Assembly (NCBI RefSeq): GCF_023156285.1
Contig: NZ_JAKZAJ010000002.1
Coordinates: 310,001-374,000, forward strand
Length of the DNA: 64,000 nt
DNA from: Marinobacter koreensis
GTDB lineage: Bacteria; Pseudomonadota; Gammaproteobacteria; Pseudomonadales; Oleiphilaceae
Direction of reading: 5' to 3'
Part shown: piece by piece, positions 1 to 64,000 of the stretch
Layout: each line of letters begins with the position of its first letter
Position numbering within the stretch: position 1 is the first letter of the stretch
Made by a program: the position numbers and the translations under genes
The notes under the pieces: model-generated
Seen by the model: the letters and a program-made list of their open reading frames with translations, nothing else
The model's database searches: none
Told to the model about the DNA's origin: nothing

Positions 1-853
1 CCGGCGCTGTGACCGTTTCCTGAACCGCAAGGCGGAGTTCCTCGCGAGACAGGACGAGGGCGTTAACGGCCGATCGCACCCGGGTGGCCATGGGATGATA
101 GGCGTCGGACACGGTCCGATGATAGCAGCAGGGGGAAAAACTGATCCGGGGCGCCTGGCTGTCACTCCCTTTGGCGATCAGGCGGCGGTGGAGATCACCA
201 CAGGCATGAAGTGCCACGCCGTGGGCGACATCCGGCCAACGCAGTTCCGGCGCCATCACATCCTGACAGTGAATGGTTAACCGGTCCGAAAACCGTGCCG
301 CCAGACGGTTTCCGTCCTCGACCAGGGCCGCATCCCACTCGAACCCGTTCACCGGTGCGGTGCATTGGCGGGCCAGCGTTCGCGTAAGGTGGCCTTTGCC
401 ACAACACCAATCCAGCACCGGTCCGTTCAGCGGCAGAATTGCCGCGGCAAAGGCGCCGGCCTGGGCGCGTTTGCGGCCGGGCATGTCGGTCGCATCAACC
501 TCGTCCAGGGTGACCCTGGCCACAGCGGCCTCCGGGGGCGAGATCGCCGACAGATCGGTCAGTGCCGGATAGTCAGCCATTCCCGGTACCCAATGGGCAA
601 TGCGGGACGCCAGCTCCGCCGGATGCCTGTCGAAATAATCGAGAGCAGCCGGGTCGAGAGCATCGAGCCACCGGACCAGCCCTGGAGACCGGCCCTCCCA
701 CTGTGGAGACGGTGTCTTGAATGGCGCCGGACGCCAGAACCCGGCATGGCTGGCCAACCAGTCATTCAGGCACTCCCAGCGGGTGTAAAACGATGGCGTC
801 GGCTCGTGCCCTGTGCGGCAACCTGGAGCACTCCCTTCGGAACGAGTAATCAT
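1..853 (-). CDS. SAM-dependent methyltransferase, partial (C-terminus beyond window)
   Basis: The reverse-strand frame stays open from an ATG at 853 to the left edge, so the 3' end is missing. A glycine-rich SAM-binding motif DWCCGKGHL appears about residue 150. It is followed by FEWDAALVEDGN, LHACGDLH and SPCCYH, a pattern I associate with the METTL25/GSTCD-like methyltransferase group. The substrate cannot be told. The ATG overlaps the TGA of the upstream dehydrogenase (ATGA), so the gene is probably translationally coupled and last in a three-gene operon. The fold assignment is fairly secure and the subfamily is inference. Confidence 0.75.
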   Translation of the reverse strand, partial: MITRSEGSAPGCRTGHEPTPSFYTRWECLNDWLASHAGFWRPAPFKTPSPQWEGRSPGLVRWLDALDPAALDYFDRHPAELASRIAHWVPGMADYPALTDLSAISPPEAAVARVTLDEVDATDMPGRKRAQAGAFAAAILPLNGPVLDWCCGKGHLTRTLARQCTAPVNGFEWDAALVEDGNRLAARFSDRLTIHCQDVMAPELRWPDVAHGVALHACGDLHRRLIAKGSDSQAPRISFSPCCYHRTVSDAYHPMATRVRSAVNALVLSREELRLAVQETVTAP

Positions 854-2121
854 TCCTGAAAGCGGCCGGGCCTAAACGCATCCAGACAGATCGCGGGCTC
901 CTCGCCGTCGATGATCTGAGCGATCACATCCGCACTGCCGGCGGACAGCGTCCAGCCGAAAGTGCCGTGACCGGTATTCAGATAGAGATTCTCGCGCGGA
1001 CCACGACCAATGATAGCCGGACCGTCCGGAGTCATTGGCCGGAATCCGGTCCAGGTTTCGGCCGCCTTCAGATCCGCACAGCCCGGGAATCGGGACTCCA
1101 CCGATTTGCGAATTGTTGCCAGCCGGCTTTCAGGGATATCCCGGTTGAAATCCGCCAGTTCAACGAACCCGGTCGCCCTCAGCCGATTGCCAAGGCGGGT
1201 ACTGACGACCTTGTAGTTGTCGTCGTGAATGGTACTGGCGGGTGCCCGATCCGCATCACGCAGGGGAACGGTGATGCTGTACCCCTTCACCGGATAGATC
1301 GGGAGGTTCAGGCCCAGCGGCCGGACCAGCGACGGCGACCAGCACCCGGCACTGATCACGAAGGCATCGGCCTGAATGACTTCCCGCAGCCCCTGTTCAT
1401 TGCGGATGGCGACCGCATCCACCCGGCGTTCACCCGCCACGAGATTTTCCACCTCGACGTTGAAACGAAACGACACCCCCTGCTTTTCGCACTCGGCGGC
1501 CAACGCCCGGGAAAACAGGTGACAATCTCCGGTGCCATCGGTGTCAAAACTCAGGGCACCATAGAGCGGCCCGGGGCCCACCATGCCGGGCTCGGCCTCC
1601 CGCGCCTGCTCGGGCGTCAGCAGACGGGAAGCGATACCCATTTCCTCAAGGAGCTGGTGTACCTCCCGATATCCGTCCATGGCTTCCGGCGTACTGGCCA
1701 GATGAAGCAGGCCCTTGTGTGCACCGTCGAAGGCAAGGTCGAGCTCCTTTTCCAGTTTCAGGAAACGATCCCGGCTATGCATACCCAGGCGCAGCATGGC
1801 ACGGCGATTGAGGCCGAACAGGCCCGGCGACCAGGCATACCGGAGCGTGGCAAACATGAAGCGCACGGCTTCCACAGACGGCGGTATACGAAGCTTCAGC
1901 GGCCCGTCGGCCTTGAACAGCCAGGGGATCGCCTTGAGTACCATGGACGGATCGGCCCAAGGATAGACCACACCGTAGGATCGCTGTGCCGCGTTGCCCT
2001 TGCTGGTCTCATTACCGGTAATCCCGTGTCGCTCCAGCAGGGTGACCTGATGCCCCCGGCGATTCAATTCATAGGCGGTTGTGACACCAACCACACCCCC
2101 ACCTACGACCACAATATGCAT
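850..2121 (-). CDS. D-amino acid dehydrogenase-like FAD oxidoreductase (DadA family)
   Basis: A 423-residue flavoprotein. The N-terminus IVVVGGGVVGVTTAYEL is the Rossmann dinucleotide-binding motif for FAD, followed by a basic LLERH segment. The C-terminal block TWTGFRPMTPDGPAIIGR and the NTGHGTFGWTLSAGSA motif are typical of DadA, which oxidatively deaminates D-amino acids and passes electrons to the respiratory chain. Length matches DadA (about 420-430). I chose the start directly before the FAD motif. A reading frame 25 codons longer exists but adds nothing family-like. It lies 19 bp after the PPK2 gene and overlaps the methyltransferase start. A related amino-acid oxidase specificity is possible. 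Confidence 0.85.
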   Translation of the reverse strand: MHIVVVGGGVVGVTTAYELNRRGHQVTLLERHGITGNETSKGNAAQRSYGVVYPWADPSMVLKAIPWLFKADGPLKLRIPPSVEAVRFMFATLRYAWSPGLFGLNRRAMLRLGMHSRDRFLKLEKELDLAFDGAHKGLLHLASTPEAMDGYREVHQLLEEMGIASRLLTPEQAREAEPGMVGPGPLYGALSFDTDGTGDCHLFSRALAAECEKQGVSFRFNVEVENLVAGERRVDAVAIRNEQGLREVIQADAFVISAGCWSPSLVRPLGLNLPIYPVKGYSITVPLRDADRAPASTIHDDNYKVVSTRLGNRLRATGFVELADFNRDIPESRLATIRKSVESRFPGCADLKAAETWTGFRPMTPDGPAIIGRGPRENLYLNTGHGTFGWTLSAGSADVIAQIIDGEEPAICLDAFRPGRFQE

Positions 2122-2140
2122 GTGCGCCTCCGCTTGCTTG

Positions 2141-2971
2141 CTACCGGACCCCATTCTTCGCCAGCAGGCGCCGGTATTCGTCCAAAATGGCTTCATCCTC
2201 TGCCGGGTAGTCCGGCGCCAGCCGAATCAGCTGATCCGCCAGAATGGCCGCCACAATGGCCCTGGCTTCCGGCTTACGATCGCCCGGAATGATGAACCAG
2301 GGCGCCTCCTCGATGTGAGTGGCTGCCAGCGCCTCTTCGGCAAAACCTTCATAATCTGCCCGTTTTGCCCAGCCATCAATATCGGATTTATCGAATTTCC
2401 AACGCTTGCGAGGCTTGTCCAGCCGTTTGAGGAGCCGGTGACGGTGCTCATCCCCGGACAGGTTCAGCCAGATTTTCAGAATCGTCGTGCCTTCCCGGAC
2501 CAGATGCCGTTCGAAGTGACGAATGGATCGATAGCGACCGGGCCAGTCGTACTGCTCCGGGTTCAGGACCGGCCAGACCCGTTCTCCGATGACGGCCTCG
2601 TGATGACTGCGATTGAAGGCGACCATTTCGCCGAAGGCCGGCAGATAGGGCGTCACACGCCACAGGAAATCATGGCGGGCTTCCAGGCCCAGCGGTCGAC
2701 TGAAGGACCACGCATGGAACCCGGCAGGGTCGGCGTAGGTCGAGAGCGTGCGAATCAGACTGTCCTTGCCGCTGGTATCCGGGCCGTGAACCACCACCAG
2801 TAATCCCTTCCGCCGGTTGGCCCAGAGTCGACGCTGGTATTCACCGATGGTCTCCAGACTGTCCTGCAGATCCGGCAATTCCGAATCCTCGGGCGCCAGG
2901 GTCGGATAGTCCCGGAATCGCGGGCGCTCCGGGGCGTAACACCAGTGTTCGGCAAACGCCGTCATCTCCAT
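2141..2971 (-). CDS. PPK2-family polyphosphate:nucleotide phosphotransferase
   Basis: A 276-residue P-loop kinase. The Walker A-like motif HGPDTSGKDS lies at residues 62-71, and FNRSHHEAVIGERV at 119-132 matches the PPK2 lid motif. PWFIIPGDRKPEAR near the C-terminus is also family-typical. PPK2 enzymes transfer phosphate between inorganic polyphosphate and nucleotides. Whether this one uses AMP, ADP or GDP cannot be read here. The Walker A is atypical (TSGKDS where most have AAGKGG). The start at 2971 has AGGA about nine bases upstream. It is the first gene of the PPK2-dadA-methyltransferase operon, but no pathway logic linking the three is obvious. Confidence 0.85.
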   Translation of the reverse strand: MEMTAFAEHWCYAPERPRFRDYPTLAPEDSELPDLQDSLETIGEYQRRLWANRRKGLLVVVHGPDTSGKDSLIRTLSTYADPAGFHAWSFSRPLGLEARHDFLWRVTPYLPAFGEMVAFNRSHHEAVIGERVWPVLNPEQYDWPGRYRSIRHFERHLVREGTTILKIWLNLSGDEHRHRLLKRLDKPRKRWKFDKSDIDGWAKRADYEGFAEEALAATHIEEAPWFIIPGDRKPEARAIVAAILADQLIRLAPDYPAEDEAILDEYRRLLAKNGVR

Positions 2972-3017
2972 AAGTGGTTTTCCTATCGCCTTGATGTAGG
3001 TCAACAATCACACAACC

Positions 3018-3026
3018 TGCTAGAAT
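3018..3026 (+). promoter_or_regulatory. possible extended -10 promoter for tatD/HD-GYP
   Basis: TGCTAGAAT has the TGn extension plus a 5/6 -10 hexamer, 63 bp before the tatD ATG, in the divergent intergenic region. No good -35 lies 17 bp upstream, which is acceptable for extended -10 promoters. Read by eye only. Confidence 0.3.
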
Positions 3027-3089
3027 TGCGCGTTCAAGTTCCCAGAATAGCAGCCCCGACGCGGGTTGCGATGGAGTTCAGCCCGAGTA

Positions 3090-3899
3090 ATGAGCAAGAA
3101 GCGTCGCGAGATTCCCGTTTTCGATCATCCCATCATCGAAACCCACTGCCACCTGGACTACCTCAAGGATCGCCCCCTCGAGGAAACCCTGGAAGAGAGC
3201 CAGCGGGTCAACATTGAGCGGGTCATCACGATTGCGGTGGCCCCGGACAACCTGGCAAAGGTCCGCGAACTCAGTAACGTGGCGCCCTGGGTCTACGGTA
3301 CCCAGGGCATTCATCCCCACGAAGCGGAAACCTACACGGACGCGGTAGAAGAAGAGATTCGCCGGCACGCGGGCGACGAGAAGATCGTGGCCGTGGGCGA
3401 AATCGGTCTGGACTATTTCTACGACAACGCCGACCGTGAGGTACAACGCAACGTCTTCCGTCGCCAGCTGCAACTGGCCTGTGACGCCGACCGGCCGGTG
3501 GTCATTCACAGCCGCGAAGCCGACGAGGACACCATCGCTATCCTGAAGGAATTCGAGAACAGCCTTACACGACGCGGTGTCATCCACAGCTTCACATCCG
3601 GTCCAGGGCTGGCCAAGTACGCCCTGGACCAGGGCTGGTGTCTGGGCTTCAATGGCATTACCACCTTCAATAAGGCCGAGAACGTCCGGGACATCGTGCG
3701 CATGTCGCCCATTGAGCAGATTCTGTTGGAGACCGACGCGCCGTTCCTTACTCCGGTGCCCTACCGTGGGCGTGAGAACGCGCCTTTCTACCTGCCGTTT
3801 GTGGCCGAGAATATCGCGAAGGTCAAAGACCTGCCCCTGGAGCAGGTGCTCAGCCAGACCTACCTGAACAGCCTACGGACGTTTTTTTCCGAACAATGA
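3090..3899 (+). CDS. TatD family metal-dependent hydrolase
   Basis: A 269-residue TIM-barrel hydrolase of the TatD/YcfH group, whose members act as metal-dependent deoxyribonucleases. Metal ligands are visible: HCH at 19-21, Glu104 in GEIGLDYF, His140 in VVIHSRE, His166 in VIHSF and Asp216 in ETDAPFLTP. I used the ATG at 3090. A TTG eight codons upstream (3066) is in frame but has no clear ribosome site. Its TGA overlaps the start of the next gene (ATGA), so it is coupled to the HD-GYP protein. The pairing of a nuclease-like enzyme with a c-di-GMP phosphodiesterase is noted without explanation. Confidence 0.9.
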   Translation: MSKKRREIPVFDHPIIETHCHLDYLKDRPLEETLEESQRVNIERVITIAVAPDNLAKVRELSNVAPWVYGTQGIHPHEAETYTDAVEEEIRRHAGDEKIVAVGEIGLDYFYDNADREVQRNVFRRQLQLACDADRPVVIHSREADEDTIAILKEFENSLTRRGVIHSFTSGPGLAKYALDQGWCLGFNGITTFNKAENVRDIVRMSPIEQILLETDAPFLTPVPYRGRENAPFYLPFVAENIAKVKDLPLEQVLSQTYLNSLRTFFSEQ

Positions 3900-5104
3900 T
3901 CAAACGCATACCGGTTTCGGCCCTCAAGGTCGGGATGTACATCACCGACCTGAACAACGACTGGATTCCTCACAACACCCAGCGCAAGCGGGGTTTTATC
4001 AAGCGTGAGGAAACCATCGAGAAAATCCGCCAGATGGGGGTGAAATACATCTACATCGACACCGGGCGGGGTCTCGATACCCAGGATGCCGAAACCGCCG
4101 GCGAAGTCGATCGCAGGAACGAAGCTGCGCTACAGAAAGCGGGCGAAACGTCGCCCGGTCTCAGAGCGGCGACGCCGATGGAGGAAGAGATCGTTATTGC
4201 CCAGCAGATCCACTCCCAGGCACAGGGTCTGGTGGGCAGCTTCCTGAACAACGTGAAGATGGGCACCGCCGTGGATGTGGCTCCGATCCACCAGCTGGCG
4301 GACGAATTGCAGAACTCGGTGTTCCGGAATGCGAATGCGCTGAGTTGCCTGGGCCGGATACGGGAGAAAGACAACTACCTGTTGGAGCACTCCGTCAACC
4401 TCAGCGTGCTCATGTCGCTGTTCGGAAATTTCCGGAAACTGTCATCCGACGTGCTGCACCAGACGATTGTCGGCGCCCTGCTCCACGACCTGGGCAAGAT
4501 CCTGACCCCCGACGAGATCCTGCACAAACCCGGTCGACTGACGGCAGAAGAATTCGAGGTCATGAAGCTCCACGCCCGTCATTCCCGGGACATCCTCTCA
4601 AGCACGGAAGGTATCGGCGAGATTAGTGTCATTACCGCCGCCCAGCACCACGAGAAGCTGGACGGCAGCGGCTATCCCGAAGGCCTGAAAGGCGACGAGA
4701 TATCCGAATACGGCCGCATGGTCGCCATTACGGACGTATACGATGCTATTACGGCCGATCGCGTCTACCACAAGGGGATGACCCCCACCCAGGGCCTGAA
4801 AAAGCTGCTGGAATGGAGCGGCGACCACCTCGATCCGGTACTGGTCAAGCAGTTCATCCGGTGCCTGGGGCTGTACCCCGTGGGCTCACTGGTTCTGCTT
4901 GAGAGCGGAAGGCTGGGTGTGGTCGTGGAAACCAACGATCACGATCAACGTCTGCCAGTAGTCCGCCTGATGTACCACACCCGTTTTCGCATGCCGATCC
5001 CGGTTGAAACCCTGGACCTATCGAAGCCCAACGTCCAGGACCATATCATTCGCGCCGTCGACCCGGACGATTATCACATCGACATCCGTAAATTCCTGAT
5101 TTGA
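3896..5104 (+). CDS. HD-GYP domain c-di-GMP phosphodiesterase (DUF3391 N-terminus)
   Basis: A 402-residue cytoplasmic protein. Residues 1-130 match the DUF3391 domain that often precedes HD-GYP (start IKRIPVSALKVGMYI). The HD pair is at 197-198 (LLHDLGKI), and the full signature HHEKLDGSGYPEGL is at 251-264. The GYP motif is intact, so hydrolysis of cyclic di-GMP is expected. The start overlaps the tatD stop by four bases. No transmembrane segment or receiver is seen, so the input signal is unknown. The gene probably acts against the diguanylate cyclases encoded at 6.7-9.0 kb and 13-14.7 kb. That link is inference from shared chemistry only. Confidence 0.92.
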   Translation: MIKRIPVSALKVGMYITDLNNDWIPHNTQRKRGFIKREETIEKIRQMGVKYIYIDTGRGLDTQDAETAGEVDRRNEAALQKAGETSPGLRAATPMEEEIVIAQQIHSQAQGLVGSFLNNVKMGTAVDVAPIHQLADELQNSVFRNANALSCLGRIREKDNYLLEHSVNLSVLMSLFGNFRKLSSDVLHQTIVGALLHDLGKILTPDEILHKPGRLTAEEFEVMKLHARHSRDILSSTEGIGEISVITAAQHHEKLDGSGYPEGLKGDEISEYGRMVAITDVYDAITADRVYHKGMTPTQGLKKLLEWSGDHLDPVLVKQFIRCLGLYPVGSLVLLESGRLGVVVETNDHDQRLPVVRLMYHTRFRMPIPVETLDLSKPNVQDHIIRAVDPDDYHIDIRKFLI

Positions 5105-5170
5105 GTCAGCGGGGTTCTCCCCCGGTCTGCTATCCTCGGAATATTACATCGGTCACGACACCCGCTTTAC

Positions 5171-6787
5171 ATGATGGCATCCCTTTTCCAGATTCTCGGT
5201 GGCCTGGCCCTGTTTCTCCTGGCCATGGAAATGATGACGGACGGTCTGAAAAGTGCCGCCGGACATCATCTGCGTCATATGCTGGGAAGCTGGACCCGTA
5301 CGCCACTGCGTGGCCTGGCTGCGGGTTGCCTGATTACCGGCCTGGTGCAATCCTCGGGCGCCGTGACCGTGGCCACCCTGGGATTCGTCAATGCCGGCCT
5401 GCTGGGGCTCGGCCAGTCCCTGGGCGTGATCTTTGGGGCCAACATCGGTACCACCGTCACCGCCTGGCTGGTCAGCCTGATCGGCTTTGGCTTCAACATC
5501 GAAGCCATTGCGCTTCCGCTGTTGACCTGCGGGGTGGCCCTGAAACTGATCAGCAATCGTTCGCGGGTCCAGTCACTCGGACAGGCCCTGGCCGGCTTCG
5601 CCCTGTTTTTCCTGGGCTTGTCCATTCTGAAAAGCTCCCTGGAAGGTTTCACCGCAGGTTTCGACAACCAGCACCTGCTGGCCAATGCCTACGGACTGCC
5701 GGCCTGGCTTCTGACCGGCTTTCTGGCGACCGTGCTGACGCAATCCTCCAGTGCCGCGCTGGCCATTGTCCTGACCGCCGCGGCCGGCGGCCTGATCCCG
5801 CTCAACAGCGCGGCAGCAGCGGTAATCGGGGCCAACCTGGGATCCACCTCCACGGCGGCGCTTGCCGCCATCAAGGCAACGGCCAACGCCCGACGACTGG
5901 CCATCGGCCATATCCTGTTCAACGCCATGACGGGAGTCGTCGCCCTGCTCATTCTTCCAATCATGCTCTGGGTGGTCGAACGGCTGGCAGACTGGCTTGA
6001 TATGACGGCCAATGTGGCCGTCTCCCTGGCGCTGTTTCATACCCTGTTCAATGTCATCGGGGCCCTGATCATGATGCCCCTGACACCTCGCTTTGCCTAC
6101 CTGCTCAGCCGCCTGTTCCGGAGCCAGGAAGAAGACAACGCCGAACCTCGGCACCTCGACAGCACTCTGGTCACCACGCCGGAGGTCGCCGTGTCTGCCG
6201 TGGATCAGGAGATGAAACGACTGGTAGGCCTGACACGGGGGCTGCTGCGCGTGTGCCTCGACCGGGAAGACCTGACAGGCGCCCAGATCCAGCCCAAAGT
6301 GGAGGCCTGTCGCAGCCTCAATGCGGCCATCAACGAATACATATCGAGACTCCGGGCGGAAAAGATGCAGCCGGCCACCGTAGATGCCCTTACTGATACC
6401 ATACGGGCCTGCCGATATCTGCTTGAGGCCACGGATCTGGCGGTTCAGTTGCTTCAGTTCCGGGATGCCCGGGACGATGTCCGGCTGGCGCCACTGGCCA
6501 CCCGGATTGATCAGTACCTGGTGACCCTGAGGTCATTGGTGGCCGCAGAAGGCCCAGCGCCGGAGACCTTCGAGCAGTCGGAAGTGCTCTACCACCAACT
6601 GAAATCCGGCCTGCTTGCGATGATTGTCCGAACCGAAGTACCGACATCGACCGGAGAAAGACTGCTCGATACGCTGAGCGGGATACGGCGCCTGGCCGAC
6701 CAGTGGGCAAAATCGCTGGCCTGGCAGCCGGCAACGTCACGACTGAATCACTCCGGGCCGGACTCCCCCACCCTGAACGCGCAATAA
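5171..6787 (+). CDS. Na+/phosphate cotransporter family protein with PhoU-like tail
   Basis: A 538-residue inner-membrane protein of the NptA/PNaS (Na/Pi cotransport) family. Two inverted QSS repeats mark the family: QSSGAVTVATLGF at 60-72 and QSSSAALAIVLTAA at 191-204. There are roughly eight hydrophobic segments up to residue 310. Residues 350-530 form a soluble helical region resembling PhoU. It should import phosphate with sodium. The 3' end overlaps the convergent cyclase gene by 40 bp, so the two transcripts are complementary at their tails. The start may be either of two adjacent ATGs. Confidence 0.88.
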   Translation: MMASLFQILGGLALFLLAMEMMTDGLKSAAGHHLRHMLGSWTRTPLRGLAAGCLITGLVQSSGAVTVATLGFVNAGLLGLGQSLGVIFGANIGTTVTAWLVSLIGFGFNIEAIALPLLTCGVALKLISNRSRVQSLGQALAGFALFFLGLSILKSSLEGFTAGFDNQHLLANAYGLPAWLLTGFLATVLTQSSSAALAIVLTAAAGGLIPLNSAAAAVIGANLGSTSTAALAAIKATANARRLAIGHILFNAMTGVVALLILPIMLWVVERLADWLDMTANVAVSLALFHTLFNVIGALIMMPLTPRFAYLLSRLFRSQEEDNAEPRHLDSTLVTTPEVAVSAVDQEMKRLVGLTRGLLRVCLDREDLTGAQIQPKVEACRSLNAAINEYISRLRAEKMQPATVDALTDTIRACRYLLEATDLAVQLLQFRDARDDVRLAPLATRIDQYLVTLRSLVAAEGPAPETFEQSEVLYHQLKSGLLAMIVRTEVPTSTGERLLDTLSGIRRLADQWAKSLAWQPATSRLNHSGPDSPTLNAQ

Positions 6788-9036
6788 CGATTGCGCCCGG
6801 TCTGTTTGGCCCGGTACATGGCCTGATCTGCCTGCCTCAGGAGCTGGTCACCATCCAGCTCTTCGGGTTGCGGGTAATAGGTGTAGCCCATGCTGGCCGA
6901 AACCCGGACCGAGTGGCTGGCAACCCAGGTCGGCTTGGCGATGGCCTGGAGCAGGCGATCCAGCAGGGCCTCAAGCGCCGCAGTATCGCCGACATTGACC
7001 ACCAGAGCGGCGAATTCGTCGCCACCCAGCCGTGCCAGGGTATCTTCTTCCCGAAGCTCCGCCCGCATGCGGGTGGCGACATCCACCAGCAACTCATCGC
7101 CGGCCTGGTGACCAAAGGCGTCATTCACCGGTTTGAACTCATCCAGATCGATATAGACAACGGCCAACCGATAGTCCTGGCGACGCGCCTGGGCCATCGC
7201 CTGCTGAAGCCGCTCGGCGAACAGGACCCGGTTAGGCAACTGTGTCAGCACATCGTAGTGCGCCATGGTCCGAAGTTTCTCTTCCTGGGCTTTGAGCTTG
7301 CTGATATCGGAAAACAATCCGACAAAATGGGTCACGGAACCATTGTCGTCCCGCACCGGGCTGATGGTCAGGGCCGCCATGTAACGCTGGCCGCCCTGTC
7401 GCTTGCTGGCGAATTCTCCACGCCAGAACCCCTGCTGGAGGCAGCTTGAGAAGACCGCAGTGCCCTCGTCCAGCGGCAACGGAGGCAAACGCCCGATGGC
7501 CCGGCTGCGCACCCAGCCGGTAATTTCGGTATAGGCATCGTTAACGTCGATCACCATACCGCGGCTATCGGTGATGAATATCGCTTCTCGTGCATGCTCG
7601 AAGACACTGGCGGCGAGGCGCTGCCGTTGCTCGGACTCTTTCCGGTCGGTGATGTCATACCACGAGCACAGGATGAATGGCTCGCCCTCACCGGGTTCGT
7701 GAATCGGCGCCAACGTCATATCCACCCAGACCTGAGAACCATCGGATCGCCGGAACAGCCATTCCAGTTGTTCCACGGCTCCGTCCCTGACGTGATCCAG
7801 CAACGTGGCCAGTTTCGCGCTGGACAGACTGCCATCGGGCTGCAACCGGGGTGAGAAAGCAGCGATGTCCTTCCCGATCAATGACAGTGGCGAACTGAAC
7901 TGGAGCAGATCGACCGCAGCGCGGTTGCTGTCCATGAACACGGAATCACTGAGCGTGAGCATGGGCTGCGGCCAACTCAGGATCAGACGTCGCAGCCGTT
8001 TCTGCTCCTTTCCCAGCTGACGCTTTTTCCGTCCCAGCCAGAGTGCCGTCATCACAAGCATCAACAGCAGAACCGATACGGTAATTATCCAGATGCGGTA
8101 TTGCTCAAACACTTCCGTCCAGGCAACCCGCGGCACCTGATCGTAGGGCGCAACCCGCAAGCTCCGGGCCAGGGCTTCCACCGAATGGTAATCCGCCGGG
8201 GGCGAAAAGCCGGCGATGCCTGCTGCCAGGGCTGCCGGATAGGTATCCTCAATGGAAAACAGCGCCGAGGCGAACCGCCGAACGATCTCGTCATCCACGT
8301 GGGGCAATGCGGCCATGGGCCACTCCGGGTAAAGACGGGTTGAGACGACGAAGGGAAAACCTCTCAGATCCTGCCGGTTCACGACATGTATGCGGTCAGC
8401 CAAGGTGGGGTCCTCGGCCTCCAACTGCTCAAGAATCCCGGACCTGACAAATCCTACATCCGCATCCCCGGCCAACACCGCGCGAACCACCCGGTCGTGG
8501 GTCCCTACCAGTTTGAAACGGTTCTCCCGACGGGCATCCACGCCGGCATTTTCCAGTTCAAAAAGAGGCGCCAGGAAACCGCCCAGATAGTCCATACCCG
8601 GTGTGGCAACGGTCTTGCCCGCGACATCTGCGAGGGTCTGGATATCATTGCGGCCCGCCTCTGTGAATATCACCCCTCCGAGACTCGAGGTTGCCGTCTC
8701 GCCCTCTTTGCGAACGAGGGTGGCCAGAACACCCGTCAGGCTGCGCTCACTGCGGATAACCAGAAAATGACTGGGATTGGTCATGAAAAAATCAAGCTGG
8801 TTGGCCGCCAGGGCGCTGTTCATTTCCTCCTGAGTCAGCACTTCCAGTTGGATGGGTATACCAATCCGGCCAGACAGGTAGTCCGCCAGCGGCTGGTATC
8901 GGTTGACAACGATCGAATCCGGACGGTAGGCGAGGATCCCCAGCTTCAGGGAACTGACCGTCTTTGCCAGCGCCAGGCATGGCGGGGCCAGAGACGCCAG
9001 AGTGACAATCAGGAACACCATGATCGCGCGTTTCAT
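6748..9036 (-). CDS. PhnD-like sensor diguanylate cyclase (PhnD-TM-PAS-PAS-GGDEF)
   Basis: A 762-residue membrane sensor. A signal peptide (residues 1-24) precedes a periplasmic PhnD/phosphonate-binding-like domain (30-300, for example SLKLGILAYRPDSIV and FFMTNPSHFLVI). A transmembrane helix lies at about 313-333, then two PAS domains (about 345-460 and 470-590), then a GGDEF domain. The active site GGDEF is at 671-675, and the inhibitory I-site RxxD (REED) lies five residues before it, so product inhibition is likely. It should make c-di-GMP in response to a periplasmic ligand. There is no EAL domain. The start overlaps the stop of the upstream lipoprotein gene (ATGA), suggesting the two proteins work together. 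Confidence 0.9.
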   Translation of the reverse strand: MKRAIMVFLIVTLASLAPPCLALAKTVSSLKLGILAYRPDSIVVNRYQPLADYLSGRIGIPIQLEVLTQEEMNSALAANQLDFFMTNPSHFLVIRSERSLTGVLATLVRKEGETATSSLGGVIFTEAGRNDIQTLADVAGKTVATPGMDYLGGFLAPLFELENAGVDARRENRFKLVGTHDRVVRAVLAGDADVGFVRSGILEQLEAEDPTLADRIHVVNRQDLRGFPFVVSTRLYPEWPMAALPHVDDEIVRRFASALFSIEDTYPAALAAGIAGFSPPADYHSVEALARSLRVAPYDQVPRVAWTEVFEQYRIWIITVSVLLLMLVMTALWLGRKKRQLGKEQKRLRRLILSWPQPMLTLSDSVFMDSNRAAVDLLQFSSPLSLIGKDIAAFSPRLQPDGSLSSAKLATLLDHVRDGAVEQLEWLFRRSDGSQVWVDMTLAPIHEPGEGEPFILCSWYDITDRKESEQRQRLAASVFEHAREAIFITDSRGMVIDVNDAYTEITGWVRSRAIGRLPPLPLDEGTAVFSSCLQQGFWRGEFASKRQGGQRYMAALTISPVRDDNGSVTHFVGLFSDISKLKAQEEKLRTMAHYDVLTQLPNRVLFAERLQQAMAQARRQDYRLAVVYIDLDEFKPVNDAFGHQAGDELLVDVATRMRAELREEDTLARLGGDEFAALVVNVGDTAALEALLDRLLQAIAKPTWVASHSVRVSASMGYTYYPQPEELDGDQLLRQADQAMYRAKQTGRNRYCAFRVGESGPE

Positions 9037-9992
9037 GAGGCGTCTCCGGGCAGGAAGGCGTCATTGCTGAGCACAGGCGTCGTCAGTGCCCGCGACATCA
9101 ATCCCTCGCCCAGAAGCAGGCGGGACAGGTGCCGGGCAACCGTATCGATACGACCATTGGTCTCGAGATACCGACGATTGGCGGCCAGATCGGGCAGCAT
9201 GACCGTCGCCAACGCCGAACGGACATCGTCTGGTGAAACACCCTGACGGGCAGCTACCCGGTAGACCGAGTCATACATGTTGCGAACAAGGTAACGCAAC
9301 CCGGAAAAGTGCGCCTCCAGAAGATCCGGCACCACCTGGGGGTTCGACCTGACCTCTTCACGGGTCACAACCAGCACGTCGAAAATGGTATCCGGCACCA
9401 TACTGCTGTCAAACAGCCGCTCTCCGCCGGCGTCTTCCAGAAGCGAGGCGACAGGTTCATAACACACCGACGCGTCCACCTCATTCCGTTTCCAGGCATC
9501 AAGGTGTTCATCCACCGGCAGGTCCACAATGACCACCTGTTCCGGGGCAATATCCGCTCTGTCGAGAATGGTCAGTAGCAGGGTGCCGGAAACACCGCCA
9601 AGTTCCGTGGCGATACGCTTGCCCCGCAGTTGATCAATCGATCGGATACCCGGCCTGACGATGAGCACATCCGCTCCGGCCGACACATCGGCAACGCCCA
9701 CCACATACAGCTCCGGCCCTTCGACATGCACCCGGATCGCCTCATCCAGCGTCAGGGCCGCACCGGCCAACGTGCCGGACTGGAGGCCGTCGATCGAATC
9801 CGCCGACGACTGGCCTTTTATCAACTTAACGTCATCGCTGAGCCAGCCAAACTCCTCAGCCAGGTACAAGGGCTCGTAGCCAATCCAGGGATGAACGCCA
9901 AAACGGAGGGGTTTTCGGCGCGAACAGCCACCAAGACCGGAGACTGCCAGACCCGCGGCAAGGGAGAGACCAATGAATTCGCGGCGGTGCAT
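9033..9992 (-). CDS. Tat-type lipoprotein, NitT/TauT-like solute-binding protein
   Basis: A 319-residue periplasmic binding protein. The N-terminus MHRREFIGLSLAAG carries a twin-arginine-like motif, then a lipobox LGGC, so it is probably a Tat-exported lipoprotein. FGVHPWIGYEPLYLAEEFGW is typical of NMT1/SsuA-like (NitT/TauT) binding proteins. No ABC permease or ATPase gene is nearby. Instead it is coupled by a four-base overlap to the PhnD-GGDEF gene. I infer a sensing, not transport, role. A GTG 17 codons upstream (10043) is an alternative start, but the signal peptide argues for 9992. Confidence 0.82.
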   Translation of the reverse strand: MHRREFIGLSLAAGLAVSGLGGCSRRKPLRFGVHPWIGYEPLYLAEEFGWLSDDVKLIKGQSSADSIDGLQSGTLAGAALTLDEAIRVHVEGPELYVVGVADVSAGADVLIVRPGIRSIDQLRGKRIATELGGVSGTLLLTILDRADIAPEQVVIVDLPVDEHLDAWKRNEVDASVCYEPVASLLEDAGGERLFDSSMVPDTIFDVLVVTREEVRSNPQVVPDLLEAHFSGLRYLVRNMYDSVYRVAARQGVSPDDVRSALATVMLPDLAANRRYLETNGRIDTVARHLSRLLLGEGLMSRALTTPVLSNDAFLPGDAS

Positions 9993-10105
9993 GCGGGCGT
10001 CAGGTCCTTGTACTTCGGGAAGGCCGGTGGTTACCTTTTGCACGATAGTCTATCGCGTCCTATAGAGGCCACCAAATTTATCCCGAATTTGCATCAGATC
10101 AACTA

Positions 10106-11014
10106 TCAGCCCAGGGCCAGGAAAACCCCCATCAGAACGGGCGAAAGAAAGGACAGCAGAAAACCCGAGGCAATCGCGACCGGGACACAGGCCAGGCCGC
10201 CACTGTTCTTGATGACCGGCAAAGTGAAATCCATGGCCGTGGCACCGCCATAGCCGATCGCCATTGCAGGCCGGGACCGGATGATGACCGGGATCAGTGC
10301 CAGGGCAATGATTTCCCGAAGCACGTCGTTCAGGAAAGCCACGCCACCCCAGGCCGGCCCCAGGGCATCTCCCACCACGATGCCAGACAGGGAATACCAG
10401 CCAAACCCGGATACCAGGGCCAGCACATCGTGCCAGGGCAAGTCCAGAACCGGCATCAGCAACAGCCCTGCAACCAGGGAACTGGCGGTAACCGCCAGGG
10501 CCATACCCAAACCGAAGCGATTGACCAGCAAACGACGCAGGGAGAGCCCTGCATTACGAAGCTGCAAGCCAATCAGGAAAAGCAACAGCATCAAGGCACC
10601 GGTGGCCACCTGATCGACCATGGGCAGGGCAGGCAGCAGGAAAAATCCGGCCAGAAGCCCGGCAACAACCGCCATCAAGGGTTTGAGCCCGGCGAGAAAC
10701 AGGCGCCGATACCCCGCCTGACCGGCTTCTGTCGGCTCATCGATCGGCATCGGGTCCCAACGATGACACAGCCAGAGCCCCAGCATATTGGCGGCCAACA
10801 GGGTAATAACCAGCACACCAACCTGGCCAGCCATGTTCGCCAGCTGGTCAACCAGCCCTTCCATCTGACCCAGCCCCAGACCGAGCAGCGCAAGAATGAA
10901 ATAGACCAGAACCTCCACAGTGTGGTGGATAACGGTCATGACACGCCGATTGGACAGGGACAGGGCAAAGCCAAGGAACAGCGGCGCCAGGATGAGCAAA
11001 GCTCCGGTCAACAT
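10106..11014 (-). CDS. lysO: LysO family L-lysine exporter
   Basis: A 302-residue polytopic inner-membrane protein with about eight hydrophobic helices, matching the length of E. coli LysO (YbjE, DUF340), which exports lysine. Family-like blocks are GLQLRNAGLSLR, SGFGWYSLSGI and NDVLREIIALALIPVI. It starts 12 bp after the DUF2288 gene, so the two are probably cotranscribed. No lysine riboswitch is visible upstream; the 12-bp gap is too short for one. Assignment is by sequence resemblance and substrate is inferred from the family. Confidence 0.82.
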   Translation of the reverse strand: MLTGALLILAPLFLGFALSLSNRRVMTVIHHTVEVLVYFILALLGLGLGQMEGLVDQLANMAGQVGVLVITLLAANMLGLWLCHRWDPMPIDEPTEAGQAGYRRLFLAGLKPLMAVVAGLLAGFFLLPALPMVDQVATGALMLLLFLIGLQLRNAGLSLRRLLVNRFGLGMALAVTASSLVAGLLLMPVLDLPWHDVLALVSGFGWYSLSGIVVGDALGPAWGGVAFLNDVLREIIALALIPVIIRSRPAMAIGYGGATAMDFTLPVIKNSGGLACVPVAIASGFLLSFLSPVLMGVFLALG

Positions 11015-11026
11015 AGATGTCTCGAT

Positions 11027-11344
11027 TCAGTGAAGTTTCTGGCCGGATTGATCCTGGACCAGGACCCAGGGCGCCACCACCACGGCCCATAATTCAGCAT
11101 TGCGGTCGTACCAGGCGCGAGCCAGATCCGGGCTGACTTCGCCCACCAGGTCTTCGCGCATCCAGCTTTCAAACCGGGCCTTGTTGTCCTCGGTGAGCTC
11201 GGCGGCAACCTCCAGAAGGTCCAGCGCCGGCGCCACCCGGACAACGTTGCCACGGGCGTAGTAGGTTTGCAGTTCGTGCCAGTGAATACGGGACGTTTCG
11301 AGGTTCAGCTTTGCTTTCAGTTCGTCCCGGGAGGAAGTTGCCAT
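11027..11344 (-). CDS. DUF2288 family protein
   Basis: A 105-residue soluble acidic protein. It shows the DUF2288 pattern: HWHELQTYYARGNVVRVAP, LDLLEVAAELTEDN and a C-terminal VVVAPWVLVQD. No function is established for the family to my knowledge. The ATG at 11344 has GAGG a few bases upstream and is preferred to a start six codons earlier. It is the probable first gene of a two-gene unit with lysO. Confidence 0.8.
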   Translation of the reverse strand: MATSSRDELKAKLNLETSRIHWHELQTYYARGNVVRVAPALDLLEVAAELTEDNKARFESWMREDLVGEVSPDLARAWYDRNAELWAVVVAPWVLVQDQSGQKLH

Positions 11345-11428
11345 AGGTGCCTCTCGCTGCAAGATCAGAATCCGGGCGCAAGCCTACCGAAAAAGGCGCG
11401 TCGGCGCACCAGCCGGGGCACGCAAAGA

Positions 11429-11821
11429 TCAGCTGTCTGCAAGGATATGACGGATCGTGTCGGCCAGCGTCATCGGGTCAAAGGGTTTGGGAATCACGCC
11501 GAGCGCACCCAACTTGAGATAGTGATCCACTTCGGATTCCTGGAGCCGTGCAGTCATGAAAATCACCGGCACATCCCGCACTCCCTGATCGTTACGGAGC
11601 GCCTGGAGGGTTTCGGGACCATCCATGCCGGGCATCATGACATCCAGCAGTACCAGATCGGGCGCAAAACCGGGGGCCTCCAGCAAGCCCGCTTCCCCGC
11701 TTTCGCAGGTCCGGACGGTGAAACCGCCAACATCCTCAAGCGCCAGCTCGGCAATGGCGCGGATATCGGGATCATCCTCGATATACAGGATACGGGCAGC
11801 CCGATCAGTTGGTAGAAGCAT
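11429..11821 (-). CDS. Single-domain response regulator (CheY-like)
   Basis: A 130-residue stand-alone receiver. The acidic pocket EDD is near residue 15, the phosphoacceptor is Asp60 (LLDVMMPGMDG), the conserved threonine sits in MTAR and the lysine in PKPFD. It has no output domain, so it likely shuttles phosphate or binds a partner. The start has AGGAGG ten bases upstream and lies 17 bp inside the end of the REC-HDOD gene, so it is coupled to it. The neighbouring Hpt protein and two histidine kinases are the likely partners. Confidence 0.9.
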   Translation of the reverse strand: MLLPTDRAARILYIEDDPDIRAIAELALEDVGGFTVRTCESGEAGLLEAPGFAPDLVLLDVMMPGMDGPETLQALRNDQGVRDVPVIFMTARLQESEVDHYLKLGALGVIPKPFDPMTLADTIRHILADS

Positions 11822-12959
11822 TGTCCGGAACCTCCTGCTGGCTGCCACCCAGGCCGAGCCGTCTCATCAGCCTCCGGCATTCGTCAGTCTCGGTTTTACC
11901 ATCGGCCAGCAAAGCGGCAGTCCTCATCAGAAGACAATCCTCCTGGGTCGAACCCTTCGGCAGGAAGTGAACGGCCCCGATCATTTCACGCAGCTCCAAC
12001 GCGAGGCGCCACTGGACTTTCAACTCATTGCCAAACGTTTGCGCCCACTTCCGGAGGCATTCCTCGGCCTCGGCTTCATCAAGGCTCCCACCCTGTAAAA
12101 CGTATTCGTTCAACACCCTCAATACGGCCAGCTCGCCAACACGACTGAGCAATGCCGCCTTCTGAAACGCAAAGGGCGACTTTTTGAGACTCAGAGCCAG
12201 GCGCTGGGCCTCCTTCGAGATCGACAGCGTCATGTCCCGGTAGCGATCGGCGAGCATTTTCAAAACCGGACTTTGCATGGCGCCGGACACATCCAGCGAC
12301 AGCGCCAGCACGTAGTTGAGCGCCATCGGTATACCGAGAAAGCTGATGGCATCCCTGAGGGTCTGGATGGGCTCTCCAGAACGCCTGAGCGATGCCCCAT
12401 TGGACACATCAAGGAGGCGCGCCAGAATACCCGTCTGATCCCGCCAACGTTCGGCGAGCTGAGCCGACGAGAGCTGATCCCGGCGCGTTATCAAATCCAG
12501 GACTTCGGTGACGTCCATAGCCCCGGGCAGCTGAACAATATGGCCCTGGTAGCTGGCCAACATCTCGGCCGGCGTACGCGAAGACACACCATCATCCCTG
12601 ACTTTCAACAGCGCACTCAGGCGTTTATGGAGCACATCAACGTTGAACGGTTTGGTGATGTAGGCGCTTATTCCGTAGTGGGCCGCCTGCAACACGGAAT
12701 CCCGGTCTGAACGCCCGGACACCATGACGATCGGCAAATCCCGGTCCTTCGACCGAATGGTTTTCACCAGCTGAAGCCCGGAACCATCCGGGAGATTCCA
12801 GTCTGCCACCACCAGGTCAAAAGACGATTCCTGCAGGGCCGATCTGGCCCCACGCACATCCGGGGCCAGCGTTACCTGCATCCCGGGATGCAGCCCGACC
12901 AGCACCGTTTCGAGGAGCTCACCTACCAGCTCATCGTCTTCAATAATCAGGGATTTCAA
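11805..12959 (-). CDS. Response regulator with HDOD domain
   Basis: A 384-residue protein. The receiver covers residues 1-120 (LIIEDDE, Asp53 in VADWNLPDGSG, MVSGRS, TKPF). Residues about 145-340 look like an HDOD domain, the catalytically dead HD relative: LARLLDVSNGASLRRSGEP then TLRDAISFLGIPMALNYVL. The C-terminal 40 residues are unassigned. The start is TTG, overlapping the TGA of the upstream GGDEF gene (TTGA), with a strong AGGAGG five bases before it. HDOD proteins commonly relay signals to c-di-GMP or motility pathways. The exact output is unknown. Confidence 0.85.
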   Translation of the reverse strand: MKSLIIEDDELVGELLETVLVGLHPGMQVTLAPDVRGARSALQESSFDLVVADWNLPDGSGLQLVKTIRSKDRDLPIVMVSGRSDRDSVLQAAHYGISAYITKPFNVDVLHKRLSALLKVRDDGVSSRTPAEMLASYQGHIVQLPGAMDVTEVLDLITRRDQLSSAQLAERWRDQTGILARLLDVSNGASLRRSGEPIQTLRDAISFLGIPMALNYVLALSLDVSGAMQSPVLKMLADRYRDMTLSISKEAQRLALSLKKSPFAFQKAALLSRVGELAVLRVLNEYVLQGGSLDEAEAEECLRKWAQTFGNELKVQWRLALELREMIGAVHFLPKGSTQEDCLLMRTAALLADGKTETDECRRLMRRLGLGGSQQEVPDNASTN

Positions 12960-14698
12960 TGGGCCTCCTGCGGAGCGTTCTGGGGCCCCGACCGAAAAAC
13001 CGTAACGCCGTTTCTGCCATTGTACTTACGCCGATACAGTGCTGTGTCTGCGGCGTTGAGCGACTCGTCCGCCGTGCTCAGGGCATGGATGGCAGCGATC
13101 CCGGCACTCAAGGTGACGTGGAAACGGTCCTGGCCAGCGGTAAATGCCAGTGCCGAGAAACTGGCGGCGATGTCTTGCATGACCCTCTCCGCGTCGTCGA
13201 GATCACATCCCGGCATGACGACCAGAAACTCCTCACCACCATAACGGCCAATCAGATCCGTTTCGCGCAACCGGTTGCGCAACAGATTGGCCAGCGATTT
13301 GATGACCGTATCGCCGACCATATGCCCCCAGGTATCGTTCACCGTCTTGAAATGATCCAGATCCAGCATCACGACTGCCGAGGTGTGCCCGTCACGACGG
13401 CACCGCGCCACTTCCTGCTCCAGAGTCTGCTTGATCAATGAGTGTTTCAGCAAACCGGTCAGGCTGTCCTGATTCATGAGGTCCGAAAGCAGGCGGGCTC
13501 TCAGGCAACGGATCTGCACCGAGCGCACCAGATAATCATCGGACACCGGTTTCATGAGAAAATCGTCCGCGCCCTTGGACAGGGCATCCAACTGGATGTC
13601 CGGATCGTCCTCCGAGGACAGGTATATAATCGGCAGACTCAGCCACTGCGCATCGAACCGGATCATGCGGGCCAGGTGGACCCCCGAATACCCATCCAGT
13701 TGCACGTCCATCAAGACCAGATCCGGACGGAATGCGGCCATATCCGACAACAGCCTGGTCGGATCATTGACGATCCGCACGTCAATGCCTGCCAGATGCA
13801 GCACCAGCCGGTAATGCTCTGCAAGATCCGGATCGTCTTCGACGAGAATCACCCTCCCCCGGGTACCCCGGGCCTGATCCGCAGACAGTTTTTCTATGCG
13901 CTCCACCAGCTCCGGCAGCTGTATCGGATCCGGGAAAAATCCCCGAGCGCCGTTTTCAGCCAACTCATATCGATTGTCAAAAGAATCGTGTCCACCGACT
14001 GCAAAAATCGGCAACCGGAGAATAGCCGGATCCGAACTCGAATTACGGACCGTCCGGACCTTCGGGACTTTCACCGGCGACGCCAGAAGCGCGACGACAC
14101 CCGAGTTCTCGGCGCAATCAATCGCGGTCATCATGGCATCGACGGACACTTCCAGGCTATCAAACCCGTAACTCGACAGTTCCCGACACAGCAATGAGGC
14201 CCGATCTGTATCCTCATCCACGATCAGTAACCGTGCCTGTTTACCCTCAAGCCGGGTTCGGTCGAATACATTCGCCTTATCAAGAGATGGGTCATGCGCG
14301 CTGCTCGTTTGATGGCCAGCTAGTGAGCGGAGTACCTGAAGCCCGGACGACAGTTCCTCGAAAAGCCTTGCCTTATGTCCCGAATCAAGCCTGCTTTCAT
14401 CCTCTATGCAGGCAACCGGTTTGAGGACCTTTTCCAGCGCGCGCGCCGTCCGCCCGACATCCGGCATACCAAAGGTTCCGGCCGAGCCGGCGAGACGATG
14501 GAGGCGATGATACGCCGAGCACAGTGCGCCACCGTCATCATCAGAAACCAGACGATCCGCTTCTTTCTGCAGACACTCCAGATCTTCGGAAAGCCGGACA
14601 AGGAAGCGCTCTCTCAATCTGGCCAGCTTGGCAGGCATGTCTGGTGCGTTGGTATACGGCAAACCACAATCTCCACGAGAACCGGATGTTCCCGACAC
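12956..14698 (-). CDS. Hpt-REC-REC-GGDEF diguanylate cyclase
   Basis: A 580-residue soluble signalling protein. An Hpt domain at about 20-130 carries LHRLAGSAGTFG with the phosphorylatable histidine. A first receiver (about 153-275) has VDED but AllASPV where the acceptor aspartate should be, so it looks inactive. A second receiver (about 283-400) is intact (VEDDPD, LMDVQLDGYSG, MKPVSD). The GGDEF domain ends the protein, with GGEEF at 487-491 and an I-site RETD five residues before. The start is GTG at 14698. An ATG at 14638 is the alternative. It probably receives phosphate from the kinases encoded divergently only 65 bp away. Confidence 0.9.
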   Translation of the reverse strand: MSGTSGSRGDCGLPYTNAPDMPAKLARLRERFLVRLSEDLECLQKEADRLVSDDDGGALCSAYHRLHRLAGSAGTFGMPDVGRTARALEKVLKPVACIEDESRLDSGHKARLFEELSSGLQVLRSLAGHQTSSAHDPSLDKANVFDRTRLEGKQARLLIVDEDTDRASLLCRELSSYGFDSLEVSVDAMMTAIDCAENSGVVALLASPVKVPKVRTVRNSSSDPAILRLPIFAVGGHDSFDNRYELAENGARGFFPDPIQLPELVERIEKLSADQARGTRGRVILVEDDPDLAEHYRLVLHLAGIDVRIVNDPTRLLSDMAAFRPDLVLMDVQLDGYSGVHLARMIRFDAQWLSLPIIYLSSEDDPDIQLDALSKGADDFLMKPVSDDYLVRSVQIRCLRARLLSDLMNQDSLTGLLKHSLIKQTLEQEVARCRRDGHTSAVVMLDLDHFKTVNDTWGHMVGDTVIKSLANLLRNRLRETDLIGRYGGEEFLVVMPGCDLDDAERVMQDIAASFSALAFTAGQDRFHVTLSAGIAAIHALSTADESLNAADTALYRRKYNGRNGVTVFRSGPQNAPQEAH

Positions 14699-14763
14699 AA
14701 AAAATCCACTAATCTTCGGTCTATAAAATCACGTTTCGCTGACCGACACTATTATCCTGAGGA

Positions 14764-16569
14764 ATGAATTTGAAAAATCTCTCTCTGGGGAACCGGATTG
14801 TACTGATCACGATTGCCAGCAGCGTTCTGTCAGCGGCATTGCTCCTGGTGATCGCCTACCACCAACTGGTCGGTGATTTCGAAAAAGTACTGACGGATCG
14901 CCAAAAGCTCGAAACCCGTTCCTACGCGCTCCAGGTTGATCAGGATCTGCAAAAGCGCCTGAATGCGTTGGGAACATTTGCAGGGAAGCTTAGCAATGGC
15001 CAGAGCCTGGTGTCCCTGTCCCAAATCAAACGTTCGTTTGAGCGCCAGCAGAAACTGGCCATGCTTTTTCCGACAGGCCTGGTCGTCTTTGATGCCCGCG
15101 GCGTCGTCATTGCCGAAAATGTCCAGGTACCGGGCCGAGTCGGTACCTCCTATGCCGATCGCCGACACATACAGCGGGCCATCAGAACGCACGAACCGGC
15201 CATCAGTCATCCGATCATCGGTCGCAAAACGGGTCTACCATTGTTGTCGTTTGTGTATCCGATCGAAGGGGACAATGGCCGCTTGCTGGGTTTGGTGGGC
15301 GGCATTCTCAGCCTGGCCACCTCGGGAATTCTCCCGCATCCGGAACTGGCGAACGACAGCGTGCTGTTCAACGTCCTCGACACCCAGAACTTCACCCAGG
15401 TGGATTCCCTGAGGCCGGGCAAACCGATGCCGGATCTACCGCCCCCCGGCGAGGATCCATTGATCGACGCTGCGCTCTCAGGCATACCCAGCGGTGTTGT
15501 TCAGCGGCCAGACGGTGAACGCTGGATTTACGCCTCCCGGCATCTGGACCGGATTGGCTGGGTGCTGCTTAGGGCCGTCCCATACACACAAGCCATTGCG
15601 CCGGCCCGAACGTCCTTTATGCTGTATCTCGCTATCAGCCTGATTGCGCTGGTTCTGATCATCATCGTGGTGATCGCTCTCTCACGGGCGGCTACCCGCC
15701 CTCTGGAAAGCATGTCGAGGCGCATACGGCGGATGATGAAACATCCCTCAGACAGGATTCGATTGCGAGAGACCGGACCTCCGGAAGTCCGGAATCTGGC
15801 CCGTGCATTTAACCAGTTAATGGCTGAGCGTGAGGCTCTGGATGCGCTGAAAGATCAATTTGTCTCGACCGTCAGCCACGAGCTGCGTACACCGCTGACC
15901 TCCATTGGCGGCTCGCTGAAATTGCTTGATGCCGGCGCTACCGGTCCACTGCCCCCGAAGGCAGGAAAGCTCGTGGCGATGGCGCTTCGAAACAGTGAAC
16001 AACTGCAGATGTTGATTTCCGACCTTCTGGATTTCAACAAAGCCGCGCAGGGTCAGCTGGTGGTCACGCCAGAGATCGTCAAGCTTGCCAGCGCCATGGA
16101 GGCTGCCTGTCGTGGCAACCGGACCACGGCGGCAACCCGGGGTGTTCAGCTCACCTACAAAGAAGACAGCGACCTCTGCGTCCGTGCCGACCCCTACCGC
16201 CTGCGGCAGATTCTCGACAACTACATCAGCAATGCCATTAAATTCTCCCCCCAGGGGGGCTGCGTGACAGTCTCTGCTGATACGGTCGATGACAACCGGG
16301 TTCGGCTAACGGTGTCAGACCAGGGCGAAGGCGTGCCGGAGCACTTCGTGCCGCGACTCTTCCAGCGTTTCTCCCAGGCCGAGTCACACACGGACAGGGC
16401 ACGCGCAGGCACCGGTCTTGGCCTGGCGATCTGCCGGGAGCTGGCCACCCTGATGGAAGGCGAGGTAGGCTACTATTTCGACGGGGGCGCCCATTTCTGG
16501 GTCGAATTCCCCCTGATGCAACCGACAAGGGAGAACGACCGTGCAAACGCCTCCTTTGCCACCCAATGA
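14764..16569 (+). CDS. Sensor histidine kinase (Cache-HAMP-HisKA-HATPase)
   Basis: A 601-residue membrane kinase. One helix at about 10-30, a periplasmic Cache-like domain (about 40-280), a second helix at about 285-310, then HAMP. HisKA carries VSHELRTPLTSIGGS and HATPase carries NAIKFSPQGG, DQGEGVPE and GTGLGLAICRE. There is no receiver. The ATG at 14764 directly abuts GAGGA, which is too close. A TTG two codons later (14770) sits six bases after GAGGA and may be the real start. It is divergent from the Hpt-GGDEF gene and overlaps the next kinase gene by 29 bp, so the island is probably one phosphorelay. Confidence 0.9.
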   Translation: MNLKNLSLGNRIVLITIASSVLSAALLLVIAYHQLVGDFEKVLTDRQKLETRSYALQVDQDLQKRLNALGTFAGKLSNGQSLVSLSQIKRSFERQQKLAMLFPTGLVVFDARGVVIAENVQVPGRVGTSYADRRHIQRAIRTHEPAISHPIIGRKTGLPLLSFVYPIEGDNGRLLGLVGGILSLATSGILPHPELANDSVLFNVLDTQNFTQVDSLRPGKPMPDLPPPGEDPLIDAALSGIPSGVVQRPDGERWIYASRHLDRIGWVLLRAVPYTQAIAPARTSFMLYLAISLIALVLIIIVVIALSRAATRPLESMSRRIRRMMKHPSDRIRLRETGPPEVRNLARAFNQLMAEREALDALKDQFVSTVSHELRTPLTSIGGSLKLLDAGATGPLPPKAGKLVAMALRNSEQLQMLISDLLDFNKAAQGQLVVTPEIVKLASAMEAACRGNRTTAATRGVQLTYKEDSDLCVRADPYRLRQILDNYISNAIKFSPQGGCVTVSADTVDDNRVRLTVSDQGEGVPEHFVPRLFQRFSQAESHTDRARAGTGLGLAICRELATLMEGEVGYYFDGGAHFWVEFPLMQPTRENDRANASFATQ

Positions 16570-19369
16570 AGCCGAGCGTCTCCGGGCGCTGGAGCAGACC
16601 CGATTGCTGGATACCGCAACGGAGGATCGCTTTGATCGGCTCACCCGCATCGCGCGTCGCCTGTTCGACGTCCCCATTGCATTGATTACCCTCGTGGACC
16701 ACGACCGGCAATGGTTCAAGTCCTGCCAGGGGCTTACAACGCCGGAAACCCCTCGCGCCATTTCATTCTGCGGCCACGCCATCCTCCATTCCGAGCTTTT
16801 CGTCGTGAACGACGCAGGCGAGGATGAGCGCTTCCGCGACAATCCGCTGGTGACTTGCGAACCCCACATCCGCTTCTACGCCGGCGCACCTTTACACTCG
16901 GACGACGGCTACCGGCTGGGTACGCTCTGCGTCATTGACCGGAAACCGCGGGAGTTTGACCGGGAACAACGAATGCTGCTGCGGGATCTGGCCAAGAACG
17001 CGGAACGTGAAATCAGCCTGCGCCAGAGCGCCGAAACCTATCAACGACTGCGCCAGAGTGAGCGGCGGGCACGGGCCGCCATCGAGGGAACCCGTGTCGG
17101 TACCTGGCAATGGAACATCCAGACCGGAGAGACCGTATTCAACGAACGCTGGGCCGAAATCTGTGGTTACACCCTGTCCGAGCTGGAGCCGGTGGACATC
17201 CAGACCTGGCTCAATCTGGCGCACCCGGACGACCTGGAAGAATCCGAGGCACGACTGAACGCTCATTTTGAAGGCGCGACCGACGAGTATGACTGTCGAT
17301 GCCGAATGCGCCACAAGAATGGGCAATGGGTCTGGGTGCATGACAGAGGCCGCGTATTCGAATGGACCGCGGACGGCTCGCCGTTGATGATGTATGGCAC
17401 CCACGCGGACATCACAGAGGAGATGCAGACTCTCCAGAGGATGGAACAGCAGAATCGAGCCCTGGGCATTCTCAATGATCTGGCCATCAACTCCGACGGA
17501 TCTCTCAACGCCCGGGTCAACCGCGCCCTGACAAAAGCGAGAGAATTTCTCGAGCTACCGATTGCGATCGTCAGCGAAATCAATGGTGATGCCTACACCA
17601 TACGGTGGCTTGAAGCGCCCGATGCGCCGGACATCACACCGGGGATCACACTCCCCGTGTCCCAGACATTCTGTTCCCTCCTGCTTGAGCACGGCAACCA
17701 CCTGGCTATCGAGCACATGGGCAACTCCAGGTTCCGGCACCATGACTGCTACCGGCTGCAGGGTCTGGAAAGCTATATTGCCGCACCAATCCTGGTGGGA
17801 GGGCAGCTCTACGGCACATTGAATCTTTCATCGGCCGAACCCCATGGAAAGCCCTTTACGGAAACCGAAATCACATTCGTGACCCTGCTCGCCAAATGGC
17901 TCGCGAGTCAGATTGAGCCCCACATGACGTCACGGATCCTCAGCAAACTGGCCGAGCAGGCACCCGGCGTACTCTACCAGTACCGGCAGTGGCCGGATGG
18001 TCATTCATCGTTCCCATTCGCAAGCACCGGCATGACCGACATCTACGATGTCACGCCTGAGCAGGTTGTCTCAGACGCATCTGTCGTCTTTGATCAGATA
18101 CATCCGGACGACCTGCCCAAGGTAAGCCAGACCATCCAACACTCCGGCGAGGCACTGGAGATCTGGCAGTGCCAGTACCGGGTCCGACATGGCGAGGACT
18201 GGAAGTGGGTGGAAGGCCGGGCAAGCCCCGAGCGCCTGCCGGACGACAGCATCATGTGGCACGGCTATATCGTCGACATTGACGACAAGAAGCGGACGCA
18301 ACTGCAGCTTCAGGAGAGCGAAGAACAACTGCGCCGACTGTTCGAGCTCTCGCCTATCGGCATTGCCCTGACCGATTACCAGTCTGGCGAAGGCCTCGCC
18401 GTCAACGAGGCCTTGCTGCGCCCGACTGGCTACAACCGAGAGTCCTTCCTGGCACTGAGGCTTGAGGATCTCATCCCTGAGGATTTTGACACCCTGCAGA
18501 CAGAAGCACTTGAGGCGCTGAGAACAACAGGACGTTTTGGCCCATTCGAGCGCAACATCGCCCGGGCTGACACCTCGACATTTCCAGCGCGGGTTCAGGG
18601 CCTTCTGATTCATAATTCGTCGGGCCGCTCACTGATCTGGACCCTGGTCGAAGATATTTCGGAACGCCGGAAAGTGGAGCAGATGAAGAACGACTTCATT
18701 GCCACGATCAGCCACGAACTGCGAACACCGCTGACCTCCATCGCCGGCTCTCTCGGCCTCATTGCCGGTGGGGCGCTTGGCCACTTACCGGACAAGGTCA
18801 ATCGTATGATCGCCATTGCAGCCAGGAACAGCGATCAGCTACGGCTGCTGATCAATGATCTTCTCGACATGGACAAGTTGGTGTCCGGGCAAATGTCGAT
18901 GACATTGGCTGATCATCCGGCCGGGCCGCTGCTTGAGCGGGTGATTGAACAATTGCACACATATTCAGTGGAACGGGGAGTGGAAGTGCGCCTGCATCAG
19001 GAACCTTCCGTGCTTATATACACCGACGCCTTCCGCCTGCAGCAGGCCCTGAACAATCTGCTGTCCAATGCAATCAAGTTTTCGCCGCAAGGCGGCATCG
19101 TTGATGTGTTACAAAGTCAGCATGACGGGAAACTTCGGATCCATGTGCGGGACCAGGGTCCGGGGGTACCTGAAGACTTCCAGCCACGTCTGTTTGAGAA
19201 ATTCGCGCAGGCACACAGTCCCGATAGCCAGAGCCGGGGAGGTACAGGCCTTGGGCTGGCCATCACTCGTGAAATCATGAGTCAGCTGGGTGGGCAGGTC
19301 GGTTTCCAGGCGGAACCAGGTGAAGGCACGGTGTTCTGGCTGGAGGTACCACTGGCAGTCCCTGCCTGA
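16541..19369 (+). CDS. Multi-sensor histidine kinase (GAF-PAS-GAF-PAS-PAS-HisKA-HATPase)
   Basis: A 942-residue cytoplasmic kinase with no obvious membrane segment. In order: GAF (about 20-160; LDTATEDRFDRLTRIARRLF), PAS with PAC (about 175-300), second GAF (about 315-460), PAS (about 470-585), PAS (about 595-710), HisKA with ISHELRTPLTSIAGSLGLI near 725, and HATPase with NAIKFSPQGG, DQGPGVPE and GGTGLGLAITRE. The start is GTG, eight bases after AAGGGAG, inside the end of the preceding kinase gene. The catalytic cores of the two kinases are strikingly alike and may descend from a duplication. No receiver is fused. Confidence 0.9.
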   Translation: MQTPPLPPNEAERLRALEQTRLLDTATEDRFDRLTRIARRLFDVPIALITLVDHDRQWFKSCQGLTTPETPRAISFCGHAILHSELFVVNDAGEDERFRDNPLVTCEPHIRFYAGAPLHSDDGYRLGTLCVIDRKPREFDREQRMLLRDLAKNAEREISLRQSAETYQRLRQSERRARAAIEGTRVGTWQWNIQTGETVFNERWAEICGYTLSELEPVDIQTWLNLAHPDDLEESEARLNAHFEGATDEYDCRCRMRHKNGQWVWVHDRGRVFEWTADGSPLMMYGTHADITEEMQTLQRMEQQNRALGILNDLAINSDGSLNARVNRALTKAREFLELPIAIVSEINGDAYTIRWLEAPDAPDITPGITLPVSQTFCSLLLEHGNHLAIEHMGNSRFRHHDCYRLQGLESYIAAPILVGGQLYGTLNLSSAEPHGKPFTETEITFVTLLAKWLASQIEPHMTSRILSKLAEQAPGVLYQYRQWPDGHSSFPFASTGMTDIYDVTPEQVVSDASVVFDQIHPDDLPKVSQTIQHSGEALEIWQCQYRVRHGEDWKWVEGRASPERLPDDSIMWHGYIVDIDDKKRTQLQLQESEEQLRRLFELSPIGIALTDYQSGEGLAVNEALLRPTGYNRESFLALRLEDLIPEDFDTLQTEALEALRTTGRFGPFERNIARADTSTFPARVQGLLIHNSSGRSLIWTLVEDISERRKVEQMKNDFIATISHELRTPLTSIAGSLGLIAGGALGHLPDKVNRMIAIAARNSDQLRLLINDLLDMDKLVSGQMSMTLADHPAGPLLERVIEQLHTYSVERGVEVRLHQEPSVLIYTDAFRLQQALNNLLSNAIKFSPQGGIVDVLQSQHDGKLRIHVRDQGPGVPEDFQPRLFEKFAQAHSPDSQSRGGTGLGLAITREIMSQLGGQVGFQAEPGEGTVFWLEVPLAVPA

Positions 19370-19388
19370 CACTCGTCAGAGACAAAAA

Positions 19389-19416
19389 GAAAGGGGCGCC
19401 TCACGGCGCCCCTTTC
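19389..19416. terminator. Bidirectional rho-independent terminator
   Basis: A perfect 12-bp stem (GAAAGGGGCGCC / GGCGCCCCTTTC) with a TCAC loop lies between the converging kinase and acnA genes. A-rich sequence on the left gives a T tract on the minus transcript. It fits both directions. Confidence 0.85.
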
Positions 19417-19438
19417 ACTGCTTAGGCGGCCTCACCGT

Positions 19439-22198
19439 TCAGGCGGATTTCAGCATTTCACGCACCACATAATGCAGGATGCCGCCATGCTTGAAGTACA
19501 CCGCCTCGTTGGCCGTATCGATCCGTGACTTGAGCTCACAGTTTTCCGTGGAACCGTCCTTGTAGGTCACGGTCATCGTCAGGGTCTGTCCCGGCTTGAT
19601 CTCGCCGGAAAGCCCCTCGATGGAAATGGTTTCCTCTCCCGTGAGTTTCAGGCTCTTGCGGTCAGTCCCCTCGGGGAACTGCAGGGGCATCACCCCCATG
19701 CCGATCAGGTTGGAACGGTGAATCCGCTCGTAGGATTCGGCCACCACGGCTTTCACACCGAGCAGCCGGGTGCCCTTGGCCGCCCAGTCACGGCTCGAAC
19801 CGGTGCCGTACTCCTTGCCGGCAATCACCACCAGCGGTGTGCCCTGCTCCTGGTACTTCATCGCGGCGTCGTAGATCGGCAACTGCTCGCCCGTGGGTAC
19901 AAATTTTGTGTACCCGCCTTCCACGCCGTCGAGCATCTCGTTCCGGATACGGACGTTGGCGAACGTACCGCGCATCATCACCTCATGGTTACCGCGACGG
20001 GAACCGTATGAGTTGAAGTCCTTCGGCTGGACACCATGCTCCTGCAAATACTTGCCCGCAGGAGTATCCGGCTTGAAGGAACCGGCCGGGGAAATATGAT
20101 CGGTGGTCACCGAGTCCCCCAGCAGGGCCAGGATGTTGGCGTCCCGGATGTCCTCTATGGGGTCCGGCTCTTCGCCCATACCTTCGAAGAACGGAGGATG
20201 CTGGATGTAGGTGGACTTGTCCGACCATTCATACACCTTGCTCTCCGGGACCTTGATGGATTTCCAGGTCTCGTCCCCCTCAAAGACCTCGCCGTATTCC
20301 GTGCGGAACATGTCGGTTTTAACCTTCTCGACCGCCTCGGCAATCTCCTGCTGGCTCGGCCAGAGATCCTTCAGATAGACCGGGTTACCGTCACTGTCTT
20401 TGCCCAGCGGATCTTTGGTCAGGTTCAACCGGACGTTACCGGCCAGTGCATAGGCCACCACCAGCGGGGGCGACGCCAGCCAGTTGGTTTTCACCAACGG
20501 ATGCACACGGCCTTCGAAGTTCCGGTTACCGGAGAGCACTGAGGCCACGGTCAGATCACCGTCGTTGATGGCCTTCTCCACCTCATCCGGCAGGGGGCCG
20601 GAGTTACCGATACAGGTGGTGCAGCCGTAGCCAACCAGGTTGAAGCCAAGCTTGTTCAGATCATCCTGCAGTCCGGCGACCTTGAGGTAATCCGTCACAA
20701 CCTTGGACCCGGGAGCCAGCGAGGTTTTCACCCACGGCTTGGTACTGAGCCCCTTCTCTACCGCCTTCCTGGCGATCAGGCCGGCGGCCATCATCACACT
20801 GGGGTTGGAGGTATTGGTACAGGAGGTAATCGCGGCGATCACCACCGCACCCGGATCCAGACGGAACTTCTCGCCATTCATTTCCACCTGCTGGCTGGCG
20901 TGATGCTCGTAGCTGTCCTCCACGCCAACGGCGGTCTGGCCACCCTCGGATTCGAGATTGCTCTCGCGGGTCTCGCCCGCACCTTCGGCGGTTTCCATCA
21001 ACAGCTCGAAGGAGGCCTTCATATTCTTCAGGGCCACACGGTCCTGAGGGCGCTTCGGCCCGGCAAGGCTCGCCTCGACATCACCCATGTCGAGCTCCAG
21101 CGTATCGGTATACATCGGCTCGTGACCCGGCTCACGCCAGAGGCCCTGGGCTTTGGCATAGGCTTCCACCAGTTCGATCTGATCCTCGTCGCGTCCGGTC
21201 AGGCGCATGTAGGTCAGTGTCTGGTCATCGACCGGGAAGAAACCGCAGGTGGCACCATACTCTGGCGCCATGTTGGAGATGGTCGCCCGGTCCGCCACCG
21301 GCATGTCCTTCAGGCCGTCACCATAGAACTCGACGAACTTGCCGACCACACCTTTCTTACGCAGCATCTCGGTAACAGTGAGCACCAGATCCGTGGCAGT
21401 GATGCCTTCGCGGAGCTTGCCGGTGATCTTGAACCCGACAACCTCCGGAATCAGCATCGAGACCGGCTGGCCCAGCATGGCAGCTTCCGCCTCGATACCG
21501 CCAACGCCCCAGCCCAGAATACCGAGGCCGTTGATCATCGTGGTGTGGGAATCGGTGCCCACCAGGGTATCGGGATAGGCAACGGTCTTGCCATCCACCT
21601 CTTTCTGCCACACGGTCTTGCCCAGATACTCAAGGTTCACCTGGTGGCAGATACCGGTACCCGGCGGCACAACCCGGAAATTGTCGAAGGCCTGCTGGCC
21701 CCAACGGAGGAATTCGTAGCGTTCCTGGTTGCGTTCCATCTCAATGGCCACGTTATCCTTGAAGGCCGATGGATCGCCAAACTTGTCGACCATCACCGAG
21801 TGGTCGATCACCAGATCCACGGGTGACAGCGGATTGATCAGGGAGGGATCCTTGCCCGCCTTGTTAACGGCTTCTCGCATGGCCGCGAGGTCAACGACCC
21901 CGGGCACCCCGGTAAAATCCTGCATGAGAACCCGCGCCGGGCGGTACTGGATCTCGGTGTCGGAGTGACGTTGCTTCAGCCATTCGACCATGGCATCGAT
22001 GTGGGAACGATCGACCGTGGTCCCGTCCTCGTTACGCAGGAGGTTTTCCAGCAGGACTTTCAGGGAGAATGGCAACCGGTTCAGGTCACCGAGGGATTCG
22101 GACGCTTTCGGCAGACTGAAGTAGTGGAACGTTTTACCACTGGCTTCCAGTGTGGAGAGCGTATTCAGGCTGTCTTTGCCTAGACTGTCGTTCGACAT
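19439..22198 (-). CDS. acnA: Aconitate hydratase A
   Basis: A 919-residue enzyme of the IRP/AcnA type, the usual length. It interconverts citrate and isocitrate in the TCA cycle. The [4Fe-4S] cysteines appear in [11 protein letters not shown] and [33 protein letters not shown] and [19 protein letters not shown] are family hallmarks. The ATG at 22198 is preceded by AAGGAGG. It stands alone between the mcp gene (228 bp upstream) and a strong terminator. AcnB (about 860 residues, different domain order) is excluded by the domain arrangement. Confidence 0.97.
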
Positions 22199-22379
22199 GT
22201 GGTGCCTCCTTTTCGTCGTGATCCGAGCATTCCGGAAGGCTGTCCGGGAATCTTTTCATCAGCCCTGATGTGCCTGTTGCCCGGGAATTGAAGGCAGACT
22301 GATGGAAAGACTCCGGAAAGTGAAGTCACCTATAACTATTGCACCGATTAACCAGAGTTCAACCGTGGGCCGGTGAATA

Positions 22380-22406
22380 CCGGGCATTCGTCCGCTGAAT
22401 ACCCGG
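22380..22406 (-). terminator. Hairpin downstream of the chemotaxis receptor gene
   Basis: A 10-bp stem (CCGGGCATTC / GAATACCCGG, one G.U pair on the minus transcript) with a 7-nt loop, 20 bp after the mcp stop. There is no T tract, so it is a weak terminator or only a 3' stabilising hairpin. Confidence 0.35.
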
Positions 22407-22426
22407 CACGTCCCTTGCCCGAAGAA

Positions 22427-23947
22427 TCAGGCGGTCCGATAATCCCGGACCAGGGACTCGACATCCAGAATGGTACTCTCGAGGCGCTCGGCCATGGTTC
22501 GGGTCGCCTCCGCTTCCCCGACAATGTCCGAGTTGCGGCTGGCCACCAGCTGCACACTCTCGCTGATCTGCGACGATGCGACGGCCTGCTGTTCCGACGC
22601 CGAGGCAATCTGCTCATTCATGCCGTTGACGTCGGCAATGGCGGCCTCGATCCTGGCGATGGCCTCCACTGTCTGCCGGATGGACCGGGTGGTTTCAGAG
22701 GAACGGGTCAACCCCATATCAATGGCCGCCAGGGCCGCCTCGGCGGAGTCACTGAGCTCGTCAACGGTTGATCCGATTTCCTGGGTGAACTCCTGCGTCC
22801 GTCTGGAAAGATTTCGCACTTCGTCGGCCACAACGGCAAATCCCCGCCCGTGTTCGCCGGCCCGTGCTGCTTCAATAGCAGCGTTGAGGGCCAGAAGATT
22901 GGTCTGGTCCGAGATTTCATTGATCGACGCCACGAAACTCTGGATGGATCCGACTTTTTCCACCAGGCGTTCAACAGTGCTGGAGGCATCCCCCAGAGTG
23001 CCATGGGTGGCTTCCGTCAGCTCTACCGCATGGTCTGCCGTGGTGCGCCCCTCAGAGGCCGCCTCCGACGCTCGACCGGCGGCTTCTGCAGCCAATTGGG
23101 CGTTATGGGCCACCTCCTGGATGGTGGCGGCCATCTGATTGGTCGCCGCGGCGGCCTGATCGGTCTGCCCGTGCTGCTCCCGGATAATGCCGCTGGTTTT
23201 TTCGCTCACGGACGTCAGGTCCGCCGAACTCGTTCTCAGATGAGTGGCCAGATGCCGGACTTTCTCAATCAGCTCCCCAAACTGGGACATCATATCGTTG
23301 AAATGCAATGCAGTATGGCTTCCGCCCTCGTGATCCAGGCGGCCTGTCAGATCCTTGCTGTCACCAAACGTCCGAACCACAGAAATGATCTGCAAGGCTT
23401 CCCGACGCTCGGCGGCCATGCGGATCGCAAAGAAAATCAGGACACTCGATTCGAACACGACAAATCCGGCATGCAAAAATGCCATGCCGAACGTGGCATT
23501 GTGATTGAAAAGCATTAACGGCATACCGAGGAACTGCGCGCCAGATTGCTGCAAGGCCGTCAGGATCAAGTGGTGCGCCGCGATCACGCCGGCGGCGGTG
23601 ACAATCGGCAACCAGTCCCGGTAGGTAATCACGAGCGCCAGCGCCGCAAAAATGTGGAAGTGCATCTCGATCTGACCCAGGCGTGCCTGGATCATAACGG
23701 CCGAAAAAGCCATCAGGCAGGCGGCAAAGATCGCCGAACAGGCCCGACTGCCCTGCAAAACCATCCAGGCGCCGACGGCGATGATGCCAATCAGGACGGA
23801 GGCCCCGAGTGCAAATCCGCCCGTATCGTGACCAAGCGGCACGATAAAGCCGACGAATGGCACATGGGCAAGCAGGATATAAAGCAGGTATCGGTCACTG
23901 GCAAGACGATCCTGCAAGGCAAAGGAGAGAGTTCGAGACCCGGACAT
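22427..23947 (-). CDS. Methyl-accepting chemotaxis protein with multi-helix membrane sensor
   Basis: A 506-residue chemoreceptor. Residues 20-190 hold about six hydrophobic helices with little periplasmic loop, unlike the usual two-helix receptor with a ligand domain. Histidines within the helices ([19 protein letters not shown]) are notable. Residues 200-500 are the signalling coil, with the hairpin tip [20 protein letters not shown] and [20 protein letters not shown]. It should signal to CheA/CheW. A GAGGA lies eight bases before the ATG. No other chemotaxis gene is in the window. Confidence 0.92.
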
Positions 23948-24154
23948 TCAGCAATTCCTCATGTTAACCAGCGCGGATTATCGACGTCCCTGCATCACCG
24001 GCATATAGGTGCATTTCGCAATCGTTTAACCACGTATTCATACGCGACAGGTCTGGCCCGGATCATCCTTTGTTGTAACAAAAAGTAAGGTTTTCACCGG
24101 GAGCGTTCCGGGCTGTTAACCACGTAGCTGCGCGATGCCTCCTCATCTGTCATC

Positions 24155-25651
24155 ATGAACGATCTGTTAACTTCTGAAGGACCAGGACGCGAGCCCACCG
24201 TGAAGCACGATTGCCATTACCACCCCGGAGATCCTGCCAAATGGCATTGCCAGACCTGCCAGATCCACTACTGCAGCCGCTGCATGCCGGACGCCGACAA
24301 CCGGAACCGCAAGGCCTTTTGCCCGCACTGTAATCAGGCCATGCGCTATCTTGGCGCTTCCACCGAAGTGGTGCCCTTCTGGAACCGGGTCGGCGCGTTT
24401 TTTCGCTACCCCTTCCACACCGACCCGCTGATGGTGATCGCCATCTGCACCCTGGTGCCGGTGATCGCTCCGGCGAATCTGATCGGGCTGATCATCTGGA
24501 TTGTCCTGGCAGTGGCGCTGTTCAAATACACCTATGCAGTGATCAGCCATACCGCCGAAGGCCATCTCAAGCCCCCACCGGTCTCCGTGGCCTTTACCGG
24601 CAGTGGTTTCGACATCGTGTTTCTGCAATTGCTGGTGTTTGCCCTGATGGGGGGACTGGTGAGTGCATCGGCCATGCTTGGCGGACCGATCCTGATGATG
24701 CTGGCACTGGCATTCGTTGTACTCGCCCTGCCGGCCAGCATCATGGTGCTGGCCATGGAGCACTCCGTCGGTGCTGCCGTGAACCCGTTCAACCTGGCAT
24801 CACTGATTTCCCGAATCGGAACACCCTATTTCCTGCTGTACGGTTACCTGATCCTGGTCACACTGGCCTCTGGCGCCGCCCAGGATCTGGCCCTCACCCA
24901 TTTCCCGCGCTGGTTGTCCCAGCCGCTGACCGGCTTTCTGAACAGTACCTTTACCCTGATCCTGTTCCACATGCTGGGCTATCTGCTGTTCCAGTATCAG
25001 GAGGAGCTGGGTTTTGCGGCGGACGTGCAGGAGTCTTCGGCGGCCGAACCCTCCGCAAAAGACCGAAGCCTGCGCTTCGATGCCGACCTTGATATGAACC
25101 TGAAGGACGGCAACTACGACCGGGCACAGTCGATGCTCAAGGAGGCCTTGAAGCGGGATTCACAGAACGCCCTGCGGATCGGTCAGCTGTACCATCTGGT
25201 CATGGCCCGACGGGACATCCAGGAACTGTACCGCTACCATCCGCGCATACTCGGCTGGCTGGCCGATCGGAACGATGGCGAGGCCATTGCCGAAGCCATC
25301 AGCCTATTGCAGGAAGCCGAACCGGCGTTCCGACTGGACGATCCCGAGCTGGCGGTGCGCTGTGCCCGTGCACTGTATCTACGGGGAGAATACAAGCCGG
25401 CCTTGCGCCTGCTTCAGGACTTCCACAAACGCTTCCCGGAGAGCGATCAGCTCGCACCGGCCTATCTGTTGGCCGCGCAGGCGCTCGCCAATGGGCTGGG
25501 ACAGTGGGAGAAGGCTTCTGCCTTCCTGACGTTTGTGCAGAAGCGTTGTGCGGGGCATCCGCTTCACGGGCAGGTCGACACCTACCTGGAGCAGGCCAGG
25601 CAGAAACAGCCGCTGAAAGGTCCGAAGGCCACCTTCGCGGTCTCCGAATAA
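24155..25651 (+). CDS. Zinc-finger / membrane / TPR-like protein of unknown function
   Basis: A 498-residue protein I cannot name. Residues 18-62 form a Cys/His-rich B-box-like finger (CHYHPGDPAKWHCQTC, then HYCSRCMP and FCPHC). Residues about 85-285 contain five or six hydrophobic helices. Residues 300-490 are a helical repeat region resembling TPRs, with DRAQSMLKEALKRDSQNAL and EYKPALRLLQDFHKRFPES. It converges on a rhomboid protease gene whose tail is also repeat-like. The membrane helices resemble DUF4013-type proteins loosely. The start has no strong ribosome site; an internal start at codon 16 (GTG) is possible. Confidence 0.7.
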   Translation: MNDLLTSEGPGREPTVKHDCHYHPGDPAKWHCQTCQIHYCSRCMPDADNRNRKAFCPHCNQAMRYLGASTEVVPFWNRVGAFFRYPFHTDPLMVIAICTLVPVIAPANLIGLIIWIVLAVALFKYTYAVISHTAEGHLKPPPVSVAFTGSGFDIVFLQLLVFALMGGLVSASAMLGGPILMMLALAFVVLALPASIMVLAMEHSVGAAVNPFNLASLISRIGTPYFLLYGYLILVTLASGAAQDLALTHFPRWLSQPLTGFLNSTFTLILFHMLGYLLFQYQEELGFAADVQESSAAEPSAKDRSLRFDADLDMNLKDGNYDRAQSMLKEALKRDSQNALRIGQLYHLVMARRDIQELYRYHPRILGWLADRNDGEAIAEAISLLQEAEPAFRLDDPELAVRCARALYLRGEYKPALRLLQDFHKRFPESDQLAPAYLLAAQALANGLGQWEKASAFLTFVQKRCAGHPLHGQVDTYLEQARQKQPLKGPKATFAVSE

Positions 25652-25689
25652 CGCCGTTCCCTGAGGATGGTCGGCGTCAGGCCGGGGGC

Positions 25690-27135
25690 TCAACCGCCCT
25701 GCAACTGACGGTAATGCCGTGCCTTCGGCTCCATCTGGAGCTTTTCAAACTCCTGGATGAGCAGGCGGCAGGCCTCATCGGCGAGCAGAGTGTTTCCGGT
25801 GGCGCGCAGGCGTTCGAACGCTTTCTCGGCCAGGCTCAGGTCCTGCCTTTTCAAACTGGCGAAGAGCACCCGGTTATGGTCTTCCGCGTCCAGTGGCTGG
25901 AAACTTTCCCCTTTGCTCAGGTACTCGCGCCACACCTCGGTCATCCGCTCCGTTTGCTGGCGGCTCTGGGTCTCGTTCATCAACTCGCGCGCCCGCTCCC
26001 GATAGGCAGGCAAGTCCGGGCGCAGCTTGGCGAGCTGGTACAGATGCTCCAGAAGGATCGGACGGTCCGGGTAGTGTTCCCGCAGCGCCTGGAACTGCTT
26101 CTCGGCCAGCTTGAATTCCATTCTGCCCAGGCTCGCCATGGCCTGGCCGTAGCTGGTCGCGAACCGGTTATCAATGACGTCCTCTTCCGGCTCGAAGAAG
26201 GTTTCCTGCACCTGCAGCCACGACCGGCCAAAGGCCCAGACAAGCGCTGCACCCGCAGCCAGCCCTCCCACATGGGCCATGTAAGCGACACCGGTGGCAC
26301 CGGCAAACCAGTAGTCATAGATTTCCTTACCTAGCCAGACCGGCAACATGGCCAGCGCCGGTGCACGGAAGTAGTTGAAATACACACCCAGGAAATAGAA
26401 AAAGCGGATCTTCTGCAGCCCGTATATGGCCACATACATCCCCATCAGGCCCGAAATTGACCCCGACGCTCCCACCAGTGGCGTGCCACTACCGGCAGAA
26501 ACCGCGGCAAACACCAGCCCGGACAGCGCACCACAGAGCAGATACGACAGCAGAAAGCGTCCCGGCCCCAGGGCCTTCTCCACCGTAAAACCCAGCAGAA
26601 ACAGAAAGATCAGGTTACCGATGATGTGGCCCCAGCCTCCGTGGAGAAACTGGTAGGAAATGAGGGTATACAGCTTGATGTCCGCAGGCACCAGTCCCAT
26701 CTGGCGGGCACTGAGGCGGCTGATAAAGTCCTGCTCGATCTCTTCCCGGTGCTGCTGCCAGTAGGCCTGATCGCGTGGTGCCCAGAGCACGTCCTGATTG
26801 TCTCGGAGGTACTGGTAGAAGGGCCGGTCCATCATCAGCGTGACCGCCACCCATTCCTCGGCGTTCTGCTCTTGCAGGGAACGGAAGTCCTGGAGTTCCT
26901 GAACGCGGTCCTGCTCGCCATCAAACCGGATCCTGCGCTGCAGATAGTCCTCATAGACGGGCGCTTCCAACCGTTGCAGGTCGGCATCGAGGTAGGCATC
27001 GACGGCGTTCTGAAGTTTCTGTCTGTCTTCGCCCTGGTAGAAAACGAACACCAGGAAGCAGAGCAGCATCAATGTGAGGGTTGCCCAGGGAGGGCGTTTC
27101 CAGTCAACAGCCTTTTCGGCGGGAATAATCAGCAT
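25690..27135 (-). CDS. Rhomboid family intramembrane serine protease with C-terminal repeats
   Basis: A 481-residue protein. One helix near 18-33 and a soluble loop to about 150 precede the rhomboid core. The core has HGGWGHIIGN at 165-174, the catalytic serine in GASG (Ser224) and the catalytic histidine in AHVGG (His288). All the key residues are present, so it should cleave membrane proteins within the bilayer. Residues 310-481 form a soluble TPR-like helical tail. The start at ATG 27135 is preferred to a TTG four codons upstream. Substrate unknown. The convergent neighbour has a similar-looking repeat tail. Confidence 0.9.
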   Translation of the reverse strand: MLIIPAEKAVDWKRPPWATLTLMLLCFLVFVFYQGEDRQKLQNAVDAYLDADLQRLEAPVYEDYLQRRIRFDGEQDRVQELQDFRSLQEQNAEEWVAVTLMMDRPFYQYLRDNQDVLWAPRDQAYWQQHREEIEQDFISRLSARQMGLVPADIKLYTLISYQFLHGGWGHIIGNLIFLFLLGFTVEKALGPGRFLLSYLLCGALSGLVFAAVSAGSGTPLVGASGSISGLMGMYVAIYGLQKIRFFYFLGVYFNYFRAPALAMLPVWLGKEIYDYWFAGATGVAYMAHVGGLAAGAALVWAFGRSWLQVQETFFEPEEDVIDNRFATSYGQAMASLGRMEFKLAEKQFQALREHYPDRPILLEHLYQLAKLRPDLPAYRERARELMNETQSRQQTERMTEVWREYLSKGESFQPLDAEDHNRVLFASLKRQDLSLAEKAFERLRATGNTLLADEACRLLIQEFEKLQMEPKARHYRQLQGG

Positions 27136-27317
27136 GGGTGGCCACAATTCATCACAATCGGTCCCTGATAGGCCCCTGTTTTACCACAGCGCTGACTGTT
27201 TTTCGCGTTCAAATACAGGCTATGGGGATGGCCGTCACAAGACAGTCACAGAAATGACATTCAATCGGTACCTGTCAGGGAAGGCACCAATGTCTTATCG
27301 ACCATTCGCCTATTGCC

Positions 27318-27354
27318 GTTATTCCCGCCACGACGAATAGTAAGCGGGAATAAC
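27318..27354. repeat. Perfect 11-bp inverted repeat upstream of OmpA-domain gene
   Basis: GTTATTCCCGC and GCGGGAATAAC are separated by 15 bases, ending 36 bp before the ATG at 27391. It could be an operator or a 5'-leader hairpin. There is no T tract after it. Confidence 0.6.
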
Positions 27355-27390
27355 AAGAACAACCGGATATTGAGATCAAGGATACTGCAC

Positions 27391-27831
27391 ATGACCGTAC
27401 TTGTTTTAGACACCCCGGAACTGCTCGCGAAGGCCGCAGTGGCCTCTGGTTTCATGTCGGCGATGGCCAGCTCTCCGGATCACAGGCCCCACCGCCTCAA
27501 ATTCCACTTCGGTTTCAATCGTCACGCGCCCGGTTCCGAGGATCTGGCGATGATTCGACAGCACGCCGCGTACCTCCGGCAATATCCCGGACTGAAGGTC
27601 CGGATTCACGGACACTCCGACAATTTCGGTGGGGAGGACTACAACCGGTTTCTGTCCCGTTTGCGGGCGCACTCGGTCGCGAAGCTTCTGATGCAGGAAG
27701 GCGTGGCGGAAAACCAGATTCTTCTGGCTCACTGGGGCTCTACCCGGCCGCTGGCGCGTCCCGAGGACCATGCTGCCAATCGACGGGTCGAACTCGAGTA
27801 CCTGAGCCAGGACATGGCTCAGGCCCTCTAG
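27391..27831 (+). CDS. OmpA-like peptidoglycan-binding domain protein without signal peptide
   Basis: A 146-residue protein that is nearly all OmpA C-terminal domain. It has IHGHSDNFGGEDYN, LSRLRAHSVAKLLMQ and a terminal NRRVELEYL; the Asp and Arg that bind diaminopimelate are visible. No clear signal peptide or lipobox follows the ATG, which has AAGGA eight bases upstream. That is odd, since the ligand lies in the periplasm. An upstream in-frame extension to 27313 adds a basic segment but no signal either. It may be a cytoplasmic derivative or exported by another route. Confidence 0.8.
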   Translation: MTVLVLDTPELLAKAAVASGFMSAMASSPDHRPHRLKFHFGFNRHAPGSEDLAMIRQHAAYLRQYPGLKVRIHGHSDNFGGEDYNRFLSRLRAHSVAKLLMQEGVAENQILLAHWGSTRPLARPEDHAANRRVELEYLSQDMAQAL

Positions 27832-27845
27832 AAACGGTCTCAACG

Positions 27846-27869
27846 GGACGGGGGAGCACTCTCCCGTCC
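27846..27869. terminator. Hairpin between convergent genes
   Basis: GGACGGGGGAG and CTCTCCCGTCC form an 11-bp near-palindrome with one G.T pair, 15 bp after the OmpA-domain stop and 10 bp before the MAPEG stop. No T tract on either side. Confidence 0.45.
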
Positions 27870-27879
27870 GGGCGGCCGA

Positions 27880-28284
27880 TCAGCCGCCGTATACCTGCCA
27901 GACGTTCCAGAGTAGCAACAGCGCCGCCACCAGAATCGACAGCCAGGTCAGCAGGATGCCAATCATGCGGGCCTTGTGGGGACCACCCCGGCCGTTAATC
28001 ATGCCAAATGCGTGCAGAATCCGGCCAACAACGAGCGCCATACCGGTCCAGTAGATCAACGCGCCGGACACACCGTTCAACTCGGCAAATCCGAGCATCA
28101 GCAGGCCCAGGGGAGCATACTCTACCAGATTGGCGTGGGCCCGGACGGCGGCCTCAAAATCCTGGTCGTCGTTCACGCCCAGGCCCTTGCGGTACTTCAG
28201 CCGATACTTCACCACCTGGCCGGAAAGCACCAGCAACAACAGGCCGAGGACAGCCGCGAATACTCCAGTGACGGGTACGATCAT
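27880..28284 (-). CDS. MAPEG family membrane protein
   Basis: A 134-residue inner-membrane protein with four hydrophobic helices. RAHANLVEYAPLGLLMLG is the MAPEG (membrane-associated eicosanoid/glutathione metabolism) signature, followed by GRILHAFGM. Bacterial members may have glutathione-transferase-like activity; the substrate is unknown. It starts two bases after the GlsB-like gene and is probably cotranscribed with it. Confidence 0.85.
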   Translation of the reverse strand: MIVPVTGVFAAVLGLLLLVLSGQVVKYRLKYRKGLGVNDDQDFEAAVRAHANLVEYAPLGLLMLGFAELNGVSGALIYWTGMALVVGRILHAFGMINGRGGPHKARMIGILLTWLSILVAALLLLWNVWQVYGG

Positions 28285-28286
28285 GT

Positions 28287-28529
28287 TCAGCCCTTTTTGA
28301 TTTTATTCACTATCGCCAGAAGCAGCACTGCCCCGACGGTGGCAGTGACCAGACGCCCAAGTGCGCCATGGGCCGAGAGCTGAAACAGGCCGAACAGAAA
28401 GCCGCCGATCATCGAGCCCACGATCCCGATGCCGATGTTCGCCAGGACGCCAAATCCACGTCCCTTCATGATCAGACCGGCGAGCCAGCCTGCCACACCG
28501 CCAATAATCAGAAACAGAATCAGGTTCAT
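28287..28529 (-). CDS. GlsB/YeaQ/YmgE family small membrane protein
   Basis: An 80-residue hydrophobic, glycine-rich protein (IIGGVAGWLAGLIMKGRGFG, IGIVGSMIGGFLFGLF). This is the 'transglycosylase-associated' family linked to stress responses. GGGAGAGG lies seven bases before the ATG. Two or three membrane helices and a basic C-terminus (NKIKKG) are visible. Function is not established. Confidence 0.88.
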   Translation of the reverse strand: MNLILFLIIGGVAGWLAGLIMKGRGFGVLANIGIGIVGSMIGGFLFGLFQLSAHGALGRLVTATVGAVLLLAIVNKIKKG

Positions 28530-28602
28530 TGTTTGCCTCTCCCTGAGGATGATTCACATTACATGAGGACCCCGCAAAGACTGCCCTGTTCCAGGCTTTG
28601 CT

Positions 28603-29328
28603 TCAAGCACTTCGAACGGAAGCGGCCGGGGTGATGGAGGCAATGGCGTCGGCCATCTGCTGATGACACCGGGCCATCAGGTCGGGCAGATCGGCCGGCG
28701 TCAGTCCGCGGGTCTCTACCGGAGGCAGAATCCGGACGGCCACCGGCTCCCGACGACCACTGAGACCGCAAGACCGGTCCGCGTACTCACTGGCGCACAC
28801 CATGGTGATGGGAAGACCGGAAGCAATGGCAGCATGGAATGCGCCCTTCTTGAAAGACCCAAGCCCCTTACCATGACTGCGGGTCCCCTCCGGGAACACC
28901 CAGAGACTTTTTCGATCATGGGCAAGGGTGTCGCCGACGGTCTGCATGATGGCGACGGCTTTCTGCGACCGCGAACGGTTCAGTACCACATTGCCTCCCA
29001 GCCAGAAAACCTGCCCGAAGAACGGCACCCAGACCAGCGCAGACTTGCCAACGGTAACCGTACGGGGGGGCAACAGATCGCCCATGATGAACAGATCGTC
29101 GTTGTGCTGGTGGTTGGCAATGACAACGGTCGGACGATCCAGCGGCATATTCTCCCGGCCCTGAACCGGACGTTTCATACCAAGGAGACACCGACCAACC
29201 CGGGCTACCGTCCAGCCCAGCAGACGATTGTTATCCGGATTGAACGGACGCGCGCAATACAGCAACAATGCAAACAGACAGACCACCGGCACGCTCAGCC
29301 AGGCCAGTAATTTTCTCAGAACACCCAT
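28603..29328 (-). CDS. 1-acyl-sn-glycerol-3-phosphate acyltransferase (PlsC-like)
   Basis: A 241-residue inner-membrane acyltransferase. An N-terminal helix at about 9-26 precedes the HX4D catalytic motif NHQHNDD (His73, Asp78) and the phosphate-binding motif FPEGTRS at 145-151. It should acylate lysophosphatidic acid to phosphatidic acid. Length is typical for PlsC (about 240). Many marine bacteria carry several PlsC paralogues, so I do not assign the essential housekeeping role. No strong ribosome site precedes the ATG. Confidence 0.88.
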   Translation of the reverse strand: MGVLRKLLAWLSVPVVCLFALLLYCARPFNPDNNRLLGWTVARVGRCLLGMKRPVQGRENMPLDRPTVVIANHQHNDDLFIMGDLLPPRTVTVGKSALVWVPFFGQVFWLGGNVVLNRSRSQKAVAIMQTVGDTLAHDRKSLWVFPEGTRSHGKGLGSFKKGAFHAAIASGLPITMVCASEYADRSCGLSGRREPVAVRILPPVETRGLTPADLPDLMARCHQQMADAIASITPAASVRSA

Positions 29329-29379
29329 GTGTAAAACGATCTCTGTTATCGAAACAAAGCGTACAAGTGTACGCCAGGG

Positions 29380-29982
29380 CTATAGTCCCGCAACAGTATC
29401 AATTTGTTCCCGCCAGTGGCCAGCCAATGCCCCCTTGGCATGGGCGGTCACGACGTAACGCATTGGGCCGCCCGGCTCCAGACTGTCAAAGGGATAGCAG
29501 GTTACCAGCATCAGGGTGTCGGAGGGCAGGCGGCCAGCATCGATCCTGCCCGAACGGCTGTCCACCACCTGCGTATCCGTCACCCGGAACTCTTTCCAGG
29601 CCCCCGAACGGGCCTGCAGCCGGATAGCGCTTCCCGTCTTGAGGGCTTTCAGGTGCCGGAAATGCGTGTCCCGATGACCGGCAATCACGATCGGTCCCGG
29701 CCCCCGGTCACTTCCAAGGAGGCGGCCGGGGCCAAACGCCAGACTCTCGCCGGATGCGCCTTCCAGCACGATCATGGACTCCGACAGGTCGGGCCAGCTC
29801 ATCCGTGCCACTGGCCAGGTATCCGCCCAGGGCCAGGGCCGGGTGTCGGTCTGACGGGCCTGCGTCTCGGCCCATGCCAGTTCAAGCAGCTCCTGGGCCA
29901 CCAGTGCTTTCAGCGGAATCCACAGGCCAAACACCAGCACCGTTGCCGAGCTTGTGAAGAGACTGAGCAGCCAGCGATTCAT
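29380..29982 (-). CDS. Class GN sortase (marine proteobacterial sortase)
   Basis: A 200-residue membrane-anchored transpeptidase. An N-terminal helix (5-25) precedes the sortase barrel. The catalytic triad is visible: His103 in IAGHRDTHF, Cys162 in LVTCYPFD and Arg175 in PMRYVVTA. This matches the single-substrate sortase group of Gram-negative marine bacteria. It should cut its target near the C-terminal sorting signal. Its ATG overlaps the stop of the target-protein gene (ATGA), so enzyme and substrate are coupled. The acceptor of the cleaved protein in a Gram-negative cell is not known to me. Confidence 0.93.
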   Translation of the reverse strand: MNRWLLSLFTSSATVLVFGLWIPLKALVAQELLELAWAETQARQTDTRPWPWADTWPVARMSWPDLSESMIVLEGASGESLAFGPGRLLGSDRGPGPIVIAGHRDTHFRHLKALKTGSAIRLQARSGAWKEFRVTDTQVVDSRSGRIDAGRLPSDTLMLVTCYPFDSLEPGGPMRYVVTAHAKGALAGHWREQIDTVAGL

Positions 29983-32090
29983 GCCACTGCCCTCCGGCGC
30001 AGGAGCGCAATGGCCAGGGAGAACATCAGGCCCACCAGGCCAACAGCCGTCAATAACGGCGCCAGGGTGGCCGTTTGCGGGTACCGAAGCATACCCGCCT
30101 GACTGCCTTTGGGAAGCAGCGTGGGTATGCTCTCGCGTGCGAGGGGCACGTCCGCCGCCCTCGCCGGTGTGGTATCCACTGCCACGAAACTGGTGTAGGG
30201 CGAAGCCAGTGTATGGGCCATGGCGAGCCGGGTAATCTCCGCCTTATCGGGTTCTTCGTTGGCCAGTTCCGCCTGATCCAGCAGGCTGTTGATCCGGGCA
30301 CGGGCCCACCGACGATGCAGGCCCTGCGCCGGCGCGGCCTGCTGCAGATCCAGGGATCGCGACCAGCGCTCTCCATCCGGACTGAGGCCGGAGACCGTCA
30401 GCGTGCCACTGGCGGGCACCCCCTTGACCACCTGAATGAGCGGCTCTCCCTGAAACAGGTCCCCCGGCCGCGCCGGGTAGGCCTCTGCACCAGCGGGCCA
30501 CGACGTTTGAATATCGGTCAGAACCGGCGAGGACATGGCCGCAAACAAGGCTTTCAATGGCCCCTCCAGATCCGAAGGATCCCCCACCGACGTATAGGTG
30601 CCCCGCCCCCATTTGGCCGCTTCCCTCATGAAGTACTGGTTTGGCGCGGAACCAATGCCCACCGTGAACAGCCGTTGGGAACCGAGCTGGGCACGAATCT
30701 GTCGAAACAGTGCCGCCTCATTGCCAACCGCACCGTCGGTCATGAACACCACCTGGCGTACCCGACCTGCTTCCGGCTCTTTATCCCCGGCGGACGACCC
30801 GAGGGCCAGTGTCAGGGCCGATGCCATTTCGGTGCCACCATCCGCACTCAGATTGCGAACATAGCGTTGTGCGCGGGCGAGATTGTTGGCATTGGCCGCC
30901 ACCGGTTCCATAAACAGCGCATGGGGCTGACTGTTGAACTGGATCACGTTGAAACGATCACCCGCACGCAGGGTTGCAAGGCCCCGGTCCAGCGCCGACC
31001 GGGCCTGGCGAATGGATTCACCGGCCATCGAACCGGACGTATCGATCACAAAAACCAGATCCCGGGGCAGCGGCGTCTGGCCGGTTTTACCCGGCAACAC
31101 CATTGTCATCAGGTAGTCCTCGCCTTCGAACTGGTCGTGAAACACGGCGGCGACGGGCGCATACCCCTGAGCCGGTTGCCAACGGAGTACGAAGTCCCGA
31201 TCCATCAGCACCTTATGTCCTGTCGGAGACACTTGAACGGTGCCGCCATCGCGGCGAGTGTCCAGCGAATGACTGGGGCTGGTGATTGAGGTCAGTGGCA
31301 CACCGGCCTGGATCTCCACATCGATATCCGCCCGATGACTGTCAGAGGCAACATCGGTCGGCGTCACGGTATACGGGCTGATGGCACCAGCGTCGGGCAC
31401 CACTTGGGTGGCCAGTGCCCAGCCGGACTGCCACTGATCGGGCTGGGCTTCCTCGACGGGCGGGCCCGGCATAAAGCGGGGCGTCAGGGTCGTGGGCAAG
31501 CGCAGCTCAAAAATGCCATTGCGGTACTGGACGGGCTGCTGATAGGCCATGTCGACGGTCACGGTCTCACCCGGGGGAATGTTCGCAATCCGGGCGGTGA
31601 ACAGGTTGGGACGCTGCTGTTCGACATTCACGGCCTGGTGCCCGGTCTGCTTCGCCCGGGCGTATTCCTTCCGGGCTGCGAGCCGGGGCCGCACCTTTCC
31701 CTCGATCCTGCGCTCGCCCACCACCATTGCCAGATCGTACACGCTGGCCTTGTCGGGCAGCGGAAACACGAACACACCTTCCTGCCACTGGTCGCTGGTG
31801 TTACGGAAGCGTCGCACCAATCGTGTCTGTGCAATCATCCCGCTGACGGTGACGTCGAACTGGCTCCCGAGCACCAGCGCCGGTTGCCGGTATCGCCCGC
31901 TGGCGTCGACGAAGTGCAATACGCCGGCCTCACCCTCGTCCGCAGTGGCCGCATCGGCATACAGGGGCTGGACGAACAGCAACATCAGGAACGCCAACCA
32001 GAGGGTAATCCCCTCCACAAGGCGTCGCAGCCTCCGCGAGGCTCGTGTATTCGTCCGGTCCATCCGTAACAGGTTCAGGGAAAGCATCAT
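29979..32090 (-). CDS. Marine proteobacterial sortase target protein (VIT-vWA)
   Basis: A 703-residue exported protein. A long signal region (helix about 28-45, ending YADA) precedes a VIT domain (about 60-185, with RPRLAARKEYARAKQTG). A von Willebrand A domain follows, with the MIDAS motif VFVIDTSGSMAG. The C-terminus is a sorting signal: YPQTAT, a hydrophobic stretch, and a basic tail RRRAVA. The start at 32090 has AAGGA seven bases upstream; longer in-frame starts to 32174 are less likely. vWA plus VIT suggests a metal-dependent adhesive or binding role on the cell surface. Confidence 0.92.
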   Translation of the reverse strand: MMLSLNLLRMDRTNTRASRRLRRLVEGITLWLAFLMLLFVQPLYADAATADEGEAGVLHFVDASGRYRQPALVLGSQFDVTVSGMIAQTRLVRRFRNTSDQWQEGVFVFPLPDKASVYDLAMVVGERRIEGKVRPRLAARKEYARAKQTGHQAVNVEQQRPNLFTARIANIPPGETVTVDMAYQQPVQYRNGIFELRLPTTLTPRFMPGPPVEEAQPDQWQSGWALATQVVPDAGAISPYTVTPTDVASDSHRADIDVEIQAGVPLTSITSPSHSLDTRRDGGTVQVSPTGHKVLMDRDFVLRWQPAQGYAPVAAVFHDQFEGEDYLMTMVLPGKTGQTPLPRDLVFVIDTSGSMAGESIRQARSALDRGLATLRAGDRFNVIQFNSQPHALFMEPVAANANNLARAQRYVRNLSADGGTEMASALTLALGSSAGDKEPEAGRVRQVVFMTDGAVGNEAALFRQIRAQLGSQRLFTVGIGSAPNQYFMREAAKWGRGTYTSVGDPSDLEGPLKALFAAMSSPVLTDIQTSWPAGAEAYPARPGDLFQGEPLIQVVKGVPASGTLTVSGLSPDGERWSRSLDLQQAAPAQGLHRRWARARINSLLDQAELANEEPDKAEITRLAMAHTLASPYTSFVAVDTTPARAADVPLARESIPTLLPKGSQAGMLRYPQTATLAPLLTAVGLVGLMFSLAIALLRRRAVA

Positions 32091-32220
32091 CGCAACATCC
32101 TTCATTTGGTGAATCCCATGGATGGCAACGATTTCAGCAAGCCCGAAGGCAGATACCGTGGCAGACTGCGACAATCCGGCGGCGAAATATGATCAATTGT
32201 GGCAGGGGCCGCCCCGGTTC

Positions 32221-32249
32221 TTGTTCTGACCCGATGGCGTGGTTAAATA
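32221..32249 (+). promoter_or_regulatory. possible promoter of the sortase-system regulator
   Basis: TTGTTC, 17 bases, TAAATA, ending 29 bp before the response-regulator ATG. The -35 is fair and the -10 is weak. Read by eye. Confidence 0.3.
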
Positions 32250-32278
32250 AGGACAGTCACGAACCACAGCAGGGACCC

Positions 32279-32980
32279 ATGAAAAAGCACATTGTTCTGA
32301 TCGAGGACGAACCGGGCATCCGGGACAATTACAGAGCCGCGTTCGAACGGCGGGGCTATCGCGTCTCGGCGTTCGGTGACCGGGCATCGGCCTACCAGGC
32401 GCTGCGGCAGGAACTGCCGGACCTGGCCATCATCGATGTTGGTCTCGGAGAAGAGCCCGAGGGTGGATTCACGCTGTGTCAGGACCTTCGGGCCCTGTCG
32501 ATGACGCTCCCGATCATCTTCCTGACCGCGCGGGACAGCGACATAGACACGGTCCACGGCCTTCGCCTGGGCGCCGACGACTATGTGACCAAGGACATGA
32601 GCATCGACCACCTCCTGGCCCGGGTCACCGCCCTGCTGCGACGGGCCGATGCCTGGGCCCAGGCACTGCAAAAGCCGGACGAAATCCTGCACCGGGGACG
32701 GCTGACCCTCAACGTCGACCGGATGACCGTCGCCTGGAACGACCAGCCCGTGGACCTGACGGTTACCGAATTCTGGATGCTCCATTCCCTCGCCCGGCAT
32801 CCCGGCCACGTTCGCAGCCGGGATCAGCTCATGGAGGCGGCCAGTACCGTTCTGGATGACAACACCGTGACCTCCCACATCAAGCGGATTCGACGGAAAT
32901 TTGCCCAGCTGGACAACGAGTTCGATGGTATCCAGACCGCCTACGGCATGGGCTATCGCTGGAATGCCCATGAGGCCTGA
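32279..32980 (+). CDS. Sortase-system response regulator (OmpR type)
   Basis: A 233-residue DNA-binding regulator. The receiver (1-120) shows IEDEPG, Asp53 in IIDVGLG, FLTARDSD and the lysine in YVTKDM. The winged helix (135-230) has LTVTEFWMLHSLARHPG and VTSHIKRIRRKFAQ. It matches the regulator that accompanies marine sortases. It sits divergent from the target/sortase genes with a 188-bp shared upstream region, and three bases before its kinase gene. It probably controls the divergent sortase operon. Confidence 0.9.
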   Translation: MKKHIVLIEDEPGIRDNYRAAFERRGYRVSAFGDRASAYQALRQELPDLAIIDVGLGEEPEGGFTLCQDLRALSMTLPIIFLTARDSDIDTVHGLRLGADDYVTKDMSIDHLLARVTALLRRADAWAQALQKPDEILHRGRLTLNVDRMTVAWNDQPVDLTVTEFWMLHSLARHPGHVRSRDQLMEAASTVLDDNTVTSHIKRIRRKFAQLDNEFDGIQTAYGMGYRWNAHEA

Positions 32981-32983
32981 CTT

Positions 32984-35008
32984 TTGAGCCTAAAACGCCA
33001 GCTGTTCATCGCCAGCCTGCTGATGCTGCTCATTCCCTGGGCGGGCCTGAAGTTCGTCCTTGAACTGGATACCGCCCTGCGGGACCAGGCCAGCCAACAG
33101 CTGGACAACCAGGCAAAACGGCTCGCCGATCTGGCCGGAGACCAGCTCGTGGGCATCCCGCCGGTCACCAGCGATACACCGATCCTGTACGTCACCCCTG
33201 TGGACCAGCCCATGGAACTGGACGGTTATGCCGCGGACTGGCCCGGTTACGATGAAAACGGCAGTGCTCAGTATTGGCAGACGGCCTCCGAAAGCGGGCC
33301 CGGTACGCCAACCCTCAAGTGGCAGGCCGCCAGCGAAGGTCAGTATCTCTACCTGCTGTTACGCCTCGGCCACCCGACCTCGTTCTATAATCCCGGCTCG
33401 CCGGAACAACCCCATGATCGAGTCCAACTGTGGCTGCAACCCTCGGCAGTGCGGGTAGACGCAGCATCGGGACGGGACGGCTGGCTCCTGAGGCCTTCCG
33501 CCCCGGGCGAGCTTTACGCCCTTCGCGAACCCCGGCCCTACCGCCCCGACTATCGGATCAAGGGCGCCTGGCAGGCGGTCGCCGGCGGTTGGCAGCTGGA
33601 ACTGCAAATGCCCTTGCCATCGGCCTATTCGCGCCTTGGCTTCGAGGCCCGCTGGGGGCCGTCAATGGCATCCGGAACGGGCACCTCGCCGTTACCCGTT
33701 GTGTTCCAGCCGGACGCTGCACTGGAGCGGGCGCTGTTCCGCCAGCTCAGCGCGGGTCAACAGGCCCGGATCATCGAACCGGCAGGCTGGGTGATTGCCG
33801 ACACGGACCGTCCCACGGACACGCCCTCGCCCGATTTTGACAGCCTCAGCCCGATGCAGGTGATTGAACAGATCAGCTTGAACGCCCTGCGTCAGCTGAT
33901 TCAGTTTTACCAGCCGGATCCCGAACAGATCGACACCGGGGAACGCCAGCTGCAAACCGCCCAGTTGCCCACGGAGGGTCTGGTGCGGCATCCGGATGGC
34001 AGTCGCTGGCTCCTGACCACCCAATCCCTGTTCGGTGGTCGCACCCTGGTCCTGGAACAATCCATCGATCAGCTCCTGAGTCTGTCCGGCTCGACCCTGG
34101 GCTCGGTGATTGCCCGGAGCACGCTGATCATTGTCAGTCTGACCCTGGTGCTGCTCGGCTATGCCAGCTGGCTGTCCTGGCGCATCACCCGTCTCCAGAA
34201 ACTGGTGAACGACACCGTGGACGAGGACGGTCGCATCACCGGTACCCTGCCACAGCCGCGGACGGGCGACGAACTGGGCCAGCTGCAGGCGCACTTCGGC
34301 CAGATGGTGCAGCGCCTGCATGGCTATAACCGCTACCTGGAAAGCTTCTCCCGACGACTGTCCCACGAACTGAAAACACCCGTGGCGGTGGTCCGCTCCT
34401 CGCTGGAAAACCTGGGCCACGCCGAATCCGACGAGGAACGCCAGCAGTATCTCGACCGGGCGAGCACAGCCACCCAGCGGCTCCAGCAGATACTTCACGG
34501 CATGAGTGAAGCGGCCAGACTGGAACAGAGTTTTGACCATGCCGACAAGGAGCCCTTCGACCTGGCCGAGGTCGCCGCAGAGGCCACCAGCGCCTACCAG
34601 AGTCTCGATCCTGGGCATGTCATCCGGTACCAGGGACCGAATCAGGGCTGCCCCATGCTTGGCTCACCGGAACACATGGTGCAACTGCTCGACAAACTGG
34701 TGGACAACGCGCGGGATTTCACGCCGCGGCAGGGGCTGATTGAAGTCGCCCTCAAATCCGTACCCGGACAACTCGAACTGTCGGTGTTCAACGAGGGCTC
34801 ACAGCTCCCGGGCGGCGACTCCGCCGACATCTTCGGCGCCTTTATCTCGCATCGTGACGGAAATGGTGAAGGCCACCTCGGCCAGGGCCTGCTGATTGTG
34901 CGCCTGATTGCCGACTACCATGGTGGCCGTGTGGAGGCCGCCAATGAGTCCCTTGGTCGCATTGACGGTGTCCGCTTCCGGGTTATTATCCCCAATACAC
35001 CCACCTGA
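32984..35008 (+). CDS. Sortase-system sensor histidine kinase
   Basis: A 674-residue membrane kinase, starting with TTG. A helix at about 7-27 and another near 370-395 flank a large periplasmic region. That region begins with MELDGYAADWPGYDENG and YLYLLLRLGHP, which resembles CBM9/DOMON-like carbohydrate-binding folds. Then HAMP, HisKA (RRLSHELKTPVAVVRSSLE) and a HATPase with LDKLVDNARDF and GHLGQGLLIVRLI. The N-box is somewhat divergent (NARDF). It is coupled to its response regulator and expected to phosphorylate it. The ligand is unknown. Confidence 0.9.
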   Translation: MSLKRQLFIASLLMLLIPWAGLKFVLELDTALRDQASQQLDNQAKRLADLAGDQLVGIPPVTSDTPILYVTPVDQPMELDGYAADWPGYDENGSAQYWQTASESGPGTPTLKWQAASEGQYLYLLLRLGHPTSFYNPGSPEQPHDRVQLWLQPSAVRVDAASGRDGWLLRPSAPGELYALREPRPYRPDYRIKGAWQAVAGGWQLELQMPLPSAYSRLGFEARWGPSMASGTGTSPLPVVFQPDAALERALFRQLSAGQQARIIEPAGWVIADTDRPTDTPSPDFDSLSPMQVIEQISLNALRQLIQFYQPDPEQIDTGERQLQTAQLPTEGLVRHPDGSRWLLTTQSLFGGRTLVLEQSIDQLLSLSGSTLGSVIARSTLIIVSLTLVLLGYASWLSWRITRLQKLVNDTVDEDGRITGTLPQPRTGDELGQLQAHFGQMVQRLHGYNRYLESFSRRLSHELKTPVAVVRSSLENLGHAESDEERQQYLDRASTATQRLQQILHGMSEAARLEQSFDHADKEPFDLAEVAAEATSAYQSLDPGHVIRYQGPNQGCPMLGSPEHMVQLLDKLVDNARDFTPRQGLIEVALKSVPGQLELSVFNEGSQLPGGDSADIFGAFISHRDGNGEGHLGQGLLIVRLIADYHGGRVEAANESLGRIDGVRFRVIIPNTPT

Positions 35009-35024
35009 AGCACCGGAACGCCTT

Positions 35025-36332
35025 GTGAGCACGCCACTGAATCAACTGGACGTCCACCCCCTGAGACAGACGCTCTACAACGAGCTGCATTCGCGCCCGT
35101 TCCAGGTACTGCCAACACGGGCCCGGGTGACCCAGATCGCTGTTCTCACCACGCCGGAGCAGAAACTTCAGCAATTCGAGCATCTGTGTCAGCTGCATCG
35201 CCAGCTGGGCTACCCCGAACCCAGCGAGGACGTGGGGTGTTTCGAGAAAACCTTCGGCACCTTGCGGGTGCGGCGGGAAATGCACATGGAGTTCGCATCC
35301 TATACCTTCACCAACCTCGCCGAGTCGGATCGCGAACCGTTTGTGGAGACCGGCGTTTCGCCCCTGCCTGACGGATGGCTGGCGCAGCTCGTCGGCACCG
35401 TGATTGCCGCGTTTCACGTAGAGATCCGGCCCTCGTCAAACGATGCGGAAGACGACCTGGCCTACGTTCGCCAGCATTTCGAAGGGTTGAGGCTGGTGGG
35501 CAGCAGCCCGCAGGAAGGGGCCGCCCGGGTATGGGGTACCTTCCGGCTCCACAGCGACGGTTTTGGCCGATTCATGGTGCTCAATCACGAGATGTCGGAC
35601 AGCCAGCTGGGGCGACTCACCCAACGCCTGATGGAAATCGAGACCTACCGGTTAATGTCCCTGCTGGCCCTGCCGGTGGCACGGGACATTTCGCCGTTCC
35701 TGAACGACATGGACCAGCAGCTGGCCACGATCAACCAGGCACTGGCGGACAACCAGGCGGTGGACGAACCGGGTCTGCTGAAGGAGCTGAGCCATATTGC
35801 CGCCCGCATCGAAGCGTTCCGGGCCCATTCCACCTTCCGTTTCTCCGCCACGCGGGCCTACCACCAGCTGGTGCTGACCCGGCTCGACGAACTGCGCGAA
35901 GACGAGCTGTCCGGACACCTCACGCTGACCGAATTCATGACCCGGCGGCTGACCCCGGCGGTGAAAACCTGCGAAGCGGTCAGCGAACGGCTGGAAGATC
36001 TGTCCCGACGGGTAGACCGCGCCTCTGACATGCTGCGCACCCGCGTGGAAATGGCCATCCAGAGCCAGAACCAGCAACTGCTGGCCTCCATGGATCGGCG
36101 CTCACGCATCCAGCTCATGATGCAGCATACGGTAGAAGGGTTCTCCGTAGTGGCGATTTCCTACTACCTGGTTGGCCTGCTGAAGCTCGGTCTGGACACC
36201 CTCTACGATGCCGGCCTGGTGTTCAATAAAAGCCTCGTGCTCGGCATCGCCATCCCGGTCATTATGGTGGCGGTATTCCTGGGCATACGGACCATCCATC
36301 ACCGGTTTATCCGGATGGCCCGACGCCAGTAG
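35025..36332 (+). CDS. DUF3422 family membrane protein
   Basis: A 435-residue protein matching DUF3422: it opens with HPLRQTLYNELHSRPF, has a soluble helical body with coiled-coil tendency (about 210-370), and ends with two hydrophobic helices (about 370-425, SVVAISYYLVGLLKLGL and LGIAIPVIMVAVFLGI). No function is known to me. The start is a GTG 16 bp after the kinase gene; the in-frame extension to 34908 overlaps the kinase and is unlikely. It may be read through from the sortase regulators, but a functional link is unproven. Confidence 0.85.
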   Translation: MSTPLNQLDVHPLRQTLYNELHSRPFQVLPTRARVTQIAVLTTPEQKLQQFEHLCQLHRQLGYPEPSEDVGCFEKTFGTLRVRREMHMEFASYTFTNLAESDREPFVETGVSPLPDGWLAQLVGTVIAAFHVEIRPSSNDAEDDLAYVRQHFEGLRLVGSSPQEGAARVWGTFRLHSDGFGRFMVLNHEMSDSQLGRLTQRLMEIETYRLMSLLALPVARDISPFLNDMDQQLATINQALADNQAVDEPGLLKELSHIAARIEAFRAHSTFRFSATRAYHQLVLTRLDELREDELSGHLTLTEFMTRRLTPAVKTCEAVSERLEDLSRRVDRASDMLRTRVEMAIQSQNQQLLASMDRRSRIQLMMQHTVEGFSVVAISYYLVGLLKLGLDTLYDAGLVFNKSLVLGIAIPVIMVAVFLGIRTIHHRFIRMARRQ

Positions 36333-36335
36333 GCA

Positions 36336-37115
36336 TCAGATAAAGCGGGCATCCCCCGCCATCTGGCGGTAGAACTGCTGGGCTGTCCGGCCGTTGCGAA
36401 CCCCCTTGCCGGTGGCGAACCGGATCGCCTCCTGGTGTAGCGCTTCCCGATCCTGAACGTCCGGGAACAGGGCATCCACCGCTTGCAGGTAGACGTCCTG
36501 GGAGAAGGGGTAGAAAGACAGCTGCAGACCAAACCGATCCGCCAGGGACACCTGCTCCTCAATGGCCTCGGCCGGGTGCAGCTCGCCATCCCGGACTTCG
36601 CTCTTCAGGTTATCGCTCATGAATTCCGGCATCAGGTGGCGGCGATTGGACGTGGCGAACACCCGCACATTCTCAGGCGGCAATTCCAGAGACCCTTCCA
36701 ACACGCTTTTCAGCGCCTTGTACCCGGATTCGCCAACGTCGAACGAGAGATCGTCGCAGAAAATCACGAACCGGAACGGCAGGTCGCAGATGTCGTCGAC
36801 AATTTCGGGCAGGTTGACGAGATCGTCCTTGTCGACCTCGATCATCCGGAGCCCCTGCTCCCGATACCGGTTCAGCAGCGCCTTGATCAGGGAGGATTTC
36901 CCGGTCCCACGGGAACCCCAGAGCAGCGCGTTGTTGGACGGTTCCCCAGCCAGAAACCGCTCGGTATTGCGGGCCAGGGCCTGCTTCTGTCGGTCAATCC
37001 CCGTCAGGTCGTCCCAGGTGATCGGATCAAGCCGACGAATCGCCCGCAGGCCGGACCGATGCCGACGCCAGACAGCGGCCGGCGTGTGTTGCCAGTCAAA
37101 AGTCGGTGTTTCCAT
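36336..37115 (-). CDS. DUF815 family AAA-type ATPase
   Basis: A 259-residue P-loop protein. WGSRGTGKSSLIKAL is the Walker A motif and VIFCDDLSFD the Walker B. ATSNRRHLMPEFM resembles sensor 1 of AAA proteins. LDPITWDDLTGIDRQKQAL is typical of DUF815. Biological role unknown. AGAGG lies four or five bases before the ATG. An upstream in-frame extension runs to 37280 but overlaps the mgsA start. It is convergent with DUF3422, with three bases between stops. Confidence 0.85.
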   Translation of the reverse strand: METPTFDWQHTPAAVWRRHRSGLRAIRRLDPITWDDLTGIDRQKQALARNTERFLAGEPSNNALLWGSRGTGKSSLIKALLNRYREQGLRMIEVDKDDLVNLPEIVDDICDLPFRFVIFCDDLSFDVGESGYKALKSVLEGSLELPPENVRVFATSNRRHLMPEFMSDNLKSEVRDGELHPAEAIEEQVSLADRFGLQLSFYPFSQDVYLQAVDALFPDVQDREALHQEAIRFATGKGVRNGRTAQQFYRQMAGDARFI

Positions 37116-37200
37116 AAAACCTCTTTCCAGTTTCGCGTACCGCGCCGTTGTGGAACACTGAGCACACATCGACATTCCCAGACAGGAGACTTTACCGCAA

Positions 37201-37647
37201 ATGGCCGTAAAATCCGTCGCCCTGGTGGCGCACGACAACAAGAAACAGGAACTGGTGGACTGGGCCCGGGCCAACCGCACCCGCCTGGCCCCTCTGCGAC
37301 TCTATGCCACCGGCACCACCGGCCGGCTGCTGCGAGACAGCCTGGAACGTGACGATCTCACCTGCCTGCTGAGCGGCCCCCTTGGCGGCGACCAGCAGAT
37401 CGGCGCCAAAATCGCCGAAGGCGAAATCGACCTCTTGGTCTTCTTCTGGGATCCGCTGGAACCCCAGCCCCACGATCCCGATATCAAGGCACTCCTGCGC
37501 ATCGCGGCGCTGTGGAACATCCCCGTCGCCTGCAACCGGGCCACCGCGGAATTCATTCTGACGTCCGCCTATATGACCGACGATGCCCACCATCCGCAAA
37601 AGCCGGACTTCTCCGACTACACCGGTCGCAACGTGACAGCGACTTGA
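37201..37647 (+). CDS. mgsA: Methylglyoxal synthase
   Basis: A 148-residue enzyme converting dihydroxyacetone phosphate to methylglyoxal and phosphate. The catalytic block GPLGGDQQIGAKIAEGEID contains Asp64. LYATGTTGRLL binds phosphate, and FFWDPLEPQPHDPDIKALLR and CNRATAEFI are family signatures. Length is normal (about 150). It is divergent from the DUF815 gene and may head a run with trxC and cysK, each with its own spacing. Confidence 0.95.
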   Translation: MAVKSVALVAHDNKKQELVDWARANRTRLAPLRLYATGTTGRLLRDSLERDDLTCLLSGPLGGDQQIGAKIAEGEIDLLVFFWDPLEPQPHDPDIKALLRIAALWNIPVACNRATAEFILTSAYMTDDAHHPQKPDFSDYTGRNVTAT

Positions 37648-37704
37648 ATTCAGCCCCGGCGGGCACTATCTGAATTAACAGAGTGATTAACCGAGGACCT
37701 ATTG

Positions 37705-38142
37705 ATGTCTGACCCTCTCCAGATCAAGTGCCCACACTGCCTGAGAACCAACCGGGTTCCTGCTGCCCGACTGGCGGACAAACCCAATTGTGGCGCCTGC
37801 AAGAAGCCCCTGCTGAACGGCGACGTGGCCAACGTGGATGACGCCTCCATGGCCAAATATGTCGGCCAGTCCGACCTGCCCGTGCTGGTGGATTTCTGGG
37901 CCAGCTGGTGTGGACCGTGCAAGGCCATGGCCCCGGAATTCGAACAGGCCGCCCGGCAATGGGCCGGCAAGGTCGCGTTTGCCAAGCTCAACACCGAACA
38001 GGCCCAGCAGGCGTCAGCCCAATACGGCATTCGCAGCATTCCCACCCTGATCCTGTTCAAGGGCGGCCGGGAAGTTGCGCGCAAGAGTGGCGCCATGCCC
38101 GCAGCCCAGCTCTCCGCCTGGATCAACAGCGAGTTGGGTTAA
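37705..38142 (+). CDS. trxC: Thioredoxin 2 (TrxC)
   Basis: A 145-residue thioredoxin with an N-terminal zinc ribbon: Cys9/Cys12 (CPHC) and Cys29/Cys32 (CGAC). The active site WCGPC is at 68-72. The zinc-binding head distinguishes TrxC from TrxA. It reduces protein disulfides in the cytoplasm. A TTG directly before the ATG is in frame; the ATG with GAGGA upstream is preferred. Confidence 0.95.
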   Translation: MSDPLQIKCPHCLRTNRVPAARLADKPNCGACKKPLLNGDVANVDDASMAKYVGQSDLPVLVDFWASWCGPCKAMAPEFEQAARQWAGKVAFAKLNTEQAQQASAQYGIRSIPTLILFKGGREVARKSGAMPAAQLSAWINSELG

Positions 38143-38220
38143 CCCAGATCATCGCCGAGAGCCCTAACAGCCCGGTGCCGGGGTGCTATGATGGCCTCAA
38201 AAAGCAAAAAGGAGAACGCA

Positions 38221-39192
38221 ATGGCCAACATCTATGACGACAACTCCCTGTCCATCGGGAACACACCCCTGGTCCGGCTCAACCGGGTTAACGACGGCGC
38301 CACCATCTGGGCCAAGATCGAGGGCCGTAACCCGGCCTATTCGGTGAAGTGCCGCATCGGCGCCGCCATGATCTGGGACGCCGAGAAGCGCGGCACCCTG
38401 AAGCCGGGCATGACCATCGTGGAGCCCACCAGCGGCAACACCGGCATCGCCCTCGCGTTCGTGGCCGCCGCACGGGGTTACAAACTGATCCTCACCATGC
38501 CCTCGTCCATGAGCCTGGAGCGGCGTAAAGTCCTCAAGGCGCTGGGCGCCGACCTGGTCCTTACCGAACCGGCCAAAGGCATGGCGGGCGCCATCGCCAA
38601 AGCCGAGGAAATATTTTCATCCGATCCGGACAACCATTTCCTGCCACAACAGTTCCAGAACCCGGCCAACCCTCGCATCCACGAAGACACCACCGGTCCG
38701 GAAATCTGGAACGATACCGACGGTGCCGTAGATGTGTTCGTCGCGGGCGTCGGTACCGGCGGCACCCTCACCGGCGTCTCCCGCTACATCAAGGAAACCC
38801 GGGGCAAACAGATCACCACCGTGGCGGTCGAGCCTACCGACTCACCGGTTATTACCCAGGTAATGAACGGCGAAGATCCCAAGCCAGCCCCTCACAAGAT
38901 CCAGGGCATTGGCGCCGGCTTCGTGCCGAAGAACCTCGATCTCGATCTGGTGGATCAGGTGGAAGCGATCTCGAACGAAGAAGCCATGGACATGGCGCAC
39001 CGCCTCATGCAGGAAGAAGGCATTCTCTGCGGCATCTCCTGCGGCGCAGCCGTTGCAGCCGCCATCCGCGTGAGCAAACAGCCGGAACACAAGGGAAAGA
39101 ACATCGTGGTGGTCCTGCCCGACTCCGCCGAGCGCTACCTTTCATCCGCACTGTTTGCGGAACGGTTTGGGGAGTTGGAGAACGTGCAGTAA
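38221..39192 (+). CDS. cysK: Cysteine synthase A
   Basis: A 323-residue PLP enzyme making cysteine from O-acetylserine and sulfide. The PLP lysine is Lys43 ([10 protein letters not shown]), slightly different from the usual [15 protein letters not shown] binds substrate, [10 protein letters not shown] binds the phosphate, and [10 protein letters not shown] is family-typical. AAGGAG lies seven bases before the ATG. A terminator follows. CysM is less likely on length and motif context, but the Cys after the PLP lysine is worth noting. Confidence 0.93.
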
Positions 39193-39206
39193 TACGACCA
39201 TGAACG

Positions 39207-39256
39207 GGGCGTGAGGGAGAATCCACGCAGCTCTTACGCCCTTATTTCATTTTTTC
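39207..39256 (+). terminator. Rho-independent terminator after cysK
   Basis: GGGCGTGAG pairs with CTTACGCCC (one G.U) across a 17-nt loop, followed by a T-rich tract (TTATTTCATTTTTT). Confidence 0.7.
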
Positions 39257-39317
39257 CACGAATGGCTCTTCATAACTTCATTGACAAACAGAACAGTAAA
39301 GCCCGGCTCTGTCCCTG

Positions 39318-39614
39318 CTAAATCAGATGCTCTTCAGGCAGCATACGCTCGTGAAGGATGCGGATAATTTCGACATCACTATCCAGGGAAATCTTGTAAA
39401 AAATAATATGACTGCCCAGCGGATACTGACGATAATTGGGGCTTATCTCAAAACAGGTTTGGCCCAATTTCGGATTATCCTTCAAAAGGTGGAAGCAATG
39501 GTCGAACTGAAGAATATAGTGGTTCCGTTGTTCCCGACCCCATTTAGTTTCCGTGTGCCGTGCAATTGATCTAAGGTCAGTTTTAGCCTTCCTGGAGAGC
39601 TTGAAATTCGACAT
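39318..39614 (-). CDS. parE: RelE/ParE family toxin
   Basis: A 98-residue basic protein with the ParE fold signature: FKLSRKAKTDLRSIARHTETKWG at the N-terminus in pattern, YRQYPLGSHIIFYKIS in the middle and IIRILHERM near the end. ParE toxins usually poison DNA gyrase; RelE-type ribonuclease activity is the alternative, but key RelE residues are not evident. The start shares one base with the antitoxin stop (TGATG). The segment is visibly more AT-rich than the neighbouring genes. Confidence 0.9.
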   Translation of the reverse strand: MSNFKLSRKAKTDLRSIARHTETKWGREQRNHYILQFDHCFHLLKDNPKLGQTCFEISPNYRQYPLGSHIIFYKISLDSDVEIIRILHERMLPEEHLI

Positions 39615-39853
39615 CAGCGTCCTTCGTCGTCAAGTTCACGAATAAACGAATCGTATGAATATTCCTCAAAACCACTCTCTTCGCCTTCCTTAAGCAATCT
39701 ACGAAGAGATTCCAGACGAGCTTCAGATTCTTCCAGCAGACGTAACCCTGCACGAACAACCTCACTTGTTGAGCTGTATCGACCACTCTTCAATTGATCT
39801 GCAATAAATGAATCAAAATGCTGACCAAGAGTAATGCTGGTGTTTTTCTGCAT
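39614..39853 (-). CDS. parD: ParD family antitoxin
   Basis: A 79-residue protein. The N-terminal half is a ribbon-helix-helix DNA-binding domain (NTSITLGQHFDSFIADQL, GRYSSTSEVVRAGLRLLEE), and the acidic C-terminus should wrap the toxin. The ATG at 39853 has GGAG six bases upstream; a frame extending to 40066 crosses the operator and is not credible. It likely represses its own promoter through the palindrome at 39866-39888. Confidence 0.92.
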   Translation of the reverse strand: MQKNTSITLGQHFDSFIADQLKSGRYSSTSEVVRAGLRLLEESEARLESLRRLLKEGEESGFEEYSYDSFIRELDDEGR

Positions 39854-39865
39854 AGCCGGCTCCTT

Positions 39866-39888
39866 AATATACCAATAATTGGTATATT
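39866..39888. promoter_or_regulatory. Palindromic operator of parDE
   Basis: AATATACCAAT-A-ATTGGTATATT is a perfect 11-bp inverted repeat around one central base, 13 bp before the parD ATG. Its TATA-rich arms overlap where a -10 element would lie. Position and symmetry fit ParD autorepression. Confidence 0.8.
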
Positions 39889-39998
39889 CTGATTCCTCTA
39901 CCTTGGCTTTGCAATCCAAGCGGAGGGATGGGACCTGCAATAGCTTTACCAGACCGTTGCACATCAACAAACCGCCACCTTCACCAAAACAAAGGAAG

Positions 39999-40853
39999 TT
40001 AGGGCTCATCGTCCCGGATCCGCAAATAGCTCGCAAAGCGGGGCAAACCAGACGAAGTGTATCCATGGAATTTAAACGTCACTGTCTGACCTGGCTCAGG
40101 AGGAGACTCACGTTCGGCGTCTGAGAAACCAGTACCGATACGGAAACGGCGGCCACTCGGCAGTTCGACCAACAGTGCACCCATCATCCCCTCGAATTGA
40201 CCCCGGCCCGGGATCTGCTCAACCACAACCGCTTCGCGATCCTGAAAGGGTTTCACCTTCAAAAGATCGTCCGAACGACCGCCCAGGTACAGACTCTTCT
40301 TACGTTTGAGCATCAACCCCTCTCCGCCGGCAGCGACGGTCTGGTCAAGTTGCTCCATCAGGGCTCGGTGGGAGGAAATGGGATGCTGGCGAACAAGCGC
40401 CAGATATGGGGAACCCGAGTCTGCCACGATAGCCCTCAGTTCCTCATACCTCTCCGAAAAGGGCGTGTTCTGCATAGGAAGATCAAACACATGAAAGGAG
40501 ACCCTCCTCCAATCCTGGTCAACTGGAACCTGTGTACGAACAATCCCGGACAGCTCAGAAAATCGACCTCGTCCCAGCCAGAGTTCTCCGTCTAATGGAT
40601 CGTCAGGGAACCTCTTGGTGAACCATTCCGGACTCTGATATTGATGCCCTCCTCGCGACCAGAGATGCTCGCCATCCCAGTAAGCCCTAACACCATCCAG
40701 CTTTTCACTGACCCAATACTCACTCAGGTCGGTCCCTTGATGATAGACATTCGCCAGGGGTAATTCTGGCGGCGCCCCATGGACGTCAGTAGTGACAGAA
40801 ACCAGTACTAATAAGACTGTTCGCAGAAATATGCTCTGATTCAGGACGGACAT
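39999..40853 (-). CDS. Secreted ATP-dependent DNA ligase (LigE type)
   Basis: A 284-residue minimal DNA ligase. A signal peptide (helix 10-22, cleavage near VHGAPP) suggests export to the periplasm. The nucleotidyl lysine is Lys51 in SEKLDGVRAYWDG. Motif III (FHVFDLP), motif IV (EGLMLKRK) and motif V (LLKVKPF) are present, and the C-terminal 80 residues form an OB-fold-like region. It seals nicks using ATP. AAGGA lies seven bases before the ATG. It starts 49 bp after tssM with no hairpin between, so it may be the last gene of the T6SS transcript. Confidence 0.9.
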   Translation of the reverse strand: MSVLNQSIFLRTVLLVLVSVTTDVHGAPPELPLANVYHQGTDLSEYWVSEKLDGVRAYWDGEHLWSRGGHQYQSPEWFTKRFPDDPLDGELWLGRGRFSELSGIVRTQVPVDQDWRRVSFHVFDLPMQNTPFSERYEELRAIVADSGSPYLALVRQHPISSHRALMEQLDQTVAAGGEGLMLKRKKSLYLGGRSDDLLKVKPFQDREAVVVEQIPGRGQFEGMMGALLVELPSGRRFRIGTGFSDAERESPPEPGQTVTFKFHGYTSSGLPRFASYLRIRDDEP

Positions 40854-40902
40854 GGCAATTCCTTTGCCTTAGCGGTTGCAATCATTCAGAAAGCGAGCGG
40901 AT

Positions 40903-43900
40903 TTAATATAAGCTTCGGGGTAAACGGTAGCCTGCCAATAACTGCTGCGTGAACGGGTTGATATTACTGGCAGCATGCAAGCGATAGCGCATTTCTCCAT
41001 CATCCACTTTGAAGCGAACATCCACCGCACTATCGCTGACACCCGTAATGTCCGCACGATCCAGCAGACGAAACAACGCCCATGGACCGCTTTCGGACAG
41101 GCTTCGGGGCGACCGGTTGACCTGTACCGGAACCAGCGTAATTCGGCTTTCAACCGTGTCCCGCAGAGTGTTTGGCCAAACCAACGGGGTGTTCTGACGT
41201 GGTCCGTGACTGAACTCTACCAACTGGCCGTCCACGTTCACGACACTGCGGCGCTTGTTTGCAGACAGATTGAGGGGTTCCAGGGCAAACTCAACATCAA
41301 GATTCCCGTTCAGGGTGAAATATGCGGACCTGATCCGCTTTGCGCGATCAAGAGCTTTCAGCACGTCACGGCGCACCAGACTCCTCGTTCTGGCATGTGC
41401 AACCTGCTCGGGATAGTCTTCGAGAAAGGGTTTCAGTTTGTTTTCGTAAAACGTCTCAAGGATTCCGTCCGAACCGAAGAAACGTTCGAAATCCGCCAAC
41501 GCGACACTCTCTGTTGCGTCCGGGCTAAGCGGGTAACGACCGGCCAGGTTCTGCTGGAACGGCTGGAATACGTTCCGATACCATTCCCGCTCGAGTTGAG
41601 CCACCGCCTGATCCAGCACCACGCGCCAACTTTCATTCGCGACGCGGTGGAGAATTCTCTTCAGGGGTTCCGGCTGATTATCCGCCATGCGTTGTAGCAC
41701 GAAAATTGGATCCGCCCCCTGGAGACCAAGCCTGGCCCGCGCAGCTGCGAGAGCTGCCTTGCCAACATCAGGGGCTTCCTGGATATTCCGCAGGTATTGG
41801 TGGAGATCACTGAGGACCTTCGTGATCTGTTCCAGTCCACTAGGCTGGTCGCCCACTTTCCGGGTGAGTTGATTAAGATCCGAAAACTGCCGCTGTATGT
41901 CGTTCAACATTCGAAGGTGCGGCGATTGTTCGAGGATATTACCGCCCGTCTCTGTATTTCCGCCTGTTTGAGGTATGAAAACCGTATTATCCCGCACCTT
42001 TTCCAACAATCGGGCCAGTGGTCGATCCCCACTACTCAGACACTCAAGAATTCGGACACCGTGATTGAGGTCCTGGAATCTTCGAACCGTAAAATGACTC
42101 AGCGCCCCTCTCCAGGCATCGACGTAATGTTTCGCATAACGCGTTTGCAACTGTGCCAGGAGTTCCTCTTCATCGGCGTCGCTGAAATGCACATCGTCCC
42201 GACGCCCCAGAACCCAGGCATCTATAAGGGCCAGCTCCGTCGCAGAGCGAGACTGTCCAAGAAACCATTTGTTAAGTCCCTCTCGGGTCAAGAGAGCCGG
42301 AATTACCAGCGGATCAGTTGTTCGAAAGCCATCAGATGCTGACTTGTCCGATGCAACCGCCGTCTGGAACGAAGAACTGAACGCCGGTCCGGACGCTCTG
42401 GCCAAGTCAAGCGGTGCCTCGAACTGCTGATCGGCACTGATCTCGAGGTCCCGATAGACTCGATCAGATGTCGACACACGCCCCAACTCATTCTGAGCCC
42501 ATCGAACCGTACTCCGGAAGGGCGCCAAAACCATGTCAGCCGTCTCGTCGCCGTGCTCTGCCATCCTGGCAAGATCCGTATGAGCCATTGCGTATCGGAG
42601 GTGGTCCATCAGTCTTTTCTGCACATTCCGTTGGCCCGGGAAATGACGCTGCCAAAAATCGCTCATGTAACGGGTTACTATGTTCTCACGACGACCGCTG
42701 CCGTCGTAGAGCATCCGCAGTACTCGAAGGTGCTCCAGTCGTTCATGACTATCTTGAGATGCCTTGCTCATCTCAGTCATCACGCCGAGCATAATGGCCG
42801 GAAGGTACTGATAGGAAAGCATATCCAGGTAGGAGGCCTCCACTTTCGGGCCAATACGATGACCTTGGTAGAGTCCCATCTGGGCCACCATTGGCCACTC
42901 TTCACGGTAGCCTCCGAACGCTAGCATCGCTTCGCGAAGTTCATCCAAAGGTTCTAACAGGTTGCGGCCAGTCGAATCGGGCTCAACTCCCACCGGCTGC
43001 CAGTCATCCACAAAAGCACGCACCCGGGCCTCTACTTCTGTTGCAGCTTCGGCGTTACGAATAAAGTAATGCTGCCAGCCCGCAATCATTCCGGCGCCCG
43101 CAAAAATGGCTACCACACTGGCCATGGCGATTCGGTTTTGACGCCTTTGCACAACCCGCCGGTTATCGCCGGCCAGCCCAGCCTCCGGATATATGATTCC
43201 GGGGAACAGATGACGGGTAAACAGGCTGAGGGACTTGCCAGAGCGCTGCGCCGGCTGAATGGGCCCGACCATCCGGTAATTTGCAGCCGCCGCCGACACG
43301 AACGCATCCTCGGGCACCCCTTCCTGCAAGACGGACGTAAAATAGGTTCCACGCACCAGAGCGGGTGTGGAGAAGGCGTCCGCCGACAACAGTTGTGTCA
43401 GATAATGTTCGAGTACAGGCTTGAGCCCCGCCATCTGACGAGTGAAGGAGTAGGCCGCCGCACGCTCTTCTGCATCCCGTGTGTTTGCCAGAATCTTCGG
43501 AAGCCGGTCTCCCAGGCCTTCAACCAGCAACGTGAACTGCTCCGAAAACTCGTCGAGCCAATGGTCCTGATCGGACCCATTGCCGATCGTAAACGTGAAG
43601 CCCAGCGCCTGCTCCTTCTCCTTCTTATCCAGAGAGCGGGCAAACGGAGCAAAGCCGTACAGCAGGTCCATCTTGGTAAAGCTGACATAAACCGGCAAAC
43701 GGGAGCCCAGTTGGTCCATCAGCTCACGGAGTCGTGTTCGAAGCAATATCGCCCTGCCCTCACGCTCCTGCTCGCCAAGCATACTCAGTTCAGCCAGGTC
43801 GACCGTCACGACCACACCGTTCAGAGGCCGCTGCGGTCGATTGTGCTCGAGCCAGCTCATGAAGTGTTGCCATAATCGCTGTTGCACCTCGGCACTTTCA

Positions 43901-44484
43901 CCCTGCTCCGGATTCTGGTCCAACAACGCACCATCCGGGTCAATCAGCACACCGTCATCTCCTATCCACCAGTCAAACCCAAACGGATTGCGATCGGTGC
44001 GGTTGTTTCGGGTGACGTTCGTCAGTGTGTAGGTCTGGCCCGCTCGCTGAATCAGGCTGGTTTTGCCGGCGTCCTCCGATCCGATGACCAGATACCAGGG
44101 CAGACGATAGAGTCCCTTACGACCGGGGAGATTGCTCTTCAGGGCCGCCAACTGGCGGTCCAGAAGGCGTTGCTGTTTGCGTTCCATGGGCAGGATGGGG
44201 TCTTCCTGCTCCCGCTGTTGATCGGCCTTTTCCAGGTTGACCTTGCGGAGGCGGCGCGCAAGCATGATGCCCCAGACCATGGCTACCAGTAACACCACGG
44301 CCAGTGTCACCAGAGCCCGCATCTGCCAAGCCGCAAATGGATATCCTCCATTGAACGACCAACGGGGGGCCAGCCACCAGGTGGCTACCAGCAGTGCGAT
44401 TACTGCCAACATCAGAATGATCGGTGCCGCACCGCGGATGTAAGGAAGTAGCCAGCGACCTACGAGTAAAGCCTTTCTCCACAT
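40903..44484 (-). CDS. tssM: T6SS membrane complex protein TssM (IcmF/VasK)
   Basis: A 1193-residue inner-membrane protein, the usual TssM size. Two N-terminal helices (about 14-35 and 45-70) precede a cytoplasmic P-loop domain with VIGSEDAGKTSLIQRAG. A third helix at about 440-460 (IAMASVVAIFAGAGMIAG) leads into the large periplasmic IcmF/VasK region. The C-terminal beta domain should touch TssJ. I chose ATG 44484, which has CAGGA nine bases upstream; ATG 44493 and TTG 44505 are alternatives. It lies 34 bp after tssA. Confidence 0.95.
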   Translation of the reverse strand: MWRKALLVGRWLLPYIRGAAPIILMLAVIALLVATWWLAPRWSFNGGYPFAAWQMRALVTLAVVLLVAMVWGIMLARRLRKVNLEKADQQREQEDPILPMERKQQRLLDRQLAALKSNLPGRKGLYRLPWYLVIGSEDAGKTSLIQRAGQTYTLTNVTRNNRTDRNPFGFDWWIGDDGVLIDPDGALLDQNPEQGESAEVQQRLWQHFMSWLEHNRPQRPLNGVVVTVDLAELSMLGEQEREGRAILLRTRLRELMDQLGSRLPVYVSFTKMDLLYGFAPFARSLDKKEKEQALGFTFTIGNGSDQDHWLDEFSEQFTLLVEGLGDRLPKILANTRDAEERAAAYSFTRQMAGLKPVLEHYLTQLLSADAFSTPALVRGTYFTSVLQEGVPEDAFVSAAAANYRMVGPIQPAQRSGKSLSLFTRHLFPGIIYPEAGLAGDNRRVVQRRQNRIAMASVVAIFAGAGMIAGWQHYFIRNAEAATEVEARVRAFVDDWQPVGVEPDSTGRNLLEPLDELREAMLAFGGYREEWPMVAQMGLYQGHRIGPKVEASYLDMLSYQYLPAIMLGVMTEMSKASQDSHERLEHLRVLRMLYDGSGRRENIVTRYMSDFWQRHFPGQRNVQKRLMDHLRYAMAHTDLARMAEHGDETADMVLAPFRSTVRWAQNELGRVSTSDRVYRDLEISADQQFEAPLDLARASGPAFSSSFQTAVASDKSASDGFRTTDPLVIPALLTREGLNKWFLGQSRSATELALIDAWVLGRRDDVHFSDADEEELLAQLQTRYAKHYVDAWRGALSHFTVRRFQDLNHGVRILECLSSGDRPLARLLEKVRDNTVFIPQTGGNTETGGNILEQSPHLRMLNDIQRQFSDLNQLTRKVGDQPSGLEQITKVLSDLHQYLRNIQEAPDVGKAALAAARARLGLQGADPIFVLQRMADNQPEPLKRILHRVANESWRVVLDQAVAQLEREWYRNVFQPFQQNLAGRYPLSPDATESVALADFERFFGSDGILETFYENKLKPFLEDYPEQVAHARTRSLVRRDVLKALDRAKRIRSAYFTLNGNLDVEFALEPLNLSANKRRSVVNVDGQLVEFSHGPRQNTPLVWPNTLRDTVESRITLVPVQVNRSPRSLSESGPWALFRLLDRADITGVSDSAVDVRFKVDDGEMRYRLHAASNINPFTQQLLAGYRLPRSLY

Positions 44485-44518
44485 GGTATCCATTCCTGCA
44501 ATCAATCCTTTAAAAAAC

Positions 44519-45955
44519 TCAGGCCAGCCTTTCGAGAACCTTGATCAATTCCGGCTCCCACTCCTCAAGCTCCCGCCCCTGAATCTGACGACGCATATCC
44601 TCGATCTGATGAGCCGCCAGCGACGCCATCCCGGCATCCCGTAATACCCGCGCATTGGAAAGCCGCCAGTAAAACCTCTCTCTCGGTTGACGAGCATCCG
44701 AGAGCCCCTTCTCCATCAGCTGCAAGGCATCGTTCAATGCGTTTTGTGCGAGTAGTTCCCGGGCCTTTTCATAGGCCTTATCCCAGGGATTGGCTTCGGC
44801 ACCACCACCACTTCCGTTTGACGGCGACGCCCAAAGCCAACCTGCAGCTTCCCTCCTCAGAAAAGGCGTGCCGTCATTGAACGTAAGCTCCGGGATTTGC
44901 GGCAGGCGCTCGACAAATTCCCTCAACGCCTCGCGAATGGCCTCGGCACAGGGTTCGTTACCGAGTGCCGAGGCAATGCGGGCGCTCAGCCAATGCCCGT
45001 CAAGCCAGAACGGGCTGACAGAGAGGCTCTGCTCCACCCGTTGCCAGAGGCCGAGATCCGGCGCTTTTTCCAGGGCCTCCTGATACTCGGCAACCCGATC
45101 TCCGCTGACCGCAGCCAGATCGGTCCGCTTACCATCCCGGGTGGGTGGCGCGTTAGTGACGCCCAACCAGATGGCATAGCGTCGCATCCGATAGCCGAGT
45201 GGGCTGTCAGGTTCACTGGTGGTCAGCATTTCAGACACCTTCAGCAAACTCTGCCGGGTCGCCCGCTCATTGCCCGGGTCCAGGGTGAGCTGGCCCAGTG
45301 AGCCTGGAGGCCCCGGCCTCGATTCCGCTTCCTTTGAGCGAGCCGCAGGGGTGTCGCTTGCCGCTGTCTGGGGCTCGGTGCCGCCGGCTCCCGTTGGCTC
45401 AATCATTTCGAGCCTCTCGATACTGCGCGTGATATCCAGCAACAGTTCATCGGGAAGTCCCTGCCGTTCAGCCTGGCCCACCAGCGTTGAAAGGAGATCT
45501 ATACAGTAACTACGTCCATCCCCGGCGCCACCGTCAAAACTCAGACCCTCCACTCCCTTCTCAGCGCGCTGGAGCATCTGGGTGAACATCATCCTGCGGG
45601 CACGGGTTCCTTTTTCACCAGGATACGGCCAGGCCTGATCCCACCAGCTATCCAGTACCCGGTGTAGCAGATACAGCGACAACGCGAACCGCTCGCCGTT
45701 GCCTCCGCGCTGGAGTGCTAACAGGAGAAAACCGAACACCTTGAGATGCTTGCTCCGATCCGAAAGCAGCCTCAGCGCCTCCGATTCCACTTTCACCCAA
45801 TCGATCTTGTTGTGGGCAAGCGATCCCACTTTCATGATCTCGTCTTCCAGGAACTCCAGCGTTGCATCCTCTTCCAGGGCCTCACCAACGCCATCTTCGC
45901 CGGCAATCGGATCCAGAACCTGCTCAACATAGGGATGCTGCACTATGATCTGCAC
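44519..45955 (-). CDS. tssA: T6SS TssA-like protein (VasJ)
   Basis: A 478-residue cytoplasmic protein with an ImpA-type N-terminus (PIAGEDGVGEAL, then WVKVESEALRLLSDRSKHLK at about 53-72), a low-complexity middle (about 195-225) and a C-terminal VasJ-like domain (GLWQRVEQSLSVSPFWLDGH). TssA proteins coordinate baseplate assembly and sheath elongation. Its place directly before tssM and after tagO matches VasJ of V. cholerae. The start is GTG with AAGGAGG six bases upstream. Confidence 0.9.
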   Translation of the reverse strand: MQIIVQHPYVEQVLDPIAGEDGVGEALEEDATLEFLEDEIMKVGSLAHNKIDWVKVESEALRLLSDRSKHLKVFGFLLLALQRGGNGERFALSLYLLHRVLDSWWDQAWPYPGEKGTRARRMMFTQMLQRAEKGVEGLSFDGGAGDGRSYCIDLLSTLVGQAERQGLPDELLLDITRSIERLEMIEPTGAGGTEPQTAASDTPAARSKEAESRPGPPGSLGQLTLDPGNERATRQSLLKVSEMLTTSEPDSPLGYRMRRYAIWLGVTNAPPTRDGKRTDLAAVSGDRVAEYQEALEKAPDLGLWQRVEQSLSVSPFWLDGHWLSARIASALGNEPCAEAIREALREFVERLPQIPELTFNDGTPFLRREAAGWLWASPSNGSGGGAEANPWDKAYEKARELLAQNALNDALQLMEKGLSDARQPRERFYWRLSNARVLRDAGMASLAAHQIEDMRRQIQGRELEEWEPELIKVLERLA

Positions 45956-45973
45956 ACTCAGCCTCCTTGCCCT

Positions 45974-46603
45974 CTACCAGCCACACGCCAAACGTACAGG
46001 GCGAATGGTTGTTTCAAATCCGGTCAGGTCAAACACAAGACCATCCAGTTCGCTGCGCTGTGCATTAACACGAATATCGGGTTCGCCAAGCATCGCTTTC
46101 GCGGTTCGTATCGACGGAAGCCCCCGACCGCCACTGACGACGAATCCACCATCCCGCACCCGCCAATTGGCCGCGCGCTGATTGCTGATAGCCACTCGCA
46201 CCCGTTCCGCATTGAGTGCCCGTGGCAGCATGACCGACAGCTCGGTGATGTTGTTCTGGCACTGCAACACCAGCAACGGCCGGGGAGGCTTGACCCCGAG
46301 CGCAGGAACGGTCACCAGCAACCCTGCCGCCCGCCCGGTATCCCGATAGATTGCCGTGTCAGTCTGACTGGCCTGGGCGAAAGCCTGACGCCAACGTTCG
46401 GGCTGGTTCGACCTGGGAGCTAGTACGGTTGACGAAGTCACCAACGGCGTCGCAAAAACCCGATCAAAGCAAGCGAGGCGCGCCAACCGGTCAACCTTAT
46501 TCACGCAGGCACGGGCTTCCTCGAGTTCGCTGGCCGACACAGGTAAAACCAGGATGAGCATAAACACAGCCGAAATCGGCAAATGACCTCGCACCAATTT
46601 CAT
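45974..46603 (-). CDS. tagO: T6SS-associated protein TagO (VasI)
   Basis: A 209-residue protein with a signal peptide (helix about 8-22, ending SASE). CVNKVDRLARLACFDRVFA is typical of VasI/TagO. The C-terminal half contains ARVRVAISNQ-like beta segments with LQCQNN. It is presumably periplasmic; its exact role in T6SS is not settled. The ATG overlaps the vasH stop (ATGA). A start nine codons earlier is possible. Confidence 0.85.
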   Translation of the reverse strand: MKLVRGHLPISAVFMLILVLPVSASELEEARACVNKVDRLARLACFDRVFATPLVTSSTVLAPRSNQPERWRQAFAQASQTDTAIYRDTGRAAGLLVTVPALGVKPPRPLLVLQCQNNITELSVMLPRALNAERVRVAISNQRAANWRVRDGGFVVSGGRGLPSIRTAKAMLGEPDIRVNAQRSELDGLVFDLTGFETTIRPVRLACGW

Positions 46604-48174
46604 GACTCCGATACCTGATACTTCAGGCACTTGTGAGCCAGAGTCCGCTTGGGCAGCCCCAGACTTTCGGCCGCCTGGGCGCGATTGCCACCATACTGTT
46701 GGAGACGCTCCCGAATGACCGCCGCCTCAAAAGCCTGAGCCGCAGCCTTCAGGTCCCGAATATCGTTGGAGGTGGGCACGCCCGTCATGGTCTTGGGCTC
46801 GACTTCTGCGGACATACCAGTTCCGGAGGCGCAAAACGGATCCTCCAGCCTGAGCAGTTCCGGCTGTATGTCATCTCCCGCCGGGGTCTGCAAACAGGCC
46901 AGTTCAATAATGTTGCGTAGCTCCCGTACATTGCCCGGAAACTCATACCTGGCCAGAGTATGCAAAGCGTGGCTGCTGATGCCTTGAGGCCCGGCACCTT
47001 CCCGCTCTGTATACAAACGAATGAAGTGTCTACTCAGCGCCTCCAGATCCTCTGGGCGCTCCCGCAACGGCACAATGCGCAGCGGGAACTGGTTCAAGCG
47101 GTAAAACAGATCCCGGCGAAAACGCCCATTTTCAATGCTCTGTTGCAGGGGCTGGTGAGTGGCGGCTACCAAACGGAAATCGGAGTGTTGCTCCTGGCTT
47201 GCGCCAAGGGGCCGGAATTGTCGGCTTTCCAACACTCGCAGAAGCTTCGACTGCAATGCCATAGGCATATCCCCGATTTCGTCCAGAAACAGGGTGCCGC
47301 CATTGGCTTGGGCCAGCAGGCCCTCCTTGTTCTGCTCAGCGCCGGAAAACGCGCCCTTGGTATGGCCGAACAGTTCGCTTTCCAGCAGGGTATCGGGTAT
47401 CGCCGCGCAATTGACAATGATAAGGGGGCCAATGCCGCGCTCGGACATCTCATGGATGCCTCTGGCAACGACATCCTTGCCACAGCCCGTCTCACCCTGA
47501 ACCAGCACAGACAATCGGCTGCCGGCAGCACGAATGACCTGGGCCCGGAGCTGGTTCATCACGAGAGAGTTGCCAACCAGCGTTCTGGACAGCTGTTCGC
47601 TTCTCTGTCTCAAGGATTCGCTGTCGTTCAATTGATCCAGGGAGCGTTTGAGAAAGCGCCGCTGCCAGCCTTCATCACGGCTCTGCAACCGCGCAACCCA
47701 CAGCAGGGTCAGCAGCTCTTTCAACCCCCGATAAAGCGGTTGGCTGACGATACCGTCCCAGTCACCGCCATCCCGGCACATCACCAGGATTCCAAGGATT
47801 CTGTCGTCGGCCCCTTTCAGCGGCTCCAGCCAGAGCGATCGCGGCCGGTTGCTGGTCTCGAACAAGTCCTGAAACCCCGGATGATCCAGCCGATAGCTGG
47901 CCGCACGAGTCAGTTCCCGGGGCTTCCCGGTTTGCAGAATATGACTGAACGGGTGACTGAAATCACTGCAATCGAACTCGCCTTGAGCCGCGAGGTCGCT
48001 GCAATGTAGGAGACGACCGCTCAAGTCCAGTTCCAGTGCCCAGCAACGAGTCAGCCCGAAGGCAGTCTCCAGTTGTTTTGTAGCGGTGCGCAGCAGCTCT
48101 GGCAGCGTTTGCTGCTGTACCATGGCAACCGCCAGTTCTATACCGGTGTGCAGTTCCATCTGCATCCGTCCCAT
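46600..48174 (-). CDS. vasH: Sigma-54-dependent activator VasH
   Basis: A 524-residue enhancer-binding protein. An N-terminal GAF-like sensor (about 10-170) precedes the AAA+ domain with Walker A GETGCGKDVV, the sigma-54 contact loop GAFSGA and FLDEIGDMP. The C-terminal Fis-type helix-turn-helix is NRAQAAESLGLPKRTLAHK. It should activate sigma-54 promoters, in Vibrio those of hcp/vgrG operons. No such target gene is in this window. The start at 48174 has AAAGGGA eight bases before it; a longer frame runs into the repeat element upstream and is spurious. Confidence 0.93.
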   Translation of the reverse strand: MGRMQMELHTGIELAVAMVQQQTLPELLRTATKQLETAFGLTRCWALELDLSGRLLHCSDLAAQGEFDCSDFSHPFSHILQTGKPRELTRAASYRLDHPGFQDLFETSNRPRSLWLEPLKGADDRILGILVMCRDGGDWDGIVSQPLYRGLKELLTLLWVARLQSRDEGWQRRFLKRSLDQLNDSESLRQRSEQLSRTLVGNSLVMNQLRAQVIRAAGSRLSVLVQGETGCGKDVVARGIHEMSERGIGPLIIVNCAAIPDTLLESELFGHTKGAFSGAEQNKEGLLAQANGGTLFLDEIGDMPMALQSKLLRVLESRQFRPLGASQEQHSDFRLVAATHQPLQQSIENGRFRRDLFYRLNQFPLRIVPLRERPEDLEALSRHFIRLYTEREGAGPQGISSHALHTLARYEFPGNVRELRNIIELACLQTPAGDDIQPELLRLEDPFCASGTGMSAEVEPKTMTGVPTSNDIRDLKAAAQAFEAAVIRERLQQYGGNRAQAAESLGLPKRTLAHKCLKYQVSES

Positions 48175-48213
48175 TTTTTCAGTCCCTTTCAAATCAGATC
48201 GTGCCGCCCGCGT

Positions 48214-48318
48214 GCCATGAGGCTCACCCTCTACAAAACACGCTGTGAATACTTCCCTGTACGCTCGGCTCCGCCATCCATGGCTCCGCACGGTTTCGGA
48301 GAGGGTGAGCCCCATGCC
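48214..48318. repeat. 105-bp extragenic inverted-repeat element between tssH and vasH
   Basis: The outer arms 48214-48232 and 48300-48318 are 19 bp with two mismatches; their inner 12 bp (GGCTCACCCTCT / AGAGGGTGAGCC) are perfect. The 67-bp interior contains a smaller near-palindrome GCCATCCATGGC. It fills almost the whole gap between the tssH stop and the vasH ribosome site. The layout suggests a small non-coding mobile or dispersed element. Confidence 0.65.
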
Positions 48319-48337
48319 CCGCTACATCGGTTCGCAA

Positions 48338-50956
48338 TTAAACAACCGTTCCGACAAAACGATTGCTATCTACAGACAGCGTCACTTTTTCCACAGGCTC
48401 TTTTGCCGCCAGTTTCTCCAGCAACGCCAGCGACACCGGTGGCAGCAATTCCCCTTCAATGATGGATTCGAGCATTCGTGCGCCGTTTTCGCTTCGGTGT
48501 GCCCGCGAGCGGATGGCTTCCACCAGGCCCTGTTCCAGGATCACTTCGGTCTGGTAACGCTCGCGAATCTGGGCCGCCAGGCGTTCGAGCTTGTCGCCGA
48601 TAATCCGGTTCAGGGTTTCGTCTCCAAGCGGCAAGTACGGCACTACTTCCATCCGGGCCAGTAGCGCTGGCTTGAAGAATTGCGAGAGTTCGGGGTAAAG
48701 CGCTGCTTCGATATTTTCAGGCTGCTCAGCGTGATCGACGATGGCCTGGTAGCCCAGGTTGGAGGTCAGGAAGAACACGACGTTCTTGCAGTCGATCAGC
48801 CGGCCTTCGCCGTCGGCGAGTTCGCCCTTGTCGAAGGCCTGGTAGAACAGGTTGAGCACTTCCGGGTGGGCCTTTTCCACCTCGTCCAGCAACACCACGG
48901 AATAAGGCTTCTGGCGGAGAGCTTCGGTGAGGATCCCGCCCTCGCCAAAGCCAACGTAGCCTGGAGGAGAGCCGATCAACCGGGAGACCGTGTGCTTTTC
49001 CTGGTATTCGGACATGTTGATGGTGGTCAGGAACTGGCGCCCGCCATAGAGCAGCTCCGCCAGCTGCACCACGGTTTCGGTTTTACCCACGCCGCTGGGC
49101 CCCACCAGCAGGAAGGCCCCCATGGGTCTGCCCGGGCGCCGCAGATCGGCACGGGCGGTCAGCAAATGCTGATGCAGGCAGTCGATGGCTGTGTCCTGTC
49201 CCTTGATGTGGGCTTGCAGATAGTCCGGCAGCTGGGTAATTTTTTCGAGTTCATCGGCGGTCATGCGATTGACAGGAATGCCGGTCCAGTCAGCAATCAC
49301 TTCGGCCACCTGATGCGCATCCACGCGGGCATGAATCAGAGGTTCGTCTGCCTGTAGCGTCGCCAGCTTCTGCTCAACGGCTGCGGCCTGACGGCTCAGC
49401 GCCGGTGTTTCTTCGTCCGCCTGATCATCCTCAGGCTCTTCATTGCCTGATGACAACAGACGTTGTCGGATATCAATCAGCTTCGCGACCAGATCACGCT
49501 GTTCGCTCCAGCTCTGTTCCAGCTCAGTTGCCTCACTTTCCAGCTCGGATTTTCGACTTTCCAGGACGGCCTCTCGTTCGCCGTCCACGGTTTGCCCGAG
49601 TGTATGCTCCCGTTGATGGAGTTCCTGTTCCATCGACAGCTGGTGGATCTCGTTCCTTACGTGGCTGAGCCGACGCGGCGGCGTGCTCAGGTTGAGGCTG
49701 ACCCGGGCACAGGCGGTATCGAGAACATCAATGGCCTTGTCCGGCAGCTGGCGGCCTGCCAGATAACGAGCGGACATTTCCGAGGCCGCTTTCAGTGCGC
49801 TATCGGCAATCAGTACGTTGTGGGCTTTTTCATACACGGTTCTCAGGCCCCGCAGGATATGAACCGCCTCCCGGGGGCTGGGTTCGTCCAGGGCCACCGG
49901 CTGAAAACGGCGGCTCAGGGCCGGGTCTTTCTCAAAGTACTTTTTGTATTCCCGCCAGGTGGTTGCGGCAATTGTCCGGAGCTCGCCGCGCGCCAGTGCG
50001 GGTTTGAGCAGGTTGGCTGCATCAGAGCCGCCCTCGCTGTTGCCGGCTCCGATGAGTGTATGTGCCTCATCAATAAACAGGATAATCGGCGTTGGCGATC
50101 CTTTAACGGCTTCGATCACACCTTTCAGTCGTTTCTCAAACTCACCTTTGACCGAAGCGCCAGCCTGGAGCGCGCCCATATCCAGGGTCCAGAGTTCAAC
50201 CTTGCGCAGGCGCTCAGGCACCTCCCCGGCAACAATTCGCAGCGCCAGGCCCTCAACCACCGCACTTTTACCCACGCCAGCATCACCCACCACAATCGGG
50301 TTGTTTTTTCGGCGGCGGCAGAGGATATCGATCATCTGGTCAATTTCTGTATCCCGGCAAACAACCGGGTCCAGTTTTTGTTTCCGGGCCAGACCAGTGA
50401 AATCCGTGGCATAGCGTTGCAGGGGATCCATATCCGCTGCGGCAGCCTTCGAACCTGCATCCACCTTGCCCAGCTCCGGGCGCTCGACTGAACCTTCGGT
50501 GCAGCGGTCGTAATGGCGGCGAATCTGTTCCCGGTTGATGTCGCCCAGCGCCTGGCTGGCCGCGGGCGTCAGATAGCGGTCCGCATTCATCAACAGGGCA
50601 AGAAAAATGTTCCCCGACCGGAGTTCCTGATGCTGGAGTTCTGTCGAAGCCAGCAACCATGCATCCTGGAGCAGTTCAACCAGCAACGGCGAGACCGAGG
50701 GATAGGGCTCGGCGCTTTGGCGTTCACCGTTGAGGCTGTCGCCGAGTAGAGCCTGGACGGCCTGCGGATCAATGTCGCTGTGATCAAGAATCTGGCGCAC
50801 ATCCGAAAACGGTGTATCCAGCAGTTTGAACATCAGATGTGCAGGTGTAATTTCGGCACCCTGACGGCTGATGCATAGAGCCGCAGAGGATTCCATTCCC
50901 TCCCGGCAGATTTCATTCAAGCGGCCGAAGAGCGCCGGCAGTTCAACCCGAATCAC
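48338..50956 (-). CDS. tssH: T6SS ATPase TssH (ClpV)
   Basis: An 872-residue Clp/Hsp100 ATPase. A Clp-N domain (1-150) is followed by AAA1 with VGDAGVGKSAVVEG, a coiled middle region (about 420-530), and AAA2 with LVGPSGVGKTETVVQ. It disassembles the contracted TssB/TssC sheath. The start is GTG at 50956, eight bases after AAGGA; a TTG two codons earlier is too close to that site. It lies 11 bp after tssL. Confidence 0.95.
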   Translation of the reverse strand: MIRVELPALFGRLNEICREGMESSAALCISRQGAEITPAHLMFKLLDTPFSDVRQILDHSDIDPQAVQALLGDSLNGERQSAEPYPSVSPLLVELLQDAWLLASTELQHQELRSGNIFLALLMNADRYLTPAASQALGDINREQIRRHYDRCTEGSVERPELGKVDAGSKAAAADMDPLQRYATDFTGLARKQKLDPVVCRDTEIDQMIDILCRRRKNNPIVVGDAGVGKSAVVEGLALRIVAGEVPERLRKVELWTLDMGALQAGASVKGEFEKRLKGVIEAVKGSPTPIILFIDEAHTLIGAGNSEGGSDAANLLKPALARGELRTIAATTWREYKKYFEKDPALSRRFQPVALDEPSPREAVHILRGLRTVYEKAHNVLIADSALKAASEMSARYLAGRQLPDKAIDVLDTACARVSLNLSTPPRRLSHVRNEIHQLSMEQELHQREHTLGQTVDGEREAVLESRKSELESEATELEQSWSEQRDLVAKLIDIRQRLLSSGNEEPEDDQADEETPALSRQAAAVEQKLATLQADEPLIHARVDAHQVAEVIADWTGIPVNRMTADELEKITQLPDYLQAHIKGQDTAIDCLHQHLLTARADLRRPGRPMGAFLLVGPSGVGKTETVVQLAELLYGGRQFLTTINMSEYQEKHTVSRLIGSPPGYVGFGEGGILTEALRQKPYSVVLLDEVEKAHPEVLNLFYQAFDKGELADGEGRLIDCKNVVFFLTSNLGYQAIVDHAEQPENIEAALYPELSQFFKPALLARMEVVPYLPLGDETLNRIIGDKLERLAAQIRERYQTEVILEQGLVEAIRSRAHRSENGARMLESIIEGELLPPVSLALLEKLAAKEPVEKVTLSVDSNRFVGTVV

Positions 50957-50967
50957 TGTCAATATCC

Positions 50968-51804
50968 TTATTTCGGTAGTTGGTCGAGCACGCTGAGCAC
51001 ATCCCTGATGCGTTCATCCAACGCCACTCGGTAGAGTGTGAAAACACCAGCCATGGCGGCCAAAAACAATCCGGCAATCCCCCAGATCGGAAGGCCGCTG
51101 CGCAGGCGGTTTCGAGCTGGCATCACATTCTCCGTGGCATCCGGCATTGCCGGACGCTCAAGATTTCGTGCTTCACCATCCGGGATTTCGTAGAGGGTCT
51201 CGTAAAGTCCTCGTACAATCTGCTCGTACTCTTCCCGACCGTTCTCCATCACCTTGTAACGGCCCTCGAAACCGAGGGACAGGCAAAGATAGATAAAGGC
51301 CAGCATCTCGTGATATTGCGCCGGTTCCTGTTCCATGCGCGCAAGGATGGCGAACACTTTTTCGCCACCCCAGGTTTCATTGTGGAATCGCGACAGTAGC
51401 GAGTGCTGGGACCAGACACTGTGCGCTCCCCAGTCGGTGCCAAGAACCGCCTCATCAATCAATGCGCAAAGTACATAGCGATAGGCCACGACCGTGGGGC
51501 GTTCATAACCCTCCTCAATCAGCTCCCGGTCAATATCCGCCACGTCGTCCACAACCTGCTGATACAGGCTCTCTACGCCCCGGAAGTCGGCCAGCCGGCG
51601 AACCCGGATAACCAGTCCTAGCAGAGGCGTTGCCGCATCGATCAGTCGGTTGCTCTCCAGCCCCCGCAACTGGAATTGTGGATCGTCAAAACTGACACCC
51701 TTGCTCACTCGCTGACTATTTTGGTTGGCAAACAGCAACTCGCTGAATTCGCTGCTACTGCCTGACTCGCGATCAGATGCATCCATTAACGCTGTGTCCT
51801 TCAT
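50968..51804 (-). CDS. tssL: T6SS membrane complex protein TssL (DotU/VasF)
   Basis: A 278-residue C-tail-anchored inner-membrane protein. The DotU/IcmH cytoplasmic domain spans about 50-220 (YRYVLCALIDEAVLGTDWG, LSRFHNETWGGEKVF, YLCLSLGFEGRY). A single helix lies at about 240-262, then a short periplasmic tail. There is no OmpA-like peptidoglycan-binding extension, so it is the short form. The ATG has AGGAG seven bases upstream, three bases after tssK. Confidence 0.95.
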   Translation of the reverse strand: MKDTALMDASDRESGSSSEFSELLFANQNSQRVSKGVSFDDPQFQLRGLESNRLIDAATPLLGLVIRVRRLADFRGVESLYQQVVDDVADIDRELIEEGYERPTVVAYRYVLCALIDEAVLGTDWGAHSVWSQHSLLSRFHNETWGGEKVFAILARMEQEPAQYHEMLAFIYLCLSLGFEGRYKVMENGREEYEQIVRGLYETLYEIPDGEARNLERPAMPDATENVMPARNRLRSGLPIWGIAGLFLAAMAGVFTLYRVALDERIRDVLSVLDQLPK

Positions 51805-51807
51805 GAC

Positions 51808-53142
51808 CTAGCTCCTGATTGCCCAGAACTGCATTTCCATACCCGGGAAATTGCCTGCGACGTGAAAGGCGAAACCGCTGGCGTTGTCCAACATCTGCCA
51901 GGCCTGACTCTGATCGTCCAGCCGGAAGTAGACGAACCCGGCATGGTATGGCAGCTGGCGGGGTGCCACCGGCAATGCCGACAACGGGATACCCGGAAGC
52001 TGAAGACTGATGAGGTCACGGATTTTCTCTACCGACGCCACCTTGCACTGCTGGGCAAACTGTTTGCGGAGGTCGTCCGGTGGCATGTCAGCTTTCACTG
52101 CAAGGATGAACTCGGCGCTCTGCATCAACTGTGCATCCTGCACCGGAGCGACAGTCAGACCGTACTGGCGCTGTTGTAACTGGACGGCAAGCGCGCGCGG
52201 CTCCAGGACCGTACTGAGTGACTGCCTGAGCACCTGCATCAGGGGGCTGAAACAGGCCTCCGGCAAGTCATGATCATAGGCCGTGTATTCCTGGGGCAGG
52301 CGAGACTCATCGGTGAAGGTGACCAGCTCACCGCACAGCTCCAGCAGCGCCTCAAACAGTCGCTCCGGATGCAGTTGTCGCAACCGGGCGAGGTGCATGA
52401 ACCTGGGATGGCACCGGTTCAGCATCTGCAGCAGCATGAAGTCTGACACATCAGCGACACCTGTCTGGCCGGGGGCACCGACTCGATCGGCCAGGTTCCG
52501 AGCCCTTTCCCGCATCAACCCGGCGATCTCGCCGACAAAACGTTGAAGCCTGTGCGCCGCCCTGACACTGAGTATGGTCGGTATGAAGTTCGGATCCATG
52601 ACCAGGCTGCCGTCCGGCCGTTTTTCCAGGATCCGGCCGATAGAAAGGGCAGCATAGGCACTGCGGTCTTCCTGCTCCAGCATCAGTCTGGGCGCCACCC
52701 GGGCGACGTCTATCATGTGGGCATCACCATCAAGGGAGTGTAGATCCCTGATCTCTGCGCTCTGCGCCCTGAACCTTCCGGTGACCGAGCCATCCGGCCA
52801 CTCCACTTCCGACAAGTTGTCGCTGCCAAGAGGCAAGGCCAGATAGACCACCTGGTTGGCCACAGACGCGTCGCTGATCTCCAGCGGCTCAGGCATCACA
52901 TCATCCTGCGGCAGGTTGAATCGGGTACCATCCGGGAAAAGCCCGGCCCCGCGCACCAGCCCCACCCGGCCAAAGCTCAGGTATTCGGCATTCAACTCAA
53001 GGTCACTGAAGCCATAGAGGTAATCCGATACCGCCAGGGCACGCTCGTTAATCTGGTGTTCAAGATATCGTTGCTGCTGCTGGAAGTGTTGGGGTTTGAT
53101 AAACAGTCCGTCACTCCAGACCACGCGATTGGTGACCGTCAT
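51808..53142 (-). CDS. tssK: T6SS baseplate protein TssK (VasE)
   Basis: A 444-residue protein of the usual length. The N-terminus VVWSDGLFIKPQHFQQQQRY is the TssK signature, and the C-terminal domain contains HLARLRQLHPERLFEALLEL. TssK trimers link the baseplate to the TssJLM membrane complex. Its ATG shares one base with the tssJ stop (TGATG). Confidence 0.96.
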   Translation of the reverse strand: MTVTNRVVWSDGLFIKPQHFQQQQRYLEHQINERALAVSDYLYGFSDLELNAEYLSFGRVGLVRGAGLFPDGTRFNLPQDDVMPEPLEISDASVANQVVYLALPLGSDNLSEVEWPDGSVTGRFRAQSAEIRDLHSLDGDAHMIDVARVAPRLMLEQEDRSAYAALSIGRILEKRPDGSLVMDPNFIPTILSVRAAHRLQRFVGEIAGLMRERARNLADRVGAPGQTGVADVSDFMLLQMLNRCHPRFMHLARLRQLHPERLFEALLELCGELVTFTDESRLPQEYTAYDHDLPEACFSPLMQVLRQSLSTVLEPRALAVQLQQRQYGLTVAPVQDAQLMQSAEFILAVKADMPPDDLRKQFAQQCKVASVEKIRDLISLQLPGIPLSALPVAPRQLPYHAGFVYFRLDDQSQAWQMLDNASGFAFHVAGNFPGMEMQFWAIRS

Positions 53143-53675
53143 CAGGATTCGTCCGAGCGTTTGAGTTGAACTTCCCGCTCACGCAGGTTGATCAGCAGGT
53201 GGTAGCGACTGCCAATGGGGTCCACCTTAACCACTTTCTTCCATTGCGAGAGATTGGGATACGCGTAAAAGGCAATGATGCCGACAAAGCGGGTGTCCTC
53301 ACTGATCTCAAACGGCTCAACAAACTTGAACTGGCCGGGCACCAGGGAATAGTCACTGTGATCCACGTAGTTCTGGCCCAGGGAATCCTCCAGGTTGTTG
53401 AGCAGGGAATCGAAATCGCCAGCCATCAACAGGGAGCTGTCTCGCATCTCGATAACCTGAAAGGCGATCGGCGTTGGCGCCAGGGACTTGTTGGGGTTTA
53501 CATCCGGCTCTGCAACCATAGTGAGGTCCACCCGGCTGGGCAGGTCCTCGGGGTAGCCCACAGGGATATCCGGGTCCCAGAGTACCTTGGCGGTCTTGGT
53601 AACTGCGTTGTACGGCGTGCTGCATCCTGCGAGCACAAACACAATGGCCAGCAAACTCCATTTGCAGGTCTTCAC
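53142..53675 (-). CDS. tssJ: T6SS outer-membrane lipoprotein TssJ (VasD)
   Basis: A 177-residue lipoprotein. The signal peptide ends in lipobox LAGC (SLLAIVFVLAGCS). The transthyretin-like domain shows FQVIEMRDSSLLMAGDFDSL and YVDHSDYSLVPGQ, typical of TssJ. It anchors TssM at the outer membrane. The start is GTG with GGAG eight bases upstream, overlapping the stop of the FHA gene by four bases. Confidence 0.94.
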   Translation of the reverse strand: MKTCKWSLLAIVFVLAGCSTPYNAVTKTAKVLWDPDIPVGYPEDLPSRVDLTMVAEPDVNPNKSLAPTPIAFQVIEMRDSSLLMAGDFDSLLNNLEDSLGQNYVDHSDYSLVPGQFKFVEPFEISEDTRFVGIIAFYAYPNLSQWKKVVKVDPIGSRYHLLINLREREVQLKRSDES

Positions 53676-54841
53676 TTCAGGTTCTCCCTTTGTAGTTGGC
53701 GCAGATGTTGGTCGTAGGCCTGATCGAACACCTCCTGAAACAGTCGTTCGAACCCCTGCTGACGACTGGAATTCAGTTCCCGGTAATAATGCTGATACAT
53801 ATCCCAGGCCCACTGGCTCTCGTCTTCACTTTGCCGCAGCCCCCGGCGATAGCCGTGAAAGCGGCGTAATAGCGCTTCCGGTGAAAATGCATGCAGAATC
53901 GCATCGAGGGCCTCGCGGATGGCTACCCGGGTCGCCTGCTGGTGCTGATTGAGGCTATCAAGACTTTCCTTGACCGCCGCCGGCGCGGAGAGATGAACCG
54001 GGCTGCGCTGACCGGCGAACAGTGTCTGGATGGTATCTTCATAGGACTCGCCGAGGCGCAGAGGGTTGTCTTCGATAGGTTGCAGCCGGGTTCTCAGTGC
54101 CCGGTGATGGATGTCTTCTCCTCGATGCAGCGCCAGCAGCCCCTCCACGGTTGCCTGCAGGGTTTGGCCCGCCTCTTCAAGAAACAGATGCATCTCACCG
54201 CTGTCGGCAAAGTCGAGTCCACAGTCCATACCATTGATAAGCGGTACAACGCCAATGTGCTTGCGACTCTGATCCTCCTGGTGTCCTCGCAGTCTGGATG
54301 TTTCGGGAGTCTGCTCGGCGTCTGGCCAATGCAGCATCGGGTCATTAGTTTCGACAACCGGGGTAACCGGTTCGATGCCTTCCAAGGGTTCACAACCTCC
54401 GGGTTCGGCATCGCGCACCTGCGCCCTTGCCAGCTGCGCGGACTGACCATTGATCAGCCGGTCATCGTCCCCCGAACTCTCGGGCCAGGCTGTCGAAGGG
54501 TCATCGCCAACGAGTTCAGCGCGGATCTGGTATCGGCCGATGGCCAGCATGTCACCGTGGTTCAGCCTTGCCCGCCGGCCACGACCAACCGGCTGGCTGG
54601 CACTGTTAATGTAGGTACGGCCACTGCGGTCAATCAGACAGAAATCACCTTCCATGAACCGCACTTCGGCATGCCCCGCCACGGCGCCCGTGTGCTGTGG
54701 GGACAGACGCCAGGTATCATTGGCCGCGGTCCCGATAGACCCCCCGGCGGCGTCGAAACGATGTTCAACGGCGACACCACCATTCATGGCCGTTGGGTTG
54801 GTGACGGTCAGTTTCAGAACCGTTGCTGGTTGCCTTTCCAT
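53672..54841 (-). CDS. T6SS FHA-domain protein (TagH / VCA0112-like)
   Basis: A 389-residue protein. A forkhead-associated domain at about 25-105 (GTAANDTWRLSPQHTGAVAGH, then DRSGRTYIN) should bind phosphothreonine. A variable linker (110-210) is followed by a conserved C-terminal T6SS-FHA region (about 270-380, LDAILHAFSPEALLRRF). It fills the place of VCA0112 in the Vibrio cluster. No PpkA kinase or PppA phosphatase gene is in the window. The start at 54841 has GGGAAG upstream. Confidence 0.9.
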   Translation of the reverse strand: MERQPATVLKLTVTNPTAMNGGVAVEHRFDAAGGSIGTAANDTWRLSPQHTGAVAGHAEVRFMEGDFCLIDRSGRTYINSASQPVGRGRRARLNHGDMLAIGRYQIRAELVGDDPSTAWPESSGDDDRLINGQSAQLARAQVRDAEPGGCEPLEGIEPVTPVVETNDPMLHWPDAEQTPETSRLRGHQEDQSRKHIGVVPLINGMDCGLDFADSGEMHLFLEEAGQTLQATVEGLLALHRGEDIHHRALRTRLQPIEDNPLRLGESYEDTIQTLFAGQRSPVHLSAPAAVKESLDSLNQHQQATRVAIREALDAILHAFSPEALLRRFHGYRRGLRQSEDESQWAWDMYQHYYRELNSSRQQGFERLFQEVFDQAYDQHLRQLQRENLK

Positions 54842-54869
54842 AATCAACTTCCCTGTATCGCCTGTCTCG

Positions 54870-55886
54870 CTAACGGCGTATCTGAATCCGAACGGCAGGT
54901 CGGGACGAGGCCCGCTCTGGCGTGACAAAAGAATTCCATCCCAGCCGAACCGCCCCGCCCAGCTGCACCGGGCGTATGTCCCTGGGCCGCATCTGTAGCT
55001 CAAGGTCGTATGCCAACTGTTCCCGGGTGGCGAACTCCACAAGTTTGAGCAAGCGTTTGTATTCCCGGCCGTTGGGCAGGAAGTCCTCGAAACGTTGGCG
55101 ACTCAGGTTGCGAATACGCAGCACGAACTTGCCACTGCGATCGCGCACCCGAGCGCCCACGAGAGTGTCCATTCCCAGCGACGCATTCCTTCTCCCCAGC
55201 TGGGTCTGCTGGGTTTTGGCAATATCCACCTTACGCAGCACCCATTGCTCGATACTCACATCGTCGAGCTCGAAGCAATGGGCAACCATGCCACTGACAA
55301 CCTCGGGGGACCGACTTCGCCCGGCCATCAATCCGGCGTAGGCAAGCATTTTTGACCAGTTCACAGGTGTCGCATCCCGCAAACGGGCATCGCCCAATCC
55401 GACCAGGGCAAAGACCAGGTCAGAAAATCCGTCGGAAGCACCCGGCTGGAAGCGAACGTAATACCGGTATTTGCGCCAGACGCGATGAAAAAGCGTCACC
55501 AGTCGATGGTTAAAGAAATCCAGAAAATGGTGCCGTACACCCAGGTTCTGACCGGCTTCCCACGCCAGATCTTCAAGGTAATATCCCGGCAGTGGGGACT
55601 GGGAACCGTGCAATCCGAGGAAGCTGACTTCCATCTGGTAGGGCGCATGCTCATGTTCGGGCGACAATGCCGATACCACGTCGCTACCCGGGAAGCCTAA
55701 CCCTGCAGAGGCAGAAAAGCGGATACGCTCCCGCTGCGGGTGGCCTTCACGACCCTGCTCCAGATCGTCTCCGTGATGTCGGTGAATAAGGTCAACCAGC
55801 TGGAAAAAGCTGTACCGCCTTGCATTACCCAGAACGGGTTGCAGCTCGGCTACATCAGCGGCTGCTGACCTTGCTGTAACGTCCAT
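54870..55886 (-). CDS. tssG: T6SS baseplate protein TssG (VasB)
   Basis: A 338-residue baseplate wedge protein. YSFFQLVDLIHR and ERIRFSASAGLGFPGSDV near the N-terminus and LEDLAWEAGQNLGVRHHFLDFFNHRL are TssG signatures. I used ATG 55886, which lies 37 bp inside the end of tssF. An in-frame extension to 55952 exists but overlaps more. Confidence 0.95.
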   Translation of the reverse strand: MDVTARSAAADVAELQPVLGNARRYSFFQLVDLIHRHHGDDLEQGREGHPQRERIRFSASAGLGFPGSDVVSALSPEHEHAPYQMEVSFLGLHGSQSPLPGYYLEDLAWEAGQNLGVRHHFLDFFNHRLVTLFHRVWRKYRYYVRFQPGASDGFSDLVFALVGLGDARLRDATPVNWSKMLAYAGLMAGRSRSPEVVSGMVAHCFELDDVSIEQWVLRKVDIAKTQQTQLGRRNASLGMDTLVGARVRDRSGKFVLRIRNLSRQRFEDFLPNGREYKRLLKLVEFATREQLAYDLELQMRPRDIRPVQLGGAVRLGWNSFVTPERASSRPAVRIQIRR

Positions 55887-57622
55887 GTATACCGTTCCTG
55901 GTTGTCTGTATTCACCACTTCCAGTTGGTGAAATGCATTGATACTGGCACAAAGCGCAAAGAACTGGCTGAGCACGGTTCCAAACAGATACAGATCCCCC
56001 TCCGAGGCAAATCCGCTCTGGTCCAGGCTCAGCTCCGAGCGTATCCCGCGCACTGGCAGTCCGCGGATCATCCTGTCCACAGGATTCGTGGCGATGGCAC
56101 TGATACCCGCCAGCCGCTTCCTGGATATTCGCTCAGCCTGCCGGTCCACCAGTGCCCGGAAGTCGTAAACCCTCAACACCGTCCTCAAGGCCTCTACATC
56201 CAGCATGGAGAGATAGTTGAGGGACAGGTTGGATATCAATGTCCACAGCAGACTGCCATCCAGCGTTGGGCGAAGAGTCGCCGTGGGGCGGGTAATGTTG
56301 CTGAACGAAGCAAATGCCGGCGTTGACTCCGTTGCCATGGAGATTTCCCCCACCGCCAGTTGATTCGGTAACTGACGGTTGGTGCAGGTGAGTGTCAGGG
56401 AAACGGCTTCCTGCCGGTTCAGACAATCGCTCTCATCGCCGCGCACAAAGGACATGTAATGGTCGAAGCCGTCGCCACGGAGACTTTCACGAACCCGGGT
56501 CCGGTAATAAAGTGCCGTACGCTCCCGATCTCTCTCCACCTCGTGCTGAAAACTCTCGAATGGCGTGTAAATTCGTGGCTCACCCCGCCCAGAGCGCCCC
56601 TCAAGCCAACCTTCCACCTGGTCGATACTGAATACTTCGAAGTGATCCGGAGACCGACTGGACGGAGAAATTCGGTACTCGGTCTGGCGCCCGTTCAGGT
56701 CCACTGGTTCGCCCTCATGGCTGAACAGGTTGACCGCCGGGGTGCAGTACATCTGAAGACTTTCCCGCACTACCCTGGCCTCCGGTGGAAGCATCCGGCT
56801 GAACTGGAAACGCACGCTGATCTCCTCGGCCTGGACAGACGGAAGCCGCGCCCTGAGACCAGTAACATCCACAAATCGGAAAGCTCCCGGAAAGCTGAGG
56901 TATTCCTGGAGGATCCGATAGCCGGGATAGGCATTTTTCGGATACGGCAGCAGTGCTTCATCGGCCTCGAACCCAACAGGACGCAGCGATGCAGAAGGAA
57001 GGCGGTAAACCGAATTACCAACCACCAGTTCAATACCGGCCAGGTAGTGATTCAGCCACAGGTAAAGGGTCTCAGAGGTGTGATCATCGCCGCCCAGATA
57101 GAAGCGCAACACATCCAGCCCCAAAGCGTTCAGCGACTGATCGGTGTGCAACGCCAGGTCCACGGTGACGGAAGAAACCTCCCTGGAATGCTCGGCATAT
57201 ACCTCTGCGACACTGATGGGAAATACATCCACCGTCCGACAGGTCCGGAAACGACATTGGGTCTGGCGGATTGCATCGCCCACCGGGCGACTCTTGATCT
57301 CGGTGTGTCGCTCCACTCTCTGGCGTTCACTGATGGCATGCAGCAGCGGATCGAATTTCATGATGGTGCAACTGGGCACCGGCCTCAGATAATTGGGCCA
57401 GAGTATGTTCAGAAGAGAATGGGTCAGCTCGGGGAACTCATCTTCAACCTTCTCACGAAGTTTGCCTGTCAGGAATGCAAAACCCTCGAGCAACCTTTCC
57501 ACATCCGGATCGGTGCTCTGCTCTGACAGAAACCGTGTAAGTTGAGGATGGGCATCCGCAAACTCCCGCCCCTGCAGCCGCAGAAAGCTCAATTCATCCC
57601 TGTAAAACCGATTCAATTTCAT
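55850..57622 (-). CDS. tssF: T6SS baseplate protein TssF (VasA)
   Basis: A 590-residue protein of typical TssF length. The opening RFYRDELSFLRLQGREFADAHP in pattern and LTHSLLNILWPNYLRPVPS are diagnostic, and FGTVLSQFFALCASINAFH lies near the C-terminus. It forms the baseplate wedge with TssE and TssG. 57 bp separate it from tssE. Confidence 0.96.
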   Translation of the reverse strand: MKLNRFYRDELSFLRLQGREFADAHPQLTRFLSEQSTDPDVERLLEGFAFLTGKLREKVEDEFPELTHSLLNILWPNYLRPVPSCTIMKFDPLLHAISERQRVERHTEIKSRPVGDAIRQTQCRFRTCRTVDVFPISVAEVYAEHSREVSSVTVDLALHTDQSLNALGLDVLRFYLGGDDHTSETLYLWLNHYLAGIELVVGNSVYRLPSASLRPVGFEADEALLPYPKNAYPGYRILQEYLSFPGAFRFVDVTGLRARLPSVQAEEISVRFQFSRMLPPEARVVRESLQMYCTPAVNLFSHEGEPVDLNGRQTEYRISPSSRSPDHFEVFSIDQVEGWLEGRSGRGEPRIYTPFESFQHEVERDRERTALYYRTRVRESLRGDGFDHYMSFVRGDESDCLNRQEAVSLTLTCTNRQLPNQLAVGEISMATESTPAFASFSNITRPTATLRPTLDGSLLWTLISNLSLNYLSMLDVEALRTVLRVYDFRALVDRQAERISRKRLAGISAIATNPVDRMIRGLPVRGIRSELSLDQSGFASEGDLYLFGTVLSQFFALCASINAFHQLEVVNTDNQERYTWTLQQGQQPLM

Positions 57623-57679
57623 GGCAATAACACCAATGCCCGACGACTGCTCTCATCCTTGTGTTCAGCTACTGCGGTG

Positions 57680-58108
57680 TTAAATCACCCGGTAGTAGCG
57701 CTTGTCATCCAATAACAGATCAATGGTCGTCTTGTTGTCTTCCGAACCAGACCTGAGATAGACCGTCACCTGAAACCGCAATTGCAGCGGGTCCGGTCCC
57801 TGAGCCAAGGCAACGACTTCAACCCGGCTCACCCTGGGTTCATAGCCTTCAATACACTTCCGGATCGCTGACCGGATCTGGATGCTCAGATCATGGGTGC
57901 CCAGTGTGGCGTCGTTGAAGTCCAGCAAACCCAGAGCCGGGACACTCGCGCTGTTACCCGGATGGGCATTCAGCAGGCGGACCAAATGGCGTTTGATGGA
58001 TTCAACAATGTGGGGGCTATCGCCCATACCTCGACCGTCGGGTTCAGCAGCCCGTTCCAGACGTTCAAACAGGCTGCCACCGCGACATGGAACTTCATCT
58101 CCGAGCAC
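57680..58108 (-). CDS. tssE: T6SS baseplate protein TssE (gp25-like)
   Basis: A 142-residue gp25/GPW-like protein. LFERLERA at the N-terminus, IKRHLVRLLNAHPGNSASVP and the EPRVSRVEV strand identify it. It nucleates sheath assembly at the baseplate. The start is GTG with AAGGA seven bases upstream, three bases after the tssC stop. Confidence 0.94.
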   Translation of the reverse strand: MLGDEVPCRGGSLFERLERAAEPDGRGMGDSPHIVESIKRHLVRLLNAHPGNSASVPALGLLDFNDATLGTHDLSIQIRSAIRKCIEGYEPRVSRVEVVALAQGPDPLQLRFQVTVYLRSGSEDNKTTIDLLLDDKRYYRVI

Positions 58109-58111
58109 GGA

Positions 58112-59593
58112 TTAGTCCTTGTCCAGACGACCTACCAGAGACAGTTCAAAATTCGCTCCCATATACTTGAAGTGAGGACGCACCGCCAGGGACACCTGAT
58201 ACCAGCCCGGATCACCCTCGACTTCAGAGACCGTTACCTGAGCAGCGCGCAGTGGGCGGCGGCTGCGCACATCGGCAGGTGGATTCTCCTGATCGGCCAC
58301 GTACTGGCGGATCCAGGTATTGAGTTCCCGCTCCAGATCCTGGCGTTCTTTCCATGAGCCAATCTGTTCCCGCTGTAGCACCTTGATGTAATGCGCCAGC
58401 CGGTTCACGATCATCATGTAAGGCAACTGGGTCCCCAACTTGTAGTTGGTCTCAGCTTCCTTGCCTTCCTTGGTGTTCGGAAACTGCTTCGGCTTCTGAA
58501 CCGAGTTGGCGGAGAAAAACGCGGCGTTATCACTGCCCTTGCGCATGGTCAGGGCAATGAAGCCCTCATCCGCCATTTCGTATTCCCTGCGGTCGGTAAT
58601 CAGCACCTCGGTGGGGATTTTCGACTCCAACTGACCGAAGGACTCGAACACATGCACCGGCAGATCTTCAACCGCACCACCGCTTTGGGGACCAATAATG
58701 TTGGGGCACCAGCGGTACTTGGCGAAGCTCTCGGTCAGTCGGGTTGCCAGTAGGTACGCCGTGTTACCCCACAGGTAATGTTCATGATCGGCAGACACAT
58801 CTTCCCTGTAGCTGAAGCTACGAACCGGGTTTTCGGTCGGGTCATAGGGTACCCTCAGCAGGAATCGTGGCGATGTTAACCCCAGATAGCGGGCATCTTC
58901 GGATTCCCTGAGCGAACGCCACTTGGCGTACTTCGGTCCCTCGAAAACGGCCTTAAGCTCTTTGATAGCCGGGAGTTCCTGGTAACTGTCAACGCCGAAA
59001 AATGACGGCGCCACGGAAGACAGGAACGGCGCATGGGCCATCGCCCCCACAGAAGACACATACTGCAGCAATTTCATATCCGGGGTAGATGGGGTGAAAG
59101 CGTAATTGCCAACGACAGCTCCCACCGGTTCGCCCCCGAACTGACCATACTCTGTAGAGTAGATATGGTTGTAGAACCCGGTCTGGGTTACATCCGGAGC
59201 GAACTCGAAGTCTTCCAGGAGTTCGGTTTTGGTGGCGTGCAGGATATCGACCTTGATGTTCTCACGGAAATCGGTGCGATCCACCATCAGCTTCAGGCCT
59301 CGCCACGAAGATTCAAGCTCCTGCAGCTGGGGAGCATGCAGGATTTCATCCATCTGGGCGCTGATCTTCCGGTCCAGCTCCACAACCATCTGATCCACCA
59401 GCGCCTTGTTGACCGGTTGACCTTTTTCATCACTTTTCAGGAGGTTGGCAATAAACGTTGCCACCCCCTTTCGGGCCACATCATATCCCTCATCCGCAGG
59501 CACCATGCGACTGTTCGCCATAACCTGATCGAGAAGTGACCCTTCGGCCACGGATTCGGAGGCAGCAGATTGCTGCACAGCAGTATCAGACAT
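58112..59593 (-). CDS. tssC: T6SS sheath large subunit TssC (VipB)
   Basis: A 493-residue contractile-sheath protein. ELESSWRGLKLMVDRTDF, VGNYAFTPSTPDMKLLQYVS and PRFLLRVPYDP are diagnostic of TssC. It co-assembles with TssB around the Hcp tube. 65 bp separate it from tssB. Confidence 0.97.
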   Translation of the reverse strand: MSDTAVQQSAASESVAEGSLLDQVMANSRMVPADEGYDVARKGVATFIANLLKSDEKGQPVNKALVDQMVVELDRKISAQMDEILHAPQLQELESSWRGLKLMVDRTDFRENIKVDILHATKTELLEDFEFAPDVTQTGFYNHIYSTEYGQFGGEPVGAVVGNYAFTPSTPDMKLLQYVSSVGAMAHAPFLSSVAPSFFGVDSYQELPAIKELKAVFEGPKYAKWRSLRESEDARYLGLTSPRFLLRVPYDPTENPVRSFSYREDVSADHEHYLWGNTAYLLATRLTESFAKYRWCPNIIGPQSGGAVEDLPVHVFESFGQLESKIPTEVLITDRREYEMADEGFIALTMRKGSDNAAFFSANSVQKPKQFPNTKEGKEAETNYKLGTQLPYMMIVNRLAHYIKVLQREQIGSWKERQDLERELNTWIRQYVADQENPPADVRSRRPLRAAQVTVSEVEGDPGWYQVSLAVRPHFKYMGANFELSLVGRLDKD

Positions 59594-59658
59594 ACCACAT
59601 CCCTTCAGTATGTAATTGATCGTCGATAGGAAATGCCGCGTCCGGGCGGCAGTCTCGA

Positions 59659-60153
59659 TTATTCGCCGTCGGCGGCCAGTTCCAGCTCAGCCAGCAGCTT
59701 GTCTCGTGCATCATCGTTGTCCAGCAGTTCCTGCAGCTTGGATCGGAACGATGGGACATTACCCAGAGGGCCTTTGAGGGCGACCAGCGCTTCCCGAAGT
59801 TCAACCAGCTTTTTCAGTTCGGGCACCTGGCGGGCAATACTGTCAGGGGAAAAATCGTCCAGGGACTGGATTTCAAGGTTTACCGACAAGTCGTCGGCCG
59901 CCTCATCCAGTTTGTTGGTCACGGTGGTGGAGAGGCCAAGACCGGCTTCCTTCATGACCGAACGGAAGTTGTTCTTGTCGACGGAAATGGCCTTGCGATC
60001 TTCGATGGGAATTTCTTCAGCATGCCCCTTGAAATCGCCAACAACGAACATTTTCAGCGGCAATTCGGTTTCTGCCTGCTGATCTCCGGCAGCGGGGACA
60101 TACTTGATATTGATGCGCTCTTTAGGCGCGACGGAACCGTCTTTAGAAGACAT
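59659..60153 (-). CDS. tssB: T6SS sheath small subunit TssB (VipA)
   Basis: A 164-residue protein. VAPKERINIKYVPAAGD, MFVVGDFKG and the C-terminal LVALKGPLGNVPSFRSKLQE are TssB signatures. It is the first gene of the T6SS cluster. The ATG at 60153 has AGGGAG seven bases upstream; the open frame extends to 60312 but the added segment is not family-like. Confidence 0.96.
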   Translation of the reverse strand: MSSKDGSVAPKERINIKYVPAAGDQQAETELPLKMFVVGDFKGHAEEIPIEDRKAISVDKNNFRSVMKEAGLGLSTTVTNKLDEAADDLSVNLEIQSLDDFSPDSIARQVPELKKLVELREALVALKGPLGNVPSFRSKLQELLDNDDARDKLLAELELAADGE

Positions 60154-60229
60154 GCGCTTGCTCCCTGTGCAAATCACTTTGCGATTGTTCAATCCTTTGA
60201 ATTCGCCATCCTGGCGAACATCGCGGAAG

Positions 60230-60258
60230 ACTCTACACCGGTATAATTGGATTCTCAA
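60230..60258 (-). promoter_or_regulatory. Candidate sigma-70 promoter of the T6SS cluster
   Basis: On the minus strand TTGAGA, a 17-base spacer and TAGAGT lie about 77 bp upstream of the tssB ATG. Matches to consensus are 5/6 and 4/6. No sigma-54 element with correct GG-N10-GC spacing was found in the same gap. Confidence 0.45.
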
Positions 60259-60405
60259 GCAAAGACTGGCCAGGCCGCCGCAAAATAGTGGATTCTGGCA
60301 AATCCTTGCCAAAAGTCGTGTTCACCTGCAGTCTCCCAACAACGGAGTAGACAAGCACCGCGCGCTTCGCGACGATGCCTGTCCCGATTAGAAGAACAAA
60401 AAAGA

Positions 60406-60984
60406 TCAGAACTGGAACTTCAGCCCCACCCGACCAGTGTCGAAATCGGGTCCGTCATTGTTGACCTGTCCGTTGAAGTCACTCTTGTCGATGTCGACGT
60501 TGTAGCGGTCGTATTCGGCGAAGGCGGTCAACTGGTCGGTCACCCGGAAGTCCACGCCTGCGCCGACGAGGGGGTTCACGTCGTCGTAGGTTTTACTGTT
60601 GTCGAACGCGTCGACGTCAAAAGCCGATGCAAACACGCCTGCCTTACCGTATATGCCAAAGCTCTGGGTCAGGGGTAGGCGCCCGATCGCGCTCAGGCCG
60701 AGGCCCTTGAGCTTCCCGTCCACGTCGTCATTACCGAAATTCCCGAAGTCAATGTACTCCGCTTCCAGCGAGAACATCGGGTTGAACTGGTAACCGAGTG
60801 CGGCGCCGAACAGGTCGTTCTCGTCGTCGAATTCGCCACCATGGGATTTATAGCCACCATAACTGCCGCTGACGTAGGGCCCCGCTTCATCCCGGGCTAC
60901 GTCATCTTTTGCCCAGGTGGCCGGTGCAAATACAAACGCTGCGGAAAGAACGGTGACCGTCGCCAAACCGGATTTGTAGCTCAT
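60406..60984 (-). CDS. Small outer-membrane beta-barrel (OmpA-barrel-like porin family)
   Basis: A 192-residue protein. The signal peptide (about 1-25, ending TWAKDD) is followed by alternating beta strands: GPYVSGSYGGYKSHGG, LFGAALGYQFNPMFSLEAEY and LTAFAEYDRYNVDID. It ends in the outer-membrane C-terminal phenylalanine signal (LKFQF). Eight strands fit the OmpA-barrel/outer-membrane-protein family; function unknown. GGAGG lies ten bases before the ATG. It is transcribed toward the T6SS cluster, 252 bp away. Confidence 0.85.
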   Translation of the reverse strand: MSYKSGLATVTVLSAAFVFAPATWAKDDVARDEAGPYVSGSYGGYKSHGGEFDDENDLFGAALGYQFNPMFSLEAEYIDFGNFGNDDVDGKLKGLGLSAIGRLPLTQSFGIYGKAGVFASAFDVDAFDNSKTYDDVNPLVGAGVDFRVTDQLTAFAEYDRYNVDIDKSDFNGQVNNDGPDFDTGRVGLKFQF

Positions 60985-61181
60985 AGTGCTCAATCCTCCA
61001 CTATTGGTTTCCTTTCCTTCGATGCGCAGTCGGTGACTGCTTGCAACCACCCTAACGGGATTGACCGGGTATGGGGGTTAAAACCGTACTAAGATCCCTT
61101 AATCTCACATCCATCCGCACCATGACGTTCCGGTCAACCCGGTCGGCCAGTCTGGTCAATGACGGGCCGCTAAAGGCTGGC

Positions 61182-61187
61182 TATACT
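61182..61187 (+). promoter_or_regulatory. Possible -10 element for the acyl-CoA-binding protein gene
   Basis: TATACT (5/6 match) lies 43 bp before the ATG at 61231. The -35 region is poor. Read by eye. Confidence 0.3.
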
Positions 61188-61230
61188 CGCGCTCAATCAG
61201 GACATAAAACACTGTGCCAAGGAGAACGAC

Positions 61231-61491
61231 ATGAGCGACCTGAAAGCGAAATTCGACGAAGCGGTGAACTACATTCAGAGCGCCGAAGGCGATTTCAAAC
61301 CGTCCAACGAGCTGAAGCTGGAGTTTTACGCGCTTTACAAGCAGGCCACCGAGGGCGATGTGTCCGGCAAGCGTCCGGGCATGATGGATTTCGTGGGTCG
61401 GGCCAAATACGACGCGTGGGAGAAGCTCAAGGGTACGTCCAGCGACGAAGCCATGCAGCAGTACGTGGACAAGCTGGAATCCCTGAAATAA
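61231..61491 (+). CDS. Acyl-CoA-binding protein (ACBP)
   Basis: An 86-residue four-helix protein with near-complete ACBP signatures: LKLEFYALYKQATEGDV, RPGMMDFVGRAKYDAWEKL and AMQQYVDKLESLK. It binds long-chain acyl-CoA in the cytoplasm. ACBPs are mainly eukaryotic and patchy in bacteria. AAGGAG lies seven bases before the ATG. It stands alone, followed by a hairpin. Confidence 0.95.
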   Translation: MSDLKAKFDEAVNYIQSAEGDFKPSNELKLEFYALYKQATEGDVSGKRPGMMDFVGRAKYDAWEKLKGTSSDEAMQQYVDKLESLK

Positions 61492-61505
61492 GGGGTCCGC
61501 TCAGA

Positions 61506-61530
61506 CCGGAGCCTGCCTTTCAGGCTCCGG
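61506..61530 (+). terminator. Hairpin after the ACBP gene
   Basis: CCGGAGCCTG and CAGGCTCCGG form a perfect 10-bp stem with a 5-nt loop, 14 bp after the stop. A second short hairpin and AAAAATTTT follow, but there is no immediate T tract. Confidence 0.55.
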
Positions 61531-61622
61531 CAGCCCATTGGGCAAAAATTTTGCGGGCTTCAAACGATTGTCATAAGATAGCGCCACCATAACAACAAGA
61601 ATCCCCAGCGGAAGAGTAAACC

Positions 61623-61937
61623 ATGACCATCACCGAGGCACTGGAACAGTCTCAGCCCGGCCTTATGGGCCGCGTCACCGATGCCATCCGAAAGCAGAAA
61701 CTCAATCAGCGGTCCGAACAGACCTACCTGCACTGGATTACCCGGTTCGTGCTGTTTCACGACATGAAAGATCCCGAGACCCTGGAAGCCGACGACCAGA
61801 CGGCATTCCTCGACTATCTGAGTGAGGGCATGCGCGCGTCACGGGCGCGGCTCAATCAGGCCCGGCAGGCACTGGGATTCTTCTATGAGGAAGTGCTGAA
61901 CAAGCACGCAAGCGCCGCGAGCACGGTCGCTGCCTGA
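61623..61937 (+). CDS. Stand-alone integrase-type N-terminal (SAM-like) domain protein
   Basis: A 104-residue protein resembling only the N-terminal core-binding domain of tyrosine recombinases such as integron integrases: RKQKLNQRSEQTYLHWITRF, then FLDYLSEGMRAS and LNQARQALGFFYEEVL. It then stops, with no catalytic domain, so none of the R-H-R-Y residues are present. No remnant follows: seven bases after its stop an opposite-strand gene ends. It could be a DNA-binding protein derived from an integrase, or a truncated relic. GGAAGAG precedes the ATG. Confidence 0.75.
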   Translation: MTITEALEQSQPGLMGRVTDAIRKQKLNQRSEQTYLHWITRFVLFHDMKDPETLEADDQTAFLDYLSEGMRASRARLNQARQALGFFYEEVLNKHASAASTVAA

Positions 61938-61944
61938 GCAGGGC

Positions 61945-62412
61945 TCAGCGTTCGATCAGGTTGGTGTTGAGGCGATCGTAGGTGCGGTTTTCCGGCGGCC
62001 GAATCACGTAGTTATTGCTGTGAGTCTGGCCCGGTACCACTTTCGGGTTGCTGTAGCGGATATCCACCGGAATTTCAGAGCGGCCAAGATCGGTGCGTTC
62101 GTCCCTTGGCTGCATGGCCAGAGGATCGAGGTAGGACTGGTCGTCGGATCCGGGTTTGACCGGTACCCCCGCTGCCGGCGCCGAGAGGCCACCTTCGATC
62201 ACCGTGTTGGCGAGGGTATCTTCTTCGATGGATTTCAGGGGGATGGTATTGAGCGTGGACCGCTCCTCGTACTTGAACGCTTCCTTGCCGTTGTCGTCTT
62301 TGTGGGACTCGGCCTGGGCCAACGCTACCCCTGACGCGAACAGGAAAGCCGCACCGACGATTATGCCGGTCCGCCACTGCCCTTGTGTCCGCCTGTTTCG
62401 TTGAATACCCAT
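61945..62412 (-). CDS. Secreted hypothetical protein
   Basis: A 155-residue protein I do not recognise. A basic N-terminus and helix (about 17-32, GIIVGAAFLFASGVALAQAE) form a signal peptide. The mature part is hydrophilic and probably extended, with PVKPGSDDQSYLDPL and VVPGQTHSNNYVIRPP. No cysteines or known motifs in the mature region. The ATG at 62412 has AGGTGAG upstream; an extension to 62481 adds nothing signal-like. It sits between greB and the integrase-domain gene. Confidence 0.6.
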   Translation of the reverse strand: MGIQRNRRTQGQWRTGIIVGAAFLFASGVALAQAESHKDDNGKEAFKYEERSTLNTIPLKSIEEDTLANTVIEGGLSAPAAGVPVKPGSDDQSYLDPLAMQPRDERTDLGRSEIPVDIRYSNPKVVPGQTHSNNYVIRPPENRTYDRLNTNLIER

Positions 62413-62524
62413 ACTCTCACCTTGGTCAACGTCCCTGTCCACGTCAAATCGTGTGACAATTTTTGAACAGTTTACCGCCATTCGGAGTGGGTTTCTGCTT
62501 GTGCTGACGGGAATGTGACGCTTT

Positions 62525-63040
62525 TCACTTGTCCTGAGAGGCCGAAGCGTAGCGGATACCGGTAATCCAGACGGATTTGAAGCCTTCAGGGGTACGCACG
62601 CTGACTTCGTCGTCCAGCCGCTTGCCTATCAGCGCCCGGGCCATCGGTGAATTGATGCTGAGATATCCCCGATCAAGATCGAATTCATCCGCGCCCACCA
62701 GCCGGTAGGTCTGCTCTTCGCCGTTTTCATCCTCAATCGTCACCCAGGCACCGAAGAAGACCTTTTCCTGATCGTCCGGCAGGCGATCAACCACCGTCAC
62801 TTCCTCAAGGCGTTTGGTCAGAAACCGCACCCGCCGGTCGATCTCGCGCAACTGCTTTTTGCCATAGATGTATTCGGCATTTTCCGAGCGGTCGCCAAGT
62901 GCCGCCGCCTCGCGAACGGCCTGCGTGACCTCCGGACGTTTCTCCTTCCAGAGGAACTGTAATTCCTCGCGCAGTGCCTGTTCACCCTCGGGCGTGATGT
63001 AGCGGGGTCGATGACCGCCGTTGCCGGATGCCTTGTTCAT
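62525..63040 (-). CDS. greB: Transcription elongation factor GreB
   Basis: A 171-residue Gre factor. The N-terminal coiled coil (YITPEGEQALREELQFLW, then LGDRSENAEYIYGKKQLREI) carries the acidic tip that reaches into the RNA polymerase secondary channel. The C-terminal FKBP-like domain has VFFGAWVTIEDENGEEQTYR. VFFGAWV and the RPRYITPEG start favour GreB over GreA. It rescues backtracked polymerase. GAGGATC precedes the ATG. Confidence 0.92.
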   Translation of the reverse strand: MNKASGNGGHRPRYITPEGEQALREELQFLWKEKRPEVTQAVREAAALGDRSENAEYIYGKKQLREIDRRVRFLTKRLEEVTVVDRLPDDQEKVFFGAWVTIEDENGEEQTYRLVGADEFDLDRGYLSINSPMARALIGKRLDDEVSVRTPEGFKSVWITGIRYASASQDK

Positions 63041-63085
63041 CGTATGTGGAGATCCTCAATTGCGCCGAACCAAAATGGAGGGGGC

Positions 63086-63114
63086 ATAAAAAAACCCCGT
63101 AAAAACGGGGTCAA
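63086..63114 (-). promoter_or_regulatory. Hairpin terminator superimposed on a possible greB promoter
   Basis: On the minus strand ACCCCGT-TTTT-ACGGGGT is followed by seven Ts, a good intrinsic terminator (63087-63111). The same bases read TTGACC, 17-base spacer, TTTTAT, a plausible sigma-70 promoter 46 bp before greB, with the hairpin inside its spacer. Confidence 0.6.
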
Positions 63115-63332
63115 GGCTAGCGCTGTGCTGGAGGGAGAAGCAAGCGGTTTGGATCGCTTCCTTCTTTCTACAGTACCTATTCTCCACACTTCACATTACC
63201 TACCTGTGGCCAGCGAATTACCTTTTTGACAGAGATTGGGCGCATCGGAAATTAGGTTGAGTTGCCTAGATGGATGGGGCTATGTTTCAACTCAAAATTA
63301 CGTCATCCGGATGCACGAATGGAGATCCGACC

Positions 63333-63614
63333 ATGAACACGCAAAAGCTGTTGAAACTGACGCTGGACGGCGTCGATTCACTGGGATTCCGGCTCGATCA
63401 ACTGGGCGTTACCAGTCGCATCAACCGGCACAACCTCGCAGCGTTCCTGTTTGCCGAGCAGAAGCATTGGGAAGGAGAGTGGGACAGCCTGCAGGCAAAG
63501 GTAGATCGCCGGCGCTCCCAGTTCGAGCACCTGGCCCACGAAGTGGAGGTCCGGGCAGACTCGGTCCTCGGTCCGATCCGCAACCAGTTCAACCGTTTCC
63601 GGGCCAGCCAGTAA
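63333..63614 (+). CDS. Small hypothetical helical protein
   Basis: A 93-residue protein of unknown function. It is charged and probably all helical with coiled-coil tendency (QKHWEGEWDSLQAKVDRRRS, QFEHLAHEVEVRAD). No signal peptide or cysteine. The ATG at 63333 has GGAG eight bases upstream and is preferred to one at 63270. Its stop touches the stop of the convergent kinase gene. Confidence 0.65.
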   Translation: MNTQKLLKLTLDGVDSLGFRLDQLGVTSRINRHNLAAFLFAEQKHWEGEWDSLQAKVDRRRSQFEHLAHEVEVRADSVLGPIRNQFNRFRASQ

Positions 63615-64000
63615 TCAGGTCTCCGGGGCGTCCGCCGTCGGCCTGGACGACGCGTTAGACGCCGGCAATTCCGCCTGGGTTGCCTTGATCCGTTTTGTCT
63701 CTCCCGTGTAGGCGGGCATCCGGATCGTCACGGTCAACCCGGGCGTCTCATCGCCCGGATAGGTGTCTGTCAGAATAATCCGGCCCTGGTGGATTTCCGC
63801 CACCGCACTCACCAGACTCAAGCCCAGACCATTACCCGGCAGTGACCGGCTTTTTCCGACCCGGTAGAAACGCTGGAACACCTGGTCCTTTTCATCATCA
63901 GGTATACCGATACCACTGTCCTGAACCTCAAAGATTGCGTCCGTTCCCTCGCGGCGCACGGCAACCCCGATACGCCCGTGCTCCGGCGTGTACTTGATGG
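63615..64000 (-). CDS. Sensor histidine kinase, C-terminal part (truncated by window)
   Basis: The frame is open to the right edge, so only about 128 C-terminal residues are seen. They form the HATPase domain: the end of the N-box (IKYTPEHG), VQDSGIGIPDDEK (G1), QRFYRVGKSRS (F-box region) and GNGLGLSLVSAV (G2). A 30-residue hydrophilic tail follows. The N-terminal sensor and any partner regulator lie outside the window. Confidence 0.88.
   Translation of the reverse strand, partial: IKYTPEHGRIGVAVRREGTDAIFEVQDSGIGIPDDEKDQVFQRFYRVGKSRSLPGNGLGLSLVSAVAEIHQGRIILTDTYPGDETPGLTVTIRMPAYTGETKRIKATQAELPASNASSRPTADAPET

Follow-up and report, generated by a model that had tools for sequence, protein, structure and literature searches.

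In the XAC2383-XAC2382 study (Teixeira et al. 2018), a free periplasmic binding protein reportedly pairs with the ectodomain of a neighboring membrane cyclase. The free partner is said to be a PF12974 protein and the cyclase ectodomain a Cache domain, with relatives of the pair reportedly carrying exchanged outputs. XAC2383 is listed as Phosphonate-bd, a family that reportedly was met there as the free partner. NspS of Vibrio cholerae belongs to another binding-protein family than the lipoprotein described below. The NspS gene lies immediately upstream of that for the c-di-GMP enzyme MbaA, and NspS docks on the MbaA ectodomain and sets its activity, as described in the excerpt of PMC8079147. 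According to the excerpt of PMC10269520, the periplasmic binding protein ScrB of Vibrio parahaemolyticus shares an operon with the GGDEF/EAL enzyme ScrC and, by interaction, controls the switch of that enzyme. Many periplasmic inputs of c-di-GMP enzymes are without a known signal, and a 2022 review states that SBP_bac_3 was the only one of 27 Pfam families in the binding-protein clan for which studies as a domain of c-di-GMP networks existed (PMC8846402). Searches of the openly licensed literature, which are no proof of absence, returned no paper joining PhnD or phosphonate binding with diguanylate cyclase or GGDEF and no title naming a pair of an NMT1 binding protein with GGDEF or a histidine kinase.

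Architecture of the gene pair

The 64-kb window (the whole stretch of DNA analyzed, C2:310001-374000) comes from a Marinobacter genome. The features considered are as follows.

9033..9992, minus strand: proposed sensing subunit, an NMT1/SsuA-class solute-binding lipoprotein with a Tat signal (reading frames, Pfam, NCBIfam, alignment, model)
9033..9036, minus strand: ATGA overlap of the lipoprotein and cyclase genes (sequence)
6748..9036, minus strand: proposed receptor and output, a putative membrane diguanylate cyclase (Pfam, NCBIfam, motifs)
8137..8958, minus strand: PhnD-like (PF12974) ectodomain, cyclase residues 27-300 (Pfam, model, GFxR signature)
6787..7263, minus strand: GGDEF domain, cyclase residues 592-750 (Pfam, sequence)
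5171-6787, plus strand: Na/Pi cotransporter, convergent neighbor (reading frames, Pfam, NCBIfam)
2141-3007: PPK2 gene nearby

An earlier note on this DNA had described two periplasmic binding folds in overlapping genes, one in a Tat-type lipoprotein and the other fused to PAS-PAS-GGDEF, and a convergent Na/phosphate transporter; Pfam, structural models, and the ATGA overlap bore out the former, and the latter is present. The cyclase is 762 aa long from its ATG start and is ordered as a signal peptide, a PhnD-like periplasmic domain, one transmembrane (TM) helix, two PAS domains, and GGDEF (signal peptide and TM helix read from the sequence). Pfam placed Phosphonate-bd (PF12974) at residues 33-282 (E = 9.7e-49; 166.4 bits versus a cutoff of 27), PAS in two stretches (best, PAS_9 at 484-579), and GGDEF at 592-750 (E = 5e-50). 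An I-site, REED, lies five residues ahead of GGDEF, and GGDEF and the RxxD I-site were kept in 38/38 Marinobacter orthologs with a frame over 450 aa. The protein has both motifs of an active diguanylate cyclase and is a putative one.

The lipoprotein is 319 aa long from the ATG at 9992 or 336 aa from an in-frame GTG (9033-10043). The GTG at 10043 is the less likely start, as the ATG puts both the twin-arginine motif and the C23 lipobox in suitable positions; M1, R3, R4, F6, and C23 were invariant in 30 aligned rows. A promoter and terminator scan found no promoter-like site in the gap between LysO and the lipoprotein gene. The 4 bp (ATGA) common to the lipoprotein and cyclase genes would be expected to couple their translation, and the same overlap (offset -4) recurs at many loci of the class that carry lipoprotein relatives. 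Pfam assigned the lipoprotein to NMT1 (PF09084; E = 2.3e-12; 47.7 bits versus a cutoff of 20.5) and NMT1_2 (E = 7.9e-12), and the solved folds nearest to its model (mean pLDDT, 86.2; residues 1-24 below 50) were TauA (Z = 30.0) and SsuA (Z = 28.9). Profile and fold place it in the NMT1/SsuA class, with NCBIfam scores under the cutoffs for the SsuA/TauA equivalog or subfamily (TIGR01728, 104.3 versus 163.5; TIGR01729, 47.1 versus 304.25).

The ectodomain (model pLDDT, 95.8) has the PF12974 fold of PhnD phosphonate-binding proteins. Its nearest solved folds were PtxB (TM-score, 0.83) and ArrX, and 5ub3, the structure of XAC2383, was among the matches. Its NCBIfam score was below the cutoff for the PhnD equivalog (TIGR03431, 53.5 versus 261.1). 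The oxyanion serines of PhnD/AioX (positions of AioX S161 and S163) are Y150 and G152 here; STSG is kept in the PhnD of this genome that lies among PhnC- and PhnE-like genes. Of the rows counted, 90% kept H180, aligned to the AioX pocket histidine, and every one kept D181 and R198; GFxR was a signature of lipoprotein-linked PhnD domains. Among the best 25 of 37 NCBIfam matches, the best that covers the ectodomain was the TtrS model (residues 29-350); the cyclase fell below the TtrS equivalog (NF040750, 118.4 versus 750), and its output is GGDEF, not a histidine kinase.

Like XAC2383-XAC2382, the locus joins a free binding protein to a cyclase ectodomain and involves the PF12974 fold, but here the cyclase itself carries PF12974, and an NMT1/SsuA lipoprotein takes the place of the free partner. 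The pair falls outside that family proper, which reportedly combines a free PF12974 protein with a Cache ectodomain. As with NspS-MbaA, the binding-protein gene lies directly 5' of that for a membrane c-di-GMP enzyme, whereas NspS binds polyamines and MbaA carries GGDEF and EAL (excerpt of PMC8079147). ScrB-ScrC, as described, likewise places a binding protein and a c-di-GMP enzyme in one operon, and that operon adds ScrA, a signal maker (excerpt of PMC10269520). TtrS and ThsS, compared by model and description, also have a PhnD-like ectodomain fused to a signaling output, but that output is a histidine kinase, and the excerpt of PMC5408782 mentions no lipoprotein partner. AioX-AioS and ArrX likewise use PhnD-fold binding proteins for signaling rather than transport, as free proteins with a kinase (excerpt of PMC5908839), whereas here the PhnD fold is the fused half and does not retain the pocket serines. 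CdgH of Vibrio cholerae is also a cyclase with two binding-protein folds, but there a single chain holds both, and they are amino-acid-binding folds (excerpt of PMC5431781). Neither a ScrB nor a ScrC model was among the NCBIfam matches listed (up to 25 each) for one Stutzerimonas lipoprotein and four partners. A search for the TpdA family, aimed at Vibrio, gave 0/369 class genomes and also 0/14 controls and so was uninformative, and no Vibrio was among the plasmid records listed (best 30 of 147; best 20 of 121). By analogy, the pair is read here as a functional counterpart of NspS-MbaA and XAC2383-XAC2382 in which each side has a binding-protein fold.

Co-occurrence in Marinobacter and the search for a transporter

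The earlier note had named failure of the pair to co-occur in relatives as grounds for rejecting its proposal. Among 124 Marinobacter genomes, close orthologs of both genes were found in 57, neither in 67, and one alone in none. In all 57, the two orthologs were adjacent on one strand by coordinates, a retention that argues against a chance pairing. Marinobacter nauticus DSM 50418 also has the pair (locus L099).

The same note had reported no ABC permease or ATPase nearby, which held across the window: it contains 0 of the 23 permease-domain places and 0 of the 66 ABC ATPase places counted in the whole genome at E = 1e-5 or better, and no cognate permease and ATPase adjoin the lipoprotein gene. 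The genome has four other NMT1 matches, three of them no more than about 1.5 kb from a permease place; the remaining, weak one (C6:144229) is on a contig without such a place. The lipoprotein might still serve a transporter encoded elsewhere. The lipobox position was occupied by cysteine in 39/39 Marinobacter rows (26 of which matched a stricter lipobox pattern), 15/16 other PhnD-type rows, 45/47 small-ectodomain rows, and 0/6 verified transport loci.

Relatives across the class and co-divergence

Lipoprotein matches were present in 59 of 369 class genomes (own genome included), with 73 places besides the window's own, and 60 loci were read. The other 13 places (E = 2.7e-31 and weaker) are outside the read set, except for one inside locus L203; the class scans with alignments scored at most six candidates per genome, and copy counts are lower bounds. 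A TM sensor was the next gene on the same strand at 49 of the 60 loci, an ABC permease at 6, and neither at 5 (sensors assigned by own profiles, motifs, and hydropathy, with Pfam on 17). Where seen, the outputs of the 49 sensors were GGDEF, GGDEF-EAL, or kinase, with no complete output domain seen at L157, L165, and L172. Two main types of ectodomain were found, a PhnD-like flytrap (11 loci, two with degenerate domains) and a domain of ~170 aa without a Pfam family (36 loci); the other 2 were larger. At L149 and L151, the PhnD domain next to the lipoprotein is shortened or interrupted. At L191, a fatty acid desaturase adjoins the lipoprotein relative, and the verified transport loci number six.

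In the reverse scan, all 12 PhnD-domain places above 340 bits were in genomes with the lipoprotein, and 10 were adjacent to it. One of the two nonadjacent cases was genome G372, which has both partners unlinked, its lipoprotein being the orphan L153. At L232, a PhnD domain on the linked side of the tree (285 bits) had no lipoprotein match in the available stretch. The orphan lipoprotein L119 of Thiomicrorhabdus marina was placed in the PhnD clade, which predicts a matching PhnD receptor; the best one in that genome (187 bits, GFxR present) grouped with unlinked receptors on a long branch, and the tree did not confirm the prediction. Three rows of that PhnD-domain tree (L230, L231, and L255) are copies of other rows with different labels, and no group counts are taken from it.

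A single branch (support, 100/98) in a tree of 89 lipoproteins set apart all 27 rows that have PhnD receptors, and it was present in all of 200 bootstrap trees from a bootstrap that had not fully settled; L149 and L151 were labeled PhnD from degenerate domains. Over 74 rows, the ectodomain label (PhnD or small) required 1 change (22.3 when shuffled), and the output label required 16 over 70 rows (33.0 when shuffled). The output label is thus also clustered, yet far from a single origin. Within 16 PhnD rows (one from Marinobacter), it required 6 changes versus 7.4 at random, and 45 of 300 shuffles were as low. The contrast between 1 and 16 changes ties the lipoprotein to the outer domain of the receptor and not to its enzyme, and linkage alone is insufficient to explain it, as both are encoded in one gene. 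Across 34 Marinobacter loci, lipoprotein distances were correlated most closely with those of the ectodomain (partial r = 0.77), ahead of GGDEF (0.63) and the PAS domains (0.54 and 0.51). At 165 columns, the ectodomain value was 0.71 versus 0.63, and at 115 columns the ranges overlapped (ectodomain, 0.61-0.74; GGDEF, 0.51-0.66). Co-divergence can result in part from joint inheritance of neighbors.

A probable bipartite receptor and competing readings

The pair is conserved, free of a transporter, and includes a membrane signaling enzyme, as in bipartite binding protein-receptor systems. It probably forms (at a probability of about three in four) a bipartite periplasmic receptor that sets diguanylate cyclase activity, the lipoprotein being a non-transport solute-binding protein. 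To that extent the interpretation in the earlier note, a transporter-free ligand-sensing module that feeds c-di-GMP and in which lipoprotein and cyclase are partners, gained support from co-occurrence, sensor-linked relatives, and tracking of the ectodomain, while its hint at phosphorus nutrition was not supported. As its motifs suggest, the lipoprotein would be exported by Tat and lipid anchored, in either the outer or the inner membrane, as a solute-binding protein whose transport role was abandoned. Ligand binding would close its two lobes, and the closed form would dock on, or depart from, the PhnD-like ectodomain; the lipoprotein may present ligand to the cyclase. The ligand is perhaps a small anion; TauA and SsuA, the solved structures closest in fold, bind taurine and sulfonates. 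The resulting shift would travel along the one TM helix and by way of both PAS domains reach the GGDEF dimer, where it may raise or lower c-di-GMP synthesis; c-di-GMP would inhibit its own synthesis at the I-site, and a role in biofilm or motility may follow.

The operon might instead encode two sensors that work independently: the PhnD domain would bind its own ligand to drive the cyclase, and the lipoprotein would be an orphan transport protein that borrows a permease encoded elsewhere, the genome having 23 permease-domain places. The TtrS model match is in keeping with this, as the PhnD-type ectodomain of TtrS is thought to bind its signal itself and likeness in this respect led to ThsS (excerpt of PMC5408782), but independence is hard to square with strict co-occurrence in the genus and the one-change segregation of lipoprotein with ectodomain. 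Orphan transport is likewise opposed by the permeases beside three of the four other NMT1 matches and by the lipobox-position cysteine, near-universal in sensor-linked relatives and lacking in the six verified transport ones, and this explanation is improbable. Less easily set aside, although still unlikely, is that each fold has a ligand of its own and the cyclase integrates the two signals. This would be one form of the bipartite receptor, and the odds of the two readings overlap. Both binding folds appear complete in the models, H180, D181, and R198 are largely or fully kept, and CdgH offers a precedent for tandem binding domains with different ligands (excerpt of PMC5431781); the replaced oxyanion serines count against it, and the PhnD domain may for that reason be a ligand-free docking platform.

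A sensor of phosphorus starvation, responding to phosphonate or phosphite and coupled to the adjoining Na/Pi cotransporter, would fit the PF12974 fold with PtxB as nearest solved structure, the PPK2 gene nearby, and the Na/Pi gene, which adjoins 31 of 37 testable pair loci. That gene is enriched in pair genomes, yet neither required nor exclusive: a close ortholog (E = 1e-110 or better) was found in 42/57 genomes with the pair, leaving 15 without, and in 15/67 lacking the pair, and LysO is the more constant neighbor (34/35). Together with Y150 and G152, where the PhnD of the PhnD-C-E locus keeps STSG, and the low PhnD equivalog score, these counts make such a sensor very improbable. Phosphonate or phosphate as the favored signal was rejected from the pocket serines and the Na/Pi distribution.

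The bipartite receptor may have wider counterparts. It is tentatively proposed, at somewhat less than even odds, that the pair represents widespread, unnamed input cassettes in which a non-transport NMT1-type lipoprotein and an ectodomain, of which there are two types or more, diverge together and are joined as one module to cyclases, cyclase-phosphodiesterases, kinases, and HD-GYP proteins; within the PhnD branch, one binding protein would read another. The comparisons suggest that NMT1 and Phosphonate-bd act as a pair, and ligand screens would call for no more than a small soluble protein. In annotation, the label "ABC transporter substrate-binding protein" is possible for a gene that adjoins one for a signaling enzyme. 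A relative on a Niveispirillum plasmid is so annotated, although a signaling enzyme adjoins it.

Organization and conservation of the gene pair

Three consecutive minus-strand genes in the window included the pair under study:

10106-11014, minus strand, LysO, first of the three and upstream of the lipoprotein gene
9033-9992, minus strand, lipoprotein matching NMT1/SsuA profiles, between LysO and the cyclase
6748-9036, minus strand, PhnD-ectodomain diguanylate cyclase, third in the row, after the lipoprotein

The lipoprotein and cyclase genes overlapped as ATGA. Pfam comparison placed a PhnD-like domain (PF12974) at residues 33 to 282 of the cyclase and, after a single transmembrane segment read from the sequence, two PAS domains and a GGDEF domain. 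GGDEF and the RxxD inhibitory site were retained in all 38 Marinobacter orthologues with a frame >450 amino acids (aa); at the 39th Marinobacter locus (L090), the cyclase gene was broken into several frames. The lipoprotein scored below the sulfonate-binder and taurine-binder cut-offs, and its closest named match, in the named-genome scan, was from M. santoriniensis NKSG1 (97% identity). Residues M1, R3, R4, F6, and C23, which cover the twin-arginine motif together with the cysteine of the lipobox, were invariant in an alignment of 30 rows. Marinobacter MAG-100 (locus L114, 6957 to 8492) carried a 512-aa PhnD receptor in which our own profiles recognized PhnD and GGDEF and found no PAS domain; it is perhaps a natural minimal version.

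Lipoprotein orthologues (E value of 1.5e-92 or better) and PhnD-cyclase orthologues (8.2e-89 or better) were each found in 57 of 124 Marinobacter genomes, with lipoprotein matches of ≤29% identity and cyclase matches of up to 40% (including a 36% relative in G040) left out of the counts. The two sets of 57 were identical, and the remaining 67 genomes had neither gene, a strict co-occurrence of the pair, whose conservation the earlier note had proposed to check, with fewer than 57 independent cases since these are species of one genus. By coordinates, the genes were co-oriented and adjacent in all 57; the receptor frame was split in one genome (G088) and short in another (G081). Neighboring genes varied more than the pair (LysO at 34 of 35 testable loci, the Na/phosphate transporter at 31 of 37, and HD-GYP at 25 of 37). 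Genes for a DUF3391-containing HD-domain protein resembling HD-GYP (3896-5104) and, on the other side, an Hpt-REC-GGDEF protein (12956-14698) flanked the pair, making this a cluster of several c-di-GMP genes; both recurred in many related loci. A PPK2-family polyphosphate kinase gene (2141-3007) lay ~4 kb past the pair. A contig filed under a Flavobacteriaceae MAG (SAT96; L100) had the Marinobacter neighborhood with gene order unchanged, and this bin is probably mixed.

Permease domains were located at 23 places in the genome and ABC ATPases at 66, none of them inside the 64-kb window, in agreement with the earlier remark that no ABC permease or ATPase is nearby. The genome had four other NMT1 matches; three (C2:465841, C2:70857, and C1:205862) had a permease place within ~1.5 kb, and the contig of the fourth (C6:144229; E value of 1.5e-7) had no permease place. 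A separate, regular PhnD locus (L001) contained ATPase-like and permease-like genes, named by likeness, with the permease frame extending past the end of the fetched stretch.

Genomic context of lipoprotein relatives

A profile of 30 Marinobacter lipoprotein rows (E value of 1e-25 or better, at most six candidates scored per genome) matched 59 of the 369 class genomes, with no fewer than 74 places including the window's own. Sixty of the 73 non-window places were fetched, and the following same-strand gene was classified by our own profiles, motifs, and hydropathy; Pfam was run on 17 of these 60 neighbors and three other genes, and six permeases and L191 were checked separately. Lipoprotein relatives were mostly tied to sensors: the next gene encoded a transmembrane sensor at 49 of 60 loci, of which 11 were PhnD type (two degenerate), 36 had two transmembrane segments and an ectodomain of ~170 aa (small-ectodomain type), and 2 had a larger ectodomain. 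An ABC permease adjoined at six loci, and neither adjoined at five (L153, L181, L191, L197, and L203); at L197 and L203 a long frame of transmembrane type lay farther downstream. At L203 it was preceded by a tandem of two NMT1-type lipoproteins. In two related genomes (L149 and L151), the lipoprotein adjoined a receptor with a shortened or interrupted PhnD domain.

Sensor outputs included GGDEF, GGDEF-EAL, histidine kinases, and, in Novispirillum (L137), HD-GYP. Starting from two short peptides, the named-genome scan returned 67 loci, including Hydrogenovibrio, Stutzerimonas, Pseudomonas, Novispirillum, a Desulfuromonadaceae, and a Leptospiraceae MAG; on a Niveispirillum plasmid the same gene arrangement had an EAL protein as partner. 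The ~170-aa ectodomain matched no Pfam family in 16 scanned partners or alone (L161, residues 1 to 186). In partners at L121 to L142 and L154 to L186, two transmembrane segments flanked this periplasmic domain, which was paired with members of the lipoprotein clade. The lipobox position held a cysteine in 39/39 Marinobacter, 15/16 other PhnD-type, 45/47 small-ectodomain, and 0/6 verified transport rows; the twin-arginine pattern was present in 39/39 named Marinobacter loci, 8/16 other PhnD-type rows, and 10/47 small-ectodomain rows.

Association of the lipoprotein with the receptor's outer domain

When 89 lipoproteins were placed in a maximum-likelihood tree, a single branch separated all 27 rows with PhnD receptors (two degenerate) from the rest (bootstrap, 100; SH-aLRT, 98; 200/200 bootstrap trees, with the bootstrap not fully settled). 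The ectodomain label (PhnD versus small) changed once over 74 rows (shuffled mean, 22.3; 0/300 as low), and once versus 15.4 when one Marinobacter row was kept. Ectodomain and output are encoded in one gene, so plain linkage would carry both, and outputs were clustered too, with 16 changes over 70 rows (shuffled, 33.0; 0/300 as low). When the PhnD group was taken with a single Marinobacter row, output changed six times over 16 rows, near random (7.4; 45/300 as low). Break points were more often within the receptor gene than between lipoprotein and ectodomain, and these sequence comparisons indicate that the lipoprotein tracks the outer domain rather than the enzyme. A second, modest effect was seen within Marinobacter (34 loci, LysO and TatD background removed), where lipoprotein distances correlated better with the ectodomain (0.77) than with GGDEF (0.63), PAS1 (0.54), or PAS2 (0.51), the differences staying above zero in the 5 to 95% range (bootstrap over genomes). 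Ectodomain and GGDEF values were 0.71 versus 0.63 at 165 columns and 0.67 versus 0.59, with overlapping ranges, at 115 columns.

In the reverse direction, a profile built from the 22 linked domains of PhnD type matched 81 of the 369 class genomes, with a score gap between 12 places at >340 bits and the next at 285. All 12 were in lipoprotein-bearing genomes, and 10 adjoined the lipoprotein; in G372 receptor and lipoprotein were far apart on one contig, and in G239 the place was a second receptor. At ≤285 bits, only the broken locus of G385 (L151) adjoined a class-scan lipoprotein place, by coordinates. G-F-x-R occurred in 22/22 linked domains, and unlinked domains had G-T-x-R (18/19) or G-A-x-R (1/19); G-F-x-R was seen as well in the G372 and G239 receptors, which are unlinked. 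L232 had A-F-x-R, L251 had G-F-x-R, and L253 ended before the signature position. The orphan lipoprotein of Thiomicrorhabdus marina was predicted to have a PhnD receptor elsewhere in its genome; the best place there (187 bits) lay on a long branch among the unlinked domains of the tree, yet had G-F-x-R.

Lipoprotein and cyclase are proposed to form a transporter-free two-protein receptor feeding a diguanylate cyclase. The conserved pair and the sensor-linked relatives favor this predicted function, as the earlier note had suggested in describing a ligand-sensing module that feeds c-di-GMP. NspS-MbaA and ScrB-ScrC are of the same general kind, as reportedly is XAC2383-XAC2382, but here, so far as testable, other protein families fill the two roles. 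New here would be an NMT1 lipoprotein as the constant half of the receptor, a proposed contact in which, in the PhnD branch, either side is a binding-protein fold, and an input pair that is fixed while the output is exchanged.

Candidate ligands

The closest folds to the lipoprotein model (pLDDT, 86) were TauA (Z, 30.0) and SsuA (Z, 28.9). The PhnD-domain model (pLDDT, 95.8) was closest to PtxB and ArrX, followed by AioX and PhnD (structure, with sequence compared as well). PMC5908839 describes a shared side of the PhnD/AioX pocket with two serines, one histidine, and two tyrosines. By alignment, Y150, G152, and H180 occupied the positions of the two serines and the histidine. The first-serine position was Tyr or Phe in the Marinobacter rows listed and Ser in some other linked rows; the second was Gly or Ala in relatives. 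STSG was retained in the PhnD encoded at the PhnD-C-E-like locus of the genome. TtrS and ThsS, both with PhnD-like sensor domains, sense tetrathionate and thiosulfate, according to PMC5408782. Given these replaced serines, the STSG kept in the genome's own PhnD, and the ligands of TtrS and ThsS, phosphonate is unlikely to be the signal, which counts against the link to phosphorus nutrition that the adjacent Na/phosphate transporter had been taken to hint at. To name a sulfur compound, or some other small anion, would be no more than a guess.
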